Origin: Streptomyces sp. R44
GTDB lineage: Bacteria; Actinomycetota; Actinomycetes; Streptomycetales; Streptomycetaceae
Direction: 5' to 3'
Length of the DNA stretch: 64,000 nucleotides
Assembly (NCBI RefSeq): GCF_041053105.1
Contig: NZ_CP163444.1
Span: 1,240,001-1,304,000 of the forward strand
The notes below the pieces were generated by a model. That model had not been told where the DNA came from and made no database searches. It was given only the letters and a program-made list of their open reading frames with translations. The translations under genes and the position numbers were made by a program. Positions 1 to 64,000 of the stretch are shown one piece after another; positions within the stretch are counted from its first letter, which is position 1; every line of letters starts with the position of its first letter.

Positions 1-94
1 TCCGCCGGCCTTTGTGCTCATGCCGCACCCCTTGAGTCCTGATCGTCGATGTCGCACAGCAGGCTCGCACGCGGCACTGACAATCCCCGGATCC

Positions 95-493
95 TCAGGG
101 GGTGCCGTCGAGCATGCGCGTCAGCACTTCGCGCTGGATCGGCTGCGTCTCGGCATGGCGGGCGAGGCCCTTCTCCGTGAGTTTCACCTGGACGCCGCGC
201 CGGTCCTCGGTGCACATCCCCCGCAGGACCAGGCCGTCCCTCTCCAGGCGGGCGACGAGCCGGGACAGGGCGCTCTGGCTGAGGTGGACGCGGCCGGCGA
301 GTTCCTGGACGCGCCAGGCCGCGGGGCCTTCCCCGGTCGCGCCCTCGGCCAGCACGTCGAGGACCTCGAAGTCGCTGGCGCCGATCCCGTACGAGTGGAG
401 CGCCCGGTCGAGCTCACAGGTCGTGCGGGCGTGCAGGGCGAGGACGTCACGCCACTCGTCCACGAGCGCGCGTTCGGACTTGTTCGCTGCCAT
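95..493 (-). CDS. MarR family transcriptional regulator
   Basis: A 132-residue winged-helix DNA-binding protein of normal MarR length. The wing-helix region reads VHLSQSALSRLVARLERDG (about residues 70-88) followed by RRGVQVKLTEKG, the classic MarR recognition helix and wing. It is divergent from the efflux pump starting at 581, and the 87-bp gap carries a 25-bp palindrome, so the simplest reading is a repressor of that pump and of itself. The inducing ligand cannot be predicted. The start is the ATG at 493; the stop lies about 95 bases from the window edge, so a gene further left is not seen. Confidence 0.93.
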   Translation of the reverse strand: MAANKSERALVDEWRDVLALHARTTCELDRALHSYGIGASDFEVLDVLAEGATGEGPAAWRVQELAGRVHLSQSALSRLVARLERDGLVLRGMCTEDRRGVQVKLTEKGLARHAETQPIQREVLTRMLDGTP

Positions 494-540
494 GACCGCA
501 CGGTAGCAGAGGCCCGGAGTTTTGTTGCAGAGGAATTAAA

Positions 541-565
541 TGCACTTGCATTCAATGCATGTGCA
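541..565. promoter_or_regulatory. 25-bp imperfect palindrome, likely MarR operator
   Basis: The sequence is TGCAC-t-TGCATT-c-AATGCA-t-GTGCA: both arms match except one base per arm and the centre. It sits between the divergent marR and MFS starts, 15 bp upstream of the MFS ATG, where binding would block the pump promoter and affect marR. TTGCA/TGCAA-type half-sites are usual for MarR proteins. That this regulator binds here is inferred. Confidence 0.7.
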
Positions 566-580
566 TGTACCGTCCTGTGC

Positions 581-2056
581 ATGACCTCTCCGCTCCCCGC
601 CGAACGCTGGAGTCCGCGCCTCTGGGGCACCCTCCTCGTGCTCTGCGCCGCGATGTTCCTCGACGCCCTCGACGTCTCCATGGTCGGCGTCGCCCTGCCC
701 TCGATCGCCACCGACCTCGGCCTCTCCACCGCCACGCTCCAGTGGATCGTGAGCGGCTACATCCTCGGCTACGGCGGCCTGCTGCTCCTCGGCGGCCGCG
801 CGGCCGACCTCCTCGGCCGGCGCCGCGTCTTCCTCGTCGCCCTCGCGGTCTTCGCGCTCGCCTCCCTGCTCGGCGGGCTCGTCGACTCCGGGCCCCTCCT
901 CATCGCGAGCCGGTTCATCAAGGGGCTCAGCGCCGCCTTCACCGCCCCCGCCGGCCTGTCGATCATCACCACGACCTTCAAGGAGGGCCCGCAGCGCAAC
1001 CGGGCCCTGTCCATCTACACCACCTGCGCCGCCACCGGCTTCTCCATGGGCCTCGTCCTGTCCGGACTGCTCACGGAGCTCAGCTGGCGCTGGACCATGC
1101 TGCTCCCGGCGCCCGTCGCCCTGATCGCCCTCGTCTTCGCGCTGCGCCTCATCCCGCACAGCGCCCGCGAGAACTCCTCCGGCGGCTACGACCTGCCCGG
1201 CGCCGTCACCGGCACGGCCGCGATGCTGCTGCTCGTCTTCACCGTCGTCCAGGCCCCCGAGAAGGGCTGGGCCTCCGCCCGTACCCTCCTGTCCTTCCTG
1301 GTGGTCGCCGCCCTGCTCGCCGCCTTCGTCCTGATCGAGCGGCGCAGCACAAGTCCCCTCGTCCGGCTCGGGGTGCTGCGCTCCGGCTCGCAGGTCCGGG
1401 CCCAGCTGGGCGCGGCGGCGTTCTTCGGCTCGTACGTCGCCTTCCAGTTCATCGTCACGCAGTACATGCAGTCGCTGCTCGGCTGGTCGGCGCTCCAGAC
1501 CGCGCTCGCCTTCCTGCCGGCCGGTGTGCTCGTCGCGCTCTCGTCGACGAGGATCGGCGCGATCGTGGACCGGTTCGGCACGCCCCGGGTGATCGCGGTC
1601 GGCTTCACCCTCCTCGTCGTCGGCTACGCACTCTTCCTGCGGATCTCGCTCACCCCGCAGTACGCGGCCGTGATCCTGCCGTCGATGCTGCTGCTCGGTG
1701 CGGCCTGCGCCCTGGTCTTCCCCTCGCTCAACATCCAGGCCACCAACGGAGTGGAGGACGCGGAACAAGGGATGGTGTCGGGGCTGCTCAACACCTCCAT
1801 CCAGGTCGGCGGCGCGCTCTTCCTCGCCGTGACCACCGCCGTCATCACCGCGGACGGCCACGATGCCACCGCTTCCCCGCAGGCCGTCCTGGACAGCTTC
1901 CGGCCCGGCCTTGCCGTGGTCACGGTCATCGCCCTGGCAGGACTTCTGATCACACTGCCGGGGCTGCGGAAGGCGCGGCGGCCCGTCGAGTCGGTCGTGG
2001 TCGCGCGGTCCGCCGTCGCCGAGGACGCGGCGGACAGGGTCGCGGTCCGCGACTGA
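581..2056 (+). CDS. MFS transporter, DHA2-like drug efflux
   Basis: A 491-residue integral membrane protein with about 14 hydrophobic segments, the length of the DHA2 (14-TM) drug:H+ antiporters. The first helix contains DALDVSMVGVALPSIATDL, typical of the family, and the loop between helices 2 and 3 carries the motif-A-like GRAADLLGRRR. Long hydrophobic runs continue to about residue 470. The ATG at 581 was chosen because translation from it begins directly before the first helix, while upstream extension would run through the operator and the opposite marR gene. It probably exports a toxic compound sensed by the divergent MarR regulator. It is convergent with the response regulator, with only 4 bases between stops. 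Confidence 0.93.
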   Translation: MTSPLPAERWSPRLWGTLLVLCAAMFLDALDVSMVGVALPSIATDLGLSTATLQWIVSGYILGYGGLLLLGGRAADLLGRRRVFLVALAVFALASLLGGLVDSGPLLIASRFIKGLSAAFTAPAGLSIITTTFKEGPQRNRALSIYTTCAATGFSMGLVLSGLLTELSWRWTMLLPAPVALIALVFALRLIPHSARENSSGGYDLPGAVTGTAAMLLLVFTVVQAPEKGWASARTLLSFLVVAALLAAFVLIERRSTSPLVRLGVLRSGSQVRAQLGAAAFFGSYVAFQFIVTQYMQSLLGWSALQTALAFLPAGVLVALSSTRIGAIVDRFGTPRVIAVGFTLLVVGYALFLRISLTPQYAAVILPSMLLLGAACALVFPSLNIQATNGVEDAEQGMVSGLLNTSIQVGGALFLAVTTAVITADGHDATASPQAVLDSFRPGLAVVTVIALAGLLITLPGLRKARRPVESVVVARSAVAEDAADRVAVRD

Positions 2057-2060
2057 GTCC

Positions 2061-2726
2061 TCAGCCCAGCCAGCCGGGGCGGACCAGGCCCGACTCGTAG
2101 GCCAGGACGACGAGTTGGGCCCGGTCCCGGGCGCCGAGCTTCACCATCGCGCGGCTCACATGGGTCTTGGCGGTGAGCGGGCTCACGACGAGCCGGCGGG
2201 CGATCTCCTCGTTCGACAGCCCGATCCCCACGAGGGCCATCACCTCCCGCTCCCGTTCGGTCAGGGCGCCGAGCGCCGCCGTCGCCGCCGGGGCCTTGGA
2301 GCGGGCCGCGAACTCCTCGATGAGCCGACGGGTGACGCCCGGGGAGAGCAGCGCGTCCCCGTGGACGACGGCGCGCACGGCCCGCAGCAGTTCCTCCGGC
2401 TCCGTGTCCTTGACCAGGAAGCCGGAGGCTCCGGCGCGGATCGCCTCGAAGACGTACTCGTCGAGTTCGAAGGTGGTCAGCATGACGACCCGGACCTCGC
2501 CGAGGTCCGGGTCGTCGGTGATGCGCCTCGTCGCCTCCAGGCCGTCGAGCCGGGGCATCCGGATGTCCATCAGGACGACGTCGGGGCGCAGGGCGCGGAC
2601 CCGGTCCACCGCCTCGTCGCCGTCGGCGGCCTCGCCGGCCACCTCGATGTCGGGCTGGGCGTCGAGCAGCGCGCGGAACCCCGCCCGTACCAGCGACTGG
2701 TCGTCGGCGAGCAGGACACGGATCAC
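2061..2726 (-). CDS. Response regulator, NarL/LuxR type
   Basis: A 221-residue two-component response regulator. The receiver domain (about 1-120) has the acidic DD pair at residues 8-9, the phosphoacceptor Asp near residue 54 in VVLMDIRMPRLDG, and a conserved Lys in LVKDTEPEELL. The C-terminal LuxR HTH runs LTEREREVMALVGIGLSNEE and AKTHVSRAMVKLGARDRAQ. The start is GTG at 2726; the GTGA overlaps the kinase stop by 4 bases, so the two proteins are translationally coupled. It is likely phosphorylated by the adjacent histidine kinase; a 16-bp palindrome ahead of the kinase is a candidate autoregulatory target. Regulated genes are unknown. Confidence 0.95.
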   Translation of the reverse strand: MIRVLLADDQSLVRAGFRALLDAQPDIEVAGEAADGDEAVDRVRALRPDVVLMDIRMPRLDGLEATRRITDDPDLGEVRVVMLTTFELDEYVFEAIRAGASGFLVKDTEPEELLRAVRAVVHGDALLSPGVTRRLIEEFAARSKAPAATAALGALTEREREVMALVGIGLSNEEIARRLVVSPLTAKTHVSRAMVKLGARDRAQLVVLAYESGLVRPGWLG

Positions 2727-3997
2727 GGGGTGCTTCCCTCCGGGCGGAGCGGGAGTACGGCGTGGACGCGGAAGCCGCCGTCCGGGCGGGCGCCCGCCTC
2801 GATGGTGCCACCGAGGGCGGCGGCCCGCTCCCGCATTCCGGCGAGTCCGTTGCCGCTGCCGCCCGCTTCCGTGCCGGTGGCGGGCCCGTCGTCGTCGACG
2901 GTGAGCTCCAGGCGGCCGGGGCCGTGGTCGATCCGTACGCGGGCGGTACGGGAACCCGAGTGGCGCACGACGTTGGTGAGCGCCTCCTGCACGATCCGGA
3001 AGGCGGCGAGGTCGGCGCCGGGCGGCAGGGCGGCCGGTGGGCCGCTCGTCGAGACGGTGACGGCGAGGCCCGCGGCGGCGGCCTGCTCGACGAGTTCGGG
3101 GAGCCGGTCGAGTCCGGGTGCGGGGGCGCGGGGGGCGTCGCCGGGGGTACGGAGGGTGGCGAGGACCTGTCTCACCTCGCCGAGCGCCTCCTTGCTGGCC
3201 GTCTTGATGGTGGCCAGGGCCGTGCGGGCCTGCTCCGGGTCGGAGTCCAGGAGGGCGAGGCCGACGCCCGCCTGGACGTTGATGACGGAGAGGGAGTGGG
3301 CGAGCACGTCGTGGAGTTCGCGGGCGATGCGGAGCCGTTCCTCGTCGGCGCGGCGCCGCTCGGCGGCGGCCCGTTCGGCCCGCTGCTGCGCCCACTGCTC
3401 GCGCCGGATCCGGACGGCCTCGGAGGCGGCGAGCACCGCGACGGCGAACGCGGCGGCCGGCAGCTCCTGGCCCCAGGGCGCGGCCCCGTCGCCCGGTGGC
3501 GGCAGCCATCGGTAGAGCCAGTGCGAGAGCAGCAGATGGCCCGCCCACAGGAGGCCGATGGCCCACCATGCGGCGGTGCGGTGCCCGTGGACGACCGCCG
3601 CGAAGCAGGCGACGGCGATCATGACGAAGACCGGGCCGTACGGATAGCCCGCCGCGAGGTAGCCGAGGGTGACGGCCGCGACGGCGAACACCACCGGCAC
3701 GGGCCTGCGGTGACGGAACAGCAGCGGGACGGCGCCGAGCAGGAGCAGGACCCGGCCGAGCGCGTCGAGCGCCTCCCGGTCCGGCTGGTTCCGTGCGGAG
3801 AACCCGGTTCCCACCATGACGAGGACGGCGATCAGCACCGTCGACGGCCAGGGCAGTCCGCCGCCGCGCTCCCACCGCCGCCAGGGCGGTCCGCCGCCGC
3901 GCTCCCCGCGCTCCCAGGGCCGTCCGCCGCCGCGCTCCCCGCGCTCCCAGGGCCCGCGCGGCCGCTCCCTGTGCATCCCGGCGTCCATACCGGTCAC
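2723..3997 (-). CDS. Sensor histidine kinase, NarL/DesK-like
   Basis: A 424-residue membrane kinase of the HisKA_3/HATPase class. After a Gly/Arg/Trp-rich cytoplasmic N-terminus come about six hydrophobic segments (residues about 50-180), then the H-box LRIARELHDVLAHSLSVINV with the phosphoacceptor His, and an HATPase with the N-box EALTNVVRHS and G-box GSGNGLAGMRERAAALGG. It pairs with the overlapping response regulator downstream. There is no large extracellular sensor domain, so the signal is probably sensed within the membrane. The N-terminus contains three copies of an 11-residue repeat (RGGGxPWxRxE) from a 33-bp DNA tandem repeat; the start could lie downstream of it. Confidence 0.94.
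   Translation of the reverse strand: MTGMDAGMHRERPRGPWERGERGGGRPWERGERGGGPPWRRWERGGGLPWPSTVLIAVLVMVGTGFSARNQPDREALDALGRVLLLLGAVPLLFRHRRPVPVVFAVAAVTLGYLAAGYPYGPVFVMIAVACFAAVVHGHRTAAWWAIGLLWAGHLLLSHWLYRWLPPPGDGAAPWGQELPAAAFAVAVLAASEAVRIRREQWAQQRAERAAAERRRADEERLRIARELHDVLAHSLSVINVQAGVGLALLDSDPEQARTALATIKTASKEALGEVRQVLATLRTPGDAPRAPAPGLDRLPELVEQAAAAGLAVTVSTSGPPAALPPGADLAAFRIVQEALTNVVRHSGSRTARVRIDHGPGRLELTVDDDGPATGTEAGGSGNGLAGMRERAAALGGTIEAGARPDGGFRVHAVLPLRPEGSTP
3856..3954. repeat. 33-bp tandem repeat x3 inside the kinase gene
   Basis: Three head-to-tail 33-bp units begin at 3856, 3889 and 3922. Units two and three are nearly identical and unit one is diverged in its second half. They encode the Gly-Arg-Trp-rich N-terminal repeat of the histidine kinase, and the period of 33 keeps the reading frame. 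Confidence 0.85.
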
Positions 3998-4048
3998 GCT
4001 AGCCGGGGCCGCCCCGCGCGCACGTCAGCCCGGCGGGGTGGTCACCCG

Positions 4049-4064
4049 TACTCCCGCGGGAGTA
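4049..4064. promoter_or_regulatory. 16-bp perfect palindrome upstream of the kinase-regulator operon
   Basis: TACTCCCGCGGGAGTA is a perfect palindrome lying 52 bp upstream of the histidine kinase start and just past the TetR stop. A dyad in this position before a NarL-type operon suggests autoregulation by the response regulator, though a terminator for the TetR gene is an alternative because it can form a hairpin. Confidence 0.55.
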
Positions 4065-4074
4065 GGCGGCGGTG

Positions 4075-4770
4075 TCAGCCGCGCGGGAGCAGGCCCACGT
4101 CCTGGCCCAGGCGGCGGGCGGCGGTGGCGAAGAAGGTGTCGCGGTCCTCGACGACATTGTTGAACTGGCCGAAGACCTCGAAGGAGACGAGGCCGAAGAG
4201 CTGCGCCCAGGCGGCGACGAGCGCGACGGCGAGGGCCGGCGGGAGGTCCGGGGCGAAGTCGGCGCTCATCCGGGCGGCCTCGGGGCGCAGGGCTTCGGCG
4301 AGCGGGGGGAGGGCGACGCCCTCGCCCGTGTGGGCCCGGCGGGCGATCTCGATGAGGACGAGGCCGACGCGGGAGGCGGGGACGATCGTGTCCTGCGGGG
4401 CGGTGTAGCCGGGGACCGGGGAGCCGTAGATCAGGGCGTACTCGTGGGGGTGGGCGACGGCCCAGGCGCGGACGGCCCGGCAGACGGCGGTCCAGCGGTC
4501 GAGGGGGCGCTCCGCCTCGGTCTCGGCGGCGGCCTGTTCGGCGGCGGCGCCGACGGAGTCGTAGGCGTCGACGATGAGGGCGGTGAGCAGGTCGTCGCGG
4601 CTGGGGAAGTACCGGTAGAGCGCGGAGGACACCATGCCCAGTTCGCGGGCGACGGCCCGCAGGGACAGTTTGGCGGCGCCTTCGGCGGCGAGCTGGGTGC
4701 GGGCCTCGTCCTTGATGGCGGCGGTGATCTCGATACGGGCGCGGGCGCGGGCTCCTCGAACGGTCGTCAT
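4075..4770 (-). CDS. TetR/AcrR family transcriptional regulator
   Basis: A 231-residue TetR protein. The N-terminal HTH covers about residues 12-60: IEITAAIKDEARTQLAAEG, then SLRAVARELGMVSSALYRYFPSRDDLL, ending in the hallmark LYRYF. The rest is a helical ligand-binding domain resembling TetR_C_13-type tails (FGQFNN near the C-terminus). The ATG at 4770 was chosen over an upstream in-frame start because the upstream bases hold the operator repeats. It is divergent from the nitroreductase at 4901 and probably represses it and itself through the AGAGCACTGCTCT boxes between them. Confidence 0.93.
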   Translation of the reverse strand: MTTVRGARARARIEITAAIKDEARTQLAAEGAAKLSLRAVARELGMVSSALYRYFPSRDDLLTALIVDAYDSVGAAAEQAAAETEAERPLDRWTAVCRAVRAWAVAHPHEYALIYGSPVPGYTAPQDTIVPASRVGLVLIEIARRAHTGEGVALPPLAEALRPEAARMSADFAPDLPPALAVALVAAWAQLFGLVSFEVFGQFNNVVEDRDTFFATAARRLGQDVGLLPRG

Positions 4771-4810
4771 GGAGAGCAGTGTGCCACTTTCGGAGCACTG
4801 GAACGAAACG

Positions 4811-4875
4811 AGAGCACTGCTCTTGCTTGTGAGCTCCGAACCGTGCACACTGATCTCAAGCGAGAGCAGTGCTCA
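4811..4875. promoter_or_regulatory. Two TetR-type operator boxes (AGAGCAnTGCTCT)
   Basis: AGAGCACTGCTCT at 4811-4823 and AGAGCAGTGCTCA at 4863-4875 are near-perfect 13-bp dyads 52 bp apart. A third half-copy (AGAGCAGTG) begins at 4773, immediately before the tetR start. Repeated boxes across the tetR-nitroreductase gap point to repression of both directions by this TetR. Confidence 0.7.
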
Positions 4876-4900
4876 CACTTTGAAGCCGCAGGAGGCCCTC

Positions 4901-5404
4901 ATGTCCGCTCAGCCCGCTCAGCCCGCAGACTCCTCCCCCGCCACCCACGTCATGAAGCCCGGCTGGTTCACGGTGAACGTCTTCAACCGCGCCGTCGCGT
5001 GGATGACCCGCCGCGGCATCAGCGTCTGGGGCTCCCGCGTCCTCGCCGTCCGCGGCCGCAAGAGCGGCGAATGGCGCCGCACCCCCGTCAACCTCCTGAC
5101 GGTGGACGGCGCCCAGTACCTCGTCGCCCCCCGCGGCCACGTCCAGTGGACCCACAACATGCGGGCCGCCGGTGGCGGGCAGCTCCACCTCGGCAAGCAC
5201 GTGGAGGAGTTCACGGCCGTCGAGGTCGGCGACGACGACAAGCCCGCCCTGCTCCGCGCCTACCTCAAGCGCTGGAAGGCCGAGGTCGGCGTCTTCTTCG
5301 ACGGCGTCGGCCCCGACTCCTCCGAGCAGGAGCTCCGGGCCATCGCGCCGAAGCACCCCGTCTTCCGCATCACGACGACGGGCTCCGCCACCCCGGCGGC
5401 CTGA
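4901..5404 (+). CDS. Nitroreductase/deazaflavin (F420)-dependent oxidoreductase family
   Basis: A 167-residue split-barrel flavoprotein of the DDN-like family. The family signatures are VLAVRGRKSGEWRRTPVNLL (about residues 46-65), and then YLVAPRGHVQWTHNMRAAG, which matches the F420-binding strand-loop of DDN/FDOR-A proteins. Known members transfer hydride from reduced F420 to quinones or nitro compounds. The ATG at 4901 follows a good GCAGGAGG ribosome site ending 6 bases earlier. It is divergent from a TetR gene with shared operators, suggesting a detoxification gene induced by a small molecule. The exact substrate is unknown. Confidence 0.9.
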   Translation: MSAQPAQPADSSPATHVMKPGWFTVNVFNRAVAWMTRRGISVWGSRVLAVRGRKSGEWRRTPVNLLTVDGAQYLVAPRGHVQWTHNMRAAGGGQLHLGKHVEEFTAVEVGDDDKPALLRAYLKRWKAEVGVFFDGVGPDSSEQELRAIAPKHPVFRITTTGSATPAA

Positions 5405-5446
5405 AGCGGCCGGGGCAGCGGAGCCCGTGACGAACGGATCGGACGG

Positions 5447-6886
5447 TCAGACCTCTTCCGGGGCCTCCACACCCTCCGGCTCGGACGCCGCCCGCTCGCG
5501 CGTGCTGACACCCCGCCCCGCCGGACCGACACCGGCCGTGGTGTCCATGCGCTTGTCGAGGAGCTCCAGGGCCCGCCGGGCCATGCCGTTCGAGCGGACC
5601 ATGCCACCGAGCGAGGCCGAGCCGCGGGTGATGTCGGCGAAGGCGTTCCAGGCCGGCCGCAGCCCCGTGATCGTCGCGTGCAGCAGGCCGGGACGCCGCT
5701 CGAAGACGGCGAGCATCCGCCGGCCGACCGCCATCTCGACACCGAGCCCCGCCTTGATGGCGAAGGCGTAGTTCAGGGCCTGGCGCCGCGCGTCGACCGC
5801 GTCGCTCGACTCGGCGACCCGCACCGCCCACTCGCCCGCGAGACGACCCGAGCGCAGCGCGTACGAGATGCCCTCGCGCGTCCACGGCTCCAGGAGACCG
5901 GCCGCGTCACCACAGACCAGGACCCGGCCGCGGGAGAGCGGCGAATCGTCCGTGCGGCAGCGCGTCAGATGGCCGGAGGAGATCGTGGGCTCGAAGCCGG
6001 CGAGGCCGAGCCGGGCGACGAAGTCCTCCATGTACCGCTTGGTGGCGGCGCCCTCGCCGCGCGCCGAGATGACGCCCACGGTCAGCGTGTCCCCCTTGGG
6101 GAACACCCAGCCGTAACTGCCGGGCATCGGGCCCCAGTCGATGAGGACGCGCCCCTTCCAGTCCTCCGCCACGGACGGCGGCACCGGAATCTCCGCCTCC
6201 AGGCCCAGGTCGACCTGGCCGAGCTTCACCCCCACATGGGCCCCTATCCGGCTGGCACTGCCGTCGGCACCGACGACCGCGCGCGCCAGGATCGTCTCCC
6301 CGTCGGAGAGGACGACGGCGACCGTCCGCCGGTCCGGCACGGCCGGGCCGTGCTGCTCCACCCGGCTCACCGTCGCACCGGTCCGCAGCTCGGCACCGGC
6401 CTTCTGCGCGTGCTCGACGAGCTGCGCGTCGAACTCCGGACGGTTGATGAGCCCGAACAGCATCCGGCGCGAGCGGCGGGTACGGGCGAAGCGGCCCTCC
6501 AGGGAGAAGGTGACCGCGTGCACCCGGTCCTGGAGGGGCAGTTCGAAGCCCGGCGGGAGCGAGTCGCGCGAGGGGCCGATGATGCCGCCGCCACAGGTCT
6601 TGTACCGGGGCAGCTCCGACTTCTCCAGGAGCAGCACCCGCCGGCCGGCGACCGCCGCCGCGTAGGCCGCGGACGCGCCGGCCGGTCCGGCGCCGACGAC
6701 CACGACGTCCCAGACCTCCGCCGACTCCTCGGCCTCACGGGCCGACGCCTCGTCCGACACCCTGTCATCCGGAAGGTGCGCCGGCTCCGCGCCCGTACCC
6801 TCGGCGGCGCTCCCGCCGGCCTCAGGGGCCGCGCCCGCGGGCTCGATGTGCTCCGGACCGGTGTTCTCTGCGTGCTCGCTGCTCAC
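5447..6886 (-). CDS. Geranylgeranyl reductase family FAD oxidoreductase
   Basis: A 479-residue flavoprotein. After a roughly 55-residue acidic Ala/Glu-rich N-terminus comes the FAD Rossmann motif DVVVVGAGPAGASAAYAAA, then LLEKSELPRYKTCGGGI, the CGGG signature of the geranylgeranyl reductase family. DAAGLLEPWTREGISYALRSG supplies the second flavin motif. Family members hydrogenate isoprenoid double bonds; in actinomycetes a relative (MenJ) partly saturates the menaquinone side chain, so a role in menaquinone maturation is reasonable but not proven. The GTG at 6886 is preceded by AGGAG about 12 bases upstream. It is divergent from the M20 peptidase. Confidence 0.9.
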   Translation of the reverse strand: MSSEHAENTGPEHIEPAGAAPEAGGSAAEGTGAEPAHLPDDRVSDEASAREAEESAEVWDVVVVGAGPAGASAAYAAAVAGRRVLLLEKSELPRYKTCGGGIIGPSRDSLPPGFELPLQDRVHAVTFSLEGRFARTRRSRRMLFGLINRPEFDAQLVEHAQKAGAELRTGATVSRVEQHGPAVPDRRTVAVVLSDGETILARAVVGADGSASRIGAHVGVKLGQVDLGLEAEIPVPPSVAEDWKGRVLIDWGPMPGSYGWVFPKGDTLTVGVISARGEGAATKRYMEDFVARLGLAGFEPTISSGHLTRCRTDDSPLSRGRVLVCGDAAGLLEPWTREGISYALRSGRLAGEWAVRVAESSDAVDARRQALNYAFAIKAGLGVEMAVGRRMLAVFERRPGLLHATITGLRPAWNAFADITRGSASLGGMVRSNGMARRALELLDKRMDTTAGVGPAGRGVSTRERAASEPEGVEAPEEV

Positions 6887-6930
6887 GTGTGCTTCTGCTC
6901 CTGATCCGACCGGTGGTCTGCTCCTGACGC

Positions 6931-7000
6931 ATCCTACGGCGCGGTAGCCAGGGGCCCGCCCGTAGGATCGACGGTGCGTTCGCCGTACCACGACCTACGG
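6931..7000. promoter_or_regulatory. Three CCTACGG/CCGTAGG boxes in a divergent promoter region
   Basis: ATCCTACGG (6931-6939) and CCGTAGGAT (6960-6968) form a perfect 9-bp inverted repeat with a 20-base spacer, and CCTACGG recurs at 6994-7000. All three lie between the flavoprotein GTG at 6886 and the peptidase ATG at 7049, so they are candidate operators for one or both genes. Confidence 0.5.
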
Positions 7001-7048
7001 TGAACGTCGTCCTCACGTCGTAACGTCGCACCCATCAGGAGCGTGCCC

Positions 7049-8413
7049 ATGACCTCGAATCCGATCGCCGAGACCGTCCGGTCACTGATGCCCCGGGCCA
7101 AGGCCGAGCTCACGGAGCTGGTGGCCTTCGAGTCGGTGGCGGACGAGGCCGTGGCGCCCCGCAGCGAGTGCGAGGCCGCCGCGAACTGGGTCGCGGACGC
7201 CCTGCGCGCCGAGGACTTCCAGGACGTGGCGCTGCTCGACACCCCGGACGGCTCGCAGTCCGTCTACGGCATCCTGCCCGGCCCGGCCGGCGCGCCGACC
7301 GTCCTCCTCTACGCGCACTACGACGTGCAGCCGAAGCTGGACGAGTCCGTGTGGCTCTCCCCGCCGTTCGAGCTGACCGAGCGGGACGGCCGCTGGTACG
7401 GACGCGGCACCGCCGACTGCAAGGGCGGCTTCATCATGCACCTGCTCGCGCTGCGCGCCCTCAAGGCGAACGGCGGCGTGCCCGTGACGGTCAAGGTCAT
7501 CGTCGAGGGCTCGGAGGAGCAGGGCACCGGCGGTCTGGAGCGGTACGCGGAGCGGCACCCCGAGCTCCTGACGGCCGACGCCATCGTGATCGGCGACGCG
7601 GGCAACTTCCGCGTGGGCCTGCCGACCGTGACCGCCACCCTGCGCGGCATGACGATGATCCGGGTCACGATCGACACCCTGGAGGGCAACCTGCACTCCG
7701 GTCAGTTCGGTGGTGCCGCGCCCGACGCGCTGGCCGCGCTGATCCGCGTCCTGGACTCGCTGCGCGGCCCCGACGGCTCCACCGTCATCGACGGCCTCGC
7801 GGGCGACCAGGTCTGGGAGGGCCTGCAGTACCCGGAGGAGGACTTCCGCCAGGACGCCAAGGTGCTCTCCGGCGTGTCCCTGCCGGGCGCCGGCACCGTC
7901 GCCGACCGGATCTGGGCCCGCCCCGCGGTCACGGTCATCGGCATCGACGCCCACCCGGTGGCCGGCGCGACCCCGTCGGTCCCGAAGTCGGCCCGTGCGC
8001 AGATCAGCCTGCGGGTGCCGCCGGGCGAGGACGCGGCCGAGGTGACGAAGCTGCTCTTCGCCCACATCGAGAAGCACACCCCGTGGGACGCCCGGGTCTC
8101 CCTGGAGCAGGTCGGCCAGGGCCAGCCGTTCCAGGCGGACACCTCCAGCCCGGCGTACGCGTCGATGGCCGACGCGATGCGGGTCGCGTACCCCGGCGAG
8201 GAGATGCAGACGGCGGGCATGGGCGGCTCGATCCCGCTGTGCAACACGCTGGCCTCGCTCTACCCGGAGTCGGAGATCCTCCTCATCGGTCTGAGCGAGC
8301 CCGAGGCGCAGATCCACGCGCCGAACGAGTCCGTCTCACCGGAGGAGCTGGAGCGGCTCTCGGTCGCCGAGGCGCACTTCCTCGTCAACTACGCCCGCTC
8401 GAAGCAGGTCTGA
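7049..8413 (+). CDS. M20 family metallopeptidase (dipeptidase)
   Basis: A 454-residue zinc aminoacylase/carboxypeptidase-type peptidase with dinuclear metal site motifs: the His in LLYAHYDVQP, the bridging Asp in GRGTADCKGG, the catalytic Glu pair in IVEGSEEQGTGG and the Asp of VIGDAGNF. The dimerisation insert (LEGNLHSGQFGG) separates the two halves. It most likely removes N-terminal residues from dipeptides in the cytoplasm. The ATG at 7049 follows AGGAG 7 bases upstream and is better placed than the GTG two codons earlier. A stem-loop follows the stop, so it is probably transcribed alone. Confidence 0.93.
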   Translation: MTSNPIAETVRSLMPRAKAELTELVAFESVADEAVAPRSECEAAANWVADALRAEDFQDVALLDTPDGSQSVYGILPGPAGAPTVLLYAHYDVQPKLDESVWLSPPFELTERDGRWYGRGTADCKGGFIMHLLALRALKANGGVPVTVKVIVEGSEEQGTGGLERYAERHPELLTADAIVIGDAGNFRVGLPTVTATLRGMTMIRVTIDTLEGNLHSGQFGGAAPDALAALIRVLDSLRGPDGSTVIDGLAGDQVWEGLQYPEEDFRQDAKVLSGVSLPGAGTVADRIWARPAVTVIGIDAHPVAGATPSVPKSARAQISLRVPPGEDAAEVTKLLFAHIEKHTPWDARVSLEQVGQGQPFQADTSSPAYASMADAMRVAYPGEEMQTAGMGGSIPLCNTLASLYPESEILLIGLSEPEAQIHAPNESVSPEELERLSVAEAHFLVNYARSKQV

Positions 8414-8431
8414 CGGCGGGTCGGTTCAGCG

Positions 8432-8450
8432 CTCGGCGAAGCTCGCCGAG
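8432..8450 (+). terminator. Stem-loop after the M20 peptidase
   Basis: CTCGGCGA-AGC-TCGCCGAG is a perfect 8-bp stem with a 3-base loop, 19 bases after the peptidase stop. No T-run follows, as is usual in Streptomyces. Confidence 0.6.
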
Positions 8451-8460
8451 AGCGTAGAAG

Positions 8461-8500
8461 CATACGGCGGACCTGCGTGGATCCGTAGGTTCGCCGTATG
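8461..8500. promoter_or_regulatory. 40-bp inverted repeat ending in the MBL start codon
   Basis: CATACGGCG-g-ACCT at 8461-8474 is mirrored by AGGT-t-CGCCGTATG at 8487-8500, giving a 14-bp stem with one mismatch. The right arm includes the ATG (8498-8500) and the only weak ribosome site. It could be an operator overlapping the promoter, or an mRNA hairpin hiding the start codon. Confidence 0.6.
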
Positions 8501-9190
8501 ACATCCATCGAACTCACCCGGATCACCCCGCGACTGCACCTCCTCGACTTCTCCATCGGCCAGGCCTATCTGTGGCAGGACGAGGAGGAGCTGACCCTGA
8601 TCGATGCCGGCTGGGCCGGCACGGCCGACGGCATCGACGCAGCGATACGGTCCGCCGGCCTCGCCCCGGAGCGACTGCGCCGGATCGTGCTGACCCACTG
8701 TCACCGGGACCACGTGGGATCGGCCCAGGAGCTGGCGGACCGGCACGGGGCCGAGATCCTCGCGCACCCGCTCGACGCGCCGGTGATCCGGGGCGCCGCC
8801 CCGGTCCCGGAGCCCGACCTCCTGGACTGGGAGCGCCCCCTCTTCGAGCACGGCCTGAGCACGCCCGAGGCGCCGCCGACCCGGGTCGACCGGGAGGTCG
8901 AGGACGGCGAGGAGCTGGGCTTCGGCGACGGCGCCGTGGTGGTGCACACCCCCGGCCACACCCCCGGCTCGATCGCCGTCCATCTGCCCCGTCACGGCGT
9001 GCTGTTCGCGGGGGACACGGTGGCGTCGGTGCAGGGCGTGACGTTCGGCGTGTTCCATGTCGACCGCGCGCTCGCCCTGGACTCGATGCGGGCCCTCGCG
9101 AAGCTCGCCCCTTCGGTGCTGTGCTGCGGGCACGGGGCACCGGTGACCTCGGACACGGCGGCCCAGCTCACGGCGGCAACCCACCAGTGA
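8498..9190 (+). CDS. MBL-fold metallohydrolase
   Basis: A 230-residue metallo-beta-lactamase-fold hydrolase. The metal motif LTHCHRDHVG (HxHxDH) is present, with later ligands in VHTPGHTPGS, VLFAGDTV and CCGHG, all in family order. The fold covers hydrolases of many thioesters, lactones and phosphodiesters, so the substrate is open. There is no signal peptide, so it is cytoplasmic. The ATG at 8498 lies inside a 40-bp inverted repeat and lacks a clear Shine-Dalgarno sequence. It ends 4 bases before the stop of the convergent NUDIX fusion gene. Confidence 0.92.
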   Translation: MTSIELTRITPRLHLLDFSIGQAYLWQDEEELTLIDAGWAGTADGIDAAIRSAGLAPERLRRIVLTHCHRDHVGSAQELADRHGAEILAHPLDAPVIRGAAPVPEPDLLDWERPLFEHGLSTPEAPPTRVDREVEDGEELGFGDGAVVVHTPGHTPGSIAVHLPRHGVLFAGDTVASVQGVTFGVFHVDRALALDSMRALAKLAPSVLCCGHGAPVTSDTAAQLTAATHQ

Positions 9191-9194
9191 GGGG

Positions 9195-10229
9195 TCAGCC
9201 CACGGGGACCCCTGCCTCCAGGTTGAGGACCGTGCCGCGTTCCCGGGCGCGCAACGCCCAGCGGAGGCGGCGGTAGCGGACGGGGGGCAGCAGCTCCTCG
9301 GCCTCCTGCTCGGTGACGAACCGCCAGCCGCGGAGTTCGGCACCGGGCAGGCGGAGCCGCTCGGCGTCGGCGGTACGGAGCGTGCCGCCGTCGAAGAGCA
9401 GGCGCAGCCCGCCGTAGCCGGGGGGCTGCGGGCGCTCCCAGTCGACGAGCAAGAGCCGGGGCACGGCGTCCAGTTCGAGGCCTATCTCCTCGGCCACCTC
9501 GCGCATGCCGGCCCGGGCCGGGGGTTCGCCGGGCTCGACGACGCCGCCGGGGAACTCCCAGCCGGGTTTGTAGGTGGGGTCGACGAGCAGGAAGCGGTCC
9601 TGCTCGTCGAAGAGCAGGACGCCGGCGGCGAGGGTCTCGCCGGTGGGCTCGGGCGTCTGGACGATGCCGCAGGACGCGACCTGCCCGGCCCGGACCGCGT
9701 CGGCGACGGCCCGGGCGGCCTCGGCCGCGGTGAGTGCCGAGGTGTCGAGCGTGTACGCGTCGGCGGCGAGCCAGTCGAGGGCGGCGCGGTACGGCGGCAG
9801 GTGCTGGTGACACCACTCCCGTACGCGCGCGTCGACCTCGGGATCGCCGTACTCCGCGCGGCCGTCGATCCGCTCCCGCAGGATCGTTTCCTCCGGAGCG
9901 AGCAGCACATGGCGGACCTCGATCCGGCGGGCCGCGAGACCACCGAAGATCTCGTCCCGGTACTCCTGGCGGAGCAGGGTCATCGGGACGACGAGGACGC
10001 CGCCGACCTCGGCGAGCAGGGCGGCGGCGGTGTCGACGACCAGACGGCGCCAGATCGGCAGGTCCTGGTAGTCCTCGACCTCGGCGAGCCGCTTGGCCGG
10101 AAGGAGCCGGCGCAGCCCCCCACCGGTGAGCTCGGGGTCGTACAGGGTGCTGTTCGGGATCAGATCGACCAGCTCGCGCGCGGTGCTGGACTTTCCCGCA
10201 CCGAACGTACCGTTGATCCAGACGATCAC
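9195..10229 (-). CDS. P-loop kinase-like / NUDIX hydrolase fusion
   Basis: A 344-residue two-domain protein. The N-terminal half begins VIVWINGTFGAGKSSTAREL, a Walker A P-loop of the AAA_33/nucleoside-kinase type, and continues to about residue 185. The C-terminal half (about 200-340) is a NUDIX hydrolase: GGVVEPGEPPARAGMREVAEEIG is close to the NUDIX box (GX5EX7REUXEEXG). The fusion couples an ATP-binding, kinase-like domain to a nucleotide-diphosphate hydrolase; the substrate is unknown. The GTG at 10229 is chosen because GAGGGGG lies 5 bases upstream and the P-loop starts within 10 residues. Confidence 0.9.
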   Translation of the reverse strand: MIVWINGTFGAGKSSTARELVDLIPNSTLYDPELTGGGLRRLLPAKRLAEVEDYQDLPIWRRLVVDTAAALLAEVGGVLVVPMTLLRQEYRDEIFGGLAARRIEVRHVLLAPEETILRERIDGRAEYGDPEVDARVREWCHQHLPPYRAALDWLAADAYTLDTSALTAAEAARAVADAVRAGQVASCGIVQTPEPTGETLAAGVLLFDEQDRFLLVDPTYKPGWEFPGGVVEPGEPPARAGMREVAEEIGLELDAVPRLLLVDWERPQPPGYGGLRLLFDGGTLRTADAERLRLPGAELRGWRFVTEQEAEELLPPVRYRRLRWALRARERGTVLNLEAGVPVG

Positions 10230-10365
10230 GTTTTCCCCCTCTTCGATAGCCCCCAGTGGCTTGCCCGCAACACCCTGCCACGGAAACCACGAACACATGT
10301 CTCGGCATGTGCGTGACACTTCCGGGCGGCCGTCGTTGAGAACGGCAAGCACGAGGGGGTGCCGA

Positions 10366-10545
10366 ATGAGTCGTACGGTTCTCGAACGGTTTCCGGCCGG
10401 CGGCCCGCGGGGCAGCTGGCCGGCGGAGGAGTTCGCGGGCGCCCGGCGCGAGGAGGGGGTGCCGGCCCGGGTCGTGATGGACCTGGAGTCCGACGCGTTC
10501 CTGGTGATCGTCGAGCAGCGGGCGCCGGAACGGGTGCGGGAGTGA
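10366..10545 (+). CDS. Small hypothetical protein (59 aa)
   Basis: A 59-residue soluble protein with no family I recognise. It reads as a basic/aromatic N-terminus, an RREEGVPARVVMDLE core and a predicted beta-strand SDAFLVIVEQ near the end. The ATG at 10366 is preceded by GAGGGGG 6 bases upstream, and the codon positions show the local GC-rich third-base pattern, which supports real translation. The gene is divergent from the NUDIX fusion and its 3' end runs into a 23-24-bp tandem repeat that contributes its last codons and stop. Confidence 0.65.
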   Translation: MSRTVLERFPAGGPRGSWPAEEFAGARREEGVPARVVMDLESDAFLVIVEQRAPERVRE

Positions 10546-10626
10546 GCCCGGGCCGGGTGCGGGAGTGAGCCCCGGGCCGGATGCGGGAGTGAGTGCCGGA
10601 GCGGTGCGGGAGTGAGTGCCGGGCCG
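10532..10626. repeat. 23-24-bp tandem repeat x4
   Basis: Four imperfect copies of GGTGCGGGAGTGAGc/tgCCGGGCC begin near 10532, 10555, 10579 and 10603. Each copy carries an in-frame TGA-like GAGTGAG. The first copy encodes the end of the 59-residue protein and its stop; the rest fill the gap to the convergent ROK gene. Confidence 0.8.
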
Positions 10627-10628
10627 GC

Positions 10629-11585
10629 TCAGCCCGTGGGTCCCGCGCCCGCGTGCAGGGCCGCCGCCGCGGCTCCGAGAAGGCCGGCGTCCGTGCCCGT
10701 GACCGCCGGGACGACCGTCAGGTCCCGGACGAAGGAGAGCGCGGCGTAGGTGCGGAGGCTGCGCCGGAGGGGGGCGAAGAGGACCTCTCCGGCGCCCGCC
10801 ACCCCGCCGCCGACGACCGCGATGTCGATCTCGACGAGGGTGGCGGTGGCGGCGATGCCCGCCGCGAGCGCCTGGGCCGCGCGTGCGAACGCGGCGACGG
10901 CGATCGGGTCCCCGGCGTGCGCGGCGGCGGCCACCGCGGCGGCGGAGACGTCACCGTCGGGCCCGGGTCGCCAGCCATTCTCCACGGCGCGGCGCGCCAG
11001 GTGCGGGCCGGCGGCGATGCGCTCGACGCAGCCGCGTCCGCCGCACGCGCAGGGCTCGCCGTCCAGGTCCACCGGGATGTGGCCGATGTGACCGGCGTTG
11101 CCGGTGGGTCCGGGGTGGACCCGGCCGCCGAGGACGAGTCCGCCGCCGACGCCCGTGGAGACCACGAGGCACAGGGCGTCGGCGTGGCCGCGAGCGGCCC
11201 CGAGCCAGTGCTCGGCGGCGGTCATGGCGACGCCGTCGCCGACGAGGGTGACCGGCCGGCCGGCCGTGGCCCGGCGGACCCGCTCGACGAGCGGGTAGTC
11301 GCGCCAGCCCGGCACGTTCACCGGGCTGACCGTCCCCCGCGAGGCGTCGACCGGGCCCGCGCTGCCGATGCCGACGGCCCCGGCGGACTCCCACAGCGGG
11401 GAGGCCGCGAGGTCGGCGAGGACCGCCTCGACCGCCGCCATCACCGTTTCGCCGTCCTCACGCGCGGGCGTGGGCCGTCGCGAGCGGACACGGATGCGGC
11501 CCTCGCCGTCGACCAGGGCGCCGGCGATCTTGGTGCCCCCGATGTCGAGGGCGGCGACGAGACCCGTGGCGGAGTCGGTGGGCAT
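10629..11585 (-). CDS. ROK family sugar kinase
   Basis: A 318-residue ROK-family ATP-dependent sugar kinase. The phosphate-binding motif LDIGGTKIAGALVD is at residues 14-27, STGVGGGLVLGG is the second phosphate loop, and the zinc signature reads GEPCACGGRGCVERIA with the conserved Cys cluster. GNAGHIGHI contains the catalytic-site His. No N-terminal HTH is present, so it is a kinase rather than a ROK repressor. It is divergent from a LacI-type regulator, suggesting it phosphorylates the sugar whose metabolism that regulator controls; glucose, N-acetylmannosamine and others are possible. Confidence 0.92.
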   Translation of the reverse strand: MPTDSATGLVAALDIGGTKIAGALVDGEGRIRVRSRRPTPAREDGETVMAAVEAVLADLAASPLWESAGAVGIGSAGPVDASRGTVSPVNVPGWRDYPLVERVRRATAGRPVTLVGDGVAMTAAEHWLGAARGHADALCLVVSTGVGGGLVLGGRVHPGPTGNAGHIGHIPVDLDGEPCACGGRGCVERIAAGPHLARRAVENGWRPGPDGDVSAAAVAAAAHAGDPIAVAAFARAAQALAAGIAATATLVEIDIAVVGGGVAGAGEVLFAPLRRSLRTYAALSFVRDLTVVPAVTGTDAGLLGAAAAALHAGAGPTG

Positions 11586-11657
11586 GGGTGGCGGGTCTCC
11601 AGTCGGCGGCCGGGAAGCGGGAAGTCGTTCCGTACAGTCTCCACAGTCTTTCCCGGG

Positions 11658-11684
11658 TTGACAACGTTGTCCAGGCTCTATGCT
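11658..11684 (+). promoter_or_regulatory. lacI promoter with overlapping operator
   Basis: TTGACA (11658-11663) and TATGCT (11679-11684) are a candidate -35/-10 pair with a short 15-base spacer. GACAACGTTGTC (11660-11671), a perfect 12-bp palindrome with the AACGTT core typical of LacI-family operators, overlaps the -35. This suggests autorepression and joint control of the divergent ROK kinase. Confidence 0.65.
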
Positions 11685-11727
11685 CGAACCGAGATCGACT
11701 CGTCACGCTTGGGAGGAACCGCAGATC

Positions 11728-12762
11728 GTGGCCGACATCGCCCGCCGCACCGAGCCCCGCTACGGCAATCGGCCCACGATGAAGGACGTCGCCGCCAGGG
11801 CGGGCGTCGGACTCAAGACCGTGTCCCGGGTGGTCAACGGCGAGCCGGGCGTCACCCCGGACACCGAGCGCCGGGTCCGGGAGGCCATCGAGGCGCTCGG
11901 CTTCCGCCGCAACGACAGCGCGCGGGTCCTGCGCAAGGGCAGGACGGCGACCGTCGGGCTGGTCCTCGAAGACCTCGCCGACCCCTTCTACGGGCCGCTC
12001 AGCCGGGCGGTCGAGGAGGTCGCGCGGGCGCACGGGGCTCTGCTGTTCAACGGCTCCAGCGCCGAGGACCCCGACCGGGAACAGGAGTTGGCACTCGCGC
12101 TCTGCGCGCGCCGGGTCGACGGGCTCATCGTCATCCCCGCCGGCGACGACCACCGGTATCTGGAGCCCGAGATGCGGGCCGGTGTCGCCACGGTCTTCGT
12201 CGACCGGCCCGCCGGACGCATCGACGCCGACGCCGTCCTCTCCGACAGCTTCGGCGGGGCACGCGCGGGCGTGGCCCATCTGATCGCGCACGGCCACCGC
12301 CGGATCGGCTTCATCGGCGACCGTCCCCGCATCCACACGGCGGCCGAGCGGCTGCGCGGCTACCGCGCGGCGATGGAGGACGCGGGCCTCCCGGTCCGGG
12401 ACGCCTGGATCTCCCTCGGATCCACCGACCCGGAGCGGGTGAGCACCGCGGTACGGGAGATGCTGGCGGCGCCCGAACCCGTGACGGCCCTGTTCTCGGG
12501 GAACAACCGGGTCACCGTGACCGTGGTCCGTGCCCTCGCCCGGCACGGCCGGCCGGTCGCCCTGGTCGGCTTCGACGACATCGAGCTTGCCGATCTGCTC
12601 GGCGTCACCGTCGTCGCCCAGGACGCCGCCGCCCTGGGCCGGACGGCGGCCGAGCGCCTCTTCCGGCGCCTCGACGGGGCGGACGAGGCGCCGGAGCGGC
12701 TGGTGCTCGGCACGACGCTGCTCGTCCGCGGATCGGGCGAGATCGCGCCGCCGGCCGTCTGA
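11728..12762 (+). CDS. LacI family transcriptional regulator
   Basis: A 344-residue LacI/GalR regulator. After about 16 residues the HTH reads TMKDVAARAGVGLKTVSRVVNGEPGVTPDT, with the hinge helix NDSARVLRKGRTATVGLV. The periplasmic-binding-protein-like sensor domain follows (LVLEDLADPFYGPL, VDGLIVIPAGDD, GFDDIELADLLGVTVVAQD) and should bind a sugar. The GTG at 11728 has GGAGG 11 bases upstream. It is divergent from the ROK kinase with a perfect palindromic operator between them. The effector is unknown. Confidence 0.94.
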   Translation: MADIARRTEPRYGNRPTMKDVAARAGVGLKTVSRVVNGEPGVTPDTERRVREAIEALGFRRNDSARVLRKGRTATVGLVLEDLADPFYGPLSRAVEEVARAHGALLFNGSSAEDPDREQELALALCARRVDGLIVIPAGDDHRYLEPEMRAGVATVFVDRPAGRIDADAVLSDSFGGARAGVAHLIAHGHRRIGFIGDRPRIHTAAERLRGYRAAMEDAGLPVRDAWISLGSTDPERVSTAVREMLAAPEPVTALFSGNNRVTVTVVRALARHGRPVALVGFDDIELADLLGVTVVAQDAAALGRTAAERLFRRLDGADEAPERLVLGTTLLVRGSGEIAPPAV

Positions 12763-12772
12763 GGCCCTTCGC

Positions 12773-14791
12773 TCAGCAGATCCGCAGGCCGGCCACGGGG
12801 CCGCCGCCGGCACCGCCCGAGAGGTGGAGCACGCTGAGGTAGACGTTGGTGTTGCCGCTGTCGTCGTCGGTGCGGGCGAACCAGCGGCTGGTGCTTCCGC
12901 CGTACGTCTCGGTCCGGTCGAGGTCGACCTGGCAGGAGAAGGAGTGCGGGCCGGCGCCGACCGTGCCCATCTCGCCTCCGTCGTACCGGGTCGTGGTGGC
13001 GCTCCGGACGACCTGGCAGGTCGCGGAGGAGCCGGAGGCGGTGCAGCCGGAGGCCGCCGGAGGGGCCTCGGTGGTGGGCGCGGCGGTGGTGCCTCCCGCG
13101 GAGGAGCCCCCGGCCGTGCTCGTGCCGCCGGCCGTCGTGGTGCCCCCGCCGGGCTTGCCCGGGGCCGTCGAGCCGCCTCCGCCGCCCGCCCCGGACGCGG
13201 TGTCCGAACCGGCACCGCCGGCGGTCGAACCGCCCGCCGCCGAGCCCGGATCCGAGCCGTCCGTGCCCGGACCGGCGGTCGCCGGTGCTCCGCCGGCCGC
13301 CGCGCCCGACTCCCGACCGGAGGGGGTGGGGCCGCCGGAGGGGGTCGCGGTGCCGCTCGGCTGCCCGGAGGGCGCGGCGCTGCTCCCCGGGTCCAGGACA
13401 TGGCCGGGGTCGCCCCCGGCGCCGCCCTGGTCCCCGTCCTGCTGGGTCTCGCCGCCGGCCCGCGCGCTGTCGCCGTGGTCCATGAGGGCGTACGTGATGC
13501 CACCGCCGGCCAGGAGGACGGCGGCCACGGCGGCGGCGACCAGCACGTTCCCCCGGCGCGGCTTCGTCCCGGCGCGCCGGGCGGCTCGCGTCGCCGCGCG
13601 TCCGCCGGTGCCCGCGTCGAGCTGTACGGGCGGCACGGGGAGGGCCGGGCCGAAGGCCCCGCCGTGCGGCGGGGTCGACGGCGTGCCCGCGGCCGCCCCG
13701 ACGTACGGGTTCGGCTCCACGGGACTCGCGTACGGATGCGACGGAGGCGCCCCCACAGCGGGCGTCCCCAGCGCGGGCGCCCCCACAGCGGGCGTCCCCA
13801 GCGCGGGCGTCCCCGGCGCGGGCGTCCCCCCGGCAGGTGTTCCCCCGGCGGGCGTCTCCGCGACGGTCGATTCCGCGACCGGCGGCTCCTGAGCAGTCGT
13901 CCCCTGAGCTGTCGTCCCCTGAGCGGCCCCCGCCCCCTCCCCTTCCGGTCCCGGCGCCGTCCGCGCCACCTCCGCGAGCAGGCGCGCCGCCTCGCGTGCG
14001 GTCGGGCGGGAGGCGGGGTCCTTGTCCAGGAGGCGGAGCAGGACGGGGGTGAGGGGTCCGGCGCGGCGCGGCTCCGGGAGGGGTTCGGTGACGATGGCGG
14101 CGAGGGTCGACCAGGTCGACGTACGGCGGAAGGGCGAGGAGCCCTCGACCGCCGCGTAGAGGGTCGCTCCCACCGCCCACACGTCCGACGCGGGCCCCGG
14201 GTCCTGTCCCTGGGCGCGCTCGGGGGCGAGGAAGTCGAGGGAGCCGACGATCTCGCCGCTGCGGGTGAGGTGGGTGGCGGAGCCGTCGCCGGGGTCCTCC
14301 ATGGTGGCGATGCCGAAGTCGGTGAGGACGATCCGGCCGGACCTGTCGAGCAGGATGTTGCCGGGCTTGACGTCCCGGTGGAGGACGCCGACGTCGTGCG
14401 CGGCGGCCAGCGCCTCCAGGACGTGGGCGCCGATGCGGGCGGCCTCGGCGGGGTCGATCGTGCCGCGCTCGCCGAGGACGCCGTCGAGGGAGGGCCCCTC
14501 GACGAGCTCCATGACGATGACCGGCCGTCCCTCGTGCTCGGTGACGTCGTGGACGGCCACGACTCCGGGGTGGCGGACGCGGGCGGCGGCGCGGGCCTCG
14601 CGGGTCATCCGCAGGCGCAGGTCGGCCAGTTCGGGGGCGGCCGCGTCCGAGTACGTGCGGAGTTCCTTGACGGCCACCTCGCGGCCGAGGACCTCGTCGA
14701 CGGCCCGCCAGACGACGCCCATGCCTCCGCGCCCGAGCTGCCGCACGATTCTGTAGCGGCCCGCGAGCCGTCCGTTCTCCCCCGATGACAC
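12773..14791 (-). CDS. Membrane Ser/Thr protein kinase (PknB-like)
   Basis: A 672-residue eukaryotic-type kinase. The Gly-loop LGRGGMGVVW is near residues 19-28, the catalytic Lys is K42 (VAVKE), HRD is 138-140 and DFG 158-160, so the kinase should be active. A low-complexity Pro/Ala/Gly linker with repeated GTPAxGTPA blocks follows (about 295-370), then one transmembrane helix (VLVAAAVAAVLLAGGGI, about 425). The extracellular part is a Gly/Ser/Thr-rich stalk and a C-terminal domain of about 85 residues with four Cys (CTASGSSATC, FSC, LRIC). I do not recognise that domain as PASTA; it may sense a wall or secreted ligand. Confidence 0.93.
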   Translation of the reverse strand: MSSGENGRLAGRYRIVRQLGRGGMGVVWRAVDEVLGREVAVKELRTYSDAAAPELADLRLRMTREARAAARVRHPGVVAVHDVTEHEGRPVIVMELVEGPSLDGVLGERGTIDPAEAARIGAHVLEALAAAHDVGVLHRDVKPGNILLDRSGRIVLTDFGIATMEDPGDGSATHLTRSGEIVGSLDFLAPERAQGQDPGPASDVWAVGATLYAAVEGSSPFRRTSTWSTLAAIVTEPLPEPRRAGPLTPVLLRLLDKDPASRPTAREAARLLAEVARTAPGPEGEGAGAAQGTTAQGTTAQEPPVAESTVAETPAGGTPAGGTPAPGTPALGTPAVGAPALGTPAVGAPPSHPYASPVEPNPYVGAAAGTPSTPPHGGAFGPALPVPPVQLDAGTGGRAATRAARRAGTKPRRGNVLVAAAVAAVLLAGGGITYALMDHGDSARAGGETQQDGDQGGAGGDPGHVLDPGSSAAPSGQPSGTATPSGGPTPSGRESGAAAGGAPATAGPGTDGSDPGSAAGGSTAGGAGSDTASGAGGGGGSTAPGKPGGGTTTAGGTSTAGGSSAGGTTAAPTTEAPPAASGCTASGSSATCQVVRSATTTRYDGGEMGTVGAGPHSFSCQVDLDRTETYGGSTSRWFARTDDDSGNTNVYLSVLHLSGGAGGGPVAGLRIC

Positions 14792-14862
14792 CGCTGCCCC
14801 GTCCCCCAGTCGATCATGTGAACTCGACCAGAGTACGGGGCACTTGGCGGAAAAGTGACCGT

Positions 14863-16155
14863 TTAGCGATCAGTGGTGGCGGTGAGGTCGCCTCGGCGCG
14901 GGGCGGCGAAGCGGTCGAGGTCGGCGCGCGTCATGCCGGTGAGGGCGTCGACCTCGGCGGTGTCGAGGGCGCCGCACTGGAGGCCGCGCAGCAGGTAGGA
15001 GGAGAGGGCCTTGGCGGTGGCGGGCTCGTCCATGACGTCGCCGCCGGCGTGGTTGGCGTAGGCGGAGAGGCGCTTGGCGGCGGTCTCGAAGCCCTCGCGG
15101 TAGAAGGCGAAGACGGCGGCGTAGCGGGTGGGGATGTGGCCGGGGTGCATGTCCCAGCCCTGGTAGTACGCGCGGGCGAGGGCGCGGCGGGTGAGGCCGT
15201 AGTGCAGGCGCCAGGCCTCGTGGACGTGCTCGGTGCTGCCGACGGGCAGGACGTTGGTGGAGCCGTCGGAGACGCGGACGCCGGTGCCGGCGGCGGCGAC
15301 CTGCATGATCGCCTTGGCGTGGTCGGCGGCCGGGTGGTCGCTGGCCTGGTAGGCGGCGGAGACGCCGAGGCAGGCGCTGTAGTCGAAGGTGCCGTAGTGG
15401 AGGCCGGTGGCGCGGCCCTCGGCGGCGTCGATCATGCGGGCGACGGCGGCGGTGCCGTCGGCGGCGAGGATGGACTGGCTGGTCTCGATCTGGATCTCGA
15501 AGCCGAGGCGGCCGGCGTCGAGGCCGTGGGCCTTCTCGAAGGCCTCCAGGAGGCGGACGAAGGCGGAGACCTGCTCGGGGTAGGTGACCTTGGGGAGAGT
15601 GAGGACGAGGCCGTCGGGGAGGCCGCCGTTCTCCAGGAGGCCGGTGAGGAAGATGTCGGTGGTGCGGATGCCGCGGTCGCGTACGGCGGCCTCCATGCAC
15701 TTCATCCGGATGCCCATGTACGGGGCGGCGGTGCTGTCGGCGTACGCCTCGTTGATCAGGCGGGCGGCGCGGGCGGCGTCCTGATCCTCGTCCTGGCCCG
15801 CGTAGCCGTCCTCGAAGTCGACGCGGAGGTCCTCGATGGGCTCGCGCTCCAGCTTGGCCCGTACGCGGCCGTAGACGTCCTCGGCGAGGTCGTCGGAGAG
15901 GCCGAGGACACCGGCGAAGGAGGCGGCGTCGGGGGCGTGCTCGTCGAGGGCGGCGAGTGCCTGGTCGCCCCAGGAGCGGATGGTGCCGGCGTCGAAGACG
16001 TTGCCGGGTACGTAGACGGTGTGGACGGGCTGGCGGGTGCCGGGGTCTCCCGGGTAGCGCCGGTCGAGCTCGGCGTCCACCGCTGCGAGGGAGGCGCTGA
16101 TGCCCTCGCTGACCGCGCCTGCGAGGCTCGTCGACACCTTCTCCTGCTGACCCAT
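14863..16155 (-). CDS. DUF6986 family protein, aldolase/citrate-lyase-like
   Basis: A 430-residue protein of the DUF6986 family, related to HpcH/HpaI aldolases and citrate lyase beta chains. Acidic motifs consistent with a metal-binding TIM barrel are seen in LRVDFEDGYAGQDEDQD and FEIQIETSQSIL. Such enzymes cleave or form C-C bonds in oxo-acids or acyl-CoAs. Relatives are often found near purine/allantoin catabolism genes, but no such genes adjoin it here. The ATG at 16155 follows GGAGG 7 bases upstream; a near-consensus promoter and two overlapping dyads lie just before it, so a dedicated repressor is likely. Confidence 0.85.
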   Translation of the reverse strand: MGQQEKVSTSLAGAVSEGISASLAAVDAELDRRYPGDPGTRQPVHTVYVPGNVFDAGTIRSWGDQALAALDEHAPDAASFAGVLGLSDDLAEDVYGRVRAKLEREPIEDLRVDFEDGYAGQDEDQDAARAARLINEAYADSTAAPYMGIRMKCMEAAVRDRGIRTTDIFLTGLLENGGLPDGLVLTLPKVTYPEQVSAFVRLLEAFEKAHGLDAGRLGFEIQIETSQSILAADGTAAVARMIDAAEGRATGLHYGTFDYSACLGVSAAYQASDHPAADHAKAIMQVAAAGTGVRVSDGSTNVLPVGSTEHVHEAWRLHYGLTRRALARAYYQGWDMHPGHIPTRYAAVFAFYREGFETAAKRLSAYANHAGGDVMDEPATAKALSSYLLRGLQCGALDTAEVDALTGMTRADLDRFAAPRRGDLTATTDR

Positions 16156-16171
16156 CCTGCATCCTCCTGTT

Positions 16172-16198
16172 TTCCGCTTCACGGAATCAACAATCCGT
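16172..16198. promoter_or_regulatory. Nested TTCCG/CGGAA dyads before the DUF6986 gene
   Basis: TTCCG-CTTCA-CGGAA (16172-16186) and ACGGA-N8-TCCGT (16181-16198) are two interlocking inverted repeats sharing the middle CGGA. They lie between the predicted promoter and the start codon, an ideal place for repression. GGAA/TTCC half-sites are common for IclR-type regulators, but no such gene is in the window. Confidence 0.6.
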
Positions 16199-16204
16199 AT
16201 AGCG

Positions 16205-16234
16205 AAGTTAGTAGGCCGTCGGGACCTGAGTCAA
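16205..16234 (-). promoter_or_regulatory. Promoter of the DUF6986 gene
   Basis: On the minus strand, TTGACT (16234-16229) and TAACTT (16210-16205) are separated by 18 bases. The expected start of transcription falls at about 16198, at the edge of the nested dyads. Confidence 0.6.
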
Positions 16235-16311
16235 TGGTTGTCCGAAACGGCCGGGGGCCGCACGGCGACAGATCGCCGTGCGCCCCCCGGGACCGACAGA
16301 ACCGCAGGTCA

Positions 16312-17274
<963 letters not shown>

Positions 17275-17328
17275 GGGACTTCAATCTCCTGCGAACGAAA
17301 GGGGCGGTCTGAGTGGCTCTCGGGAGCC

Positions 17329-18114
17329 TTAGATGAACTTCTGGCTCGCGAGGAACTCGGCCAGCTGCTTGCCGCCCTCGCCCTCGTCCTTGACGATCGT
17401 GCCCGCGGTGCGCGCCGGGCGCTCGGCGGCGGAGTCGACCGCGGTCCAGGCACCCTCCAGGCCGACCTCCTCGGCCTCGATGTCGAGGTCGGAGAGGTCC
17501 AGGGACTCGACCGGCTTCTTCTTGGCGGCCATGATGCCCTTGAAGGACGGGTAGCGGGCCTCGCCCGACTGGTCCGTCACGGAGACGACGGCCGGAAGCG
17601 AGGCCTCCAGCTGCTCGGAGGCGGTGTCGCCGTCGCGGCGGCCCGTCACGACACCGTCCTCGATCTTGACCTCGGAGAGCAGGGTGACCTGCGGGACGCC
17701 CAGGCGCTCGGCGAGGATCGCGGGGAGGACGCCCATGGTGCCGTCGGTGGAGGCCATACCGGCGATGACGACGTCGTAGCCGACCTTCTCGATCGCCTTG
17801 GCGAGCACCAGCGAGGTGCCCATGACGTCGGTGCCGTGCAGGTCGTCGTCCTCGACGTGGACGGCCTTGTCGGCGCCCATGGAGAGCGCCTTGCGCAGGG
17901 CGTCCTTGGCGTCCTCGGGGCCGACCGTGAGCACGGTGACCTCGGCGTCGTCGGCCTCTTCGGCGATCTGCAGGGCCTGCTCGACGGCGTACTCGTCGAG
18001 CTCCGACAGCAGGCCGTCGACGTCGTCGCGGTCGACGGTCAGGTCATCGGCGAAGTGCCGGTCGCCGGTGGCGTCGGGCACGTACTTCACACAGACAACG
18101 ATCCTCAAGCTCAC
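17329..18114 (-). CDS. etfB: Electron transfer flavoprotein subunit beta
   Basis: A 261-residue ETF beta subunit. The N-terminus LRIVVCVKYVPDATGDR and the later MASTDGTMGVLPAILAERLG are family signatures, with the AMP-binding stretch in VGPEDAKDALRKALSMGADKAVHV. It forms the heterodimer with the downstream etfA product. The GTG at 18114 was chosen because GGAGAG lies 6 bases upstream and because family members begin directly with this strand; a longer in-frame start would add a poorly conserved basic extension. Upstream to the flavin reductase gene there is a 200-bp gap in which I recognise no dominant motif. Confidence 0.95.
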   Translation of the reverse strand: MSLRIVVCVKYVPDATGDRHFADDLTVDRDDVDGLLSELDEYAVEQALQIAEEADDAEVTVLTVGPEDAKDALRKALSMGADKAVHVEDDDLHGTDVMGTSLVLAKAIEKVGYDVVIAGMASTDGTMGVLPAILAERLGVPQVTLLSEVKIEDGVVTGRRDGDTASEQLEASLPAVVSVTDQSGEARYPSFKGIMAAKKKPVESLDLSDLDIEAEEVGLEGAWTAVDSAAERPARTAGTIVKDEGEGGKQLAEFLASQKFI

Positions 18115-18314
18115 GCCGGCTCTCCTACTGCATCGGTCATAACTGGGCTGCCTTGTTGCTCGCAGCATAGGCGCCTGAAGGGCGGGTTTCCGGTCGGGGC
18201 GCCAGACGCCCCGACCCGAATATTACTCGTCAGTACACCCAGTTCGTTACCGCTGAGCAAGCGCTCAGGCATGTGACCTTGCCAACGCGCGGAGAGCGGC
18301 GCGTACGGGAACTC

Positions 18315-18845
18315 TCAGTCGCGCAGCGCGTTGAAGCGGCCGTGGTGGTAGAGGAGCGGCCGGCCCGCCCCGTCCGGATCCCCGGCGACCGCCTGCGCGA
18401 TGACGATCCGGTGGTCCCCGGCGGGCACCCGGGCCACCACGCGGCAGACGAGCCAGGCGAGGACGCCGTCGAGCACGGGGACGCCCTCGGGGCCGATGCT
18501 CCAGCGGGTGCCCTCGCCGAAGCGGTCGGCGCCGCTGCGCGCGAAGGTGGCCGCGAGCTCCTGCTGGTGCTCGCCGAGTATGTGCACGCCGATGAACTCG
18601 GCCTCGGAGACCACGGGCCAGCTGGAGGAGGTCGTGCCGACGCCGAAGGAGATCAGCGGGGGTTCGGCGGCGACGGAGTTGAGGGAGGTGGCGGTGAAAC
18701 CGACCGGACGTTCGCCGTGCGCGGTGATGACCGCGACTCCGGCCGCGTGCCGGCGGAAGACGGAGCGGAGCAGATCGGGAGAGGCCTGCCGGGGTGCGCC
18801 GATCGTGGGAACGGTGCTGAGCTGGAGGTCCGGCGTAACCGTCAT
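18315..18845 (-). CDS. Flavin reductase family protein
   Basis: A 176-residue flavin-reductase-like, FMN-binding split-barrel protein. LLRSVFRRHAAGVAVITAHGERPVGFTATS is the typical FMN-binding start, followed by SVAAEPPLISFGVGTTSSSW and FIGVHILGEHQQELA, with a closing GDHRIVIAQAV. Such proteins use NAD(P)H to supply reduced FMN/FAD to two-component monooxygenases. No monooxygenase is adjacent, so the partner is unknown. The ATG at 18845 is favoured by AAGGA 9 bases upstream, but an in-frame ATG 27 bases earlier is possible. Confidence 0.9.
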   Translation of the reverse strand: MTVTPDLQLSTVPTIGAPRQASPDLLRSVFRRHAAGVAVITAHGERPVGFTATSLNSVAAEPPLISFGVGTTSSSWPVVSEAEFIGVHILGEHQQELAATFARSGADRFGEGTRWSIGPEGVPVLDGVLAWLVCRVVARVPAGDHRIVIAQAVAGDPDGAGRPLLYHHGRFNALRD

Positions 18846-19075
18846 GGAGTTGTCCTTCTGCGAGGGCGTCATCAAAGGGGTCCTGGGGTGGTCAGACACC
18901 CGGACAGCGCGCGCTCGCGTTGCGGGCCAGATCCACGTGGGCCCGGCCGTAGAGAAGGAGTTCTATGGGCACTCCGTCAGGGTGACGATCGGTGGACGGT
19001 GCAGTCAAGTGCGTACCGGGATGTGGGAGAAGTGTCACGGCGTCAGACCGCCGGCCGAGCGGTACGGACCGCCCG

Positions 19076-19387
19076 TCAGACCGCCCGGCCCAGAGCGGCG
19101 ATGACGTCCGCCCTGCGCGGCTGTCCGGCGGCCCTGCGGACGACCCGGCCGGCGGCGTCGAGGACGAGGACGGTGGGGGTACGGGCGATGCCGAGCTCGC
19201 GCACGAGGTCGAGGCGCTCCTCGGCGTCGATCTCCACGTGCCCCACGCCCGGCACCATCGCGGCGACCTCGGCGAGGGTGCGGCGGGTGGCCCGGCAGGG
19301 CTGGCAGAAGGCCGTCGAGAACTGGACGAGGGTCGCCCGCTCCCCCAGTGCGGCGCCGAGCGCCTCCGGCCCCAGGACCTCGGTCAT
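19076..19387 (-). CDS. Thioredoxin-like protein with CQPC active site
   Basis: A 103-residue thioredoxin-fold protein. The active site reads FSTAFCQPCRATRR, so the usual WCGPC is replaced by FCQPC; both redox Cys are kept. The cis-Pro loop is present in GIARTPTVLVLDAAG. It is shorter than most thioredoxins only by the first strand. It likely reduces disulfides in the cytoplasm, but the changed dipeptide would shift its redox potential. The ATG at 19387 was chosen to fit the fold; upstream extension gives a basic non-conserved stretch. A SigR-like -35 lies upstream. Confidence 0.88.
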   Translation of the reverse strand: MTEVLGPEALGAALGERATLVQFSTAFCQPCRATRRTLAEVAAMVPGVGHVEIDAEERLDLVRELGIARTPTVLVLDAAGRVVRRAAGQPRRADVIAALGRAV

Positions 19388-19421
19388 CCCACTCCCCTTC
19401 GCTCTCCCGTTCCTCCGGTGC

Positions 19422-19448
19422 AGCGTCCCACGGGGCCGATCGATTCCC
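19422..19448 (-). promoter_or_regulatory. Possible SigR-like promoter of the thioredoxin gene
   Basis: On the minus strand GGGAAT (19448-19443) is followed after 18 bases by GCT where SigR promoters have GTT. Thioredoxin genes are classic SigR (disulfide stress) targets in Streptomyces, but the -10 has one mismatch, so this is tentative. Confidence 0.3.
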
Positions 19449-19610
19449 GCCACGACCACCGCGAGTGACGAGAATCTCCCCCTACGAAGCCGTCTGGACT
19501 GGTCACGGGGCCGCACATGGGGCACGATCTGCCCAAAGCCGAAAACCTACGGCCGCGTAACTTCGCCGGGAGAACACGCTCCGGGCACATGAAGAAGAGG
19601 TTCCTCTCCG

Positions 19611-20333
19611 ATGGCAGAACTCGTCTATCGACCGGTCATCGGCGCCGCTCTGACCATGTTCAAGGCGCTCGACCTGAAGATCGACACGCAGGGTTCGGAG
19701 CACATCCCGCGGACCGGCGGCGCGGTGCTCGTGAGCAACCACATCAGCTATCTGGACTTCATCTTCACCGGTCTCGCCGCTCTCCCGCAGAAGCGCCTGG
19801 TGCGCTTCATGGCGAAGGACTCGGTCTTCAAGCACAAGATCTCCGGGCCGCTGATGCGCGGCATGAAGCACATCCCGGTGGACCGCGCCCAGGGCGAGCA
19901 CGCCTACCAGCACGCCCTGGAGTCGCTGCGGGCCGGCGAGATCATCGGCGTCTTCCCCGAGGCGACCATCTCGCAGTCCTTCACGCTGAAGAGCTTCAAG
20001 ACGGGTGCCGCGCGTCTGGCGCAGGAGGCGGGCGTCCCGCTGATCCCGATGGCGCTGTGGGGCACCCAGCGGCTGTGGACGAAGGGCAAGCCGCGGAACT
20101 TCAAGCGGAGCCACATCCCGGTGACCATCCGCGTCGGCGAGCCGGTGGAGGCCCCCGCCGACCAGTACGCGGGCGCGATCACCCGGCGACTGCGCGAGCG
20201 CGTCCAGGAGCTCCTGGAGGCCGCGCAGCGCGCCTACCCGGTGCGGCCGAAGGACGCGAGCGACACCTGGTGGATCCCCGCGCACCTCGGCGGTACGGCT
20301 CCGACGCCGGCCCAGGTCAAGGAAGCCGGCTGA
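19611..20333 (+). CDS. 1-acyl-sn-glycerol-3-phosphate acyltransferase family protein
   Basis: A 240-residue PlsC-like acyltransferase. The catalytic NHX4D is seen as VSNHISYLD, the substrate-binding box as GVFPEATIS, and MKHIPVDRAQGE is motif II. These enzymes transfer acyl chains to lysophosphatidate in phospholipid synthesis at the inner face of the membrane. It has no long transmembrane segment beyond a weak N-terminal helix. The ATG at 19611 begins directly before the conserved fold. It is divergent from the thioredoxin-like gene and convergent with the transglutaminase-like gene. Streptomyces carry several paralogues, so lipid specificity is unknown. Confidence 0.9.
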   Translation: MAELVYRPVIGAALTMFKALDLKIDTQGSEHIPRTGGAVLVSNHISYLDFIFTGLAALPQKRLVRFMAKDSVFKHKISGPLMRGMKHIPVDRAQGEHAYQHALESLRAGEIIGVFPEATISQSFTLKSFKTGAARLAQEAGVPLIPMALWGTQRLWTKGKPRNFKRSHIPVTIRVGEPVEAPADQYAGAITRRLRERVQELLEAAQRAYPVRPKDASDTWWIPAHLGGTAPTPAQVKEAG

Positions 20334-20361
20334 CGGAACCGCTCCCGCCCGGCCGGCGGCG

Positions 20362-20961
20362 TCAGAGCGCGGCCGGCAGGGTCCGGTCGAGGTACGGGCG
20401 GTCCGGGGCGGCCTTCAGCGCGCCCAGGACGGCCGGATGCGGCTCGGCGTACAGCTCGGGGTAGTCCACTTCGCCGAGCTCCGGACGTACGGTCCAGGCG
20501 GGCCGCTCCTCCCCCAGCGAGAACCGGGCGTCGATGCCCGGCTTGTTCCCCCGCACGTCCTGCCGGGCCCAGGCGCGCTCGCCGGGCAGCAGGACGGCGA
20601 CCAGGCCGTGCACCACCGGGTCGGAGCCGTCGTCCTCGGTGAGCCGCTGGTAGCACAGGGCGGCGGGGATGCCGCGGGCCCGCAGCAGCGCCGCATAGGC
20701 GAGGGACTTGGCGTAGCAGATGCCGTTGCGCTGCTCCAGGACGTCGGAGGCGCGCCAGGTGACGCGGAGATCGCCGGAGTCCATGGAGTGCGGGATGGCG
20801 TCGCGGACGAAGGTATAGGCCGCTTCGGCGTATGAGTATGCGTCGGGGTGATCGTCTGCGAGGCGGTCCGACACCTCCCTGACGAGCGGGTGCTCATGAT
20901 CGATGGCCTCGCTCGCCGCGAGGTACGCCTCGATGTCAGGGTTCTGCTGGATGAGTTCCAT
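20362..20961 (-). CDS. Transglutaminase-like domain protein
   Basis: A 199-residue protein of the transglutaminase-like cysteine protease fold. The candidate triad is Cys in RNGICYAKSLAYAALLRARGI, His in PVVHGLVAVLL and Asp in KPGIDARFSLGEE, in family order. VREVSDRLADDHPDAYSYAEAAYTFVRDAIPHS is the helical lead-in typical of bacterial members. It has no signal peptide, so it is cytoplasmic; it may be an amidase or protease rather than a cross-linker. It begins about 20 bp from a strong hairpin that terminates the upstream threonine aldolase operon, so it probably has its own promoter. Confidence 0.88.
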   Translation of the reverse strand: MELIQQNPDIEAYLAASEAIDHEHPLVREVSDRLADDHPDAYSYAEAAYTFVRDAIPHSMDSGDLRVTWRASDVLEQRNGICYAKSLAYAALLRARGIPAALCYQRLTEDDGSDPVVHGLVAVLLPGERAWARQDVRGNKPGIDARFSLGEERPAWTVRPELGEVDYPELYAEPHPAVLGALKAAPDRPYLDRTLPAAL

Positions 20962-20980
20962 GCGGGACGACCCTATGAAG

Positions 20981-21017
20981 ACGGCCGGACGGAGTCAATG
21001 ACTTTCCGTCCGGCCGT
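20981..21017 (-). terminator. Strong hairpin after the threonine aldolase operon
   Basis: ACGGCCGGACGG (20981-20992) pairs exactly with CCGTCCGGCCGT (21006-21017), and the spacer itself holds AGTCA/TGACT. It lies 19 bases past the threonine aldolase stop, as expected for a minus-strand terminator. Confidence 0.8.
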
Positions 21018-21035
21018 ATATTCATTCACCTGGAG

Positions 21036-22115
21036 CTAGCGGGCCAGCTCTTCCTTCAGGGCCTGGAGGAAGGCGTCCACGTCGTCCTCCGTGGTGTCGA
21101 AGGCGCACATCCAGCGGACATCGCCGGCGGCCTCGTCCCAGAAGTAGAAGCGGAACCGTTCCTGCAGGCGGCGGCTCACCTCGTGCGGGAGGCGGGCGAA
21201 GACCGCGTTGGCCTGCACCGGGTAGAGGATCTCCACCCCGTCGACCTCGCGCACCCCGGCCGCGAGACGCTGCGCCATCGCGTTGGCGTGGCGGGCGTTG
21301 CGCAGCCACAGGTCCTTCGCGAGGAGGGCCTCCAGCTGCACCGACACGAAGCGCATCTTCGAGGCGAGCTGCATGGACAGCTTGCGCAGGTGCTTCATGT
21401 GGCTGACCGCGTCGGGGTTCAGGACGACGACGGCCTCGCCGAAGAGCATGCCGTTCTTCGTCCCGCCGTACGAGATCACGTCCACGCCGACCGCGTTGGT
21501 GAAGGCACGCATCGGTACGTCGAGCGAGGCGGCCGCGTTGGCTATGCGGGCCCCGTCGAGGTGCACCTTCATGCCCTTGGAGTGGGCGTGCTCGACGATC
21601 GCGCGGATCTCGTCCACCGTGTAGACGGTGCCGAGCTCCGTGTTCTGGGTGATCGAGACGACCTGGGGCATGGCCCGGTGCTCGTCCTCCCAGCCCCAGG
21701 CCTGCCGGTCGATCAGCTCGGGGGTGAGCTTGCCGTCCGGGGTCGGGACGGTGAGCAGCTTGAGGCCGCCCATCCGCTCCGGCGCGCCGCCCTCGTCCAC
21801 GTTGATGTGGGCGGTCTCGGCGCAGATGACGGCGCCCCAGCGGTCGGTGAGCGCCTGGAGGGCGGTCACGTTCGCCCCGGTCCCGTTGAAGACCGGGAAC
21901 GCCTCGGCGGTGGGGCCGAAGTGGCTGTGCATGATCCGCTGGAGGTGATCGGTGTACTGGTCCTCGCCGTAGGCGACCTGGTGGCCTTCGTTGGCGAGGG
22001 CGAGGGCCGCGAGGACCTCGGGGTGGGCGCCGGCGTAGTTGTCGCTGGCGAAGCCCCGGACCGACGGGTCGTGGTGACGACGTGCGTCGGTCCTGGGGCC
22101 GAGTGCCGCGGTCAC
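21036..22115 (-). CDS. Threonine aldolase family PLP enzyme
   Basis: A 359-residue fold-type-I PLP enzyme of the low-specificity threonine aldolase family. The PLP lysine lies in VDVISYGGTKNGMLFGEAVV, and FASDNYAGAHPEVLAAL, VFNGTGANVTAL and VHLDGARIANAAA are family blocks. Typical members cleave threonine or beta-hydroxy amino acids to glycine and an aldehyde. Here it is the last gene of an operon with DUF6421 and an SDR, so the real substrate may be special to this set. I chose the GTG at 22115, which overlaps the SDR stop by 4 bases; a GTG at 22133 is also open. Neither has a good ribosome site. Confidence 0.92.
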   Translation of the reverse strand: MTAALGPRTDARRHHDPSVRGFASDNYAGAHPEVLAALALANEGHQVAYGEDQYTDHLQRIMHSHFGPTAEAFPVFNGTGANVTALQALTDRWGAVICAETAHINVDEGGAPERMGGLKLLTVPTPDGKLTPELIDRQAWGWEDEHRAMPQVVSITQNTELGTVYTVDEIRAIVEHAHSKGMKVHLDGARIANAAASLDVPMRAFTNAVGVDVISYGGTKNGMLFGEAVVVLNPDAVSHMKHLRKLSMQLASKMRFVSVQLEALLAKDLWLRNARHANAMAQRLAAGVREVDGVEILYPVQANAVFARLPHEVSRRLQERFRFYFWDEAAGDVRWMCAFDTTEDDVDAFLQALKEELAR

Positions 22116-22873
22116 GGCTTGGGGGTCAGCCACAGACGCTGTCCATTCACTTCCTGGGCGGGCTTGTCCCAGAGCCCGGCGATCTCATCGGCCAGGTCCT
22201 TGACGTCGGTGAAGCCCGCGAACTTCGCGTTGGGGCGCTCGGCGCGCATGGCGTCGTGCACCAATGCCTTGATCACCAGGATGGCAGCAGCGGCCTGCGG
22301 GCCTTCGTCGCCCCCCAGCTTGCGGAAGGAGTCCGCCATGGCCAGGGTCCACGCCTCGGCCGCCGCCTTGCCCGCGTTGTACGCGGCGTTGTTGGCGACC
22401 GGCTTGTGCGCGCCGGACTGGCTGATCAGGGCGTACCGGCCGCGGCCGCCGGCCCGCAGCAGCCCGTCGTGGAAGGCGAGCGAGGTGTGCTGGACCGTGC
22501 GGATGAGGAGCTTCTCCAGGAAGTCCCAGTCCTTGAGGTCGGTCTCCGTGAAGGAGGGGGCGCCGCGCCAGCCGCCGACGAGGTGGACCAGGCCGTCGAT
22601 CCGGCCGAACTCCTTCTCGGTCTTCGCGGCCCAGTCGCGGGTGGCGTCCAGGTCGAGGAGGTCGACGGTGTCGCCGACGACCTTGGCTCCGCCGTGGGCG
22701 TAGCGGGCGGCGTCGACGGCCTCCGCGAGGCGCGCCGGGTCGGCGTCGGAGGCGACGACCGTCGCGCCGGCCTCGGCCAGGCGCAGCAGCGCCGCTCGGC
22801 CCGCGGGGCCGGCCGCGCCGGCGACCGCGATGACGGCGCCGTCGAGCGGTCCGCCGTTTCCGTTGGAGATCAT
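22112..22873 (-). CDS. SDR family oxidoreductase
   Basis: A 253-residue short-chain dehydrogenase/reductase. The cofactor loop is AVIAVAGAAGPAGRAALLRLAEAGA, a variant of TGxxxGxG; DVDLLDLDATR-type residues and HLVGGWRGAPSFTET follow, with the catalytic pair in YNAGKAAAEAW (YxxxK) and Ser in LISQSGAHK. It is the middle gene of the DUF6421-SDR-aldolase operon. The ATG at 22873 is chosen because GAGGAGG lies 8 bases upstream; a GTG at 22912 would instead overlap the DUF6421 stop by 4 bases and add 13 residues. Substrate unknown. Confidence 0.9.
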   Translation of the reverse strand: MISNGNGGPLDGAVIAVAGAAGPAGRAALLRLAEAGATVVASDADPARLAEAVDAARYAHGGAKVVGDTVDLLDLDATRDWAAKTEKEFGRIDGLVHLVGGWRGAPSFTETDLKDWDFLEKLLIRTVQHTSLAFHDGLLRAGGRGRYALISQSGAHKPVANNAAYNAGKAAAEAWTLAMADSFRKLGGDEGPQAAAAILVIKALVHDAMRAERPNAKFAGFTDVKDLADEIAGLWDKPAQEVNGQRLWLTPKP

Positions 22874-22908
22874 GGGCGACGCCTCCTCGGTGTTCTCGGT
22901 GAGGTCGC

Positions 22909-24315
22909 TCACGCGGCGGCCCGCTCGGTGCTCGGGACGTCGGCGGCGGTGATGCCCTTGGTGTCGGCGATCACGCCCTTCAGCTTCTTGGCGAGGGCCT
23001 CAAAGAACATGCTGAGCGGAAACTCGTCGGGAAGCACGTCGTCGACGAGCTTGCGCGGCGGGAGGGAGAGGTCGAGGGCGTCGGGACCCTTGGCCCACTT
23101 CGATCCCGGGTGGGGGGCGAGGTAGGTGCTGACGAACTCGTACGCCTTGAACCAGTGGACCAGCTTGGGGCGGTCGATGCCCTCGCGGTAGAGGGTCTCG
23201 ATCTCGGAGCAGAGGCGGTTGGTGACCTCGGGGGCGCGGTCCCAGTCGATGGTGAGGATGTTGTCCGTCCAGCGCACCACGTCGTTCTTGTGGAGGTACG
23301 CGAAGAGGAGCTGGCCGCCCAGACCGTCGTAGTTGCGGGTGCGGTCGCCGGTGAGCGGGAAGCGGAACATCCGGTCGAAGAGGACGGCGTACTGCACGTC
23401 GCGACCGTGCCCGTTGCCCTCGGACTCCAGCTTCACGGCCTCCTTGAAGGCGGTGAGGTCGCAGCGGAGCTCCTCCAGGCCGTACATCCAGAAGGGCTGG
23501 CGCTGCTTGATCATGAAGGGGTCGAAGGGCAGGTCGCCGCGGCTGTGGGCACGGTCGTGGACCAGGTCCCAGAGGGCGAAGGCCTGCTCGCAGCGCTTCT
23601 GGTCGCCGAGCATGACGGCGATGTCCTCGGGCAGCTTCACGCCGAGGGTGTCGACGGCGGCCTCGGTGACCTTGCGGAAGCGCGCGGCCTCGCGGTCGCA
23701 GAAGATGCCGCCCCAGGTGAAGCGCTCGGGGACCTCGCGGACGGCGACGGTCTCCGGGAAGAGGACGGCCGAGTTGGTGTCGTACCCGGCGGTGAAGTCC
23801 TCGAAGGTGATGCCGCAGAAGCCCGGGTTGTCGTAGCGGGTGCGCTCCAGCTCGGAGAGCCACTCCGGCCAGACCATGCGGAGCACGACGGCCTCGAAGT
23901 TGCGGTCGAGGTTGCCGTTCTGCGTGTACATCGGGAAGAGCACGAGGTGCTGGAGCCCGTCGGCGCGTCCGGCGGCCGGGTGGAACTCCATGAGGGAGTC
24001 CAGGAAGTCCGGCACGGTGAAGCCGCTCTCGACCCACTTGCGCAGGTCCGCGACGAGGGCGCGGTGGTAGGCGCCGTCGTGCGGGACGAGCGGGGAGAGC
24101 TGCTCGACGGCCGCGGCCAGGCGGTCCACGGCGAGCTCGACGAGCGCACGGGCGGGGGCGCCCTCGGCCTCGAAGTCGATGGAGCCGTCGGCGCTCTGCC
24201 AGGGACGGATCTCCTCCACGGCATTCTTGAGCTCGGCCCAGGCCGGGTGGTCGATCACGCGGGCGTCGGTGGATATCGCCCCACCGGTCACGTCCTGCAC
24301 AAGAATTTCCGTCAT
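22909..24315 (-). CDS. DUF6421 family protein
   Basis: A 468-residue protein that I assign to DUF6421 on overall sequence character; no enzyme motif is evident. It is soluble and rich in aromatic residues, with stretches such as FLDSLMEFHPAAGRADG, LFPMYTQNGNLDRNFEAVVL, RYDNPGFCGITFEDFTAGYD and LWDLVHDRAHSRGDLPFDPF, where several His and Asp look like possible metal ligands. It is the first gene of a tight three-gene operon with an SDR and a threonine aldolase-like enzyme, so it probably acts in the same pathway. The ATG at 24315 has GAGGAAGAGG just upstream. Function unknown. Confidence 0.85.
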   Translation of the reverse strand: MTEILVQDVTGGAISTDARVIDHPAWAELKNAVEEIRPWQSADGSIDFEAEGAPARALVELAVDRLAAAVEQLSPLVPHDGAYHRALVADLRKWVESGFTVPDFLDSLMEFHPAAGRADGLQHLVLFPMYTQNGNLDRNFEAVVLRMVWPEWLSELERTRYDNPGFCGITFEDFTAGYDTNSAVLFPETVAVREVPERFTWGGIFCDREAARFRKVTEAAVDTLGVKLPEDIAVMLGDQKRCEQAFALWDLVHDRAHSRGDLPFDPFMIKQRQPFWMYGLEELRCDLTAFKEAVKLESEGNGHGRDVQYAVLFDRMFRFPLTGDRTRNYDGLGGQLLFAYLHKNDVVRWTDNILTIDWDRAPEVTNRLCSEIETLYREGIDRPKLVHWFKAYEFVSTYLAPHPGSKWAKGPDALDLSLPPRKLVDDVLPDEFPLSMFFEALAKKLKGVIADTKGITAADVPSTERAAA

Positions 24316-24412
24316 GCCTCTTCCTCCACAGGAGAACCTTGCGTCAAGACAACGTAACCATCGACGCTTGGTTCCCACAAGAGGAGGCAAGAGAAATTAT
24401 CCTGTGCGACCC

Positions 24413-24446
24413 CCCTGACGGCAGAAGTTTTTCCTGTCCGTCAGGG
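24413..24446. terminator. 9-bp inverted repeat between the GNAT and DUF6421 genes
   Basis: CCCTGACGG (24413-24421) and CCGTCAGGG (24438-24446) are exact inverted repeats with a 16-base spacer containing a T-rich run. It lies just past the GNAT stop (minus strand) and about 100 bp ahead of the DUF6421 start, so it is either a terminator or an operator. Confidence 0.5.
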
Positions 24447-24472
24447 TTGAAGCCACTCTTCCGCCGTACGAG

Positions 24473-25024
24473 TCAGCTCAGCGGCTTGATCAGCAGCTCG
24501 AACTCCAGGTCGTCGCGCTGGGGCAGGCCGAAGCGCTCGTCGCCGTACGGGAACGGGGTCGTCCGGCCCGTGCGCCGGTAGCCGCGCCGCTCGTACCAGG
24601 CGATCAGCTCCTCGCGCACGGAGATCACCGTCATGTGCATCTCGCGCACGTCCCACAGCTCGCGCACCCGGCGCTCGGCCTCCGCGATGATCCGCTTGCC
24701 CAGACCCGCGCCCTGCAGCTCGGGGCGGACCGCGAACATGCCGAAGTAGGCGGCCTCGCCCCGGTGCTCCAGCTGGCAGCAGGCGACGAGCTCGCCGTCG
24801 CGCTCCACGACCAGGAGCCGGCTGCCGGGGGTGGTGATGACCGCGGTCACGCCCTCGGGGTCGGTGCGCTGCCCCTGCAGGATGTCCGCCTCCGTGGTCC
24901 AGCCGCCCCGGCTGGAGTCGCCCCGGTAGGCCGACTCGACGAGCGGGACGAGCGCGGGGACGTCGTCGAGGACCGCTTCGCGGTAGCTGATCCGGCCGGT
25001 CTCCTGGGACGTGGCGGTGTCCAT
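24473..25024 (-). CDS. GNAT family N-acetyltransferase
   Basis: A 183-residue GNAT protein. The acetyl-CoA binding motif A reads MFAVRPELQGAGLGKRIIAEAERR, with the Q/RxxGxG/A loop present as QGAGLG, and the C-terminal YERRGYRRTGRTTPFPYGDERFG is the typical motif B. N-terminal SYREAVLDDVPALVPLVESAYRG is the acceptor side. Substrates range from antibiotics to proteins and small amines and cannot be assigned. The ATG at 25024 was chosen because the preceding in-frame region is Arg/Pro-rich and non-homologous. It is followed by an inverted repeat. Confidence 0.92.
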   Translation of the reverse strand: MDTATSQETGRISYREAVLDDVPALVPLVESAYRGDSSRGGWTTEADILQGQRTDPEGVTAVITTPGSRLLVVERDGELVACCQLEHRGEAAYFGMFAVRPELQGAGLGKRIIAEAERRVRELWDVREMHMTVISVREELIAWYERRGYRRTGRTTPFPYGDERFGLPQRDDLEFELLIKPLS

Positions 25025-25195
25025 GTTTCGGGGCTCCCCTCGGGCGCTGACGATCGGCGTGCGCGATCGTCCCGAGCCTAACGCGCGCGCCTCCCGCTCC
25101 CCTCGTACGCCTGTGCGCGCCCGTGCGCCCGCGTGCGGCGTCCAGGGGACGGGCATCCCTTCCTGGAGGGGACGGCGTGGAGGGGGAGGTGTGCC

Positions 25196-25756
25196 GTGCA
25201 CGGACCGGCCCTGTCCGGGTGGCTGATGGTCGCGCTGTGCGCGGCGACGGGCGTGTACTGCCTGCTGCGCATGCGGGCCTGCGCCGGTGAGGAGCGGAAG
25301 GCCGCGGGCGGCGAGGCGCTGATGGGCTTCGGGATGGCGGCCATGGCGCTGCCCGCCGCGGTCCTGACCCCGCCGGAGTGGGTTCTTGCGGGGTACGCGG
25401 CGGTGTTCGGCGCGGCGGCGCTGCACGGTCTGCTCGCGGTGCGGCGCGGCGGCCACCATCTGCACCATCTGGTGGGTTCGCTCGCCATGGTCTACATGAC
25501 GGCGGCGATGGCGGCGCCCGGCACGCCGGGGGCGCACGCGGGGCACACGGCGGGGCCCGCGGGGGGCATACCCGTGCTGACGGGCGGGCTGCTCCTCTAT
25601 TACGTGGCGTACGTGCTCCGCTCCGGGGCGCGGCTCGTCCCGGTGGCGGCGACGGCCGGCGGCCCGGGTCCGGCCTGGGCGACCCGGCCGGAGCTGACGC
25701 TGGCCTGCCGGCTCTCGATGGCGCTCGCGATGCTGGCGATGCTGGTGACCCTGTGA
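25196..25756 (+). CDS. DUF5134 membrane protein
   Basis: A 186-residue integral membrane protein with about five hydrophobic helices, matching the DUF5134 family of actinomycetes. Histidine-rich stretches occur at RRGGHHLHHLVGSLAMVYM and GAHAGHTAGPAGG between helices. DUF5134 genes commonly sit beside M56 peptidases, as here. The clustered His and Met residues are compatible with metal handling, which is an inference only. The GTG at 25196 has GGGGGAGG 7 bases upstream, so the longer in-frame extension is unlikely. Confidence 0.85.
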   Translation: MHGPALSGWLMVALCAATGVYCLLRMRACAGEERKAAGGEALMGFGMAAMALPAAVLTPPEWVLAGYAAVFGAAALHGLLAVRRGGHHLHHLVGSLAMVYMTAAMAAPGTPGAHAGHTAGPAGGIPVLTGGLLLYYVAYVLRSGARLVPVAATAGGPGPAWATRPELTLACRLSMALAMLAMLVTL

Positions 25757-25874
25757 GGGGGCGCTGAAGAGATCCGGCCCGGTGCCGGCGCGTTCCGGCC
25801 AACCAAACCGTGGCGTACGTCACTTGCCGTCCCCGCCCATACCCCGGCGCGTACCGCACTCATAGGCTGACGCC

Positions 25875-26810
25875 ATGTGGGTCTCCCTCGCGCTGTTCCT
25901 GCTCGGCGTCCTGACCGCCCTCGCGGCCCCCCGGCTGCTGTCCCGGGCCGACTGGGTGGAGCGAGAACCCGTGGTGGCCCTGTGGGTGTGGCAGTGCGTG
26001 GTGGCCACCGTGCTGCTGAGCTTCGCGCTCTCCATGACGTTCAGCGCGTCCGCCGCCTGGCAGGCCGTGCGGCGGCCGGTCTTCGCGGGCGCCCCGCGCG
26101 CGGTGGTCGACGCGTACGAACTCGGCACCTCCGGGCCCTGGTCCGCGGTGCTCGCGGTGGTCCTGGCGGCCGGCGGGCTCTGGTCCGGGGCGATGCTGGG
26201 CCGGGAGATCGGCCAAGCCCGCGCCCGGCGCCGGCAGCGCCGCTGCGAGCTGCTCGTCCGCGCACCCCTGCTGCCCGGGGAGCTGCCGGGCAGCGAGCGG
26301 CTCGTCGTCCTGGAGGGCGAGCGGGCGGGCGCCTGGTGGATGGCGGGCTCCACTCCGCGACTGGTCATCACGACCGCGGCGCTCCGGCGGTTGAAGGGGC
26401 GTCAGCTGGACGCGGTCCTGGCGCACGAGCAGGGCCACGCCCGGGCCCGGCACGACTGGCTGCTGCACAGCTCGGGGGCGCTGGCCGCCGGGTTCCCGGG
26501 GATCCCGGTCTTCGCGGCCTTCCGCGAGGAGATGCACCGGCTGGTGGAACTGGCCGCCGACGACGTGGCCTCGCGCCGCTTCGGGCGGCTGACGATCGCG
26601 CTCGCGCTGGTCGAACTGAACGAGGACCGGGGTGTGTTCGGTCCCGGCCCGGCCCCTTCGGCCGATCTGCCGCAGCGGGTGAACCGGCTGCTCACCGCCG
26701 CGCCCCGGCTCACCGCCGGACGCCGGCTGCGGCTGACGGCGGCCGCGTCCCTGGTGCCCGTGATCCCCGTGCTCGTGGCCTTCGTCCCGGCGCTCCGCGC
26801 GCTGGGATAG
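25875..26810 (+). CDS. M56 family metallopeptidase
   Basis: A 311-residue membrane zinc peptidase of the BlaR1/M56 type without the sensor penicillin-binding domain. The zinc motif AVLAHEQGHARARHDWLLH (HExxH) follows about four N-terminal hydrophobic segments, with LAADDVASRRFG further on likely supplying the third ligand. The C-terminal segment PVIPVLVAFVPAL is a last helix. Such proteins sometimes cleave BlaI-type repressors, but no BlaI gene adjoins it. It lies 118 bp after DUF5134 on the same strand. Confidence 0.92.
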   Translation: MWVSLALFLLGVLTALAAPRLLSRADWVEREPVVALWVWQCVVATVLLSFALSMTFSASAAWQAVRRPVFAGAPRAVVDAYELGTSGPWSAVLAVVLAAGGLWSGAMLGREIGQARARRRQRRCELLVRAPLLPGELPGSERLVVLEGERAGAWWMAGSTPRLVITTAALRRLKGRQLDAVLAHEQGHARARHDWLLHSSGALAAGFPGIPVFAAFREEMHRLVELAADDVASRRFGRLTIALALVELNEDRGVFGPGPAPSADLPQRVNRLLTAAPRLTAGRRLRLTAAASLVPVIPVLVAFVPALRALG

Positions 26811-26960
26811 CGGCGGGTGACGGCACGCACGACGGACGAGGGCCCGAAGGCCGAGCCCTCGGCGCCCGCGGCGGAGGGGGCCGCGACGGCCGAGCCCACG
26901 ACGCGCACGGCCGCCGAGGCCCCGGCGGCGACGCGCGCCGGTCGTCGGGAGGACGGCCGG

Positions 26961-26987
26961 GCGCCGATCGTCGGGCAGGATCGGCGC
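26961..26987 (+). promoter_or_regulatory. Hairpin masking the PAP2 ribosome site
   Basis: GCGCCGATC (26961-26969) and GATCGGCGC (26979-26987) are perfect inverted repeats with a 9-base loop. The right arm ends right at the ATG at 26988 and the AGGA ribosome site (26977-26980) is at its edge. It could limit PAP2 translation, if the start is at 26988. Confidence 0.5.
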
Positions 26988-27671
26988 ATGCGCACCTCCG
27001 CCCTGGTCTCCGGGGTCCTGGCCCTGACTCTGCTCGTGCTCGTCGCCGTGGGGTGGGCGCCGCTGCTCTCCTTCGACCGGTCGGTCGCGGAGGCCCTCCA
27101 CCGCAGCGCGGTCGCCCACCCCGGGTTCACCCACCTCAACCGCGTCCTCACCGACTGGGTGTGGGACCCGTGGACGATGCGCGCCCTGGCCGCCGGCGCC
27201 GCGGTGCTGCTGTGGTGGCGGCGGGACCGGCGGGCGGCGCTGTGGGTGGCCGGGACGAGCCTGCTGGCCGTCGGGCTCCAGCAGGCCCTCAAGGAACTGG
27301 TGGGACGCGACCGCCCGTACTGGACCGACCCCGTCGACTCCGCGCGGTACGCGGCCTTCCCGTCGGGGCACGCCATGACGGCGACGGTCACCTGCGGGCT
27401 GCTGCTGTGGGTCCTCGCCCTGCATTGGCGGGAGGAGTGGCGCGGCTGGGGGGCCCTGGCGGGCGCCGCCGTCGTCTCGGTGCTCGGGGTCGGCTGGACA
27501 CGGGTCTACCTGGGCGTGCACTGGCCCTCGGACGTCGTCGAGGGCTGGCTGCTCGGCTGGTGCTGTGTGGCCGCGGCGGTGCTCACGTACCGGTGGAGCG
27601 AGCGGCGCGTCGCCGCCCGCCACTCCCCCGAGGGCGAGGACGGCGGGAGCAGAATGGGAGAAAGACGATGA
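26988..27671 (+). CDS. PAP2 family phosphatase
   Basis: A 227-residue membrane phosphatase with all three PAP2 motifs: KELVGRDRP (motif 1), PSGHAM (motif 2) and RVYLGVHWPSDVV (motif 3), on a six-helix scaffold. Members dephosphorylate undecaprenyl pyrophosphate or phosphatidate at the membrane. The ATG at 26988 follows AGGA at 7 bases and begins the first helix. A GTG at 26817, six bases after the M56 stop, would add a 57-residue Ala/Pro/Thr-rich cytoplasmic tail and couple translation with M56; I cannot exclude it. A strong hairpin follows the stop. Confidence 0.9.
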   Translation: MRTSALVSGVLALTLLVLVAVGWAPLLSFDRSVAEALHRSAVAHPGFTHLNRVLTDWVWDPWTMRALAAGAAVLLWWRRDRRAALWVAGTSLLAVGLQQALKELVGRDRPYWTDPVDSARYAAFPSGHAMTATVTCGLLLWVLALHWREEWRGWGALAGAAVVSVLGVGWTRVYLGVHWPSDVVEGWLLGWCCVAAAVLTYRWSERRVAARHSPEGEDGGSRMGERR

Positions 27672-27673
27672 AG

Positions 27674-27716
27674 CCGCCTGTTCTGGACGATCCCCCGTGT
27701 CGCCCAGAACAGACGG
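27674..27716 (+). terminator. 13-bp hairpin after PAP2
   Basis: CCGCCTGTTCTGG (27674-27686) and CCAGAACAGACGG (27704-27716) pair at 12 of 13 positions with a 17-base loop, directly after the PAP2 stop and before the TetR promoter region. Confidence 0.7.
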
Positions 27717-27763
27717 CATCCCCGGCGGTATGCCACACGGGCATGCCGACGGGATGCGCCGAG

Positions 27764-27769
27764 TATATT
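27764..27769 (+). promoter_or_regulatory. -10-like TATATT before the TetR gene
   Basis: TATATT at 27764-27769 is a good -10 hexamer 31 bases before the TetR ATG. No good -35 is visible, and ATGCC-ACACG-GGCAT (27730-27744) upstream is a small dyad that could be an operator. Confidence 0.4.
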
Positions 27770-27800
27770 GGCCGGCAGCCAGTCAACGCAGGAGTCCAGC

Positions 27801-28424
27801 ATGTCCCCGCGTAGCCCATCGGTCAATGAAGAGCTTCGACGCCGGTCGCGGGAGCGGATTCTCCAGGCCACCGTGGACCTCGTCGACGCCCACGGCTACG
27901 AGGCGACCACGCTCGGCGACATAGCGGAGCGGGCCGGTACGGCGCGGGGGCTGATCTCGTACTACTTCCCCGGCAAGCACGTGCTGCTCCAGGCCGCTGT
28001 GCACCGGCTGATGCACCTGACCCTGGAGGAGGCGCTCGAACGGGAACCGCGGACGGAGGACGGCCGCGAGCGTCTCGCCCGCGCGATCGACGCCGTCCTG
28101 GGGCTCGCGGTGACGCGGCCCACCCTGATGCGGACGCACATGGCGGGCATCCTGCAGGCCGACGGGTTCGTGCAGTGCGAGGAGCAGCAGCGCCTGGCCT
28201 TCCTCCTCCGGGACACGGTCGCGCGGTACGGCTCCACGGACGTGGACACGGACTATCCGATGCTGCGCGCCCTGCTGATGGGCGCGGTGGTGGCGGTGCT
28301 GCTGCCGGGGGCCCCGATGCCGCACGCGCGCCTGCGGTCGGAGCTGTTCCACCGGTACGGCCTGGACTGGGAGGCGGGCACGCCGCCGGACGGGGGTCCG
28401 CCCGACGGCGCGCCGCGGTCGTGA
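27801..28424 (+). CDS. TetR/AcrR family transcriptional regulator
   Basis: A 207-residue TetR protein. The HTH region is RERILQATVDLVDAHGYEATTLGDIAERAGTARGLISYYFPGKHVLLQ, with the family LISYYFPGK end. The tail ends in a Gly/Pro/Asp-rich segment (about 190-207) that is probably disordered. The ATG at 27801 has GCAGGAG 7 bases upstream. It stands between the PAP2 group and the LVIVD gene and may control either. The ligand is unknown. Confidence 0.92.
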   Translation: MSPRSPSVNEELRRRSRERILQATVDLVDAHGYEATTLGDIAERAGTARGLISYYFPGKHVLLQAAVHRLMHLTLEEALEREPRTEDGRERLARAIDAVLGLAVTRPTLMRTHMAGILQADGFVQCEEQQRLAFLLRDTVARYGSTDVDTDYPMLRALLMGAVVAVLLPGAPMPHARLRSELFHRYGLDWEAGTPPDGGPPDGAPRS

Positions 28425-28455
28425 AGCGGTGATCGGCCCGGGAAGGTGACCGGTC

Positions 28456-29991
28456 CTAGAAGTCGTCGAAGTAGTCCGGCTGGGTCTGGACGTTGAGCTC
28501 GTCCATCCGGATCCGCTTCGCCGGGTCCGTACGACGGTCGGAGAGCTTCAGGACGTCGAAGCCCTTCGCGATGTCGTTCGAGTAGATGTGGCCGTTGTAG
28601 TAGTACGCGGACCAGGAGCCGCCCGTGGCGATGGTGGTGGCGGACAGCGGGCCGCGCTCGAAGTAGGCGATCTCCTTCGGGGCGGTCGAGTCGGTGAAGT
28701 CCCAGACGGAGACACCGCCCTGGTACCAGGCCTGGACCATCAGGTCCTTGCCCTTGACCGGGATCAGCGAGCCGTTGTGGGCGACGCAGTTCTCGGTGTC
28801 GGCCTGGTGGCGCGGGATCTTGAAGTAGCTGCGGAAGACGAGCTTGCGCTGGTCGCCCTTGCCGACGATGTCGTAGATGCCGTCGGCACCCCGGTTCGGG
28901 CCGACCACGGCGTTGCAGGTGGCGCCGCCGCCACCGCCGAGCTCGTCGGTGAAGACGACCTTGTTCGCCTTCTGGTTGAAGGTCGCGGAGTGCCAGAACG
29001 CGAAGTTGACGTTGTCCTGGACCTGGTCGATGACCCTCGGGTGCTCGGGGTCCTTGATGTCGAAGAGGATGCCGTCACCCATGCAGGCGCCGGCCGCGAG
29101 GTCCTTGCCCGGCAGGACGGTGATGTCGTGGCAGCCGGTGGTCTTGGAGACGCCCGGGTTGGTGGGCCCGCCCGGGTTGCCGCCGCCGTCCGGGCCCTCG
29201 CCCGGGAAGAGGACGGGGAAGTTGACGACCGCCGCCTGCTCGGGAGCCTTGCGCGGGACCTTGATGACGGAGATGCCGTCGTGCGGGGGCTGGCAGTCCG
29301 GGAAGGCCGCGTTGGGCGAGTAGGAGGAGACGTAGATGTACACGTTCTTGCCCTTGGGCAGGATCGTGTGGGTGTGGGAACCGCAGGCGGTCTCGACGGC
29401 CGCGACGTACTTCGGGTTGGCGATGTCGCTGATGTCGAAGATCTTCATGCCCTCCCAGGATTCCTTGACCGAGGCGGGCTGCGTCGTGCTGGCGCACGAG
29501 TTGTCGCTCCGGGAGGAGTCGGTCGAGAGGAAGAGCAGGTTCCCGGAGACGGAGATGTCGTTCTGGGAGCCCGGGCAGAGGACCTGCGCGACGGTCTTCG
29601 GTTCCTTCGGGTTGCTGATGTCGTAGATCCGGAAGCCGTCGTAGTTGCCGGCGAAGGCGTACTTGCCCTGGAAGGCGAGGTCCGTGTTGAGGCTCTTGAG
29701 GGCGTCCTTGGGGACGTTCGCGAGGTGCTCGATGTTGTCGCTGTGGACGATCTCGTCCACGCCGGGTATCTCGCCGCTCTGGATGGCGGAGCGCGCCTCG
29801 GCGGCCTGCTGGGAGGAGACGGCGCCTTGTGCGGGGCCGGCGTCTCCGGGGTCGGGGGTGGCGGCCGCGGGGCCTGCGGCGAGCAGTGTGGCCAGCAGCC
29901 CGGCGGCGGCGGATGCCACACCCAGGCGTCTGAACCGGGCACGCGGGTCACGCGTGTCGGACGTGGTACGCGGGGTACGCAACGAAGTCAC
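28456..29991 (-). CDS. Secreted LVIVD-repeat protein
   Basis: A 511-residue exported protein. A twin-Arg-containing, then hydrophobic signal region (RFRRLGVASAAAGLLATLLAAG) ends near AAA at about 45. The mature part is a beta-propeller-like array of blades with recurring GFRIYDISNPKEPKTV, KIFDISDIANPKYVAAV, LFDIKDPEHPRVID and SVWDFTDSTAPKEIAYF, the LVIVD/choice-of-anchor type. Several Cys (GSQND, SCAST, TGCHD, CMGDG, ENC) may form disulfides outside the cell. The GTG at 29991 has GGGAGG 6 bases upstream. No enzymatic motif is seen; it may be a wall or surface scaffold. Confidence 0.9.
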   Translation of the reverse strand: MTSLRTPRTTSDTRDPRARFRRLGVASAAAGLLATLLAAGPAAATPDPGDAGPAQGAVSSQQAAEARSAIQSGEIPGVDEIVHSDNIEHLANVPKDALKSLNTDLAFQGKYAFAGNYDGFRIYDISNPKEPKTVAQVLCPGSQNDISVSGNLLFLSTDSSRSDNSCASTTQPASVKESWEGMKIFDISDIANPKYVAAVETACGSHTHTILPKGKNVYIYVSSYSPNAAFPDCQPPHDGISVIKVPRKAPEQAAVVNFPVLFPGEGPDGGGNPGGPTNPGVSKTTGCHDITVLPGKDLAAGACMGDGILFDIKDPEHPRVIDQVQDNVNFAFWHSATFNQKANKVVFTDELGGGGGATCNAVVGPNRGADGIYDIVGKGDQRKLVFRSYFKIPRHQADTENCVAHNGSLIPVKGKDLMVQAWYQGGVSVWDFTDSTAPKEIAYFERGPLSATTIATGGSWSAYYYNGHIYSNDIAKGFDVLKLSDRRTDPAKRIRMDELNVQTQPDYFDDF

Positions 29992-30127
29992 TCCGTCCTC
30001 CCTGGTATCCGTTCAGCTTTGAACGGGTGTTGGACCCCGGCAGTATCTTCCGTGCCATGCACATCTCAACAGATGGCAACACAGACGTAATGAAGGTTTT
30101 TGATCGGCCCCTGCGAGAAAGTGCTAG

Positions 30128-30142
30128 GAACGGTCACTGTTC
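30128..30142. promoter_or_regulatory. 15-bp dyad upstream of the DUF305 gene
   Basis: GAAC-n-GT-n-AC-n-GTTC fits GAACGGTCACTGTTC at 30128-30142, 25 bp upstream of the DUF305 start and within the gap to the divergent LVIVD gene, a plausible regulator site. Confidence 0.45.
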
Positions 30143-30166
30143 ACGCAAAAACACCTGGAGGTCGCG

Positions 30167-30817
30167 TTGTTGATCCGCCGTCAGCGTGCCGTCGTCGCCG
30201 CGGCCCTGTCCGCCGTCGCCGTACTCGCCCTGGGCGCCTGCGAGTCGGGGTCCGAGAAGGGCGCGCCGCAGGCCGGGGCCTCGACGGGGCCCGCGGTGGT
30301 GGCACCGGGGAAGCCCGGTGAACCGGCCCGGCGGATATCCCCCGAGGAGGCGGCCCGGCTGCTGCCCGACGAGAGCCCGAACGGGGCGGACTTCCGGTAC
30401 GCGCAGATGATGATCGTGCACCACGAGCAGGCCTTGACGATGACGGCGCTGGCCCCGCAGCGGGCGTCCTCGCCGCAGGTGAAGAAGGTCGCCGAGCGGA
30501 TCGCGGCGGCGCAGCGTCCGGAGATCGACGCGATGGAAGGTTGGCTGAAAAACAACGGCGGTCCGCGCCAACAGGGCGAGCACGATCACCACTCGATGCC
30601 GGGCATGGCGAGCGAGGAGCAGCTGACGCAGCTGCAGAGCGCGCGGGGGAAGGCCTTCGACGAGCTCTTCCTGAAGCTGATGATCGCGCACCACGAGGGG
30701 GCCGTGACGATGGCCGCCGAGGTGCTGAGCGAGGGGAACAACGTCCTCGTGGAGGAGATGGCGAACGACGTGATCGCCCAGCAGACCTCGGAGATCAACC
30801 GGATGCGCTCCCTGTAG
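30167..30817 (+). CDS. DUF305 lipoprotein
   Basis: A 216-residue lipoprotein: signal peptide with lipobox LALGAC (Cys at about residue 24), then two DUF305 units. Each has the M-x-M/I-x-HHE signature: YAQMMIVHHEQALTM (about 80-95) and FLKLMIAHHEGAVTM (about 170-185), and a His-rich linker HDHHSMPGM between them. DUF305 proteins are ferritin-like helical bundles linked to metal binding, including copper, on the cell surface. The start is TTG at 30167 or 30170, with GGAGG 5-8 bases upstream. It is divergent from the LVIVD gene. Confidence 0.9.
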   Translation: MLIRRQRAVVAAALSAVAVLALGACESGSEKGAPQAGASTGPAVVAPGKPGEPARRISPEEAARLLPDESPNGADFRYAQMMIVHHEQALTMTALAPQRASSPQVKKVAERIAAAQRPEIDAMEGWLKNNGGPRQQGEHDHHSMPGMASEEQLTQLQSARGKAFDELFLKLMIAHHEGAVTMAAEVLSEGNNVLVEEMANDVIAQQTSEINRMRSL

Positions 30818-30862
30818 TCACCCCGGGAGGCCGGATGCGCTCCCTGCAGCCGCTCCGGGAGG
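30799..30862. repeat. 32-bp tandem duplication over the DUF305 stop
   Basis: Positions 30799-30830 are repeated at 30831-30862 with 28 of 32 identities; all four differences are transitions. The first 16 bases (CCGGATGCGCTCCCTG) are identical. The first copy includes the last codons and TAG stop of the DUF305 gene; in the second that TAG reads CAG. Confidence 0.8.
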
Positions 30863-30873
30863 GAGGGTGGCCG

Positions 30874-31230
30874 TCAGACCGCCGTCTCTCCCTCGCGGCC
30901 GGCCTGGGCGCCGGCCGCCGCCAGGACGGAGTCGAGGAGGCCGGGGAAGAGGGCGTCGAGGTCGCTCCTGCGCAGGCAGTTGAGCTTGGCCGTGCCCCGG
31001 TACATCTGCCGGATGACGCCGCTCTCACGGAGCACCCGGAAGTGGTGCGTGGTCGTGGACTTGGTCACCGGGAGGTCGAAGTACGAGCAGCTGAGTTCGG
31101 TGTCCTCGCGCGCCATGTCCCGCACGATCCGCAGACGCACGGCGTCCGAGAGGGCGTGCAGCACCTCTTCGAGGCGGATCTGGTCGCGCGTGGGGTGTTC
31201 GAGGACGCGCGGGCTGGTGGTGGTCGTCAT
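30874..31230 (-). CDS. ArsR-type HTH regulator
   Basis: A 118-residue winged-helix protein of the ArsR family. LHALSDAVRLRIVRDMA leads to the HTH, with recognition helix VTKSTTTHHFRVLRESGVI and wing RQMYRGTAKLNCLRRSDL. Two Cys (in LSCSYF and LNCLRR) could make it redox- or metal-sensitive, but the typical CxC metal site is missing. It is divergent from an old yellow enzyme gene, with two copies of one operator between them, so it most likely represses that gene and itself. Arrangements like this often report electrophiles or oxidants. Confidence 0.92.
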   Translation of the reverse strand: MTTTTSPRVLEHPTRDQIRLEEVLHALSDAVRLRIVRDMAREDTELSCSYFDLPVTKSTTTHHFRVLRESGVIRQMYRGTAKLNCLRRSDLDALFPGLLDSVLAAAGAQAGREGETAV

Positions 31231-31267
31231 GGCGGCGGCTCCACTTCATCCGGGATGCGGTCCATTG

Positions 31268-31317
31268 TACGAGAGCCCTCGTAGTTTGACAGGTGCCGTA
31301 CTACGATGAGTATCGTA
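31268..31317. promoter_or_regulatory. Twin TACGA-N6-TCGTA operators with promoter
   Basis: TACGA-N6-TCGTA occurs exactly twice, at 31268-31283 and 31302-31317, 34 bp apart, flanking TTGACA (31286-31291) with a weak -10 (GAGTAT at 31308-31313, 16-base spacer). It fills the divergent ArsR-OYE gap. Confidence 0.75.
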
Positions 31318-31354
31318 CGAGCACCCTTCGAGGCATCCCGAAACGGAGTCCGTC

Positions 31355-32434
31355 ATGAGCGTCGCCCTGTTCGAGCCCTACACCCTGCGGTCCGTGACCG
31401 TGCCCAACCGGGTCTGGATGGCGCCCATGTGCCAGTACTCGGCGGAGACGAGCGGGCCGAACGCGGGGGTCGCCGGCGACTGGCACTTCGCCCACTACGC
31501 GGCCCGTGCCACCGGCGGCGCCGGACTGATCCTCGTCGAGGCGACCGCCGTCGCCCCCGAGGGCCGCATCAGCCCCGCGGACCTCGGGCTCTGGAACGAC
31601 ACCCAGATCGAGGGACTGCGACGGATCTCCGGATTCCTCAAGGAGCACGGCACGGTGCCCGGCATCCAGATCGGCCACGCCGGACGCAAGGCCTCCACCA
31701 ACCGCCCCTGGGAGGGCCGCGGCCCGGTCGGTCCGGGCGAGGGCTGGCAGCCCGTCGGCCCCAGCCCGGTCGAGTTCGCCGAGGGCTACCCGGTGCCGAC
31801 CGAGCTGACCGTGGACCGGATCCAGGAGATCACCGGGCAGTTCGCGGACGCGGCCCGGCGCGCGCTCGCGGCCGGATTCGAGGTCATCGAGGTGCACGGC
31901 GCGCACGGCTACCTCATCGGCGAGTTCCTCTCCCCGCACAGCAACCACCGCACGGACGCGTACGGCGGCTCCTTCGAGAACCGGACCCGCCTCGCCCTGG
32001 AGGTCGTCGACGCCGTCCGGGCCGTCTGGCCCGAGGAGCTGCCCGTCCTCTTCCGGATCTCCGCCACCGACTGGCTGGAGGAGCAGGGCTGGACGGCCGA
32101 CGAGACCGTACGCTTCGCCGCGCTGCTCCGCGAGCACGGCGTCGACCTCCTCGACGTCTCCAGCGGCGGCAACGGCGGACCGGCCCGGATCCCGGTGGGC
32201 CCCGGCTACCAGGTGCCCTTCGCCGCCCGCGTCAAGGCGGAGACCGGGCTGCCGGTCGCCGCGGTCGGCCTGATCACCGAGAGCGAGCAGGCCGAGAAGA
32301 TCCTCGCCAACGGCGAGGCCGACGCGGTCCTCCTCGGCCGCGAGCTGCTGCGCGACGCCTCCTGGCCGCGCCGTGCCGCCCGCGAACTGGGCGCGACGAC
32401 CCCGGCGCCGTCGCAGTACGCCTGGGCGATCTGA
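31355..32434 (+). CDS. NADH:flavin oxidoreductase, old yellow enzyme (YqjM-like)
   Basis: A 359-residue TIM-barrel FMN enzyme. The signature is RVWMAPMCQYSAETS, with Cys at residue 26 and Tyr at 28 as in YqjM-type enzymes, where the Cys tunes the flavin. VHGAHGYLIGEFLSPHSNHRTDAYGGSFENR carries the catalytic-loop residues and substrate-binding His pair, and IQIGHAGRKAS holds a conserved His. It reduces activated C=C bonds with NAD(P)H, a common response to electrophiles. It is controlled by the divergent ArsR regulator in the likeliest reading. The ATG at 31355 follows ACGGAG. Confidence 0.95.
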   Translation: MSVALFEPYTLRSVTVPNRVWMAPMCQYSAETSGPNAGVAGDWHFAHYAARATGGAGLILVEATAVAPEGRISPADLGLWNDTQIEGLRRISGFLKEHGTVPGIQIGHAGRKASTNRPWEGRGPVGPGEGWQPVGPSPVEFAEGYPVPTELTVDRIQEITGQFADAARRALAAGFEVIEVHGAHGYLIGEFLSPHSNHRTDAYGGSFENRTRLALEVVDAVRAVWPEELPVLFRISATDWLEEQGWTADETVRFAALLREHGVDLLDVSSGGNGGPARIPVGPGYQVPFAARVKAETGLPVAAVGLITESEQAEKILANGEADAVLLGRELLRDASWPRRAARELGATTPAPSQYAWAI

Positions 32435-32446
32435 CCGGAGGGGCGG

Positions 32447-32465
32447 CGGGACGGGGTCCGTCCCG
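32447..32465 (+). terminator. Stem-loop after the old yellow enzyme gene
   Basis: CGGGACGG-GGT-CCGTCCCG is a perfect 8-bp stem with a 3-base loop, 12 bases after the stop. Confidence 0.6.
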
Positions 32466-32608
32466 GCGGGTTTCCCGCCCCCGCCCGTCGGGCCGGGCGC
32501 CCCGGTGCGTCCTCCGGTGCCGGGCCGGGGTGTCTGCGGGGGCCGTTGTCAGTGGGTGGGTGCAGACTGGCCCGTATCCGCGACAACGGCGTCCTGGAGG
32601 TGGCAGCC

Positions 32609-33691
32609 ATGCCCGACGTACTCCTCACCGTAGGCACCCGCAAGGGTCTCTTCATCGGCCGGCGACACGACGGACGGTGGGAGTTCGACGATCCCGCCTT
32701 CCCCGCGCAGGCGGTGTACTCCGTCGCCATCGACACGCGGCGGCCGGCCCCACGACTGCTCGTGGGCGGGGACAGCGCCCACTGGGGCCCCTCCGTGTTC
32801 CACTCCGACGACCTCGGCAGGAGCTGGACCGAACCGGCCCGGCCGGCGGTGAAGTTCCCCGAGGACACCGGAGCCTCCCTGGAGCGCGTCTGGCAGTTGC
32901 ACCCGGCCCCGGAGCACTCCCCCGACGTCGTGTACGCGGGGACGGAGCCGGCCGCGCTCTTCCGCTCGGCGGACGGCGGCGAGTCCTTCGAGCTCGTCCG
33001 CCCGCTCTGGGAGCACCCGACGCGCTCGAAGTGGGTGCCCGGTGGAGGCGGCGAGGCCGTGCACACGGTCGTCACCGACCCGCGCGACCCGGACGCGCTG
33101 ACCGTGGCGGTGTCGACCGCGGGCGTGTTCCGGTCGCGGGACGGCGGGGCCGCGTGGGCGCCGTCCAACCAGGGGGTGTCCGCCGTGTTCCTGCCCGACC
33201 CGAACCCCGAGTTCGGGCAGTGCGTCCACAAGATCGCCCAGGACGCGGGCGACCGGGACCGGCTGTACCTCCAGAACCACTGGGGGGTCTTCCGGAGCGA
33301 CGACGCGGGCGCGAGCTGGACCGACATCGGCTCGGGGCTCCCCTCCGACTTCGGGTTCGCGATCGCCGCGCACCCGCACCGCCCCGACACCGCCTACGTC
33401 TTCCCGATCACCGCCGACTCCGACCGGGTGCCGGCCGGCCACCGCTGCCGCGTCTACCGCACGAGGGACGCGGGCGAGACCTGGGAGCCGCTGTCCCGCG
33501 GCCTGCCCGGGAGCGACCACTACGGCACGGTGCTGCGGGACGCGCTGTGCACGGATGACGCGGACCCGGCGGGCGTCTACTTCGGCAACCGGAACGGCGA
33601 GCTGTACGCGAGCGACGACGACGGGGACAGCTGGCAGCTGCTCGCGGAGCATCTGCCGGACGTGCTGTGTGTGCGGGCGGCGGTGATCTGA
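32609..33691 (+). CDS. Sialidase/BNR-repeat beta-propeller protein
   Basis: A 360-residue protein built of BNR (Asp-box) repeats such as SVFHSDDLGRSWTEPA, ALFRSADGGESFELV, GVFRSRDGGAAWAPS, GVFRSDDAGASWTDIG and RVYRTRDAGETWEPL, with SDDDGDSWQLL at the end. These form a six- or seven-bladed propeller. There is no signal peptide or catalytic Arg triad of true sialidases, so it is probably a cytoplasmic propeller of unknown function. The ATG at 32609 has TGGAGG 8 bases upstream. Confidence 0.9.
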   Translation: MPDVLLTVGTRKGLFIGRRHDGRWEFDDPAFPAQAVYSVAIDTRRPAPRLLVGGDSAHWGPSVFHSDDLGRSWTEPARPAVKFPEDTGASLERVWQLHPAPEHSPDVVYAGTEPAALFRSADGGESFELVRPLWEHPTRSKWVPGGGGEAVHTVVTDPRDPDALTVAVSTAGVFRSRDGGAAWAPSNQGVSAVFLPDPNPEFGQCVHKIAQDAGDRDRLYLQNHWGVFRSDDAGASWTDIGSGLPSDFGFAIAAHPHRPDTAYVFPITADSDRVPAGHRCRVYRTRDAGETWEPLSRGLPGSDHYGTVLRDALCTDDADPAGVYFGNRNGELYASDDDGDSWQLLAEHLPDVLCVRAAVI

Positions 33692-33816
33692 CGGAATCCG
33701 AGATTCCGCCGAGCGGGGTCAAGTACCCGTGACGGAAGGGGAGTTCGTTCGCACGGGCATGCGATCATGGGCGCGCCTCCCGGCCGTCGGCCGGGCTTTC
33801 CCGATTGCAGAGGACC

Positions 33817-34359
33817 ATGAAGCTCAGCCCGTTCTCCCACGTCCGCCGCGGCCTGCTCGTGCTCGCGGCCACCATCGGCATGCTCTTCGGATTCACGGCC
33901 GCACCCGCGCAGGCCCAGGACCTCGTCCTGGACGGCGTCTTCGAGCTCCAGCCGCTGCACACCTCCGGCAAGTGCCTGGAGGTCGCCGACTGGAGCACGA
34001 ACGACGGCGCCGCCGTCCGTCAGTGGGACTGCACCCACAAGCCGAACCAGCAGTGGGCGCGGTACTACGCACCGGGGTCCTCGACCGGCCCGTACTGGTA
34101 CGTGAACATGAACAGCGGCAAGTGCCTGGAGATCCGCGACTGGGGCACCTACAACGGGGCCGTCGCCGACCAGTGGGGCTGCCACTACGGCGCCAACCAG
34201 ACCTGGTACGGGAACTCGGGCATGATCTACCCGGACTTCACCTACGCCTCCAGCAAGTGCCTGGAGATCGCCGACTGGCGCACCGACAACGGCGCCCCGG
34301 CGCGTCTGTGGGACTGCACCTACCAGCCGAACCAGAAGTTCTACTTCAAGCGGGTCTGA
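33817..34359 (+). CDS. Secreted beta-trefoil lectin (ricin-type)
   Basis: A 180-residue exported protein. A signal peptide (RRGLLVLAATIGMLFGFTAAPAQA) precedes three beta-trefoil units with the QxW-like pattern: SGKCLEVADWSTNDGAAVRQ, SGKCLEIRDWGTYNGAVADQ and SSKCLEIADWRTDNGAPARL, each ending near a conserved Trp or Phe and containing paired Cys. Such domains bind sugars. No catalytic module is fused, so it is a free lectin. The ATG at 33817 has AGAGG close upstream. A strong bidirectional hairpin separates it from convergent ung. Confidence 0.93.
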   Translation: MKLSPFSHVRRGLLVLAATIGMLFGFTAAPAQAQDLVLDGVFELQPLHTSGKCLEVADWSTNDGAAVRQWDCTHKPNQQWARYYAPGSSTGPYWYVNMNSGKCLEIRDWGTYNGAVADQWGCHYGANQTWYGNSGMIYPDFTYASSKCLEIADWRTDNGAPARLWDCTYQPNQKFYFKRV

Positions 34360-34370
34360 CCCCCGCCACC

Positions 34371-34395
34371 GGGGCGCCGGTCCGTCCGGCGCCCC
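34371..34395. terminator. Bidirectional terminator, lectin/ung
   Basis: GGGGCGCCGG-TCCGT-CCGGCGCCCC is a perfect 10-bp stem with a 5-base loop in the 43-bp gap between two convergent stops. Confidence 0.85.
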
Positions 34396-34402
34396 TCCGG
34401 GC

Positions 34403-35080
34403 TCAGGGCAGGCGCCAGTCCACCGGCTGGGCGCCCATGCCGAGGAGCATCTCGTTCGCCCGGCTGAAGGGGCGGGAGCCGAAGAAGCCCCGGTCCGCCG
34501 ACATCGGGGACGGGTGCGCGGACTCGACCGCCGGCAGGTTGCCGAGGAGCGGGCGGGCCCTGCGGGCGTCACTGCCCCAGAGGATCGACACCAGGGGCTT
34601 GCCGCGGGCGGCCAGCGCACGGATGGCCTGCTCGGTGACCTCCTCCCAGCCCTTGCCCCGGTGCGCGCCCGCCTTGCGCGGGGCCGTGGTCAGCGCCCTG
34701 TTGAGCAGGAGCACGCCCTGCTCGGTCCAGGGCGTGAGGTCGCCGTTCGACGGGCGGGGCAGGCCGAGGTCGGTGTGCAGCTCGCGGAAGATGTTCTCCA
34801 GGCTCGGCGGCAGCGAGCGGACCTCCGGGGCGACCGAGAAGCTGAGCCCCATCGGCATCCCCGGTGTGTGATAGGGGTCCTGACCCACGATCAGCACCCG
34901 CACCTCGTCGAAGGGCTGCTGGAAGGCCCGCAGCACGTTCGGCCCGGAGGGCAGGTATGTCCGGCCCGCGGCGATCTCGCCCCGCAGAAAGTCACCCATC
35001 GCGGCGACACGCTCCGCGACGGGGCTCAGAGCCTCCGCCCAGCCGGGCTCCACCAGTTCGTTCAAGGGTCGCGCTGTCAC
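34403..35080 (-). CDS. ung: Uracil-DNA glycosylase, family 1
   Basis: A 225-residue base-excision enzyme that removes uracil from DNA. The catalytic water-activating loop is [11 protein letters not shown] (residues 66-75, Asp 68) and the DNA-intercalating His loop is [20 protein letters not shown]. The uracil-recognition [11 protein letters not shown] stretch is intact. Length and motif order match family 1. The GTG at 35080 lacks a strong ribosome site. A TnpB-element right end lies only 24 bp upstream, so the native promoter may have been altered by the insertion. Confidence 0.96.
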
Positions 35081-35104
35081 GGTCCGTCACTCTACCGGCC
35101 TACA

Positions 35105-35135
35105 TTGAATCCTCCCCTCCCTGGAGGGAGGGATT
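35105..35135 (-). mobile_element. IS605-type right end with terminal hairpin
   Basis: On the minus strand a stem (GAATCCCTCCCTCC / GGGAGGGGAGGATTC-like arms with two one-base bulges) is followed by TTCAA at 35109-35105. This layout resembles right ends of TnpB-only elements; in those the hairpin is also the scaffold of the guide (omega) RNA, with the guide starting at the next base (35104 downward). Confidence 0.55.
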
Positions 35136-35170
35136 CCCCACCTTCCAGGGCCGATATGGGGATTTCTGGC

Positions 35171-35775
35171 TCACGCTGCCGGGCGAGGCAGCCCCACGCC
35201 CGGACTTCCACGATCAGCACCAGCCGGGTCGAGACCGGCCCGGACCAGCATCACGCGGGCGGAGTTCTTGTCCCTGAGGGACACGGCTCCGCACGCGGTG
35301 CAGGCATACGTTCGCTCGGAAAGCGGGCGAGCTTCTGCGCCGCGGTCTTGCCGTGCTGGGCATGGGGAAGGTCGTGAGCGTCGGATGTGGTAGTCGCGGT
35401 CTCCTTCACGCCCCAGTCGATCCCGATCACACGACCGGGCAACCGGTCTCTGATGTCCTTCTGCGCCTTGGCTCGGGCCTTGCCGAAGTCACGTACGACC
35501 TGCTGCTGAGGAACCGAGGACCCGTCACGCAGCCATGCGGTGCGCCTGCGGGCATCGGTCAGCATCTTGTCCAGCTCGGCCGGGCCACAGGTCCGCTTCT
35601 CACCAGTGGCTTTGTTGTGCAGGTGTACGGCCCTGGACTTCGCGACGGCCTCGTTCCAGATCCACCGGCACCGGTCCCATTCGCCCATCAGGGCAGTGCG
35701 AGCCGTGGACGACACGCGCAGCCGGAAGTTCCACCGAGCTTGCCCGGAATCCCCCGTCTGCGCTTCCTCCGCCAT
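35171..35775 (-). pseudogene. tnpB: TnpB (IS605-family RNA-guided nuclease) remnant
   Basis: A broken TnpB gene. From the ATG at 35775 it reads FRLRVSSTARTALMGEWDRC and WNEAVAKSRAVHLHNKATG, then the first RuvC Asp in RVIGIDWGVKETATTT. After KLARFPSER the reading frame shifts (near 35310), and the zinc-ribbon half YACTACGAVSLRDKNSARV continues in another frame to a TGA at 35171. Roughly the segment between RuvC-I and the zinc ribbon, including the second acidic residue and first CxxC, is missing (an inference from family layout). The protein cannot be active. Confidence 0.85.
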
Positions 35776-35852
35776 GGGAAGCAACCTACGGAGACCGACC
35801 GACAATTGAGAGTAAGTCATCTCAAGCGAATGGCCCACGACCGCATGCGGCA

Positions 35853-35858
35853 TATAAT
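35853..35858 (+). promoter_or_regulatory. Consensus -10 TATAAT ahead of the sugar-kinase gene
   Basis: TATAAT at 35853-35858 is a perfect -10 within GGCAT-ATA-ATGCC, a small dyad. No -35 match is found at the usual spacing. It is about 97 bp upstream of the kinase ATG. Confidence 0.45.
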
Positions 35859-35877
35859 GCCCCGCCCTGACGCCGAA

Positions 35878-35955
35878 ATGACCACCGCTCCCCTGGTCCG
35901 CAGAAGTCCGATTCCCATCGGGCCCGAAGGCCGGGACATCTTCGGAGGTATCTGA
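35878..35955 (+). CDS. Possible 25-residue leader peptide
   Basis: An ATG at 35878 opens MTTAPLVRRSPIPIGPEGRD and ends with TGA at 35953-35955, whose last base is the A of the next ATG (TGATG). It lies just after a -10 and before the kinase. It has no good ribosome site, so it may be chance. Confidence 0.3.
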   Translation: MTTAPLVRRSPIPIGPEGRDIFGGI

Positions 35956-36941
35956 TGAACGAACTCTCCGAGGGCCTTGTCGTCGGCGTCGACTCCGGTG
36001 GGTCGGGGCTTCGGGTCGCGCTGGCCGAGGCCGCGGGCGGGGAGGTCCTCGACAGCCGTGCCTCACGCGAACCGGTGCGCACCGGTCCCGACGGGATCTC
36101 CGCCGAGCATTTCCTGGAGCAGGTCCTGCCCGCCGTCCGGGCCCTCAGGAAGACCTTCCGCGCGCGGCCGGTCGTCGCCGTGGCCGTGGGCGCCGCCGGG
36201 ATGGCGACCCTCGGGGACGAGCTGCGGGCCGTGCTCCCGGGTGCCTTCGCGGAGGCCTGGGGGGTGCGCCGGGTCGCCCTCGCGGCCGACGCGGTCACCG
36301 CGTACGCCGGTGCGCTCGGGCAGCGGCCCGGCGTCGTCGTCGCGGGCGGTACGGGGCTGATCGCGCTCGGCACGGATCTGACGTCCTGGCGGCGGGCCGA
36401 CGGCTGGGGGCATCTGCTCGGCGACTGCGGCAGCGGCGCCTGGATCGGCCGGGCGGGCCTGGAGGCGGCGATGCGCGCGCACGACGGGCGGCGCGGGGGT
36501 TCGGCGGCGCTCCTGGCCCGGGCCGAGAAGCTCTTCGGGCCGGCGGCCGGACTGCCGGGCGTGCTCTACCCGCGTACGGACCGTCCCGCGGCGCTCGCCT
36601 CCTTCGCGCCGGCGGTGCGGGACTGCGCCGAGGCGGATCCCGTGGCGGCGGGCATCCTCGCGCGGGCCGGGACGCACATCGCCGAGGCAGCCGAGGCCGT
36701 CTGCCCGGTGGAGCCGGGTGCCCTGGTGGCCCTCACCGGCGGGCTCTTCAAGTTGGGCGAGCCCCTGCTCGCACCGCTCCGGTCCGCCCTCGGGGAGCGG
36801 CTGCCGCAGGCCCGGACGGTGCAGCCGGTGGGGGATCCGCTCGGCGGGGCGGTCGCCCTCGCCCGCGCACTCGCCACGGACACGCTGCGCCTGCCGGAAC
36901 ACCCCTCTCTGCTCTGCCAGTTCGGCCTCGGGCCGGCCTAG
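35955..36941 (+). CDS. N-acetylglucosamine kinase-like (BadF/BadG/BcrA/BcrD ATPase family)
   Basis: A 328-residue ASKHA-fold kinase. The phosphate-1 motif is LVVGVDSGGSGLRVALAEA, the second GVVVAGGTGLIALGT, and GDCGSGAWIGRAGLEAAMRAH the adenosine/phosphate-2 region typical of eukaryotic-type GlcNAc kinases. The C-terminal ALVALTGGLFKLGEPLL closes the ATP site. It probably phosphorylates N-acetylglucosamine or a related amino sugar. The ATG at 35955 has GGAGG 6 bases upstream. The lactonase about 3 kb downstream has a DasR-like site, which would fit amino-sugar control, but no dre site is seen here. Confidence 0.85.
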   Translation: MNELSEGLVVGVDSGGSGLRVALAEAAGGEVLDSRASREPVRTGPDGISAEHFLEQVLPAVRALRKTFRARPVVAVAVGAAGMATLGDELRAVLPGAFAEAWGVRRVALAADAVTAYAGALGQRPGVVVAGGTGLIALGTDLTSWRRADGWGHLLGDCGSGAWIGRAGLEAAMRAHDGRRGGSAALLARAEKLFGPAAGLPGVLYPRTDRPAALASFAPAVRDCAEADPVAAGILARAGTHIAEAAEAVCPVEPGALVALTGGLFKLGEPLLAPLRSALGERLPQARTVQPVGDPLGGAVALARALATDTLRLPEHPSLLCQFGLGPA

Positions 36942-37154
36942 GCGGAGCCGTCCACCCAGGTGGGAGGCGGGACGCCGGGGCGGGGCCGGGCCCGGACGGC
37001 GCTGCGGAGGAAGGGAAGCGGAATCGGATCGGGGGCGGAAGCGAAAGGGCTACGGAACGGAAGTCGGACCCCAGAGCGGACATAGAGGGGCAGAAGGCAC
37101 GTGAGTGCACCTCAGCCGACGGCGCGGCGGGCGAAACCAGTAGCATGCGGCGCC

Positions 37155-38078
37155 ATGAGCTCCCCCACTGGGCCTGCTTCCGGCCTGCCTGTACGAATGC
37201 CTCGACCCCGCCAGTCCGGGCGGCACCGTCGCCCCGAACCCGCGGCGGCGCCCGAGGGCGCTCCCGCACTGGTTCTCGCCGTGCCCGGCGCGCCGTCCGC
37301 CGCCATACGCTCGCTGGCCGAAGAGGTCGTGAGCATCGCCCGCTCCGAGCTGCCCGGCCTGGAGGCCGCGATCGGCTTCCTGGAGGGCGACGACACCGAG
37401 TACCCGTCGCTCGCGACCGTCCTCACGGCGACCGAGACGCTGCGCACCGAGCGGTACGAGCTGGCGCTGGCCGCCGGCCGTGAGGCCGCCGTCCCGACGG
37501 GCCCGGCCGCGGTCGTCGTCCCGCTCCTCGCGGGCCCGGACAGCGCCCAGATGCGCCAGGTCCGCCAGGCGCTGATGGACGGCGGCAACACCGCCGAGCT
37601 GACCGACGTGCTCGGCCCGCACCCGCTGCTCGCCGAGGCGCTGCACGTGCGTCTCTCCGAGGCCGGTCTGGCCCGCGCCGACCGGGCCAGGCTGTTCACG
37701 GTCGCGACGGCCGCCGACGGCATCATCCTGGCGACGGTCGGTGGCGAGGAGGCCGTGCAGGCCGCCGGGATCACCGGCATGCTGCTCGCCGCGCGCCTCG
37801 CCGTCCCGGTGATGGCCGCCGCGCTCGACCAGGAGGGTTCCATCGCCTCCGTGGCCGAGCAGCTGCGCGCCGCCGGTGCGGAGCAGCTGGCCCTCGCCCC
37901 GTACCTGATCGGCCCCGAGCTGGCCGACGGTCTTCTCGACGAGGCGTCGAAGGAGTCCGGGTGCGCGGCCGCCGAGCCGCTGGGCGCCTACCCGGCCATC
38001 GGCAAGCTGGTGCTCTCGCAGTACACGGCCGCGCTGGGCATTCCGCCGCAGCAGCCGCAGGGCGCGCCTTCGCTCTGA
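37155..38078 (+). CDS. CbiX-like sirohydrochlorin chelatase family protein
   Basis: A 307-residue protein with two CbiX-like halves. APALVLAVPGAPSAAIRSLAEEV begins the first, and VVVVPLLAGPDSAQMRQVRQAL and a second VTIATAADGIIL-type region follow; LALAPYLIGPELADGLLDEA resembles the second chelatase half. Sirohydrochlorin chelatases insert Co or Fe into sirohydrochlorin. Here several metal-binding His of true CbiX/SirB are not evident, so it may be a diverged member. The ATG at 37155 is a choice of homology; a GTG at 37101 with AGAAGG upstream is an alternative. Confidence 0.75.
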   Translation: MSSPTGPASGLPVRMPRPRQSGRHRRPEPAAAPEGAPALVLAVPGAPSAAIRSLAEEVVSIARSELPGLEAAIGFLEGDDTEYPSLATVLTATETLRTERYELALAAGREAAVPTGPAAVVVPLLAGPDSAQMRQVRQALMDGGNTAELTDVLGPHPLLAEALHVRLSEAGLARADRARLFTVATAADGIILATVGGEEAVQAAGITGMLLAARLAVPVMAAALDQEGSIASVAEQLRAAGAEQLALAPYLIGPELADGLLDEASKESGCAAAEPLGAYPAIGKLVLSQYTAALGIPPQQPQGAPSL

Positions 38079-38086
38079 CGCGTACG

Positions 38087-38124
38087 GAAGGGCCCGCTCC
38101 GGATCTGTCCGGTGCGGGCCCTTC
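38087..38124. terminator. Terminator between CbiX-like and lactonase genes
   Basis: GAAGGGCCCGC-t-CCGGA-tctg-TCCGG-t-GCGGGCCCTTC: 11-bp and 5-bp stems, symmetrical with one mismatch. It lies between two convergent stops. Confidence 0.85.
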
Positions 38125-38136
38125 GTCGTGTGCGGC

Positions 38137-39192
38137 TCAGCCGAGGACCACGCAGGAGGCCGCGGGGGCGTCGATCGAACCCGCGCGGGACGGGATGCCG
38201 GTCTCCGGGTCGAGGGTGAACCAGGTGATGTCGCCGGAGCGCTCGTTCGCCGCGTACAGGCGCCGGCCGGAGGGGTCGAGGGTGAGGTCGCGGGGCCAGG
38301 TGCCGCCGCAGGGCACGGTGGCGACGAGACGGGCCTCGGCGCCGTCCGCGCCGAGGGCGAGCACGGCGAGGGTGTCTTCGCCGCGCACGGCGGCCCAGAG
38401 GAAGCGGCCGTCGGGGGCGACGAGCACCTCGGAGGGGTAGCTCGGGCCGGTGGTGCCCTCGGGGACGACGGGGGTCTCGCCGAGGGGTTCGAGCAGGCCC
38501 TGGGCGGCGTCCCAGCGGCAGACGGTGAGGGTGGGCTCCAGCTCGTTCAGGACGTACGCGTGCGTGCCGGCCGGATGGAAGGCGAGGTGGCGCGGTCCGG
38601 TGCCGGGGCGCAGCGCGGTCTCGCCGTGGAGGGTGAGGCGCCCGGTCGCGGGGTCGAGGGCGCAGATCCGTACGGAGTCGGTGCCGAGGTCCACGCTGAC
38701 GACCCAGTCGCCGCTGGGGTCGGGGAGGACCTGGTGGGCGTGCGGGCCGCTCTGGCGGTCGGCGACGGGGCCGCTGCCCTCGTGAGGCAGGACGGTGGTG
38801 GCGGGGCGGGCGGTGCCGTCCTCGGCCAGGGGCAGGGCGGTGACGCTGCCGGAGGTGTAGTTGGCGGTGAGCAGGTGGCCGGCGGCGAGTGCCAGGTGGG
38901 TGGGGCCGGCGCCGTCGACGGGGACGGGGGCGCCGAGCGGGCGGGGCGCGGGCCCGGTGATGTCGAAGGCGGCGACGGCTCCCGCGTCGGTCTCGGAGAC
39001 GGCGTGGAGGACGGGTCCGGCGAGCGCGAGGAAGGAGGGGTCGGCGACGGCGTCGCTGGCGCCGGTGACGGTGAGGGCGCCGGTCTCCGGGTCCACGTCG
39101 GCGGCGAGGACGCCGCGGCCGCCCGCCGAGGTGAAGGAGCCGATGTACGCCCGTACCCCGCTCCGGCCCTGATCCGTCCCTGTGCCGCCCAC
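38137..39192 (-). CDS. Lactonase family protein (6-phosphogluconolactonase type)
   Basis: A 351-residue seven-bladed beta-propeller of the YbhE/lactonase family. VRAYIGSFTSAGGRGVLAADVDPETGAL is the first blade, SGPHAHQVLPDPSGDWVVSVDLGTD holds the conserved His, and GPRHLAFHPAGTHAYVLNEL and PRDLTLDPSGRRLYAANERSGDI are typical later blades. The bacterial enzyme hydrolyses 6-phosphogluconolactone, but Streptomyces have several paralogues. The DasR-like site 69 bp upstream suggests regulation by amino-sugar levels. Confidence 0.92.
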   Translation of the reverse strand: MGGTGTDQGRSGVRAYIGSFTSAGGRGVLAADVDPETGALTVTGASDAVADPSFLALAGPVLHAVSETDAGAVAAFDITGPAPRPLGAPVPVDGAGPTHLALAAGHLLTANYTSGSVTALPLAEDGTARPATTVLPHEGSGPVADRQSGPHAHQVLPDPSGDWVVSVDLGTDSVRICALDPATGRLTLHGETALRPGTGPRHLAFHPAGTHAYVLNELEPTLTVCRWDAAQGLLEPLGETPVVPEGTTGPSYPSEVLVAPDGRFLWAAVRGEDTLAVLALGADGAEARLVATVPCGGTWPRDLTLDPSGRRLYAANERSGDITWFTLDPETGIPSRAGSIDAPAASCVVLG

Positions 39193-39260
39193 GGCGCCTC
39201 CCCTGTCCCCGGGGCCGGTCGTGGTCGACCGGCCCTCGTGTCGTCGGGCCGACGGTAGCA

Positions 39261-39276
39261 GGCGGTCTAGACCAAA
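39261..39276. promoter_or_regulatory. DasR (dre)-like site upstream of the lactonase
   Basis: GGCGGTCTAGACCAAA matches the dre consensus AGTGGTCTAGACCACT at 12 of 16 positions, including the whole GGTCTAGACCA core; GGTCTAGACC (39264-39273) is a perfect palindrome. It lies 69 bp upstream of the lactonase start. Confidence 0.7.
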
Positions 39277-39292
39277 GGGGCGGACGTTCGCT

Positions 39293-39328
39293 CTCTCAGG
39301 AACCCTCTCAGGAACCCTCTCAGGAACG
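39293..39328. repeat. 12-bp tandem repeat x3 at the FUSC stop
   Basis: CTCTCAGGAACC is repeated three times (39293, 39305, 39317; the last ends in G). The third copy contains the FUSC stop (minus strand, 39322-39320). Confidence 0.85.
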
Positions 39329-40831
39329 GACCACCCAAGCGCCGGGCGATGTCCGCAGCGGAGCGTCGAGCTCGGTCAGCACGCGGGCGAGCCCCCGTGC
39401 GTGGGCGAGAGCCGGCGCGCCCGTGGGGGCCTCACCCTCGGCCCGGTGGTGAGCGTCCGGCTCCACGGCGGCGGCCCCTTCGCGAGAGGTGAGGGCTTCC
39501 ACCGCGGCCTCGACGCGCCAGCAGGCGGCGGCCAGGCGGGCGTCGTGGCCGGCGTCCGGGTCGGCGGCCACGGCGACCAGTCCCCGCACCTCTCCGGCCG
39601 CCTCGTCGAGGAGCACGAGGACCTGGCGGGCCCGCTGCTTCCTCCCCCGGAAAGGGGTCAGGGGATGCACCAGCGGAGCCAGCGAGAGCCGGACGCGCCC
39701 GAGGAGCGCCTCCAGCTCGGCGGCGTGGGGCGTCGGGTCGGCGGCGGCGTCGCCGGCGAGACGCTTCACGGACGCCGAGGTGGCGGACCGGACACAGAGG
39801 AGCGCCCGCTGGATCCACGCGTCGTTCGTCGTGTGCGTCCGGACGGGGAGGACCAGCGTCACGGCCAGACCGGCGCACACCGCCCCGACGACGGTCTCGG
39901 ACACGCGCAGGAGGAGCAGCGCGCCGTCCAGCACGCCGAGGAGTCCGTACAGCAGGCTGGCCATCACGGTGACCGCCAGGATCATCCAGCTGTACGACAC
40001 GGCGGCGGTGTAGAAGATCCCGAACACGCACACGGCGACGAGCAGCGCGGTGACGACGGGCGCACCGCCCAGCGGGATGGCGACGAGGAATCCGGCGGCG
40101 ATGCCGGTGACGGTGCCGAGGACGCGGCGGAAGCCCCGTACGAGCGTCTCGCCCCGCGAGGCCGTGTTGACGAAGATCCACCAGACGGTGCCGACGGCCC
40201 AGTACCAGCGCTGCTCCGAGAGGAACTGTCCGATGACGAGGGCCGCCCCGGAGGCGACGGCGACCTGGACGGCCTGGCGGGTGGTGGCCCGGGCGAGTCC
40301 CGTCCCGGGCAGGGCGGCGGGCACCGCCGGGGGCGGGACCCGGCGCTCGATGGGCCACAGCACGAAGCGCACGGCCCCGGCCGCACCGAGGGCGACGCCG
40401 GTGGCCGAGTACAGCTGGGGGAGCTGGGCGGGCAGGGCGTGCAGGAACTGGGTCACGAAGAACTGCATGAAGGCGAAGATGCCGAGCGCGTGTCCGCGCG
40501 GTCCCCAGCGGCGCGCGTACACGCCCGCGAAGATCACGAGCAGCCAGGTCGTGTCGCGCAGGAGCGGCGCGTCGTGCAGGACGGCCGCGAGGGCGAGGAC
40601 GGGGAAGCCGACCGTCGGCAGCAGGGCGGTGGTGACGGCCTGACGGCGCACCGTGGGGTCGCCGACCGTGAAGAGGGCGAGCAGCGCGGCGAGGCCGGCG
40701 GTGATGGAGGCGACGAGGGACAGACCGAGCAGCTCGGCCAGGGCGACCGCGAGGCCGACGCCGAGGACGGCACGGAGCGAGATCCTGAGCCGGACGAGCC
40801 CCGGATCCGGGGCCATGAAGTACTTCTGCAC
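39320..40831 (-). CDS. FUSC family membrane protein
   Basis: A 503-residue protein with two clusters of hydrophobic helices (about 15-150 and about 185-320) and a soluble C-terminal part, the layout of the FUSC/aromatic-acid exporter family. LRISLRAVLGVGLAVALAELLG begins the first helix set, and QRWYWAVGTVWWIFVNTASRGET and RRVLGTVTGIAAGFLVA the second, the typical RxxGTxxG turn. It may export aromatic acids or other small anions. I start at the GTG at 40831; an ATG at 40816 is equally possible. Palindromes upstream may be its operators. Confidence 0.9.
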   Translation of the reverse strand: MQKYFMAPDPGLVRLRISLRAVLGVGLAVALAELLGLSLVASITAGLAALLALFTVGDPTVRRQAVTTALLPTVGFPVLALAAVLHDAPLLRDTTWLLVIFAGVYARRWGPRGHALGIFAFMQFFVTQFLHALPAQLPQLYSATGVALGAAGAVRFVLWPIERRVPPPAVPAALPGTGLARATTRQAVQVAVASGAALVIGQFLSEQRWYWAVGTVWWIFVNTASRGETLVRGFRRVLGTVTGIAAGFLVAIPLGGAPVVTALLVAVCVFGIFYTAAVSYSWMILAVTVMASLLYGLLGVLDGALLLLRVSETVVGAVCAGLAVTLVLPVRTHTTNDAWIQRALLCVRSATSASVKRLAGDAAADPTPHAAELEALLGRVRLSLAPLVHPLTPFRGRKQRARQVLVLLDEAAGEVRGLVAVAADPDAGHDARLAAACWRVEAAVEALTSREGAAAVEPDAHHRAEGEAPTGAPALAHARGLARVLTELDAPLRTSPGAWVVRS

Positions 40832-41188
40832 GGCGGCCAAGCCCGCCCCCCTTGATCTGTTCCTCACCGCGCACGGGGCTCCCCTGGGGTGGTGGGGGCT
40901 CGGACACGACGAAAGCACCGCGGGCCGGTCCGGCCTCGTCGCCGGACGGCGCTGCGCGGCGCCGAAGGTGTGTGATGGCTACAAGGATAGACAGAAGGGG
41001 CCACGTCGGCTCAACTCGCCGCCGAAACGGTGGGCCATTGGCCCAGTGTCGTAGGGGTACGAGTGACCGGACGGGGCCATTGGCTCACGCCGCCACCCCC
41101 TTCCCCTCCCCGACCGTCACAGGTGCGCGCTCCGCCGCCGCCGGGCGGTGGTCCGGGAAGGCTTTCGGAAGTGGGGGGATCCGGGGCG
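40832..41188. other. Gap between FUSC and the acyl-CoA dehydrogenase operon
   Basis: About 430 bases separate the two divergent starts; the portion up to the operon promoter (41189) has no ORF I believe. It contains two copies of the GGGCCATTGG motif (41031-41045 and 41074-41087, see below) and otherwise GC-rich sequence. The FUSC promoter must be here but I see no clear hexamers. Confidence 0.6.
41031..41087. promoter_or_regulatory. Twin GGGCCATTGGC palindromes
   Basis: TGGGCCA-T-TGGCCCA (41031-41045) is a perfect palindrome and GGGCCATTGGCTCA (41074-41087) is a second copy with mismatches. The centres are 42 bp apart, four helical turns. They lie in the FUSC/acyl-CoA dehydrogenase gap, so one dimeric regulator could bind both. 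Confidence 0.55.
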
Positions 41189-41235
41189 TTGACAGCGCCG
41201 CGAAGGCCTCTCGATACTGACTGACGGTTCAGTTA
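41189..41235 (+). promoter_or_regulatory. Promoter and TetR-type operator of the acyl-CoA dehydrogenase operon
   Basis: TTGACA (41189-41194) and GATACT (41213-41218) are spaced by 18 bases. The 18-bp dyad TGACTGACGGTTCAGTTA follows at 41218-41235, overlapping the expected start of transcription, and resembles the dyad at 49929-49946 by the TetR gene. Confidence 0.7.
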
Positions 41236-41264
41236 ACGACCCTGTTGCCACCCCTGGAGGCACC

Positions 41265-42422
41265 ATGTCCGACCTCCCCACCGAGCTGGTTCCGTTCACC
41301 CCCGAGCAGCGTGGCATCGTCGAACTCACCCGCGCCTTCGCCCGCGACGAGATCCGCCCGCGGGCGCGCGCCGTGGACGAGGCCGACGTCGAGACACCGT
41401 GGGACCTGTGGCACAAGGCCGCCAAGGTCGGCATCACCGGGTTCATGCTTCCCGAGGAGTACGGGGGCGGCGGCTTCACCGACGTCTTCACCCAGTGCCT
41501 CGTGCAGGAGGAGCTGTGCGTCGGCGACCTCGGCATCGGAAACCTGCTCTGCTCCAACGGCTTCTTCGCCGACCCGCTGCTCGAACTCGGCACCGAGGAG
41601 CAGAAGCGGACCTGGCTCACCCCGCTGACCGGCCCCGACACCCCGATGACCGCCCTCGCCACCACCGAACCCGGCGCCGGCTCCGACGCCGCGTCCATCG
41701 TGACGACGGCCACCCGCACCGACGGCGGCTACCTGCTGAGCGGCCAGAAGGCCTGGATCTCCAACGCGGGAGAGGCCGAGCAGTACGTCGTCTTCGCCAA
41801 GACCGATCCCACGCTGCGTTCCCGGGGCGTGACCGCCTTCCTGCTGCGCAAGGACACCCCCGGCGTCACCTTCGGCGAGCCGATGCGCAAGATGGGCCAG
41901 CGCGCCATCGTCTGCCGGGAGGTCTTCTTCGCCGACGCCTTCGTGCCCGAGGAGAACCGCCTCGGGGAGGAGGGGCAGGGCTTCCGGGGCCTCATGCGGA
42001 CCTTCGACATCTCGCGCGTGGTGCTGGGCGCGGCGGCGACCGGCGTGGCGCGGGCCGCGTACGAGTACGCACGGGACTACGCGCGCACCCGGCAGCAGTT
42101 CGGCAAGCCGATCATCGAGCACCAGGCGGTGGCGTTCCGGCTGGCCGACATGCGGACCCGGATCGAGCAGGCCCGCCTGATGACCTGGCGCGCGGCCAAG
42201 CGGCTGGACGCCGGCCTGTCCGCGACGACCGAGGCCGCCATGGCCAAGCTGACCGCCTCGGAGACGGCCGCGTACTGCACCTGGGCCGCCGTGCAGACCC
42301 TCGGCGGCTGGGGCTACTCGCGCGAGTACCCGGTGGAGCAGTGGATGCGGGACGCCAAGCTGGAGGAGATCGAGGAGGGCACCTCGGACATCATGCGGCT
42401 CGTGATCTCGCGGGGCCTGTGA
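41265..42422 (+). CDS. Acyl-CoA dehydrogenase
   Basis: A 385-residue FAD-dependent acyl-CoA dehydrogenase. Family blocks are TALATTEPGAGSDAASIVTTAT (acyl-CoA/FAD binding), YLLSGQKAWISNAGEAEQYV and EEIEEGTSDIMRLVISRGL, whose Glu is at the usual catalytic position. It oxidises an acyl-CoA to the 2,3-enoyl-CoA and passes electrons to ETF (etfAB at 16-18 kb). It is the first of five genes that overlap by 1 or 4 bases. The ATG at 41265 has CTGGAGG 6 bases upstream. Substrate chain is unknown; amino-acid derived branched acyl-CoA is a guess from the operon. Confidence 0.95.
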   Translation: MSDLPTELVPFTPEQRGIVELTRAFARDEIRPRARAVDEADVETPWDLWHKAAKVGITGFMLPEEYGGGGFTDVFTQCLVQEELCVGDLGIGNLLCSNGFFADPLLELGTEEQKRTWLTPLTGPDTPMTALATTEPGAGSDAASIVTTATRTDGGYLLSGQKAWISNAGEAEQYVVFAKTDPTLRSRGVTAFLLRKDTPGVTFGEPMRKMGQRAIVCREVFFADAFVPEENRLGEEGQGFRGLMRTFDISRVVLGAAATGVARAAYEYARDYARTRQQFGKPIIEHQAVAFRLADMRTRIEQARLMTWRAAKRLDAGLSATTEAAMAKLTASETAAYCTWAAVQTLGGWGYSREYPVEQWMRDAKLEEIEEGTSDIMRLVISRGL

Positions 42423-44077
42423 TGACGACGTCACCCACGGCGGGCGAGGCCCTCACCGGTGGAGAGGCCGTCGTCCGCGCCCTCGCCGCGCACGGTGTCA
42501 CCGACGCCTTCGGGATCCCCGGCACGCACAACCTGGAGATCTACCGCCACCTCCGGGCCCACGGCATACGCCATGTGACCCCCCGCCATGAGCAGGGTGC
42601 GGGATACGCCGCCGACGCGTACGCCCGGGTCTCCGGCCGGCCCGGTGTGGCGATCACCACCACCGGCCCCGCGCTGCTGAACATCGCCGCCGCCGTCGGC
42701 CAGGCCCACTCCGACAGCGTGCCGCTGCTCGTCGTCTCCCCCGGCATGCCGCTGCGGCACCCCCGGCAGTCCACCGGGCTCCTCCACGAGATGCGCAGCC
42801 AGACGGAGGCGCTGCGCGGCGTCGCGGCCTTCAGCCACCGGGTGTCGTCGGTGGACGAGATCGGCTCGGCGGTGGCACGGGCCTTCACCCTCTTCCGTAC
42901 GGGTCGGCCCCGACCGGTGCACATCGAGGTGCCCCTCGACCTGCTGGAGACCGTCGAGCCGGCGGGGCCCGTACGGCGTGCGCCGCTCACCGGACCCCCC
43001 GCGCCCGACCCGGCGGCGGTGGGGAAGGCGGCCGACGTGCTGCGCGCCGCCCGACGGCCCGCGCTGGTCCTGGGCGGAGGGGCCCGGGCGGCGGCCGCGG
43101 AGTGCGCGGCGCTCGCCGAGGATCTGGGCGCACCCGTCGTGACCACCGCCAACGGCAAGGGCGTCCTCGACGAGCGCCACCCGCTCTCGCTGGGCGTGTC
43201 GCTGCACAGTCCGGCCGTGCAGAAGTGGCTGGCGGACCGCGACGTGATCCTCGCCGTCGGCACGGAGCTGGCCGAGTCCGACATCTGGGGTCCGCCGCCG
43301 GCGCTGACGGGCACCCTGATCCGGGTCGACGTGGACCCGGCCCAGATGTACGCGGGGCTCCCGGCGGACGTGCCGCTGGTGGGAGACGCGCGTGTCCTGC
43401 TCACGGCGCTGCTCGCCGAATGCCGAGGGGGAGCCCGCGACGTCCCCGCGGACCACGCCGGCGTCCGTGCCCTGCGTACCGCCCGGGACGACGAGACGCG
43501 TACTCGCGACGCGCGCTGGCTGCCGTACCTCCGAGCCGTGCGCCGCGTCCTCGCCGAGGACGCCGTCCTCACCTCCGACAGCGCCCAGTGCTGCTACTAC
43601 GGCGCCCTGCCCCATCTGCCCCTCGGCCCCGAGGGCCGCTATCTGCACCCCACCGGTTTCGGCACCCTCGGCTACGCCCTGCCCGCCGCGATCGGCGCGA
43701 AGACCGCGTGCCCCGGGCGGCAGGTCGTCGCGCTCAGCGGCGACGGCGGCCTGCAGTTCTCCGTGCAGGAGCTCGCCACCGCCGCTCAGCTCCGGCTCCC
43801 GCTCCCCGTCGTGGTCTTCGACAACGGCGGCTACGGCGAGATCCGCGAGGAGATGGCGGCCCGCGGGGACACTCCCCTGGCCGTGGACCTGCCCGCCGTC
43901 GACCTCCCCGCGCTCGCCCGCGCCTACGGCGGCCGGGGCGCCGTGGTCCGTTCGCCGGAGGAGCTCGCCGACGCCCTGGCCCTCGCGCTGACCACTCCCG
44001 GACCCACCGTCCTCACCGTTCCAGAAGTTCCCGAAGTTCCCGAAGTTCCCGATGTTCCCGAGGAGTCCTCCCGATGA
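42422..44077 (+). CDS. ThDP-dependent 2-oxoacid decarboxylase / acetolactate synthase-like
   Basis: A 551-residue thiamine-diphosphate enzyme with three domains. DAFGIPGTHNLEIYRHLRAHGIRH and PRHEQGAGYAADAYARVSG hold the catalytic Glu that activates ThDP; the C-terminal ThDP motif runs ALSGDGGLQFSVQELATAAQ to FDNGGYGEIREEM. The NGGYGEIREEM and THNLEIYRHL wording resembles 5-guanidino-2-oxopentanoate decarboxylase (AruI) more than biosynthetic acetolactate synthases, so decarboxylation of a 2-oxoacid is likely. The ATG overlaps the previous stop (TGATG). The C-terminus has five VPE-type repeats. Confidence 0.85.
   Translation: MTTSPTAGEALTGGEAVVRALAAHGVTDAFGIPGTHNLEIYRHLRAHGIRHVTPRHEQGAGYAADAYARVSGRPGVAITTTGPALLNIAAAVGQAHSDSVPLLVVSPGMPLRHPRQSTGLLHEMRSQTEALRGVAAFSHRVSSVDEIGSAVARAFTLFRTGRPRPVHIEVPLDLLETVEPAGPVRRAPLTGPPAPDPAAVGKAADVLRAARRPALVLGGGARAAAAECAALAEDLGAPVVTTANGKGVLDERHPLSLGVSLHSPAVQKWLADRDVILAVGTELAESDIWGPPPALTGTLIRVDVDPAQMYAGLPADVPLVGDARVLLTALLAECRGGARDVPADHAGVRALRTARDDETRTRDARWLPYLRAVRRVLAEDAVLTSDSAQCCYYGALPHLPLGPEGRYLHPTGFGTLGYALPAAIGAKTACPGRQVVALSGDGGLQFSVQELATAAQLRLPLPVVVFDNGGYGEIREEMAARGDTPLAVDLPAVDLPALARAYGGRGAVVRSPEELADALALALTTPGPTVLTVPEVPEVPEVPDVPEESSR
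44018..44062 (+). repeat. 9-bp tandem repeat x5 encoding VPE
   Basis: Five in-frame copies of GTTCCCGAA (first GTTCCAGAA, fourth GTTCCCGAT, fifth GTTCCCGAG) encode a VPE/VPD tail on the ThDP enzyme, a likely replication-slippage product. Confidence 0.9.
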
Positions 44078-45279
44078 CGCCCGCGCCCGCGACCCCCCTC
44101 ACGAACACCCCTCTCATCTCCCTCACCTGGACGGACCATGTGACCGGCCGCCAGGGCCACCTGGTGATCGACCGGCTCGTGCGCGGCGTCTCCAGCGGCG
44201 GGCTGCGGATGCGGGAGGGCTGCACCCTCGACGAGGTCGCCGGCCTGGCCCGCGGCATGACGATGAAGGAGGCCCTGCACTACAACCCCGAGGGCCGCTA
44301 CATCCCGCTCGGCGGCGCCAAGGGCGGCATCGACTGCGACCCGCGCGACCCCGAGGCGTACGGGGTGCTGGTCCGCTACCTCCGCGCGATGCGACCGCAC
44401 ATCGAGCGCTTCTGGACCACCGGCGAGGACCTCGGCCTCACCCAGGACCTCGTCGACCGTGCGGCCGCCGAGGCCGGTCTGGTCTCCTCGATCCAGGCCG
44501 TGTACCCGCTGCTCGACGACGAGGCCGCGGCCCGGCGCCGGCTCGCGGACGCGTTCGCCGTGGACGTGGACGGCATCGGACTCGACGAGCTGGCGGGCGG
44601 CTGCGGCGTCGCCGAATCGGTCCTGACGGCGCTGGACCGGGCCGGTGTCCCCCGCGCGGGGACGCGGGTGTCGGTGCAGGGCTTCGGGACGATGGGCGGG
44701 GCGACCGCCCGCTTCCTGGCCCGGGCCGGGCTGAAGATCGTCGCCGTGGCCGACGTCAAGGGGACGATCGTCCACCCGGACGGCCTGGACGTCGAGGCGC
44801 TGCTGGCCGCCCGGGACGCGTACGGGACCGTGGACCGCGCCGCCCTGCGCGCGGGCGACCGCGAACTCCCCGGCGACGCCTGGCTGTCCGCCGACGCCGA
44901 CGTACTCGTCCCGGCCGCCGTCTCGTACGCGGTCGACGCCGGCAACCAGGCCGGCATCACGGCCCGCTGGATCGTCGAGGCGGCCAACATGCCGGTCCTG
45001 CCGGAGGCCGAGGAGCTGCTGGCCGCGCGCGGCATCACCGTCCTGCCGGACGTGGTCGTCAACTCGGCCACCAACGCCTGGTGGTGGTGGACCCTCTTCG
45101 GCGACATCGGCGCGGACCCGGACGAGGCGTTCGCCCACATCCGGCGCTCCATGCGCGCTCTGGTCGAGCAGGTCCTGGCCCGGGCCGAGCGCGACGGGAC
45201 CACCCCCCGCGCGGCGGCGCACGGTGTCGTCGCGGACCGGCTGCCGGTGATCGCCGCGCGCTTCGGCTGGTACGCATGA
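44074..45279 (+). CDS. Glu/Leu/Phe/Val dehydrogenase family protein
   Basis: A 401-residue NAD(P)-dependent amino-acid dehydrogenase. The substrate-side lysines appear in GMTMKEALHY and PLGGAKGGIDCDP, and the Rossmann domain reads VSVQGFGTMGGATARFLARAGLKIVAVADVKG. It reversibly deaminates an amino acid to its 2-oxoacid. The N-terminal substrate domain differs from classic GDH in sequence, so the substrate may be neither Glu nor Leu. The ATGA start overlaps the ThDP enzyme stop by 4 bases. Its 2-oxoacid product could feed the ThDP decarboxylase encoded just before. Confidence 0.93.
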   Translation: MTPAPATPLTNTPLISLTWTDHVTGRQGHLVIDRLVRGVSSGGLRMREGCTLDEVAGLARGMTMKEALHYNPEGRYIPLGGAKGGIDCDPRDPEAYGVLVRYLRAMRPHIERFWTTGEDLGLTQDLVDRAAAEAGLVSSIQAVYPLLDDEAAARRRLADAFAVDVDGIGLDELAGGCGVAESVLTALDRAGVPRAGTRVSVQGFGTMGGATARFLARAGLKIVAVADVKGTIVHPDGLDVEALLAARDAYGTVDRAALRAGDRELPGDAWLSADADVLVPAAVSYAVDAGNQAGITARWIVEAANMPVLPEAEELLAARGITVLPDVVVNSATNAWWWWTLFGDIGADPDEAFAHIRRSMRALVEQVLARAERDGTTPRAAAHGVVADRLPVIAARFGWYA

Positions 45280-47471
45280 GCCTGGACGCCCTCTTCGATC
45301 CGCGTTCCGTCGCTGTCGTCGGTGCCTCCGCCGATCCCGCCAAGTGGGGTTACTGGCTGGCCGCCGGCGCCCTCGCCGGACGCTCCCGGCGCACCGTCCA
45401 CCTCGTCAACCAGCGGGGCGGCGCCCTCGACGGCGTCCCCTTCCTGCCGGATCTCGGGTCCCTGGCGACCGTCCCCGAGCAGGTCGTCGTCGCGGTGCCG
45501 CCGCCGCAGGTGCGGACCGTCGTCGTCCAGGGACTCGCGGCGGGCGCGCGGTGCTTCACCGTGATCACGTCCGGCGGGTCCGGTCCGCAGGAGGAGCGGG
45601 AACTCGCCGCGCTCGTCACCTCGCACGGCGGGCGGCTGCTCGGCCCCAACTGCATGGGCGTCGTCGACACCACCACCGAACTCCGCCTGAGCTGGGGGGA
45701 CTTCCCGTCGGGCGCGGTCGGACTCGTGTCGCAGAGCGGCAACCTCGCACTCGAGATCGGCAGGCTCCTCGCCCGGGCCGGACAGGGGTTCTCCCGGTTC
45801 GTCTCGCTCGGCAACCAGCGCGACATCGACGCGGCGGACGCCCTCGACGCGCTGATCGCCCACGACGCGACGCGCGTCGTCGCCGCGTACGTGGAGGACT
45901 TCCGGGACGGGCGGCGCCTGGCCCGCACCCTGGCCGCCGCCCACACGGCCGGCAAGCCCGTCCTGCTGCTGACCCTCGGCCGCAGCGAGGCCTCCGGCCG
46001 CGCGGCGGCCTCCCACACGGGCGCGCTGGTGAGCGCCCGGGCGGTGGTGGACGCCGTCTGCCGCGACACCGGCGCGATCCTGCTGGAGTCGGCGGGCGAA
46101 CTGGTGGACACGGCCGTGCTGTTGACGGCTGTGCGACGGGGCCGAGCGTCGTTCCCCGGGGGAAGCCGCGGAAGAAGCCGTGCCGTGCCCGCGGCCGTCG
46201 GCGACGGAGCCCTTGCAGCCCCCGAAGCACCGCGCATCACCGCCCACGGAACCCCCGCAGCCCCCGAAGCACCGCGCATCACCGCCGACGGAACCCCCGC
46301 GGCCCCCGAAGCGCCGCGCATCGCCGTCGTCGGCGACAGCGGAGGCCAGGGCGCGCTCGCCGCCGACGCGCTCGCCGCCCGCGGGCTCGACGTCCCCGTG
46401 CTCGACGAGGCCACCCGGGCCGCCGTCGCCGCGTACCTCCCCGGCCGGGGCGGCTGCGGCAACCCCGTCGACCTCGCGGGCGCCGGGGAGGCGGACCTCC
46501 GCAACTACGCCCGGATCACCCGGGCCCTGCTCGACGGCGGGGGCACCGACGCCACGGTCCTCACCGGCTACTTCGGCGACTACGCCACCGCCAACCCCGG
46601 CCAGACCCGTGAGGAGTGCGCGGTCGCCGAGGAGCTGGGGGAGGCCGCGCGGAAGGCCGGCCGGCTGCTCGTCGTCCACACCATGGCCCGCGACACCCCG
46701 GCCCTGACCGTGCTGCGCGAGCACGGCGTACCCGTCTACGAGCGCATCGAGCAGGCCGCGACGGCCCTGGCCCATGCGGCCCGGACGGCACGCGCGAGAC
46801 CGTACGCGCCGCCCGAGCGGGTGCCGTCCCCGGCCCGCCCCGTCGCGGACGGGGGGTACGAGAGCGTCCGGGCCCTGCTCCGGTCCCATGGACTCGACTT
46901 CCCCACCGCCGAGTTCGTCACCACGGCCGACGAGGCGGCCGGGGCCGCGCGCCGCACCGGATACCCCCTCGCCCTCAAGGCGATGGGCCTGGCCCACAAG
47001 ACCGAGGCGGGCGGCGTGGCCCTCGGCATCACCGACGAGACCGCGCTGCGCGCCGCCTTCGCCCGGATGCGTGACACCACCGGCGCCACCCGGTACGCGG
47101 TCGAGGAGATGGCCGTCCACCCGCACTCCGTCGAGCTCATCGCCGGGGTGCGGTACGACCCGGCGTTCGGGCCCGTCGCCATGGTCGGCCTCGGCGGCGT
47201 CACCGCCGAACTGCTCGCCGACACCGCGCTCGCCCTCGCGCCGCTCACCCCGGGACGGGCGCGCGAGCTGCTGCTCTCCCTGCGGCACGCACCGCTGCTC
47301 ACCGGCTGGCGGGGCGCGCCCGCCGTCGACCTGGATGCCGCCGCGGACGCCCTGTGCGCACTGGCGCGGGCCGCGTCCGAGCACCCCGAGCTCATCGAGC
47401 TCGAAGTCAATCCGCTGCTCGTCCACCCGGGCGGCGCGGTCGCCCTCGACGCCCATGGAGTGCTCGTATGA
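45276..47471 (+). CDS. NDP-forming acyl-CoA synthetase (acetate-CoA ligase family)
   Basis: A 731-residue fused alpha/beta acyl-CoA synthetase. Domains in order: CoA-binding (PRSVAVVGASADPAKWGYWL, about 8-130), ligase-CoA flavodoxin-like parts with LVSQSGNLALEIGRLL and ASHTGALVSARAV (His likely phosphorylated), and a C-terminal ATP-grasp beta part (from DGGYESVRALLRSHGLDFPT, with GYPLALKAMGLAHKTEAGGV). It activates a carboxylic acid to its CoA ester. A linker with three 14-residue repeats (about 315-353) sits inside. The start overlaps the dehydrogenase stop by 4 bases. Confidence 0.92.
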   Translation: MSLDALFDPRSVAVVGASADPAKWGYWLAAGALAGRSRRTVHLVNQRGGALDGVPFLPDLGSLATVPEQVVVAVPPPQVRTVVVQGLAAGARCFTVITSGGSGPQEERELAALVTSHGGRLLGPNCMGVVDTTTELRLSWGDFPSGAVGLVSQSGNLALEIGRLLARAGQGFSRFVSLGNQRDIDAADALDALIAHDATRVVAAYVEDFRDGRRLARTLAAAHTAGKPVLLLTLGRSEASGRAAASHTGALVSARAVVDAVCRDTGAILLESAGELVDTAVLLTAVRRGRASFPGGSRGRSRAVPAAVGDGALAAPEAPRITAHGTPAAPEAPRITADGTPAAPEAPRIAVVGDSGGQGALAADALAARGLDVPVLDEATRAAVAAYLPGRGGCGNPVDLAGAGEADLRNYARITRALLDGGGTDATVLTGYFGDYATANPGQTREECAVAEELGEAARKAGRLLVVHTMARDTPALTVLREHGVPVYERIEQAATALAHAARTARARPYAPPERVPSPARPVADGGYESVRALLRSHGLDFPTAEFVTTADEAAGAARRTGYPLALKAMGLAHKTEAGGVALGITDETALRAAFARMRDTTGATRYAVEEMAVHPHSVELIAGVRYDPAFGPVAMVGLGGVTAELLADTALALAPLTPGRARELLLSLRHAPLLTGWRGAPAVDLDAAADALCALARAASEHPELIELEVNPLLVHPGGAVALDAHGVLV
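46218..46337 (+). repeat. 42-bp tandem repeat (2.9 copies) in the synthetase
   Basis: 42-bp units start at 46218, 46260 and 46302; the first two differ at only a couple of bases and the third is partial. They encode APEAPRITAHGTPA-like repeats in a linker between two domains. Confidence 0.9.
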
Positions 47472-48253
47472 ACCGTTTCGACGGACGGACGTACCTGGTG
47501 ACGGGCGGCGGCAGCGGCATCGGCCGCGCCCTCGCGCTCGCCCTGACGGGGGCGGGCGCCCGGGTCGCCGTCGCCGGCCGCACCCCGCAACGCCTCGACG
47601 AGACGGTCGCCCTGGTCGAGAAGGCAGGCGGGGAGGCCCTCGCGGTGCCGACGGACGTGCGGGACCCGGAGGCGGTGGACGCGCTGGTGGCCGCGGCGGT
47701 CGAGCGGTTCGGCCGGCTGGACGGGCTGGTCAACAACGCCGCCGGGAACTTCGTCGTCCCCGGCATCGACCTGTCCCCGGGCGGCTGGCGCGCCGTCGTC
47801 GACATCGTCCTCAACGGCTCGTACTACTGCACCCGTGCCGTCGCCCGCAGGCTGCGCGAACAGGGCACCGGCGGCTCGATCCTGTCCGTGATCGCCACGT
47901 ACGCCTGGCACGGCCACCCGGGCACCGTCCACTCGGCCGCCGCGAAGGCCGGCGTCCTGGCGATGACACGGACCCTCGCGGTGGAACTCGCCCCGCTGGG
48001 CATCCGCCTGAACTGCATCGCCCCCGGACCGACGGAGACGGAGGGTGCCGGCGCGGCCCTGTGGGCCACCGACGAGGCTCGCGAGGAGGTTCTGGCCACG
48101 GTCCCGGCGGGCCGCTTCGCCGACCCCGCCGAGATCGCGGAGGCGGCGCTGTTCCTGCTGGGCGACGGGGCGACGTACCTGACCGGCGAGTGCCTCACGG
48201 TGGACGGCGGCCAGTGGCTGGGCAAGCAGGTGTACGGGCGGTCGGCCGGGTAG
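47468..48253 (+). CDS. SDR, 2,4-dienoyl-CoA reductase (DECR)-like
   Basis: A 261-residue SDR. The cofactor motif is YLVTGGGSGIGRALALAL; VNNAAGNFVVPGIDLSPGGW and GHPGTVHSAAAKAGVLAMTR resemble 2,4-dienoyl-CoA reductases, which like this protein have lost the usual YxxxK tyrosine but keep the Lys. C-terminal IAPGPTETEGAGAAL and LLGDGATYLTGECLTVDGGQW are also DECR-like. It would reduce unsaturated acyl-CoA made in the same operon. The start overlaps the synthetase stop by 4 bases, and a 56-bp palindrome follows. Confidence 0.9.
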   Translation: MNRFDGRTYLVTGGGSGIGRALALALTGAGARVAVAGRTPQRLDETVALVEKAGGEALAVPTDVRDPEAVDALVAAAVERFGRLDGLVNNAAGNFVVPGIDLSPGGWRAVVDIVLNGSYYCTRAVARRLREQGTGGSILSVIATYAWHGHPGTVHSAAAKAGVLAMTRTLAVELAPLGIRLNCIAPGPTETEGAGAALWATDEAREEVLATVPAGRFADPAEIAEAALFLLGDGATYLTGECLTVDGGQWLGKQVYGRSAG

Positions 48254-48309
48254 CGGACCGGACGCGGTGAGGGGCGGCCCGCGGGCCGCCCCTCACCGCG
48301 TCCGGTCCG
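48254..48309. terminator. 56-bp perfect palindrome, bidirectional terminator
   Basis: A palindrome with 28-bp arms and no loop, from the base after the SDR stop (48254) to 48309, four bases before the permease stop (48314). The outer arm begins CGGACCGGACGCGGTGAGGG. As RNA it would fold into one very stable hairpin in either direction. Confidence 0.92.
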
Positions 48310-48313
48310 GACC

Positions 48314-49873
48314 TCAGTTCTTCGTACGGCGGGTCTTCGCGCCCGCCGCGTAGAAGACGAGGCCGATGACCGCGATGATCAGCAGCGGCACGACCTGGCT
48401 CAGCGTGTACGCGAGGCGCTCGCCGGCGAAGGCCTCGGGGAGGGAGTCCGCGGGGGAACCCTCCGTGCCGAACCAGCCGATGCCGAAGCCCGGCCAGATC
48501 AGTACGACCACCGTGAAGGCGACCAGACCGGTCGACAGCGCGGTGACCGTCCAGACGCCGAGGCGGCCGCCCGGGACGGCGTACGGGCGGGGGGTGTCGG
48601 GGTACTTGCGGCGCAGCACCACCAGGCTCGGGAAGGTGATGACGTACGAGATGAAGGTCGTGCAGATCGTCAGGCCCAGGCCCGCCGCGAAGTACTTCTC
48701 GCCGTCGCCCTCGGTGAGGTTGAGGGCGGCCACGAGGAGGATCGACGCGAGGACCGCCGAGAGCAGGTTCACCCGCACCGGGGTGCCGTGCTTCTCGGAG
48801 ATCGTGCCGAGCCAGGCCGGCCCGGCACCGTCGGCGCAGGCGACGGCCTGGGCGCGGTGCGCGCCCATCGCCCAGGTGACGCCGGAGGTCAACAGGCCGA
48901 TGATGAGCCCGGCGGCGGCGATGCCGCCGAAGACCGCGCCCGCACCGGTGAGGGTGACCGTGCCGTCGGCGGCGATGGAGCCCCCGTAGACCGTGAAGAC
49001 GGCCTTGCAGGCGTCGATGAAGCCGCCGAGGCTGCCGATCCTGTCGCTGGGCAGGACGAACATGATGCCGAGGATGGGCCCGCCGTAGAGCAGCAGCGAG
49101 GCGACGCCGGAGCGGAGGATGGAGAGCGGGATGTCACGGCGCGGGTTGCGCATCTCCTCGGCCGCGGAGCTGGGCAGTTCGAAACCGACGTAGTTGAAGA
49201 TCAGGACGGGGACGAGCGCCACGAAACCGGCGTAGGTCGGTGAGAACTCGCTCGCGGGCAGGGCGTGCACGCCGTTCCGCACGGCGAAGACGACGACCGA
49301 GACGAGGAAGAAGCCGAGCAGCACGATCCGCGCGACGGCGCCGGCGATCGGCACCCACTTGCCGACCCGGACGGACTGGACGACGGCGAGCGCGCCGCCC
49401 CAGATGAAGACGAGCCCGGCGGCGTACTTCCACAGGCCGGGCAGCGGCGTGAAGAACTCCTCCCAGGTGGTGAGGGCGATGATGCACAGACTGCCGCCCA
49501 CCCACACCGGGTTGGAGATCCAGTAGAGGATCTGGTTGAGGCCCGCGGTGAGCCGGCCGAAGGCGAGCCGGGTCCAGACGTACGGGCCGCCCTGGACGGG
49601 GAAGGCGGAGCCGAGTTCGGCGACGAGGAGTCCGTAGGGGAGGAAGAAGAGCAGCGCGAGGATGGCCATCCAGGTCAGTCCCTGCGGGCCCTGCGCCGCG
49701 ACCGACCCGATCGTGTCGAGTCCGACGAGGGTGCATATGAGGAACAGCAGGACGTCGAAGCGGCGCAGCTCCTTGCGGAGCCGGCCTCGCTGTTCGCCCC
49801 AGCCCTCGGAGAGGTCGGGGGTCTCGGGTGCGGGCTCTTCGGCCCTGCTGGCGGTGACGGGTGCTTGGGTCAC
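48314..49873 (-). CDS. APC family amino acid permease
   Basis: A 519-residue membrane transporter with about 12 hydrophobic helices. The N-terminal consensus VLLFLICTLVGLDTIGSVAAQGPQG and FPVQGGPYVWTRLAFG match the APC superfamily; VGFELPSSAAEEMRNPRRDIPLSI is the cytoplasmic loop motif. It imports amino acids or amines, probably with protons. The GTG at 49873 has GGAG upstream. It is convergent with the five-gene operon and divergent from a TetR gene with an 18-bp palindrome between, so it is likely induced with the operon. Confidence 0.93.
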   Translation of the reverse strand: MTQAPVTASRAEEPAPETPDLSEGWGEQRGRLRKELRRFDVLLFLICTLVGLDTIGSVAAQGPQGLTWMAILALLFFLPYGLLVAELGSAFPVQGGPYVWTRLAFGRLTAGLNQILYWISNPVWVGGSLCIIALTTWEEFFTPLPGLWKYAAGLVFIWGGALAVVQSVRVGKWVPIAGAVARIVLLGFFLVSVVVFAVRNGVHALPASEFSPTYAGFVALVPVLIFNYVGFELPSSAAEEMRNPRRDIPLSILRSGVASLLLYGGPILGIMFVLPSDRIGSLGGFIDACKAVFTVYGGSIAADGTVTLTGAGAVFGGIAAAGLIIGLLTSGVTWAMGAHRAQAVACADGAGPAWLGTISEKHGTPVRVNLLSAVLASILLVAALNLTEGDGEKYFAAGLGLTICTTFISYVITFPSLVVLRRKYPDTPRPYAVPGGRLGVWTVTALSTGLVAFTVVVLIWPGFGIGWFGTEGSPADSLPEAFAGERLAYTLSQVVPLLIIAVIGLVFYAAGAKTRRTKN

Positions 49874-49927
49874 GGGCGGACTCCTACGGCGGCACGGGGG
49901 AGGGTCACGTACGGAGCGGCACATCAT

Positions 49928-49947
49928 CTGACTGAACGGCCAGTCAG
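49928..49947. promoter_or_regulatory. TetR-type operator in the permease/tetR gap
   Basis: CTGACTG-AACGGC-CAGTCAG (49928-49947) has perfect 7-bp arms. Its core (49929-49946) shares TGACTGA..G..CAGT.A with the dyad at 41218-41235 before the acyl-CoA dehydrogenase. Confidence 0.75.
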
Positions 49948-50005
49948 TAGCCAGCACTGTGAGCCCGGCCACATCGCACTGTCAAGAGCTGTGTAGGGTA
50001 AAGCC

Positions 50006-50626
50006 GTGGCCAGAGTCCGGTTGAGCGTGGAGGAACGGCGCGCGGAGATCCTGCGCGTCGCCGTCGAGCAGATCGAAGCCCGCGGCGTCAGCGGCGTACG
50101 CATCGCGGACGTCGCCTCGGCGCTCGGAGTCAGCAGCTCCCTGGTGCTCTACCACTTCTCCACGAAGGAACTGCTCGTCGCCGAGGCCTTCGCCCACGCC
50201 GCCGAGGGAGACCTCGCCCACCTGCGCCGACTGCTGGACAGACCCCGCACCAGCGCCGCGCTGCGGCTGCGCTCGGCCGTGCGCTGGTACGCGCCGACCG
50301 GGCAGGCGAAGGGCTGGCGGCTCTGGATCGAGGGCTGGGCGGCCGCGCTGCGCGAACCCGCCCTCAGGAAGGTCGCCCACGACCTCGACCAGCAGTGGAA
50401 GGCCGCGATCGCCGACGTCGTCGCGCAGGGCGTGGCGGCCGGCGAGTTCGTCTGCGACCGCCCGGAGGACGTGGCCTGGCGTCTGACCGCGCTGCTCGAC
50501 GGACTCGCCGTGCAGATGACCTCGTACAAGGGACCGCTCGGCCGCGCCACGATGCTGGAGTGGGTGGACGACGCGCTCGTGGCCGAACTGGGCATCGACC
50601 GCGAGACGTTGACGTCCGGTCGTTAG
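50006..50626 (+). CDS. TetR/AcrR family transcriptional regulator
   Basis: A 206-residue TetR protein. HTH: RRAEILRVAVEQIEARGVSGVRIADVASALGVSSSLVLYHFSTKELLVAEAF, with the LVLYHF hallmark. The rest is a helical ligand domain (WRLWIEGWAAALREP). The GTG at 50006 has AGGG close upstream. It is divergent from the permease. Its most likely targets are the permease, itself and the five-gene operon, which carry related palindromes. Confidence 0.92.
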   Translation: MARVRLSVEERRAEILRVAVEQIEARGVSGVRIADVASALGVSSSLVLYHFSTKELLVAEAFAHAAEGDLAHLRRLLDRPRTSAALRLRSAVRWYAPTGQAKGWRLWIEGWAAALREPALRKVAHDLDQQWKAAIADVVAQGVAAGEFVCDRPEDVAWRLTALLDGLAVQMTSYKGPLGRATMLEWVDDALVAELGIDRETLTSGR

Positions 50627-50662
50627 GGCCGGACCGGATCCGGTCTCGTCTGCCGCAACCAT

Positions 50663-50676
50663 TGACGCGCCCGTCA
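50663..50676. promoter_or_regulatory. TGACG-N4-CGTCA dyad before the amine oxidase
   Basis: TGACG-CGCC-CGTCA is a 14-bp dyad followed by GT, giving TTGACGCGCCCGTCAGTG, 24 bp ahead of the amine oxidase start. The spacing differs from the 18-bp TetR sites, so a different regulator may act here, perhaps the XRE-TetR fusion. Confidence 0.5.
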
Positions 50677-50699
50677 GTGTTGCCGCATCCTCTCGGGCC

Positions 50700-52262
50700 A
50701 TGGAGAGACAGAGCGGAACGCATCTGATCGCATCCGATGTCGTCGTCGTGGGCGGAGGGTACGCCGGACTGGCCGCGGCACTCCGACTTCACGACAACGC
50801 CGTCGACTTCACCCTGGTCGAAGCCGCCGACCGGGTCGGCGGGCGGGTCCTGACCGAGATCCGGCCGGGCGGCGGACCCCTCGACCACGGCGGCCAATGG
50901 GTCGGTCCCACCCAGACCCGCCTCGTCGAACTCGCCGCGCGCTTCGGCTGCCCCACCTTCCCGACCTGGGAGAAGGGCAGCCACATCGAGGTCTGGCACG
51001 ACGGCGCGAGGGTCCCCTACAGCGGTGCTGCGCCCGCCGACGGGCCCGGCATCACCGAGTACGTCCGGATCACCGAACTCCTCGACGCGTTCGCCCGCAC
51101 GGTCGACACCGTCCGGCCGTGGCGCACGGCCCGCTTCGAGGAGTGGGACGCGCTGACGGCCCGGTCCTTCTTCCGCTCCGAGACCGACGACGTGGACGCC
51201 CTGCGCCGCCTGGCCCTCGCCGTCCAAGGACTGTGGTGCGCGGAGCCGGACGAGATCTCGCTCTTCCATGTGCTCTTCTACATCGCCGCGGCCGGCGGCT
51301 TCGAGCAGCTGATGGAGACCCGCGGCTGCGCCCAGGACAGCCGGTTCCGCACGGGCGCCGCCGGCCCGGCCCGCGCGGTCGCGGCCCTGCTCGGGGACCG
51401 CGTCCGCCTCGGCGAGCGGGTGCTCTCGATCGCGTACGCCGCCGACGGCGTCCGCGTCCGCACGCCGACCGCCTTGCTCCGGGCGCGCCGGGCGATCGTG
51501 GCCCTGCCCCCGCACGCCGTACGGGCCGTGGGCTTCGCGCCACCCCTGCCCGCCGCCCGGGACGGCTGGCTGTCGCACAGCCCGATGGGACGCGTCGCCA
51601 AGATCCACGCGGTCTACGACGCCCCGTTCTGGCGCGAGGAGGGACTGTCCGGGGTGGCGACCCTGTACGACGACGGGCCGATCGGCGTCGTGTTCGACAA
51701 CTCCCCGGAGGACGGCTCGCGCGGGGTTCTCGTCGGATTCGTGTACGGCGACCGCGTGGACCGCTTCGCCGCGCTGGACGAGACCGGCCGCAGGGCCGCC
51801 GTTCTGGACGGCCTCGTCTCCGTGGTCGGCCCCCTGGCCGGTCGGCCGCGCGACTACACGGAGAAGATCTGGCCCCAGGACCCCTTCGCCCGGGGCGGAT
51901 ACGAGGCCTATACGACCCCCGGCGGTTGGAGCCGCCACGGCGAACGCGGCTGGCGGGAGCCGACCGGGCCCCTGCACTGGGCGGGGACGGAGACCGCTTC
52001 GGAGTGGAACGGCTACATCGACGGCGCGGTGTCGTCGGGATACCGGGCCGCCGACGAAGTCCTCGCCGTCCTGGCCGGGACGGAGGGGTCGGACGGGTCG
52101 GACGGGTCGGACGGGTCGGACGGGTCGGACGAGGCGAGCGCTTTGGGCGGGTCGGACGAGGCCGTCGAGGCGAGCGGGGTGGGCGGGTTGGACGAGGCCG
52201 ACGGGGCGAGCGGGTCGGACGAGGTCGACGGGGCGAGCGGGTTGGACGGGGCGGCGCGATGA
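50700..52262 (+). CDS. Flavin monoamine oxidase family protein
   Basis: A 520-residue FAD amine oxidase. The dinucleotide motif is VVVGGGYAGLAAALRLHDNAVDF, with GGRVLTEIRPGGGPLDHGGQWVGPTQ, and the C-terminal LHWAGTETASEWNGYIDGAVSSGYRAADEVL, the family fingerprint. It oxidises a primary or secondary amine to an imine or aldehyde with H2O2. The last ~60 residues (from about 463) are Gly/Ser/Asp-rich repeats and are not part of the fold. The ATG at 50700 starts near the FAD motif, though the ribosome site is weak. The next gene overlaps its stop by 4 bases. Confidence 0.93.
   Translation: MERQSGTHLIASDVVVVGGGYAGLAAALRLHDNAVDFTLVEAADRVGGRVLTEIRPGGGPLDHGGQWVGPTQTRLVELAARFGCPTFPTWEKGSHIEVWHDGARVPYSGAAPADGPGITEYVRITELLDAFARTVDTVRPWRTARFEEWDALTARSFFRSETDDVDALRRLALAVQGLWCAEPDEISLFHVLFYIAAAGGFEQLMETRGCAQDSRFRTGAAGPARAVAALLGDRVRLGERVLSIAYAADGVRVRTPTALLRARRAIVALPPHAVRAVGFAPPLPAARDGWLSHSPMGRVAKIHAVYDAPFWREEGLSGVATLYDDGPIGVVFDNSPEDGSRGVLVGFVYGDRVDRFAALDETGRRAAVLDGLVSVVGPLAGRPRDYTEKIWPQDPFARGGYEAYTTPGGWSRHGERGWREPTGPLHWAGTETASEWNGYIDGAVSSGYRAADEVLAVLAGTEGSDGSDGSDGSDGSDEASALGGSDEAVEASGVGGLDEADGASGSDEVDGASGLDGAAR
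52086..52130 (+). repeat. 9-bp tandem repeat x5 (GGGTCGGAC)
   Basis: Five identical GGGTCGGAC copies encode GSD repeats at the end of the amine oxidase; further 27-30-bp imperfect repeats run on to about 52255. Confidence 0.9.
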
Positions 52263-53137
52263 CAGTGATCCGGCAGGCGCAGGACGACGACGCCCGGGCC
52301 GTGGCGGACCGGGCGCGTTTGGTGGTGCGCTCGGCGGCGATCAGCCAGCGTGAGTTCGCCGCCCGCATCGGCATGGAGCCCACCGCGCTGTCCAAGGCCC
52401 TCAACGGCAGCCGCCGCCTCGCGGACCGCGAGCTCGCCGCCATCGCGCGGACCGGGAAGGTGTCCCTGCGGTACCTGCGGACCGGGGAGGGCCGGCCGCC
52501 CGCCGCCGCGGACGACCCGGCGGTGCCCGAGGCGCGGCGCCGTGCCGACGCCGTCGACGCGGAGGTCCGCCGGGCCCAGATCCTGGAGGAGACCGCGCGG
52601 CTCATCGCCCGCCGCGGCTTCCACCAGGTGCGGGTCGCGGACATCGCCCGCGCCTGCGGAACCAGCACCGGCACGATCCACTACCACTTCCCCACGAAGG
52701 GCGACGCGCTGCGCGCTGCCCTGCACCACTACGCCGAACGGCTCCACCAGCGCCTCGAAGCCGAGTTCCGGGACGCGGACGGGCCGGTCGAGAAGCTGCG
52801 GCGGCTGATCGACGTCCAGCTGATCAGCGGCGAGGACGACAACGACGAATGGTCGGTGTGGGTGCAGTCGTGGAACGAGGCGATCCTCGACCCCGCCCTG
52901 CGGGAGGGCCAGCGCGAGATCTACGCCCGCTGGCGGCGGACCGTGCTCGACCTGGTGCACGCCTGCCAGTACGAGGGGATGGCCACGGACGCCGACGCGG
53001 AGGCGCTGACCAGCCGGTTCACCGCTCTCGCGGACGGCCTGGCCATCCAGGTCCTCGCGGGGAACGGGGAGATGACCCCGGCGCGGATGCGGGACCTGCT
53101 CCTCGACGCGTTCGAACCGCACCTCACGCTCCGCTGA
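52259..53137 (+). CDS. XRE-type HTH fused to a TetR regulator
   Basis: A 292-residue protein with two DNA-binding domains. Residues about 18-75 form an XRE/Cro-like HTH (AAISQREFAARIGMEPTALSKALNGSRRLADRELAAIA); residues about 100-150 are a TetR HTH (ILEETARLIARRGFHQVRVADIARACGTSTGTIHYHFPTKGDALRAAL), followed by a ligand domain. I know of no common family with this order. The start overlaps the amine oxidase stop by 4 bases, so it likely controls that gene and perhaps the following oxidoreductase. Confidence 0.9.
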   Translation: MTVIRQAQDDDARAVADRARLVVRSAAISQREFAARIGMEPTALSKALNGSRRLADRELAAIARTGKVSLRYLRTGEGRPPAAADDPAVPEARRRADAVDAEVRRAQILEETARLIARRGFHQVRVADIARACGTSTGTIHYHFPTKGDALRAALHHYAERLHQRLEAEFRDADGPVEKLRRLIDVQLISGEDDNDEWSVWVQSWNEAILDPALREGQREIYARWRRTVLDLVHACQYEGMATDADAEALTSRFTALADGLAIQVLAGNGEMTPARMRDLLLDAFEPHLTLR

Positions 53138-53196
53138 CGGGGCGCGGCGGCCCTCCCCCGGCACGCCGCCCGTCCGGGCCCGAGAAAGGACGTCCC

Positions 53197-55173
53197 ATGA
53201 CGACGCGTTTCCCGCACCTGTTCAGCCCCCTGAGGATAGGCGGCGTCACCGTTCCCAACCGGATCCTGTCCTCCGGCCACGACACGGTCCTGGCCGAGGA
53301 CGGCGCGGTGACCGAGGACCTGATCGCCTATCACGAGGCCCGCGCCGCGGGTGGCGTCGGCCTGATCGTGCTCCAGGTCTCCGGCGTGCACGAGTCCGCC
53401 CGCTACACCACGCACGTGCTGATGGCCACGGCCGACGCGTGCGTGCCCGGCTACGCCCGGCTCGCGGAGGCGGTGCACCGGCACGGTACGAAGGTCTTCG
53501 GCCAGCTGTTCCACCCCGGCCGGGAGATCCTGGAGTCCCCGGACGGCACGGCGCCGGTGGCGTGGGCGCCGTCGGCGACGCCGAGCGAGCGCTTCCACGT
53601 GATGCCGCGCGCCATGACCGAGGCGGAGATCCACGAGGTCGTCGACGGCTACGGACAGGCGGCGCGCCGACTGCGCGAGGCCGGGCTCGACGGCGTGGAG
53701 GTCGTGGCCAGCCACGGCTATCTGCCGGCGCAGTTCCTCAGCCCCCACGTCAACGTCCGGACCGACGGCTGGGGCGGCGACCGCGAGGGGCGGCTGCGGT
53801 TCCTGCGCGAGGCGCTGCGCAGCGCCCGGGCGGAGGCCCGGCCGGACTTCGCCGTCGGCCTGCGCATCTCGGGCGACGAACTCAGCCACGACGGCCTGGA
53901 CACCGAGCTGGTCCTGGACACCGTCGCCCGGCTCGACGCCGAAGGACTCCTCGACTACGTCTCGGTGTGCGCGGGCAGCTCGTCCAGCCTGTCCGGGGCC
54001 GAGCACATCGCTCCGCCCATGTTCCGGCCCGCCGGTTACACCGCCCCGCTGGCCGCGAAGGTACGCGCGGTGGTCGGGGTGCCGGTGATGGTGGCCGGCC
54101 GGATCAACCAGCCGCAGGAGGCCGAGCAGATCCTCGCGGACGGGCAGGCCGACGCCTGCGCGATGACCAGGGCGCTGATCTGCGATCCGGACCTGCCGGC
54201 GAAGACCGCCGACGGCCGTACCGAGGAGATCCGTGCGTGCATCGGCTGCAACCAGGCGTGCATCGGCCACTTCCAGCTCGGCCACCCCATCTCCTGCATC
54301 CAGCACCCGGAGACGGGGCGGGAGCGTCGCTTCGGGGTCCTGCCGCTCGTGACACGGCGCAAGAAGGTGCTGGTGGTCGGCGGCGGGCCGGCCGGCCTGA
54401 AGGCCGCGGCCGTGGCGGCCGCACGCGGCCACGACGTGGAACTGCACGAGGCGGGCCGGCGTGTGGGCGGCCAGGTGCTGCTTGCCGAACGGCTCCCGGG
54501 GCGGGCCGAGTTCGGAGGGGTGATCACCAATCTGGCGGGCGAGGCGCAGCGCGCCGGAGTCCGCGTGGTGACGGGTTCGCGGATCGACGCCCCGGAGCTC
54601 GCCGCCGCGGCCCCGGACGCCGTGATCCTCGCGACCGGGGCCCGGCCCCGCCGACCGCGCCTGGAGCTGATGGACGACCCGGTCGTGCTCGACGCCTGGT
54701 CGGTGATCCGCGGCGACGCCGAGATCCCGCGCGGTCGCCGGGGGCGGATCGTGGTGGCGGACTGGCGCGGCGACTGGATCGGCCTCGGCGTCGCCCTCCT
54801 CCTGGCCGGCCAGGGCCGGAAGGTGACGCTCTGCGTGACCGGCTTCGCGGCCGGCGAGCACCTGCAGCAGTACGTGCGCGCCTCCGTGCTGGCCCAGGCG
54901 GTGCGCGCCCGGATCGAGATCGTTCCGAACGTCCGGCTCCACGGCGCGGACGACGACACCGTCTACCTCCAGCACACCCTGACCGAGGACCCGGTGGTGC
55001 TGGAGGGCACGGCCGGAGTCGTCCTGGCCCAGGGCCACCTCCCGGTCACCGACCTCGACCCGCTCGCCCTGGGCCTCGCGCCCGACCGCGTCTTCGCGGT
55101 GGGCGACCGCGTCAGCCCGCGCACCGTGGAGGAGGCGGTACTGGAGGGCCTGACGGTGGCGTCCAGGCTGTAG
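53197..55173 (+). CDS. Fe-S NADH:flavin oxidoreductase (FadH/TMADH-like)
   Basis: A 658-residue multi-domain flavoprotein. N-terminal OYE-like FMN barrel (FSPLRIGGVTVPNRILSSGH; SHGYLPAQFLSPHVNVRTDGWGGD), then the 4Fe-4S Cys in CIGCNQACIGHFQLGHPISC, then an FAD/NAD domain with KVLVVGGGPAGLKAAAVAAARGHDVEL. This is the layout of 2,4-dienoyl-CoA reductase, trimethylamine dehydrogenase and N-methylproline demethylase. Beside an amine oxidase, N-demethylation of an amine is attractive, but dienoyl-CoA reduction is possible. The ATG at 53197 has GAAAGGA 6 bases upstream. Confidence 0.9.
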   Translation: MTTRFPHLFSPLRIGGVTVPNRILSSGHDTVLAEDGAVTEDLIAYHEARAAGGVGLIVLQVSGVHESARYTTHVLMATADACVPGYARLAEAVHRHGTKVFGQLFHPGREILESPDGTAPVAWAPSATPSERFHVMPRAMTEAEIHEVVDGYGQAARRLREAGLDGVEVVASHGYLPAQFLSPHVNVRTDGWGGDREGRLRFLREALRSARAEARPDFAVGLRISGDELSHDGLDTELVLDTVARLDAEGLLDYVSVCAGSSSSLSGAEHIAPPMFRPAGYTAPLAAKVRAVVGVPVMVAGRINQPQEAEQILADGQADACAMTRALICDPDLPAKTADGRTEEIRACIGCNQACIGHFQLGHPISCIQHPETGRERRFGVLPLVTRRKKVLVVGGGPAGLKAAAVAAARGHDVELHEAGRRVGGQVLLAERLPGRAEFGGVITNLAGEAQRAGVRVVTGSRIDAPELAAAAPDAVILATGARPRRPRLELMDDPVVLDAWSVIRGDAEIPRGRRGRIVVADWRGDWIGLGVALLLAGQGRKVTLCVTGFAAGEHLQQYVRASVLAQAVRARIEIVPNVRLHGADDDTVYLQHTLTEDPVVLEGTAGVVLAQGHLPVTDLDPLALGLAPDRVFAVGDRVSPRTVEEAVLEGLTVASRL

Positions 55174-55208
55174 ACGTGGCGCCCCGGGCGGGACTTTCCC
55201 GACAGGCC

Positions 55209-57338
55209 CTAAGCACCGTCCCCGCCCAGCTCGGCCCAGACGGTCTTGCCCTCGTCGGTGTACCGCACGCCCCAGTTGTCCGCGAGGGAGGCGCAGATGA
55301 GGAGGCCGCGGCCGCCCTCGTCGACGGCTTTGGCGTGGCGGAGGTGGGGGGCGGCCTGTCCCGCGTCGGTCACCTCGCAGGTGAGGGACGGGCCGTCGGC
55401 GATGAGGCGGAGGGTGACGGGGGCGGCGCCGTAGCGAAGGGCGTTGGTGACGAGTTCGCTGACGACGAGCGTGACCGTGAACGGGTCGGCGGGATGCTTC
55501 CAGCGCCGCAGCCGGTCCTCGACGTGGGCCCGCGCGGTGCCGACGGCGGACAGGTCGTACGGGACGTCCCACTCGGCCAGTTCGCCCGGCGGCAGATGGC
55601 GGGTGCGGGCGAGGAGCAGGACCCGGTCGGGGGCGAGGAGCCGCTCCACGTCGTCGGCCATCGCCTCCGGGTCGCGTTCCGGGTGCGCGAGGGCCGCCAT
55701 GAGGTCCTCCGCCCGTGGCCCTTCGCCGGCGGAGGCCAGACAGAGGGTGCTGCCCTCGGGAAGGAAGAGCGTCGCGCAGGCGAACGGCGGGCCTTCGCCG
55801 CCCAGCAGCGGCCCGTCGTCGAGCGGTCGGCTGTCCGCCGTCCCGTCGGGGTGGACGACGACGAGCAGTGAGGCGCCGGCGCCCGCGATGTCGAGCCGCC
55901 CGTCGACGGGGTCGTGGACGGCGATCGTGCATCCGGCGGTGGGGTGGGGGGCGGCGGGGGCGGCCGGGGCGAGCCGGGGCCCGGTCGCGGCGGCGCCCGC
56001 GTCGAGGAGCGGCGCCGCCTCGGGGACTCCCGCGGGGGCCGGCGGCGCGGCGGTTCGGATCCCCGTCGTCCCGTCGCCCTCCGCGGCGAGGCGGAGCGTG
56101 GTGGCGTGGAGGCGGGCCAGGAGTTCGTGCGGGTCGAGGTCGAGCGTGGTCAGGCTGTGGACGGCGGTCCGCAGCCGGCTCATCGTGGCGACGGCTCCCG
56201 GCCCCGGGGACTCGACCTGCCCCACGACGAGGGCCACGCGCGCGCCCGGCAGCGGGATCACGTCGCACCAGGAGCCGGCGCCGCTGCCGCCCGGCCGGTG
56301 GCGGCGGGCGACGTCGACGGCGCTCTGGGCGGCTTCCTCCCTGGGCTGCGGCCAGCTCTGCAGGGCGGTCATGACGATGTGCTCGCGGGTGAACCGGAGG
56401 GCGTTCTCCAGGCAGTTCGCGGTACGGGACGCGAGTGCGTCGGCGAGGGCGCGGTCCTCGGTGCCGTACGGCTCCGCGTCGTCGAGGCGCTGGAAGGCGA
56501 CCGCTCCGAAGATCTGCCCCCGCACGGTGAGCGGTACGACGAGGCGCGTCGCCGGGCCGGCGCCCGGCGCCGCCGGAGGGAAGGGGCCTTCCGCCGTCGG
56601 CAGCCGGTCCCCGAAGATCCCCGGCAGCAGGACGGCGCCCGCCTCCGGGACCTCCGGTCCGTGCTCCGTCCTGCCGGTGGCGGCGCAGCGCAGCAGCGGG
56701 ACCGTGTCCCGGGACTGGAGGGCCGGGTCCTGGCCACGGAAGACGGCGTCGGTGAGGGCGACGACGACGGATGCGGCGAACTCCGGCACGGTCACGTCGA
56801 CGAGTTCCCGGGCGGTGCGTTCCACGTCGAGGCCGGTGCCGATGCGCTCATGGGCGTCGTGCAGGAGCCGCAGCCGGTCCTGCGCCCGTTCGCGGTCGGT
56901 GACGTCGGTGCTGGTGATGACCACGCCGAGCACCCGGCCCCTGCTGTCCTGGAGACGGTGCGCGGACGCCGAGTAGACGTGCTCGGTGTGCTCGACACCG
57001 GGTGAGTGCCCGGCGACGAGCAGGTCGGCCGCGGAGCGGCCCGTCGCGAGGACCTCGCGCAGGACGGCGTCGTCGATGCGCACACCGGCGTACGCGGCGT
57101 ACGCCTCGACCGCGGGCATGCCGAGGACCCGGTCGGCGGGGATGCCGTGGATCCCCGCGACGACGGCGTTCACCCGGACGATGCGCAGCTCCGTGTCCAG
57201 TACGTGGACCCCGATGTCGGACTGGGTGAAGACGGCGTCGAGGACGGCGTCGCCCCACGCGGTCTCCGCACCCCAGGGTTCGCCGCCCCCGGGCGGGGGT
57301 GGCGGACCCGCCTGATCCTGCTCACGGTATGCGTCCAC
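55209..57338 (-). CDS. PAS-GAF-SpoIIE-HATPase protein, phosphatase core degenerate
   Basis: A 709-residue regulator with PAS (about 30-150), GAF (about 160-320), PP2C-like SpoIIE domain (about 325-560) and C-terminal HATPase (anti-sigma-factor type, VTLVVSELVTNALRYGAAP, EGGRGLLIC). In the PP2C domain the metal-binding motif GDWFD is GSWCD, and GDVMGHG is GQVESPG, so key Asp are lost; the neighbouring gene at 59325 keeps them. It probably works through its kinase-like HATPase, binding or phosphorylating an anti-anti-sigma protein. The GTG at 57338 follows GGGAGC. Confidence 0.85.
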   Translation of the reverse strand: MDAYREQDQAGPPPPPGGGEPWGAETAWGDAVLDAVFTQSDIGVHVLDTELRIVRVNAVVAGIHGIPADRVLGMPAVEAYAAYAGVRIDDAVLREVLATGRSAADLLVAGHSPGVEHTEHVYSASAHRLQDSRGRVLGVVITSTDVTDRERAQDRLRLLHDAHERIGTGLDVERTARELVDVTVPEFAASVVVALTDAVFRGQDPALQSRDTVPLLRCAATGRTEHGPEVPEAGAVLLPGIFGDRLPTAEGPFPPAAPGAGPATRLVVPLTVRGQIFGAVAFQRLDDAEPYGTEDRALADALASRTANCLENALRFTREHIVMTALQSWPQPREEAAQSAVDVARRHRPGGSGAGSWCDVIPLPGARVALVVGQVESPGPGAVATMSRLRTAVHSLTTLDLDPHELLARLHATTLRLAAEGDGTTGIRTAAPPAPAGVPEAAPLLDAGAAATGPRLAPAAPAAPHPTAGCTIAVHDPVDGRLDIAGAGASLLVVVHPDGTADSRPLDDGPLLGGEGPPFACATLFLPEGSTLCLASAGEGPRAEDLMAALAHPERDPEAMADDVERLLAPDRVLLLARTRHLPPGELAEWDVPYDLSAVGTARAHVEDRLRRWKHPADPFTVTLVVSELVTNALRYGAAPVTLRLIADGPSLTCEVTDAGQAAPHLRHAKAVDEGGRGLLICASLADNWGVRYTDEGKTVWAELGGDGA

Positions 57339-57496
57339 TCGTCGTCGCTCCCGCCGGACGTGCACGGCCGCGCCTCAGCCGGTCCTGACGAGCCTCTCCC
57401 AGATCCGGCCGTCCCGCGAACGGAGCAGCGGTGCGCGTGGGCGGGATGGGTAGAGTCGGAAATCGGACGAGCCGGGGCGAAGGAGGCCGACGGAGC

Positions 57497-57976
57497 ATGG
57501 CGGTGGACGAACTCGACACGCGGATCCTGCGGCTGCTGATCGAGCAGCCGAGGACGAGCGTGCGCGAGTACGCGCGGATCCTGGGGGTGGCGCGGGGCAC
57601 CGTGCAGGCGAGGATCGACCGCCTGGAGCGGGACGGGGTGATCACGGCGACCGGGCCGGTCCTCTCCCCCGCCGCCCTCGGGCACCCGGTACTGGCCTTC
57701 GTGCACGTCGAGGTGACCCAGGGGCACCTGGACGAGGTCGGAGACGCGCTCGCGGCCGTGCCGGAGATCGTGGAGGCCTTCTCCATCACCGGCGGCGGCG
57801 ATCTCCTGACCCGGGTGGTGGCCCGGGACGCCGGGCATCTGGAGGACGTCATCCAGCGGCTGATCCAGCTGCCGGGAGTGGTCCGCACCCGGACCGAGAT
57901 CGCGCTGCGCGAGCGGGTGGCGCACCGGCTGCTTCCTCTGGTGGAGGCGGTCGGGCGGCGTTCGGGAACGGCCTGA
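57497..57976 (+). CDS. Lrp/AsnC family transcriptional regulator
   Basis: A 159-residue AsnC/Lrp protein with N-terminal HTH (LDTRILRLLIEQPRTSVREYARILGVARGTVQARIDRLERDGVI) and C-terminal RAM/ACT-like ligand domain (PVLAFVHVEVTQGHLDEV, ITGGGDLLTRVVARD). It should bind amino acids and act as an oligomer. The ATG at 57497 has AGGAGG 10 bases upstream. It is divergent from the SpoIIE-type gene. Targets are unknown; amino-acid catabolic genes to the left are one option. Confidence 0.93.
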   Translation: MAVDELDTRILRLLIEQPRTSVREYARILGVARGTVQARIDRLERDGVITATGPVLSPAALGHPVLAFVHVEVTQGHLDEVGDALAAVPEIVEAFSITGGGDLLTRVVARDAGHLEDVIQRLIQLPGVVRTRTEIALRERVAHRLLPLVEAVGRRSGTA

Positions 57977-58043
57977 GCCACCGCGCCGGTTGGTCGGTTC
58001 CTCCAAGTCGGCTGGCAGATGCCATGAGCCTGACGCCGATCCC

Positions 58044-58073
58044 TTGCAGATGAGATCCACCAGCGCCTAACGT
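58044..58073 (+). promoter_or_regulatory. Promoter giving a leaderless TOBE-gene transcript
   Basis: TTGCAG (58044-58049) and TAACGT (58068-58073) have an 18-base spacer. The -10 ends 7 bases before the ATG at 58081, so transcription should begin at or beside the start codon, and there is no ribosome site. Confidence 0.6.
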
Positions 58074-58080
58074 GATCGGT

Positions 58081-58476
58081 ATGCAGTCCTACACGATCGG
58101 TCAGGCGGCACGCCTGCTCGGCGTCAGCCCCGACACGGCACGCCGCTGGGCCGACGCGGGCCGGGTCACGACCCACCGCGACGAGAACGGCCGGCGCCTC
58201 ATCGACGGCCGCGATCTGGCCGCGTTCTCCATCGAGGTCGGACAGGGCGCCCACGGGGACGAGGAGGAGCCCTACACCTCGGCCCGCAACGCCTTTCCCG
58301 GGATCGTGACCGCCGTCAAGCTCGGCGACGTCGCCGCCCAGGTCGAGATCCAGGCCGGTCCGCACCGGCTCGTCTCGCTGCTCACCCGCGAGGCGGTGGA
58401 GGAGCTGGGCCTTGAGGTCGGCATGCAGGCCACCGCCCGGGTGAAGTCGACCAGCGTGCACATCGACCGGACCTGA
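58081..58476 (+). CDS. MerR-type HTH/TOBE molybdopterin-binding protein
   Basis: A 131-residue protein with an N-terminal excisionase/MerR-like HTH (YTIGQAARLLGVSPDTARRWADAGRV, GRRLIDGRDLAAFS) and a C-terminal TOBE domain (SARNAFPGIVTAVKLGDVAAQVEIQ, SLLTREAVEELGLEVGMQATARVKSTSVHI). TOBE domains of this type bind molybdate or tungstate. It is likely a small molybdate-responsive regulator or storage protein; no mod transporter genes are beside it. A leaderless transcript is predicted. Confidence 0.9.
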   Translation: MQSYTIGQAARLLGVSPDTARRWADAGRVTTHRDENGRRLIDGRDLAAFSIEVGQGAHGDEEEPYTSARNAFPGIVTAVKLGDVAAQVEIQAGPHRLVSLLTREAVEELGLEVGMQATARVKSTSVHIDRT

Positions 58477-58494
58477 AACCTCCGGGACGCGGAC

Positions 58495-58511
58495 CTCCGG
58501 AAGCCCCGGAG
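58495..58511 (+). terminator. Stem-loop after the TOBE gene
   Basis: CTCCGG-AAGCC-CCGGAG, 6-bp stem with 5-base loop, about 20 bases after the stop. Confidence 0.45.
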
Positions 58512-58700
58512 TCCGTGGGCCCGGAGCGGGCGGTGGGGTCTGCCCGAATCCGGGGGGACGGGCAGCCCCCATACCGTCGCACCGACAACCTCCGTGGCGG
58601 ATCGTCAACACCACCGTCCCGGAGCGATATTCGCGTGCGTCCCGGAAACGCCTGTGGCAGGGTTCGACCGCCCTGCCCCCCGTGTGATCCGGAGCGTCCC

Positions 58701-59318
58701 GTGTCCCTGCCCGAGCGGCTCGTCCCCCTTCTCGACCAGTTCGACTTCGCCCGGAAGCGGCTCGCCGACCGGATGGCCGGACCGGTGATGGACAGCGGCA
58801 ACGGTACGGACGTCGAGGTCGGTCCGATGACCGACGCGGAGTATCTGTGGGAGCCCGCGCCCGGCTGCTGGTCCGTCCGGCGGCACGCCGACGGCCCGGG
58901 GGCGCGCGCGACCCTCCTGGTCGGCGCCGGGGAGTGGGGCCGGGACACGACGCTGCCGCCGCACCCCACGCCGCCGCCGTTCACGACGATCGCCTGGCGG
59001 CTCAGCCACCTCTCCGAGATGCTCGCGCTGCGCGCCGACCACACGAACGGCAGCCGCAGTCTGACCCGTGACGACCACCCGGTCGGCGGGGACGTCGTCA
59101 CCGCCCTCGCCGCCTTCGACACCGCCGCCGACGCCTGGCGCGAGGCGCTGCTGTCCGTCGACGACAAGGCGCTCGACACGGTCGGCCACTGCACCTACCC
59201 GCACGGCAGCGACGCGGAGAACCCCTTCCTGGAGATCGTCTGGTGGGTCAACCAGGAACTCCTCCACCACGGCGCGGAGATCGCCCTCCTCCGGGACCTC
59301 CACCGGCTGCTCCCGTAA
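58701..59318 (+). CDS. DinB-like protein
   Basis: A 205-residue helical-bundle protein of the DinB/YfiT metalloenzyme superfamily. Candidate metal His occur in IAWRLSHLSEM, and in NQELLHHGAEIALLRDL, as expected for the three-His site. Such proteins act as thiol-dependent transferases (mycothiol or bacillithiol) or are of unknown role. The GTG at 58701 has GGAG 7 bases upstream; the longer upstream frame is Arg/Pro-rich and unlikely. It is convergent with the SpoIIE gene, 6 bases between stops. Confidence 0.85.
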   Translation: MSLPERLVPLLDQFDFARKRLADRMAGPVMDSGNGTDVEVGPMTDAEYLWEPAPGCWSVRRHADGPGARATLLVGAGEWGRDTTLPPHPTPPPFTTIAWRLSHLSEMLALRADHTNGSRSLTRDDHPVGGDVVTALAAFDTAADAWREALLSVDDKALDTVGHCTYPHGSDAENPFLEIVWWVNQELLHHGAEIALLRDLHRLLP

Positions 59319-59324
59319 CGGGGT

Positions 59325-61385
59325 TCAACGGGTCGTACGGGCCAGGAGCATCGCCACGTCGTCCTGGGCGGCTCCCGGCAGGAGCCGCCCGATGACCTCG
59401 TCGCACAGGGTGTCCAGGGGCCGGTCCAGCGGCCGGAGCGCCTCGGCGAGCTGCCGCATGCCCTGGTCGAGGTCCCGGTCGCGGGCCTCGATGAGACCGT
59501 CCGTGTAGAGGACGAGGAGTCCGCCCTCCGGCAGGACTACCTCCTCCGCGCCGAAGTCGTGGGCTCCGGTGCCGAGCGGCGTCCCGGGCGGTCCGTCGAG
59601 GAAGGTGATGGCGCCGTCCGGGGTGGCGACGGCCGGCGGCGGATGGCCCGCCCGGGCGATGACCCAGCGTCCGTCGGCCGGGTCGTGCACCGCGTACACG
59701 CAGGTGGCCATCTCGTCCTCGCCGAGGTCGGCCACGACGGCGTCGAGGGAACGCAGCATGCGGGCCGGCGCGATGTCGTGGCGGGCCAGGGTCCGTACGG
59801 CGGTGCGAAGTTGGCCCATGACGGCGGCCGCGTGGATGCCGTGGCCCATGACGTCGCCGATGACGAGGCCCGTCCGGCCGCCGGGCAGCGCGATGACGTC
59901 GAACCAGTCGCCGCCGACGTCGTGGGAGCTCGCGGGGAGGTAGCGGCCGGTGAGTTCGAGGCCGGTGACGTCGGGGAGCTCGCTGTTGGTGAGGCTGCGC
60001 TGGAGGGTGAGGGCGGCCTCCCGCTGGGTGGTGTAGAGCCGGGCGTTGTCGATGTTGAGGGCGGCGCGGGCGACGACCTCGTCGATGAGGACGCAGTCCT
60101 GCGCGTCGAAGGGCTCACGGGTACGGAGTCGGGTCACCGTGATCGCCCCGAGCACCTGCCCCCGGGCCACCAGGGGGACGAGCCGGGCCGAGCCGATGCG
60201 GGTGGCGAAGTAGGTGCGGAGCGACTCGGTGCGCGGATCGGTGAAGAGCTTCGGGATGTCGGAGGTGTAGAGGTTCGTGGGGCGTCCGTGGACGACCACC
60301 TGCTCGTACACGGAGTCGAGGGGGATCTGGAAGGTCTGGCCCGGGGCGAGGAGCGCCGTGGGTGCGGTCGGGTCGGGGAAGCGGGCCGCGAGGCGCCGCA
60401 GCACACCCCGGGTGGAGGCCGCCGGATCGTCGGGTTCGAGGACGGACTCCAGCATCTGCACGTCGGCCGAGTCGGCAAGCTGGGGCACGAGGAAGGCGAC
60501 GGCCTCCTCGGCCGTCTGCTTCAGGTCCAGGGTGGTGCCGATCCTGGCCCCGGCCTCGGCGAGCAGGGCGAAGCGGTGCCGGGCACGCTCGACCTCGGAG
60601 TGCGCCTCCTGGCTCTCGGTGATGTCCACGAGGGAGGCGATCAGCCCGAGCGGCCGGCGCTCGGCCCGGTCGACGAGCGGGGCGTAGGAGCAGGACCAGA
60701 TGTGGTCGCGGTCGGGGTCGGCGGGGGTACGGCCGACCCGGCGGGCGTCCACCACGGCCGTGCCGCTCTCCAGGACCTGGCGCATCAGGGACTCGAGCGA
60801 GGCGGCGTTGACGCCGGGCACGACCTCGGTGAGCCGGAGGCCCACGTGCCGGGCGGCCGACACGCCGTTCATCCGCGCGAGGGCGTCGTTGACGCGCAGG
60901 AAGCGCAGGTCGGGGCCGAGCAGGGCGAGCCCTATGGGCGACTGGGTGAAGAGGCTCTCCATCGCCGCCAGGTTCTCCCGCATCCGCAGGACCTCGGAGG
61001 TCTCCACGGCGATGAGCATCGCCCCCGGGCGTCCGTCCGGGTCGGTTGCCGGGACGATCCACATCTCCATGGCGACGGTGTGGCCGTCGCGGTGGCGGAC
61101 GGGCAGCGTGCCGACCATGGTCTCGCCCGCCTGGACGCGATCGGTGAGCCGGTCGGCGAGCTCACGGTTCGCGTCGGGGACCAGGAGCGGGGTCGCGAGC
61201 CTCCCGAGGACGTGCTCGGGGCGGTGGCCGAGGAGGTCCTGCGCGGCGAGGGACCACTCGACGATGCGACCCTCGGCATCCTCCCGCCAGAGGGCGATCG
61301 GCAGCAGCTCGCGGAGCACACCCGCGTCCCCGACGGCCGCCCGGGGCGGCTGCGGAACCCTGCTCGACGACTGATGAGTCTCCAA
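59325..61385 (-). CDS. PAS-PAS-GAF-SpoIIE (PP2C) phosphatase
   Basis: A 686-residue protein: two PAS domains (about 20-130, 140-265), a GAF domain (about 280-450) and a C-terminal SpoIIE/PP2C phosphatase with GGDWFDVIALPGG and VIGDVMGHG, so the metal Asp are present, and the closing AAQDDVAMLLART. It should dephosphorylate an anti-anti-sigma factor in response to a PAS/GAF signal. There is no HATPase, the reverse of the protein at 55209. The start is uncertain: TTG at 61385 is the first possible, with weak ribosome site. Confidence 0.9.
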   Translation of the reverse strand: METHQSSSRVPQPPRAAVGDAGVLRELLPIALWREDAEGRIVEWSLAAQDLLGHRPEHVLGRLATPLLVPDANRELADRLTDRVQAGETMVGTLPVRHRDGHTVAMEMWIVPATDPDGRPGAMLIAVETSEVLRMRENLAAMESLFTQSPIGLALLGPDLRFLRVNDALARMNGVSAARHVGLRLTEVVPGVNAASLESLMRQVLESGTAVVDARRVGRTPADPDRDHIWSCSYAPLVDRAERRPLGLIASLVDITESQEAHSEVERARHRFALLAEAGARIGTTLDLKQTAEEAVAFLVPQLADSADVQMLESVLEPDDPAASTRGVLRRLAARFPDPTAPTALLAPGQTFQIPLDSVYEQVVVHGRPTNLYTSDIPKLFTDPRTESLRTYFATRIGSARLVPLVARGQVLGAITVTRLRTREPFDAQDCVLIDEVVARAALNIDNARLYTTQREAALTLQRSLTNSELPDVTGLELTGRYLPASSHDVGGDWFDVIALPGGRTGLVIGDVMGHGIHAAAVMGQLRTAVRTLARHDIAPARMLRSLDAVVADLGEDEMATCVYAVHDPADGRWVIARAGHPPPAVATPDGAITFLDGPPGTPLGTGAHDFGAEEVVLPEGGLLVLYTDGLIEARDRDLDQGMRQLAEALRPLDRPLDTLCDEVIGRLLPGAAQDDVAMLLARTTR

Positions 61386-61692
61386 CGCATCGACCTACGC
61401 ATCGGCCTGGCCCCAGGGGGCGCAATCCCTACCGAATCACCCTAGCCGAGGAGCTGACGGCGGGCGCTCCGCAGTGCGGCCGTTCGGGACGGGGCGGTGT
61501 CCCGGAGCGGGCGGCGGCCCCGTGTCCCGGCCCGCTCCGGTGGGCTCGCTCCGGGACCGGCCTCGGGGCCGGGCGCCGGTGAGGGTTCCGTAGTTCTACG
61601 GATGTGCGGGGCGGCGCGGGGGTGCGAGAGTCGGTCCGACCTGTGTGTACGGATCTCCCGCCCCTTCCCCCTTGCCCTCCGGAGCAGCCCGC

Positions 61693-63327
61693 ATGAGCAG
61701 CCGCTCGCCCGACGCGTTCCGCCTCGGCGCGCCTCCGTACGACCGGGGGCACGGCGACGGCGGCGAGCCCGAGGACCCGCACGAGCTGCTCCAGCGGGCC
61801 CGGCGGCTCACCGCCGACGGGCATCCCTCGGCCGGCGGCGCCTGGGAGCGGGCGGCGACGGCGCTGCGGCGCGCGGGCGGCTCCCTCACGCCCGGTGACC
61901 ACGCCCACGCCCTGGACGCGACGGCGCTCGACTGCCGGGGCCGGGCGCTGCCGGCGGCGGGCCCGCTCTTCTCCCGCGCCGCCGACCTGCACGAACGGGC
62001 CGGTCAGCGCGGCGAAGCCGTGGTCTCCCGGGCACGGGCGCTGCTCACGGGCCCGGAACCGGGGGCGACGGTCTGTGCCGGGCTCGCGGTACTGGGCGAG
62101 CGGGCGACCGCCCTGCACGCCGCCGGGCAGGCCACCGCCGCCGAGACCGCGACGGTGCTGCTGCTGCGCTGCCGGGCCCGCGCGGACCTGCTCGACACCG
62201 GCCCCGACCCGGTCGCCGAGGCCGCCGCGCTGCGCGCGGAGCTCGTACGGCTGACCGCCTTCGCCGCACCGCACCGGGCCGCACCGGCCGTCCTGGGTGT
62301 GCTCGCCGAGGCCCGGGCGCTGCTCGGCCGTGTCACCGCCCCAGACGATCCGGTGGCCGCCCTCGGCCTGCTGCGGTCCGCGGCGGCGGATCACCACGCC
62401 GGTGGCGGGCTCCGGCCCGCGGCCGAGAGCGGGCTCCTGCTCGCGGGGGTGCTCCGCGCCACCGGCGCCCACCGGGAGGCCACCGCCGTCCTCCGCGCCG
62501 CCCTCGGCCCGGCGGCCTGCGCCACGCCCCCGCGTGGTGCCGACCGGGCGCGGCTCTGCCTCGCCCTGGCGCGGACGCTCGCCGGAGCCTCCGCGGAGCC
62601 CGCCGGGGACGGGGAGGTCCTGGCGCTTCTCGGGGAGGCCGTCCGGCATGCCGACGCGCCGGCCGGGGACAGGCGGCTGAGTACCCTGGCGCGCCTCGCG
62701 CTCGGCATCGCGCGGGCGGAGCGGGGGCGTTGGCGCGAGGCCACCGCCGTACTGGCGGAGGTCTTGTCCGGGCGTGCCGGGGACGGCGACGGGGCGGCGC
62801 GCGTACGGGCCAGGGCCTGGCTCGCGTACTGCGCGCTGTGTCTCGGCGAACCCGCCCGGGCCGCACGGGAGTTCGCGCGGGCCGCGGCGGAGGTCCGCCG
62901 GTGGGGGGACCGGCGCCACGGCGCGGCCCTGAGCCGGCTGACGGCGCACGCCCTGGGCGCGGCCGGATCGCCGGAGAAGGCCGCCCGGGCCTACGAGCGG
63001 GCGGCCGACCTGTGGCGGTCGGTCGACGACCACGCCTCCGCGGCGAGCGCCCTGCGCGCCCGGGCCCGGCAGGTACGGAGGGTGTGGGGCGCGGCCGCCG
63101 CCGAGGCGGTCGAGGAGGAGGCGCTGCGGGAGGCCGGGCGGGGGCGGCCGGGCGACGGCGACGGGGAGCCGGGCGGTGCCCGGGCCTGGCTGCGCGCCCT
63201 GCCCGAGCCGTACGGGCCGCCCGGGCGCTACCAGGTGGACGTGTACGGCGAGGTGGGCGGGACCGGGCCGGGCGGCCGTCGGCGCACCGAGGAGCAGGGT
63301 GTGACCCGAGTACAGGGGTGCGTGTGA
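61693..63327 (+). CDS. Repeat-rich helical protein upstream of a Ser/Thr kinase
   Basis: A 544-residue Ala/Arg/Leu-rich protein that I cannot assign to a named family. The middle and C-terminal parts consist of helix pairs resembling tetratricopeptide repeats (AREFARAAAEVRRWGDRRHG, AARAYERAADLWRSVDDHAS). It has no signal peptide, transmembrane helix or catalytic motif. The ATG at 61693 follows GGAG at 8 bases. It overlaps the start of a Ser/Thr kinase (GTGA), so it may be an adaptor or substrate of that kinase. Confidence 0.8.
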   Translation: MSSRSPDAFRLGAPPYDRGHGDGGEPEDPHELLQRARRLTADGHPSAGGAWERAATALRRAGGSLTPGDHAHALDATALDCRGRALPAAGPLFSRAADLHERAGQRGEAVVSRARALLTGPEPGATVCAGLAVLGERATALHAAGQATAAETATVLLLRCRARADLLDTGPDPVAEAAALRAELVRLTAFAAPHRAAPAVLGVLAEARALLGRVTAPDDPVAALGLLRSAAADHHAGGGLRPAAESGLLLAGVLRATGAHREATAVLRAALGPAACATPPRGADRARLCLALARTLAGASAEPAGDGEVLALLGEAVRHADAPAGDRRLSTLARLALGIARAERGRWREATAVLAEVLSGRAGDGDGAARVRARAWLAYCALCLGEPARAAREFARAAAEVRRWGDRRHGAALSRLTAHALGAAGSPEKAARAYERAADLWRSVDDHASAASALRARARQVRRVWGAAAAEAVEEEALREAGRGRPGDGDGEPGGARAWLRALPEPYGPPGRYQVDVYGEVGGTGPGGRRRTEEQGVTRVQGCV

Positions 63328-64000
63328 GCAGAGTGATCGACGGCCGTTTCGAACTGGTGGAGCGGCTGGGCGGCGGTGGGATGGGCACGGTGTGGCGCGC
63401 CCGCGACCTGGCCCTCCACCGTGACGTGGCGGTCAAGGAGGTGCGTCCGCCGGACCCCGCGATGGCCGAGCACGACGTCGAGGGGGCCAGGACCCTGCGG
63501 GCGCGCGTGCTGCGCGAGGCGCGCGCCCTGGCGAGGATCGACCACCCCAACGTGGTGACGATCCATCACATCGTGGACGCGGGCGAGGGCACCTACCCGT
63601 GGCTCGTGATGGAGCTGGTCACCGGCGGCTCCCTCCAGGACCGTCTGGATCGGGGCACGATGACCCCGGCCGAGGCCGCCGCGCTCGGCCGTGAGCTGCT
63701 GTCCGCCCTGCGCGCCGCCCACGAGCGGGACATCGAGCACCGCGACGTGAAGCCCGCCAACGTCCTGCTGCGACCGGACGGACGGCCGGTGCTCACCGAC
63801 TTCGGCATCGCGGCGATCCGCGAGTCCACCGTGCTGACGGCCTCGGGTTCGATCATCGGCTCGCCGGACTACATGGCGCCCGAACGGATCCGGGGCCGCA
63901 CGAGCGGCCCCGCCGCCGACCTCTGGTCGCTCGCCATGCTGTTGTACGTGGCGGTGGAGGGCCACCATCCGCTGCGCCGGGAGAACACCCTGGCCACCCT
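63324..64000 (+). CDS. Ser/Thr protein kinase, N-terminal part (cut by window end)
   Basis: The first 225 residues of a eukaryotic-type kinase; the gene runs off the right edge. Gly-loop LGGGGMGTVW, catalytic Lys K38 (VAVKE), HRD at 139-141 (IEHRDVKPANVLL) and DFG (LTDFGIA) are intact, and the activation segment contains SGSIIGSPDYMAPERIRG. It starts with GTG at 63324 overlapping the TGA of the upstream helical protein by 4 bases, so the pair is co-translated. Whether a membrane segment or sensor domain follows cannot be seen. Confidence 0.93.
   Translation, partial: MSRVIDGRFELVERLGGGGMGTVWRARDLALHRDVAVKEVRPPDPAMAEHDVEGARTLRARVLREARALARIDHPNVVTIHHIVDAGEGTYPWLVMELVTGGSLQDRLDRGTMTPAEAAALGRELLSALRAAHERDIEHRDVKPANVLLRPDGRPVLTDFGIAAIRESTVLTASGSIIGSPDYMAPERIRGRTSGPAADLWSLAMLLYVAVEGHHPLRRENTLAT

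Follow-up and report, generated by a model that had tools for sequence, protein, structure and literature searches.

Local TetR regulons of catabolic operons, of the BetI type and with KstR- and FadR-like regulators as further examples, have a one-component regulator adjoining its targets and an imperfect palindrome over the promoter. A locus of Streptomyces sp. R44, analysed within a window of 64,000 nt (NZ_CP163444.1, positions 1,240,001-1,304,000), resembles them in both respects and in the BetI-type C-terminal domain of its regulator. Unlike known TetR regulons, its TetR matched 13 NCBIfam TetR models, each below the respective cut-off (BetI, 51.9 of 201.3 bits), and our literature search did not meet its operator or ligand.

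On the metabolic side, the closest described routes start from arginine, 5-aminovalerate and trimethyllysine. AruI is the 2-ketoarginine decarboxylase. An excerpt of PMC2242806 takes the arginine route through 2-ketoarginine and 4-guanidinobutyrate. The R44 locus would likewise convert an amino acid to a 2-oxo acid and decarboxylate it with a ThDP enzyme of family NF005712; unlike the AruI route, a GLFV-fold dehydrogenase here replaces the transaminase or oxidase, and a CoA ligase, an acyl-CoA dehydrogenase (ACAD) and a 2,4-dienoyl-CoA reductase (DECR)-type SDR replace guanidinobutyrase. The 5-aminovalerate fermentation of Clostridium viride, whose pathway includes pentadienoyl-CoA, also involves a C5 acyl-CoA and a flavin enzyme (5-hydroxyvaleryl-CoA dehydratase) yielding an unsaturated acyl-CoA. 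Part of PMC8473912 gives its course as 5-aminovalerate to 5-hydroxyvalerate to valerate, and its reference list contains a 'crystalline green' dehydratase. The R44 system differs in its aerobic actinomycete host, in its predicted entry by dehydrogenase and decarboxylase and in its SDR-type reductase; the likeness drawn here is one of reactions. Finally, DavB and DavA convert trimethyllysine to delta-valerobetaine (in passages of PMC11773067), so that a lysine-type substrate loses C1 to give a C5 omega-ammonio acid; here the corresponding steps would fall to a dehydrogenase and a ThDP decarboxylase instead of a monooxygenase and an amidohydrolase.

Our literature search found no paper naming the pathway or describing the locus, and nothing that paired pentadienoyl-CoA with 'aminovaler'. 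The pathway appears undescribed and, judging from its genes, is probably one for a positively charged amino acid.

Genes of the locus

The five genes of the operon lie on the forward strand. The first (41265..42422) encodes a short-chain-type ACAD with three ACAD domains (PF00441, PF02770 and PF02771; PDB 1ukw, 308 bits) and the catalytic Glu in an IEEGTSDI motif that is present in 22 of 24 orthologues. It is followed by a ThDP-dependent 2-oxo-acid decarboxylase of the AruI family (42422..44077), an amino-acid dehydrogenase of the Glu/Leu/Phe/Val fold (44074..45279; PF00208 and PF02812), an NDP(ADP)-forming acyl-CoA ligase with fused alpha and beta parts (45276..47471; PF13380, PF13607 and PF13549; under the cut-offs of all eight NCBIfam models that it matched) and an SDR with the DECR active-site signature (47468..48253). 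On the reverse strand lies an APC-family permease of the AA_permease_2 type (48314..49873; PF13520; GadC 4dji, 77 bits; AdiC 3ncy, 30 bits), which by family membership alone is probably an amino-acid importer. The forward-strand regulator gene (50006..50626) encodes a protein with TetR_N (PF00440) and BetI-type TetR_C_6 (PF13977) domains, the proposed repressor of both promoters. The original prediction had named all seven proteins from the sequence; Pfam and NCBIfam bore these calls out, as did PDB sequence matches for all but the CoA ligase.

In an alignment to 2tmg, the third enzyme carries Ser at the place of a Lys (K89 of C. symbiosum) that binds the substrate side-chain carboxylate in glutamate dehydrogenases, and both this Ser and an NAWWWW motif occur in all close orthologues. 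With the best glutamate dehydrogenase equivalog of NCBIfam at 128.7 of 750 bits as well, that function was rejected, and the label 'glutamate dehydrogenase' in many database records is probably wrong because the Lys is missing. By its sequence the Trp-rich motif would lie in the substrate pocket, at a point where the alignment is ambiguous.

The ThDP enzyme scores 510.8 bits against the model for 5-guanidino-2-oxopentanoate decarboxylase (NF005712, cut-off 500). The margin is only 2%, which we count against the pathway reading; among eight relatives, five lie over the cut-off (517-600) and three under it (L177, 495; L198, 494; L200, 476). Acetolactate synthase was rejected, all such models among the 25 listed being well under their cut-offs. 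The SDR reaches 301.1 bits against NF005811, below the cut-off of 318, and is thus described as DECR-like rather than filed as DECR. Its best PDB match is an unnamed SDR (3imf, 255 bits), followed by human DECR (1w6u, 172 bits), with which Tyr-N10-Ser-N3-Lys and the Asn of IVLNG align. The Tyr-Ser-Lys set is kept in 13 of 14 orthologues, that of L197 included, and is not readable in the called protein of the fourteenth (L073).

A shared predicted operator at two promoters

The original prediction rested on two related 18-bp dyads, and both are present at 41218-41235 and 49929-49946. Their positions held; their extent did not, as they had been drawn 3 bp short and off-centre, the true centre lying 2 bp away. 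Comparison of orthologues gave TACTGA-N7-TTCAGTnA as the element common to both sites, an imperfect palindrome of the form TACTGA-N8-TCAGTn. Operator 1 (TACTGACTGACGGTTCAGTTA, 41215..41235, forward strand) encloses the first dyad, and operator 2 (TACTGACTGGCCGTTCAGTCA) occupies 49929..49949 on the reverse strand.

The 8,892,027-bp genome contains exactly two perfect matches to TACTGA-N7-TTCAGTnA, both at this locus, and none to the reversed pattern used as control. Two further matches carry a single mismatch and 21 carry two, a total of 25 against 11 for the control at up to two mismatches; perfect matches alone are therefore informative, and the looser sites may include more targets or those of a cousin regulator. 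The pattern as first drawn gave 6 matches in the window at up to three mismatches, not above chance (shuffle mean 6.42), so the case for the operator is built on the zero-mismatch matches and their conservation and not on a loose search. Across 61 Streptomyces genomes, R44 included, 21 perfect sites occur in 18 genomes and the reversed control has none in any; 17 of these sites adjoin orthologues of the dehydrogenase, ACAD or permease, and 4 do not. At 80 Streptomyces loci (1.56 Mb) we counted 115 strand-wise matches with at most one mismatch and none for the control. Nearly all (106) fall close to where a dehydrogenase, ACAD, permease or TetR gene starts; the remaining 9 precede a ThDP gene or an ACAD remnant. 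Genome-wide uniqueness, the reversed-pattern controls and conservation together led us to reject a chance origin of the dyads.

The operon dyad had been said to overlap a promoter, which proved correct. The only promoter-like site in 41100-41300 is a forward-strand TTGACA-18-GATACT (41189..41218; score 10 of 12, shuffles 0.0), and the left arm of operator 1 holds most of its -10 hexamer. Both hexamer types are kept in 17 of 20 cases for the ACAD and 33 of 45 for the dehydrogenase. Taken by itself, the -35 is found in 17 and 34; a search for it 40-43 nt upstream gave 2 and 1. The permease promoter (49956..49985, reverse strand) was missed by a generic promoter scan and recognised by conservation among aligned permease loci: TTGACA at 49985-49980, with TTGAC in 19 of 19 loci, and CACAGT at 49961-49956, conserved in 17 of 19 (CACGGT and CAAAGT in the other two). 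Operator 2 lies 6 nt downstream of this -10, at a predicted +1 to +21 or so, and across the permease loci the operator follows the -10 by 5-15 nt and overlaps it in 0 of 19. A palindrome overlapping a conserved target promoter was thus found for the operon and the dehydrogenase, and because operator 1 overlaps its promoter in this way, promoter occlusion is the best reading of repression.

Predicted regulon and substrate

We consider it rather likely that the locus is a TetR-governed regulon, importer and breakdown operon together, acting on a basic amino acid, with arginine as one case. The ligand-free TetR would bind TACTGA-N7-TTCAGTnA and block the operon promoter from over its -10 and the permease promoter from just downstream; its ligand would probably be the amino acid once taken up, or a product of an early step. 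The permease would import the basic amino acid, the dehydrogenase form the 2-oxo acid and the AruI-type enzyme decarboxylate this, leaving an omega-substituted aldehyde. Oxidation to the acid would fall to an aldehyde dehydrogenase encoded elsewhere; the ADP-forming ligase would make the CoA thioester and the ACAD an unsaturated product for the DECR-type SDR to reduce. Two observations count against this scheme: an aldehyde dehydrogenase is absent from 82 Streptomyces loci and the window, save for a fragment in L104, and 11 of the 24 loci with an ACAD have no SDR, a SnoaL-like gene taking its place in 6 of them.

A distant operon in another class of the phylum (L197) encodes the ACAD (66%), SDR (68%), ThDP enzyme (57%), dehydrogenase (53%) and CoA ligase (42%); it also contains genes for an aldehyde dehydrogenase of the aminobutyraldehyde type and an ABC importer of the polyamine type. 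It was one of three contexts in an ACAD search of 396 genomes, with R44 itself and an unrelated one (L233; L197 is in genome G156), a search that is a poor guide to further operons. The aldehyde dehydrogenase of this operon, the Trp-motif dehydrogenase, the AruI-family decarboxylase, the ADP-forming ligase, the ACAD and the DECR-signature reductase together point to a basic amino acid.

Arginine itself, the special case of this reading, seems possible but on balance unlikely. The dehydrogenase would form 2-ketoarginine and the AruI-type enzyme 4-guanidinobutanal, and the acid would be activated to 4-guanidinobutyryl-CoA rather than hydrolysed by guanidinobutyrase. The family name of the ThDP enzyme, held at a score over the cut-off, fits this, as do the agmatinase-family genes beside its 46% cousins (L199, L200) and the polyamine-type importer in L196 and L197. 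However, tblastn with two agmatinase-family proteins (E 1e-10) found no ureohydrolase either in the window or at any of 82 Streptomyces loci, and on this ground we rejected the classical route via 4-guanidinobutyrate; the known route needs no CoA ligase, ACAD or DECR-type reductase, and a C4 acyl chain has no C5 for the DECR hydride. DECR chemistry needs an acyl chain of C5 or longer, and the evidence therefore favours, within the basic amino acids, a lysine-type substrate with six carbons and a charged omega group.

A neutral amino acid, branched-chain or otherwise, degraded through 2-oxo acid, aldehyde, acid and acyl-CoA to enoyl-CoA under the same regulon, is doubtful. The dehydrogenase lacks the side-chain Lys and has a GEDLG motif, as in Leu, Val and Phe dehydrogenases, and the ACAD is of short-chain type. 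Against these stand the Trp-rich motif of the dehydrogenase, the AruI family of the ThDP enzyme, the polyamine-type importer and aminobutyraldehyde-type aldehyde dehydrogenase that the distant operon encodes, and a DECR signature that to our knowledge has no place in known Val, Leu or Ile routes.

Returning to a lysine-type substrate, we offer as a speculative and rather improbable extension a new route from an Ne-substituted lysine, at best trimethyllysine, to 3-pentenoyl-CoA under one substrate-sensing TetR. The Trp-rich motif would accommodate the charge of trimethyllysine during deamination, and decarboxylation would give a 5-ammonio-pentanal, to be oxidised and made into 5-ammonio-valeryl-CoA. 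Desaturation by the ACAD, with expulsion of the amine, would then yield 2,4-pentadienoyl-CoA, and the SDR would reduce this to 3-pentenoyl-CoA for beta-oxidation. Should the pathway indeed finish with a C5 acyl-CoA losing an amine, basic or methylated amino acids would have a new aerobic route of breakdown.

Conservation and reduction of the proposed regulon

The permease-tetR pair had been expected to be conserved with the operon, and this expectation held: of the 19 loci (among 80) that have ACAD, ThDP enzyme and CoA ligase, 17 have the permease too. As for the exceptions, L059 is cut off by a contig end some 2.3 kb beyond the SDR, and L109 genuinely has neither permease nor TetR within the DNA retrieved. 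All 19 permease cases and 20 of 22 ACAD cases, window included, have the operator ahead of the gene, and TetR adjoins the dehydrogenase or permease in most of the 80 loci. Site conservation and gene linkage thus lend support to the proposed regulon of TetR, permease and operon with a shared site.

That the operator belongs to another regulator, with TetR a mere neighbour, is very improbable: L045, L105 and L109 keep operator and target genes although the DNA retrieved for them contains no orthologue of TetR, which we count against our reading, but operator and TetR are retained jointly in dozens of loci without any other operon genes, and the operator lies in the permease/TetR gap wherever both genes are present.

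The regulon with its local TetR is often reduced. Of 80 loci, 52 show the dehydrogenase and TetR without the other genes (in 9 of these a contig end lies less than 5 kb upstream), and where the dehydrogenase has no ThDP neighbour the operator precedes it in 45 of 51 loci. This reduction implies a role for the dehydrogenase without the rest and counts against the full scheme, as do a dehydrogenase orthologue of at least 75% missing from 17 of 37 Streptomyces genomes and the 9 of the other 20 without a perfect operator. Since 20 of 37 Streptomyces genomes carry the dehydrogenase-TetR pair, a single nutrient could be linked to a regulator with its operator, an importer and five enzymes. If the pathway ends in amine loss from a C5 acyl-CoA, the 21-bp operator and its TetR would be usable as a sensor. 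Half-decayed operon copies occur in L042, L085, L093 and L100; with the shrinkage to dehydrogenase, TetR and site, they would form a natural series of regulon decay.

An amine oxidase gene (50700) and one for an OYE-type enzyme (53197) were rejected as regulon parts: of 80 loci only 4 continue with the first and 3 with the second, and neither gene has an operator of its own in the window. In L045, which lacks TetR, the permease site lies less than 300 bp from the amine oxidase, and a regulon link may exist there.

Gene organization of the locus

The window lies within an 8.9-Mb genome (G000:C1:1240001-1304000), and the closest named relatives at the locus are Streptomyces. Five genes that overlap or abut their neighbours make up the operon: an acyl-CoA dehydrogenase (ACAD, 41265-42422), a ThDP enzyme (42422-44077), a GLFV-fold dehydrogenase (44074-45279, hereafter the dehydrogenase), an NDP-forming CoA ligase (45276-47471) and an SDR (47468-48253). 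An APC permease is encoded convergently with the operon on the minus strand (48314-49873), and a TetR gene (50006-50626) is divergent from it. Pfam and NCBIfam searches confirmed the families.

Conserved site upstream of the operon and permease

The original prediction described two related dyads, one before the operon and one between the permease and TetR genes. Both are present, and comparison of orthologous loci sharpened them to TACTGA-N7-TTCAGTnA, the element common to the upstream regions (41215-41235, plus strand, and 49929-49949, minus strand). With the window copies (L001 and L002) counted, the site was found at up to two mismatches before the ACAD in 20 of 22 cases and before the permease in all 19 (17 perfect, two with one mismatch). 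The two ACAD cases without it were L042 and L096, where the ACAD match begins at residues 68 and 109, respectively. Where the dehydrogenase has no ThDP neighbour, 45 of 51 loci carried the site at up to two mismatches; of the six misses, L052 and L055 had none, L103 had four mismatches, and L066, L068 and L110 had three on this strand but read better on the opposite one. Fifteen of the 20 ACAD cases have an additional, weaker site (up to three mismatches) 48 to 56 bp off; the window operon has only the one.

The pattern has exactly two perfect matches in its own genome, and the reversed pattern, used as the control, has none. A genus draw of 61 genomes, including this one, gave 21 perfect matches in 18 genomes (reversed control, 0); an orthologue of the dehydrogenase, ACAD or permease adjoins 17 of these but not the other four (loci L149, L150, L156 and L157). 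In the 80 named loci (1,562,878 bases) there were 115 strand-wise matches at up to one mismatch and none for the reversed control. The great majority (106) were located at the 5' end of a dehydrogenase, ACAD, permease or TetR gene, at most 330 bp ahead of its start or 60 bp into it. The remaining nine lay ahead of the ThDP gene in loci lacking an ACAD (L039, L049, L070, L093, L105) or, in L100, ahead of a remnant of the ACAD gene. Since these loci were fetched via the dehydrogenase, the 80-locus count measures how tightly site and gene are tied within the loci and not rarity elsewhere; the rarity of the site outside them is shown by the own-genome and 61-genome counts.

Elsewhere in the same genome, C1:432846-453805 holds six pattern matches at five places in 21 kb, with one or two mismatches. 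Several are of the TTTCAGTCA type, and these matches are perhaps operators of a related regulator.

Promoters and the proposed repressor

The operon promoter, TTGACA-18-GATACT, is at 41189-41218, with the end of its -10 element falling inside the left arm of the site. Both promoter elements accompany the site in 17 of the 20 ACAD cases and 33 of the 45 dehydrogenase cases. The -35 element alone was found in 17 and 34 of these, respectively, and in two and one when sought 40 to 43 nt upstream. None of the 19 permease cases has an operon-type promoter over the site. Their own promoter, with TTGAC in all 19 and CACAGT in 17, ends 5 to 15 nt before the site and was not detected by a generic promoter scan. 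The simplest reading of both promoters is that a repressor on the site would occlude RNA polymerase.

From their co-conservation, we infer that this repressor is the adjoining TetR. Three loci (L045, L105 and L109) keep the site and a target although the DNA retrieved for them contains no TetR orthologue, and therefore another copy, another protein or nothing acts there. The comparative evidence supports the earlier suggestion that the TetR governs uptake and breakdown as one regulon.

Reduction of the locus

In 52 of the 80 loci only the dehydrogenase and TetR were recognised, although in nine of the 52 the contig ends no more than 5 kb upstream. Scoring the window and the 69 loci with enough flank gave 22 full, 5 partial and 43 reduced states. 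The scoring was generous for L042 and L085, which counted as full though they lack the ligase and their ACADs are incomplete; L100 counted as reduced, yet retains pieces of ACAD and ThDP genes. On a dehydrogenase tree built by a quick method, with 32 of 82 inner branches weak, eight changes among these states were needed (shuffled mean, 23.2). The ThDP gene of L093 is split in two pieces. Four genomes of the genus that have the dehydrogenase (G013, G208, G241 and G273) yielded neither a ThDP enzyme (threshold E 1e-100) nor an ACAD (E 1e-130) among the best four candidates scored per genome. After gene loss, the site precedes the first gene left.

Predicted function of the operon

Glutamate dehydrogenases are the best matches of the dehydrogenase (2tmg, 138 bits). 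In those enzymes a Lys holds the side-chain carboxylate, and the alignment places a Ser at that position here. All close orthologues have a NAWWWW motif, as do the dehydrogenases of L160, L162, L196, L197 and L198; L161 has NSWWWW, and more distant dehydrogenases have AWAWW- or GAWW-like forms. The ThDP enzyme scores narrowly above the AruI-family cut-off.

Distant loci carry further indications. L197, which belongs to a different class of the phylum, carries the complete operon together with an aldehyde dehydrogenase nearest to aminobutyraldehyde dehydrogenase (375 bits versus a cut-off of 615). It also encodes an ABC ATPase of the polyamine type (TIGR01187, 364.6 bits versus a cut-off of 355.6), and L196 combines comparable transporter genes with the ThDP and dehydrogenase genes. 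In L198 the neighbours of that pair include a choline dehydrogenase that passes its cut-off, a gene resembling betaine aldehyde dehydrogenase (630 bits versus a cut-off of 669) and an OpuAC protein. Agmatinase-family genes over cut-off occur in L199 and L200, which hold 46% ThDP cousins, and among more distant dehydrogenases, L223 has a BCCT transporter nearby (Pfam) and L222 an amino-acid-type ABC transporter (by eye). These neighbours point to charged, nitrogen-rich substrates, with none singled out. No ureohydrolase was found in 82 loci or the window, nor any aldehyde dehydrogenase except a fragment in L104.

The SDR carries DECR residues, with Tyr-Ser-Lys in 13 of 14 orthologues. DECR delivers hydride to C5 of 2,4-dienoyl-CoA, and therefore the acyl group should have at least five carbons, a length that would suit amino acids of the lysine type but not of the arginine type. 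Against the lysine-type reading, the SDR is missing from 11 of the 24 ACAD-bearing loci. In six of these 11 it is replaced by a gene for a SnoaL-like small protein, so named by eye and with no Pfam match at 1e-5 (for example L040:14261-14686, L051:13355-13774 and L173:8279-8698); no locus has both.

The nearest known routes are arginine catabolism through 2-ketoarginine (PMC2242806), the C5 acyl-CoA chemistry of Clostridium viride (PMC8473912) and, for a C5 ammonio acid, DavB/DavA to delta-valerobetaine (PMC11773067); iminoarginine is treated in PMC5619798. The operon's gene set is absent from the available portions of these four sources, and a literature search found no description of the locus. 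The pathway is put forward as a proposal that does not fix the substrate.

Related gene pairs occur in other settings. At L161:7989-10752, ThDP (58%) and dehydrogenase (54%) paralogues have neighbours that look, by eye, like ketosynthase, ACP and reductase genes, and the pair may additionally have a function in a biosynthetic cluster. At L164:7871-14271, dehydrogenase (41%) and ThDP (29%) relatives adjoin amidinotransferase-like and cysteine-synthase-like genes, named by eye from their first residues.

Downstream amine-related genes

A monoamine/putrescine-oxidase-like enzyme (8p84, 313 bits; 3rha, 246 bits), an XRE-TetR fusion and an OYE/FadH-type reductase (TIGR03997, 584 bits versus a cut-off of 793) are encoded at 50700-55173. 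This is a predicted separate amine-related cassette, and it follows in only four of the 80 loci. Immediately before the amine oxidase gene, at 50655-50683, lies a different conserved palindrome, GCAACCATTGACG-N4-CGTCAGTGTTGC, whose arms are identical in the window, L036, L037, L038 and L045; it is a possible operator of the downstream XRE-TetR fusion. That protein (52259-53137) joins an HTH_3-type N-terminal helix-turn-helix to a TetR with a BetI-type C-terminus (PF01381, PF00440 and PF13977). In the solved TetR structure 4ich, a chain of 311 residues, about 120 residues likewise precede the TetR part.
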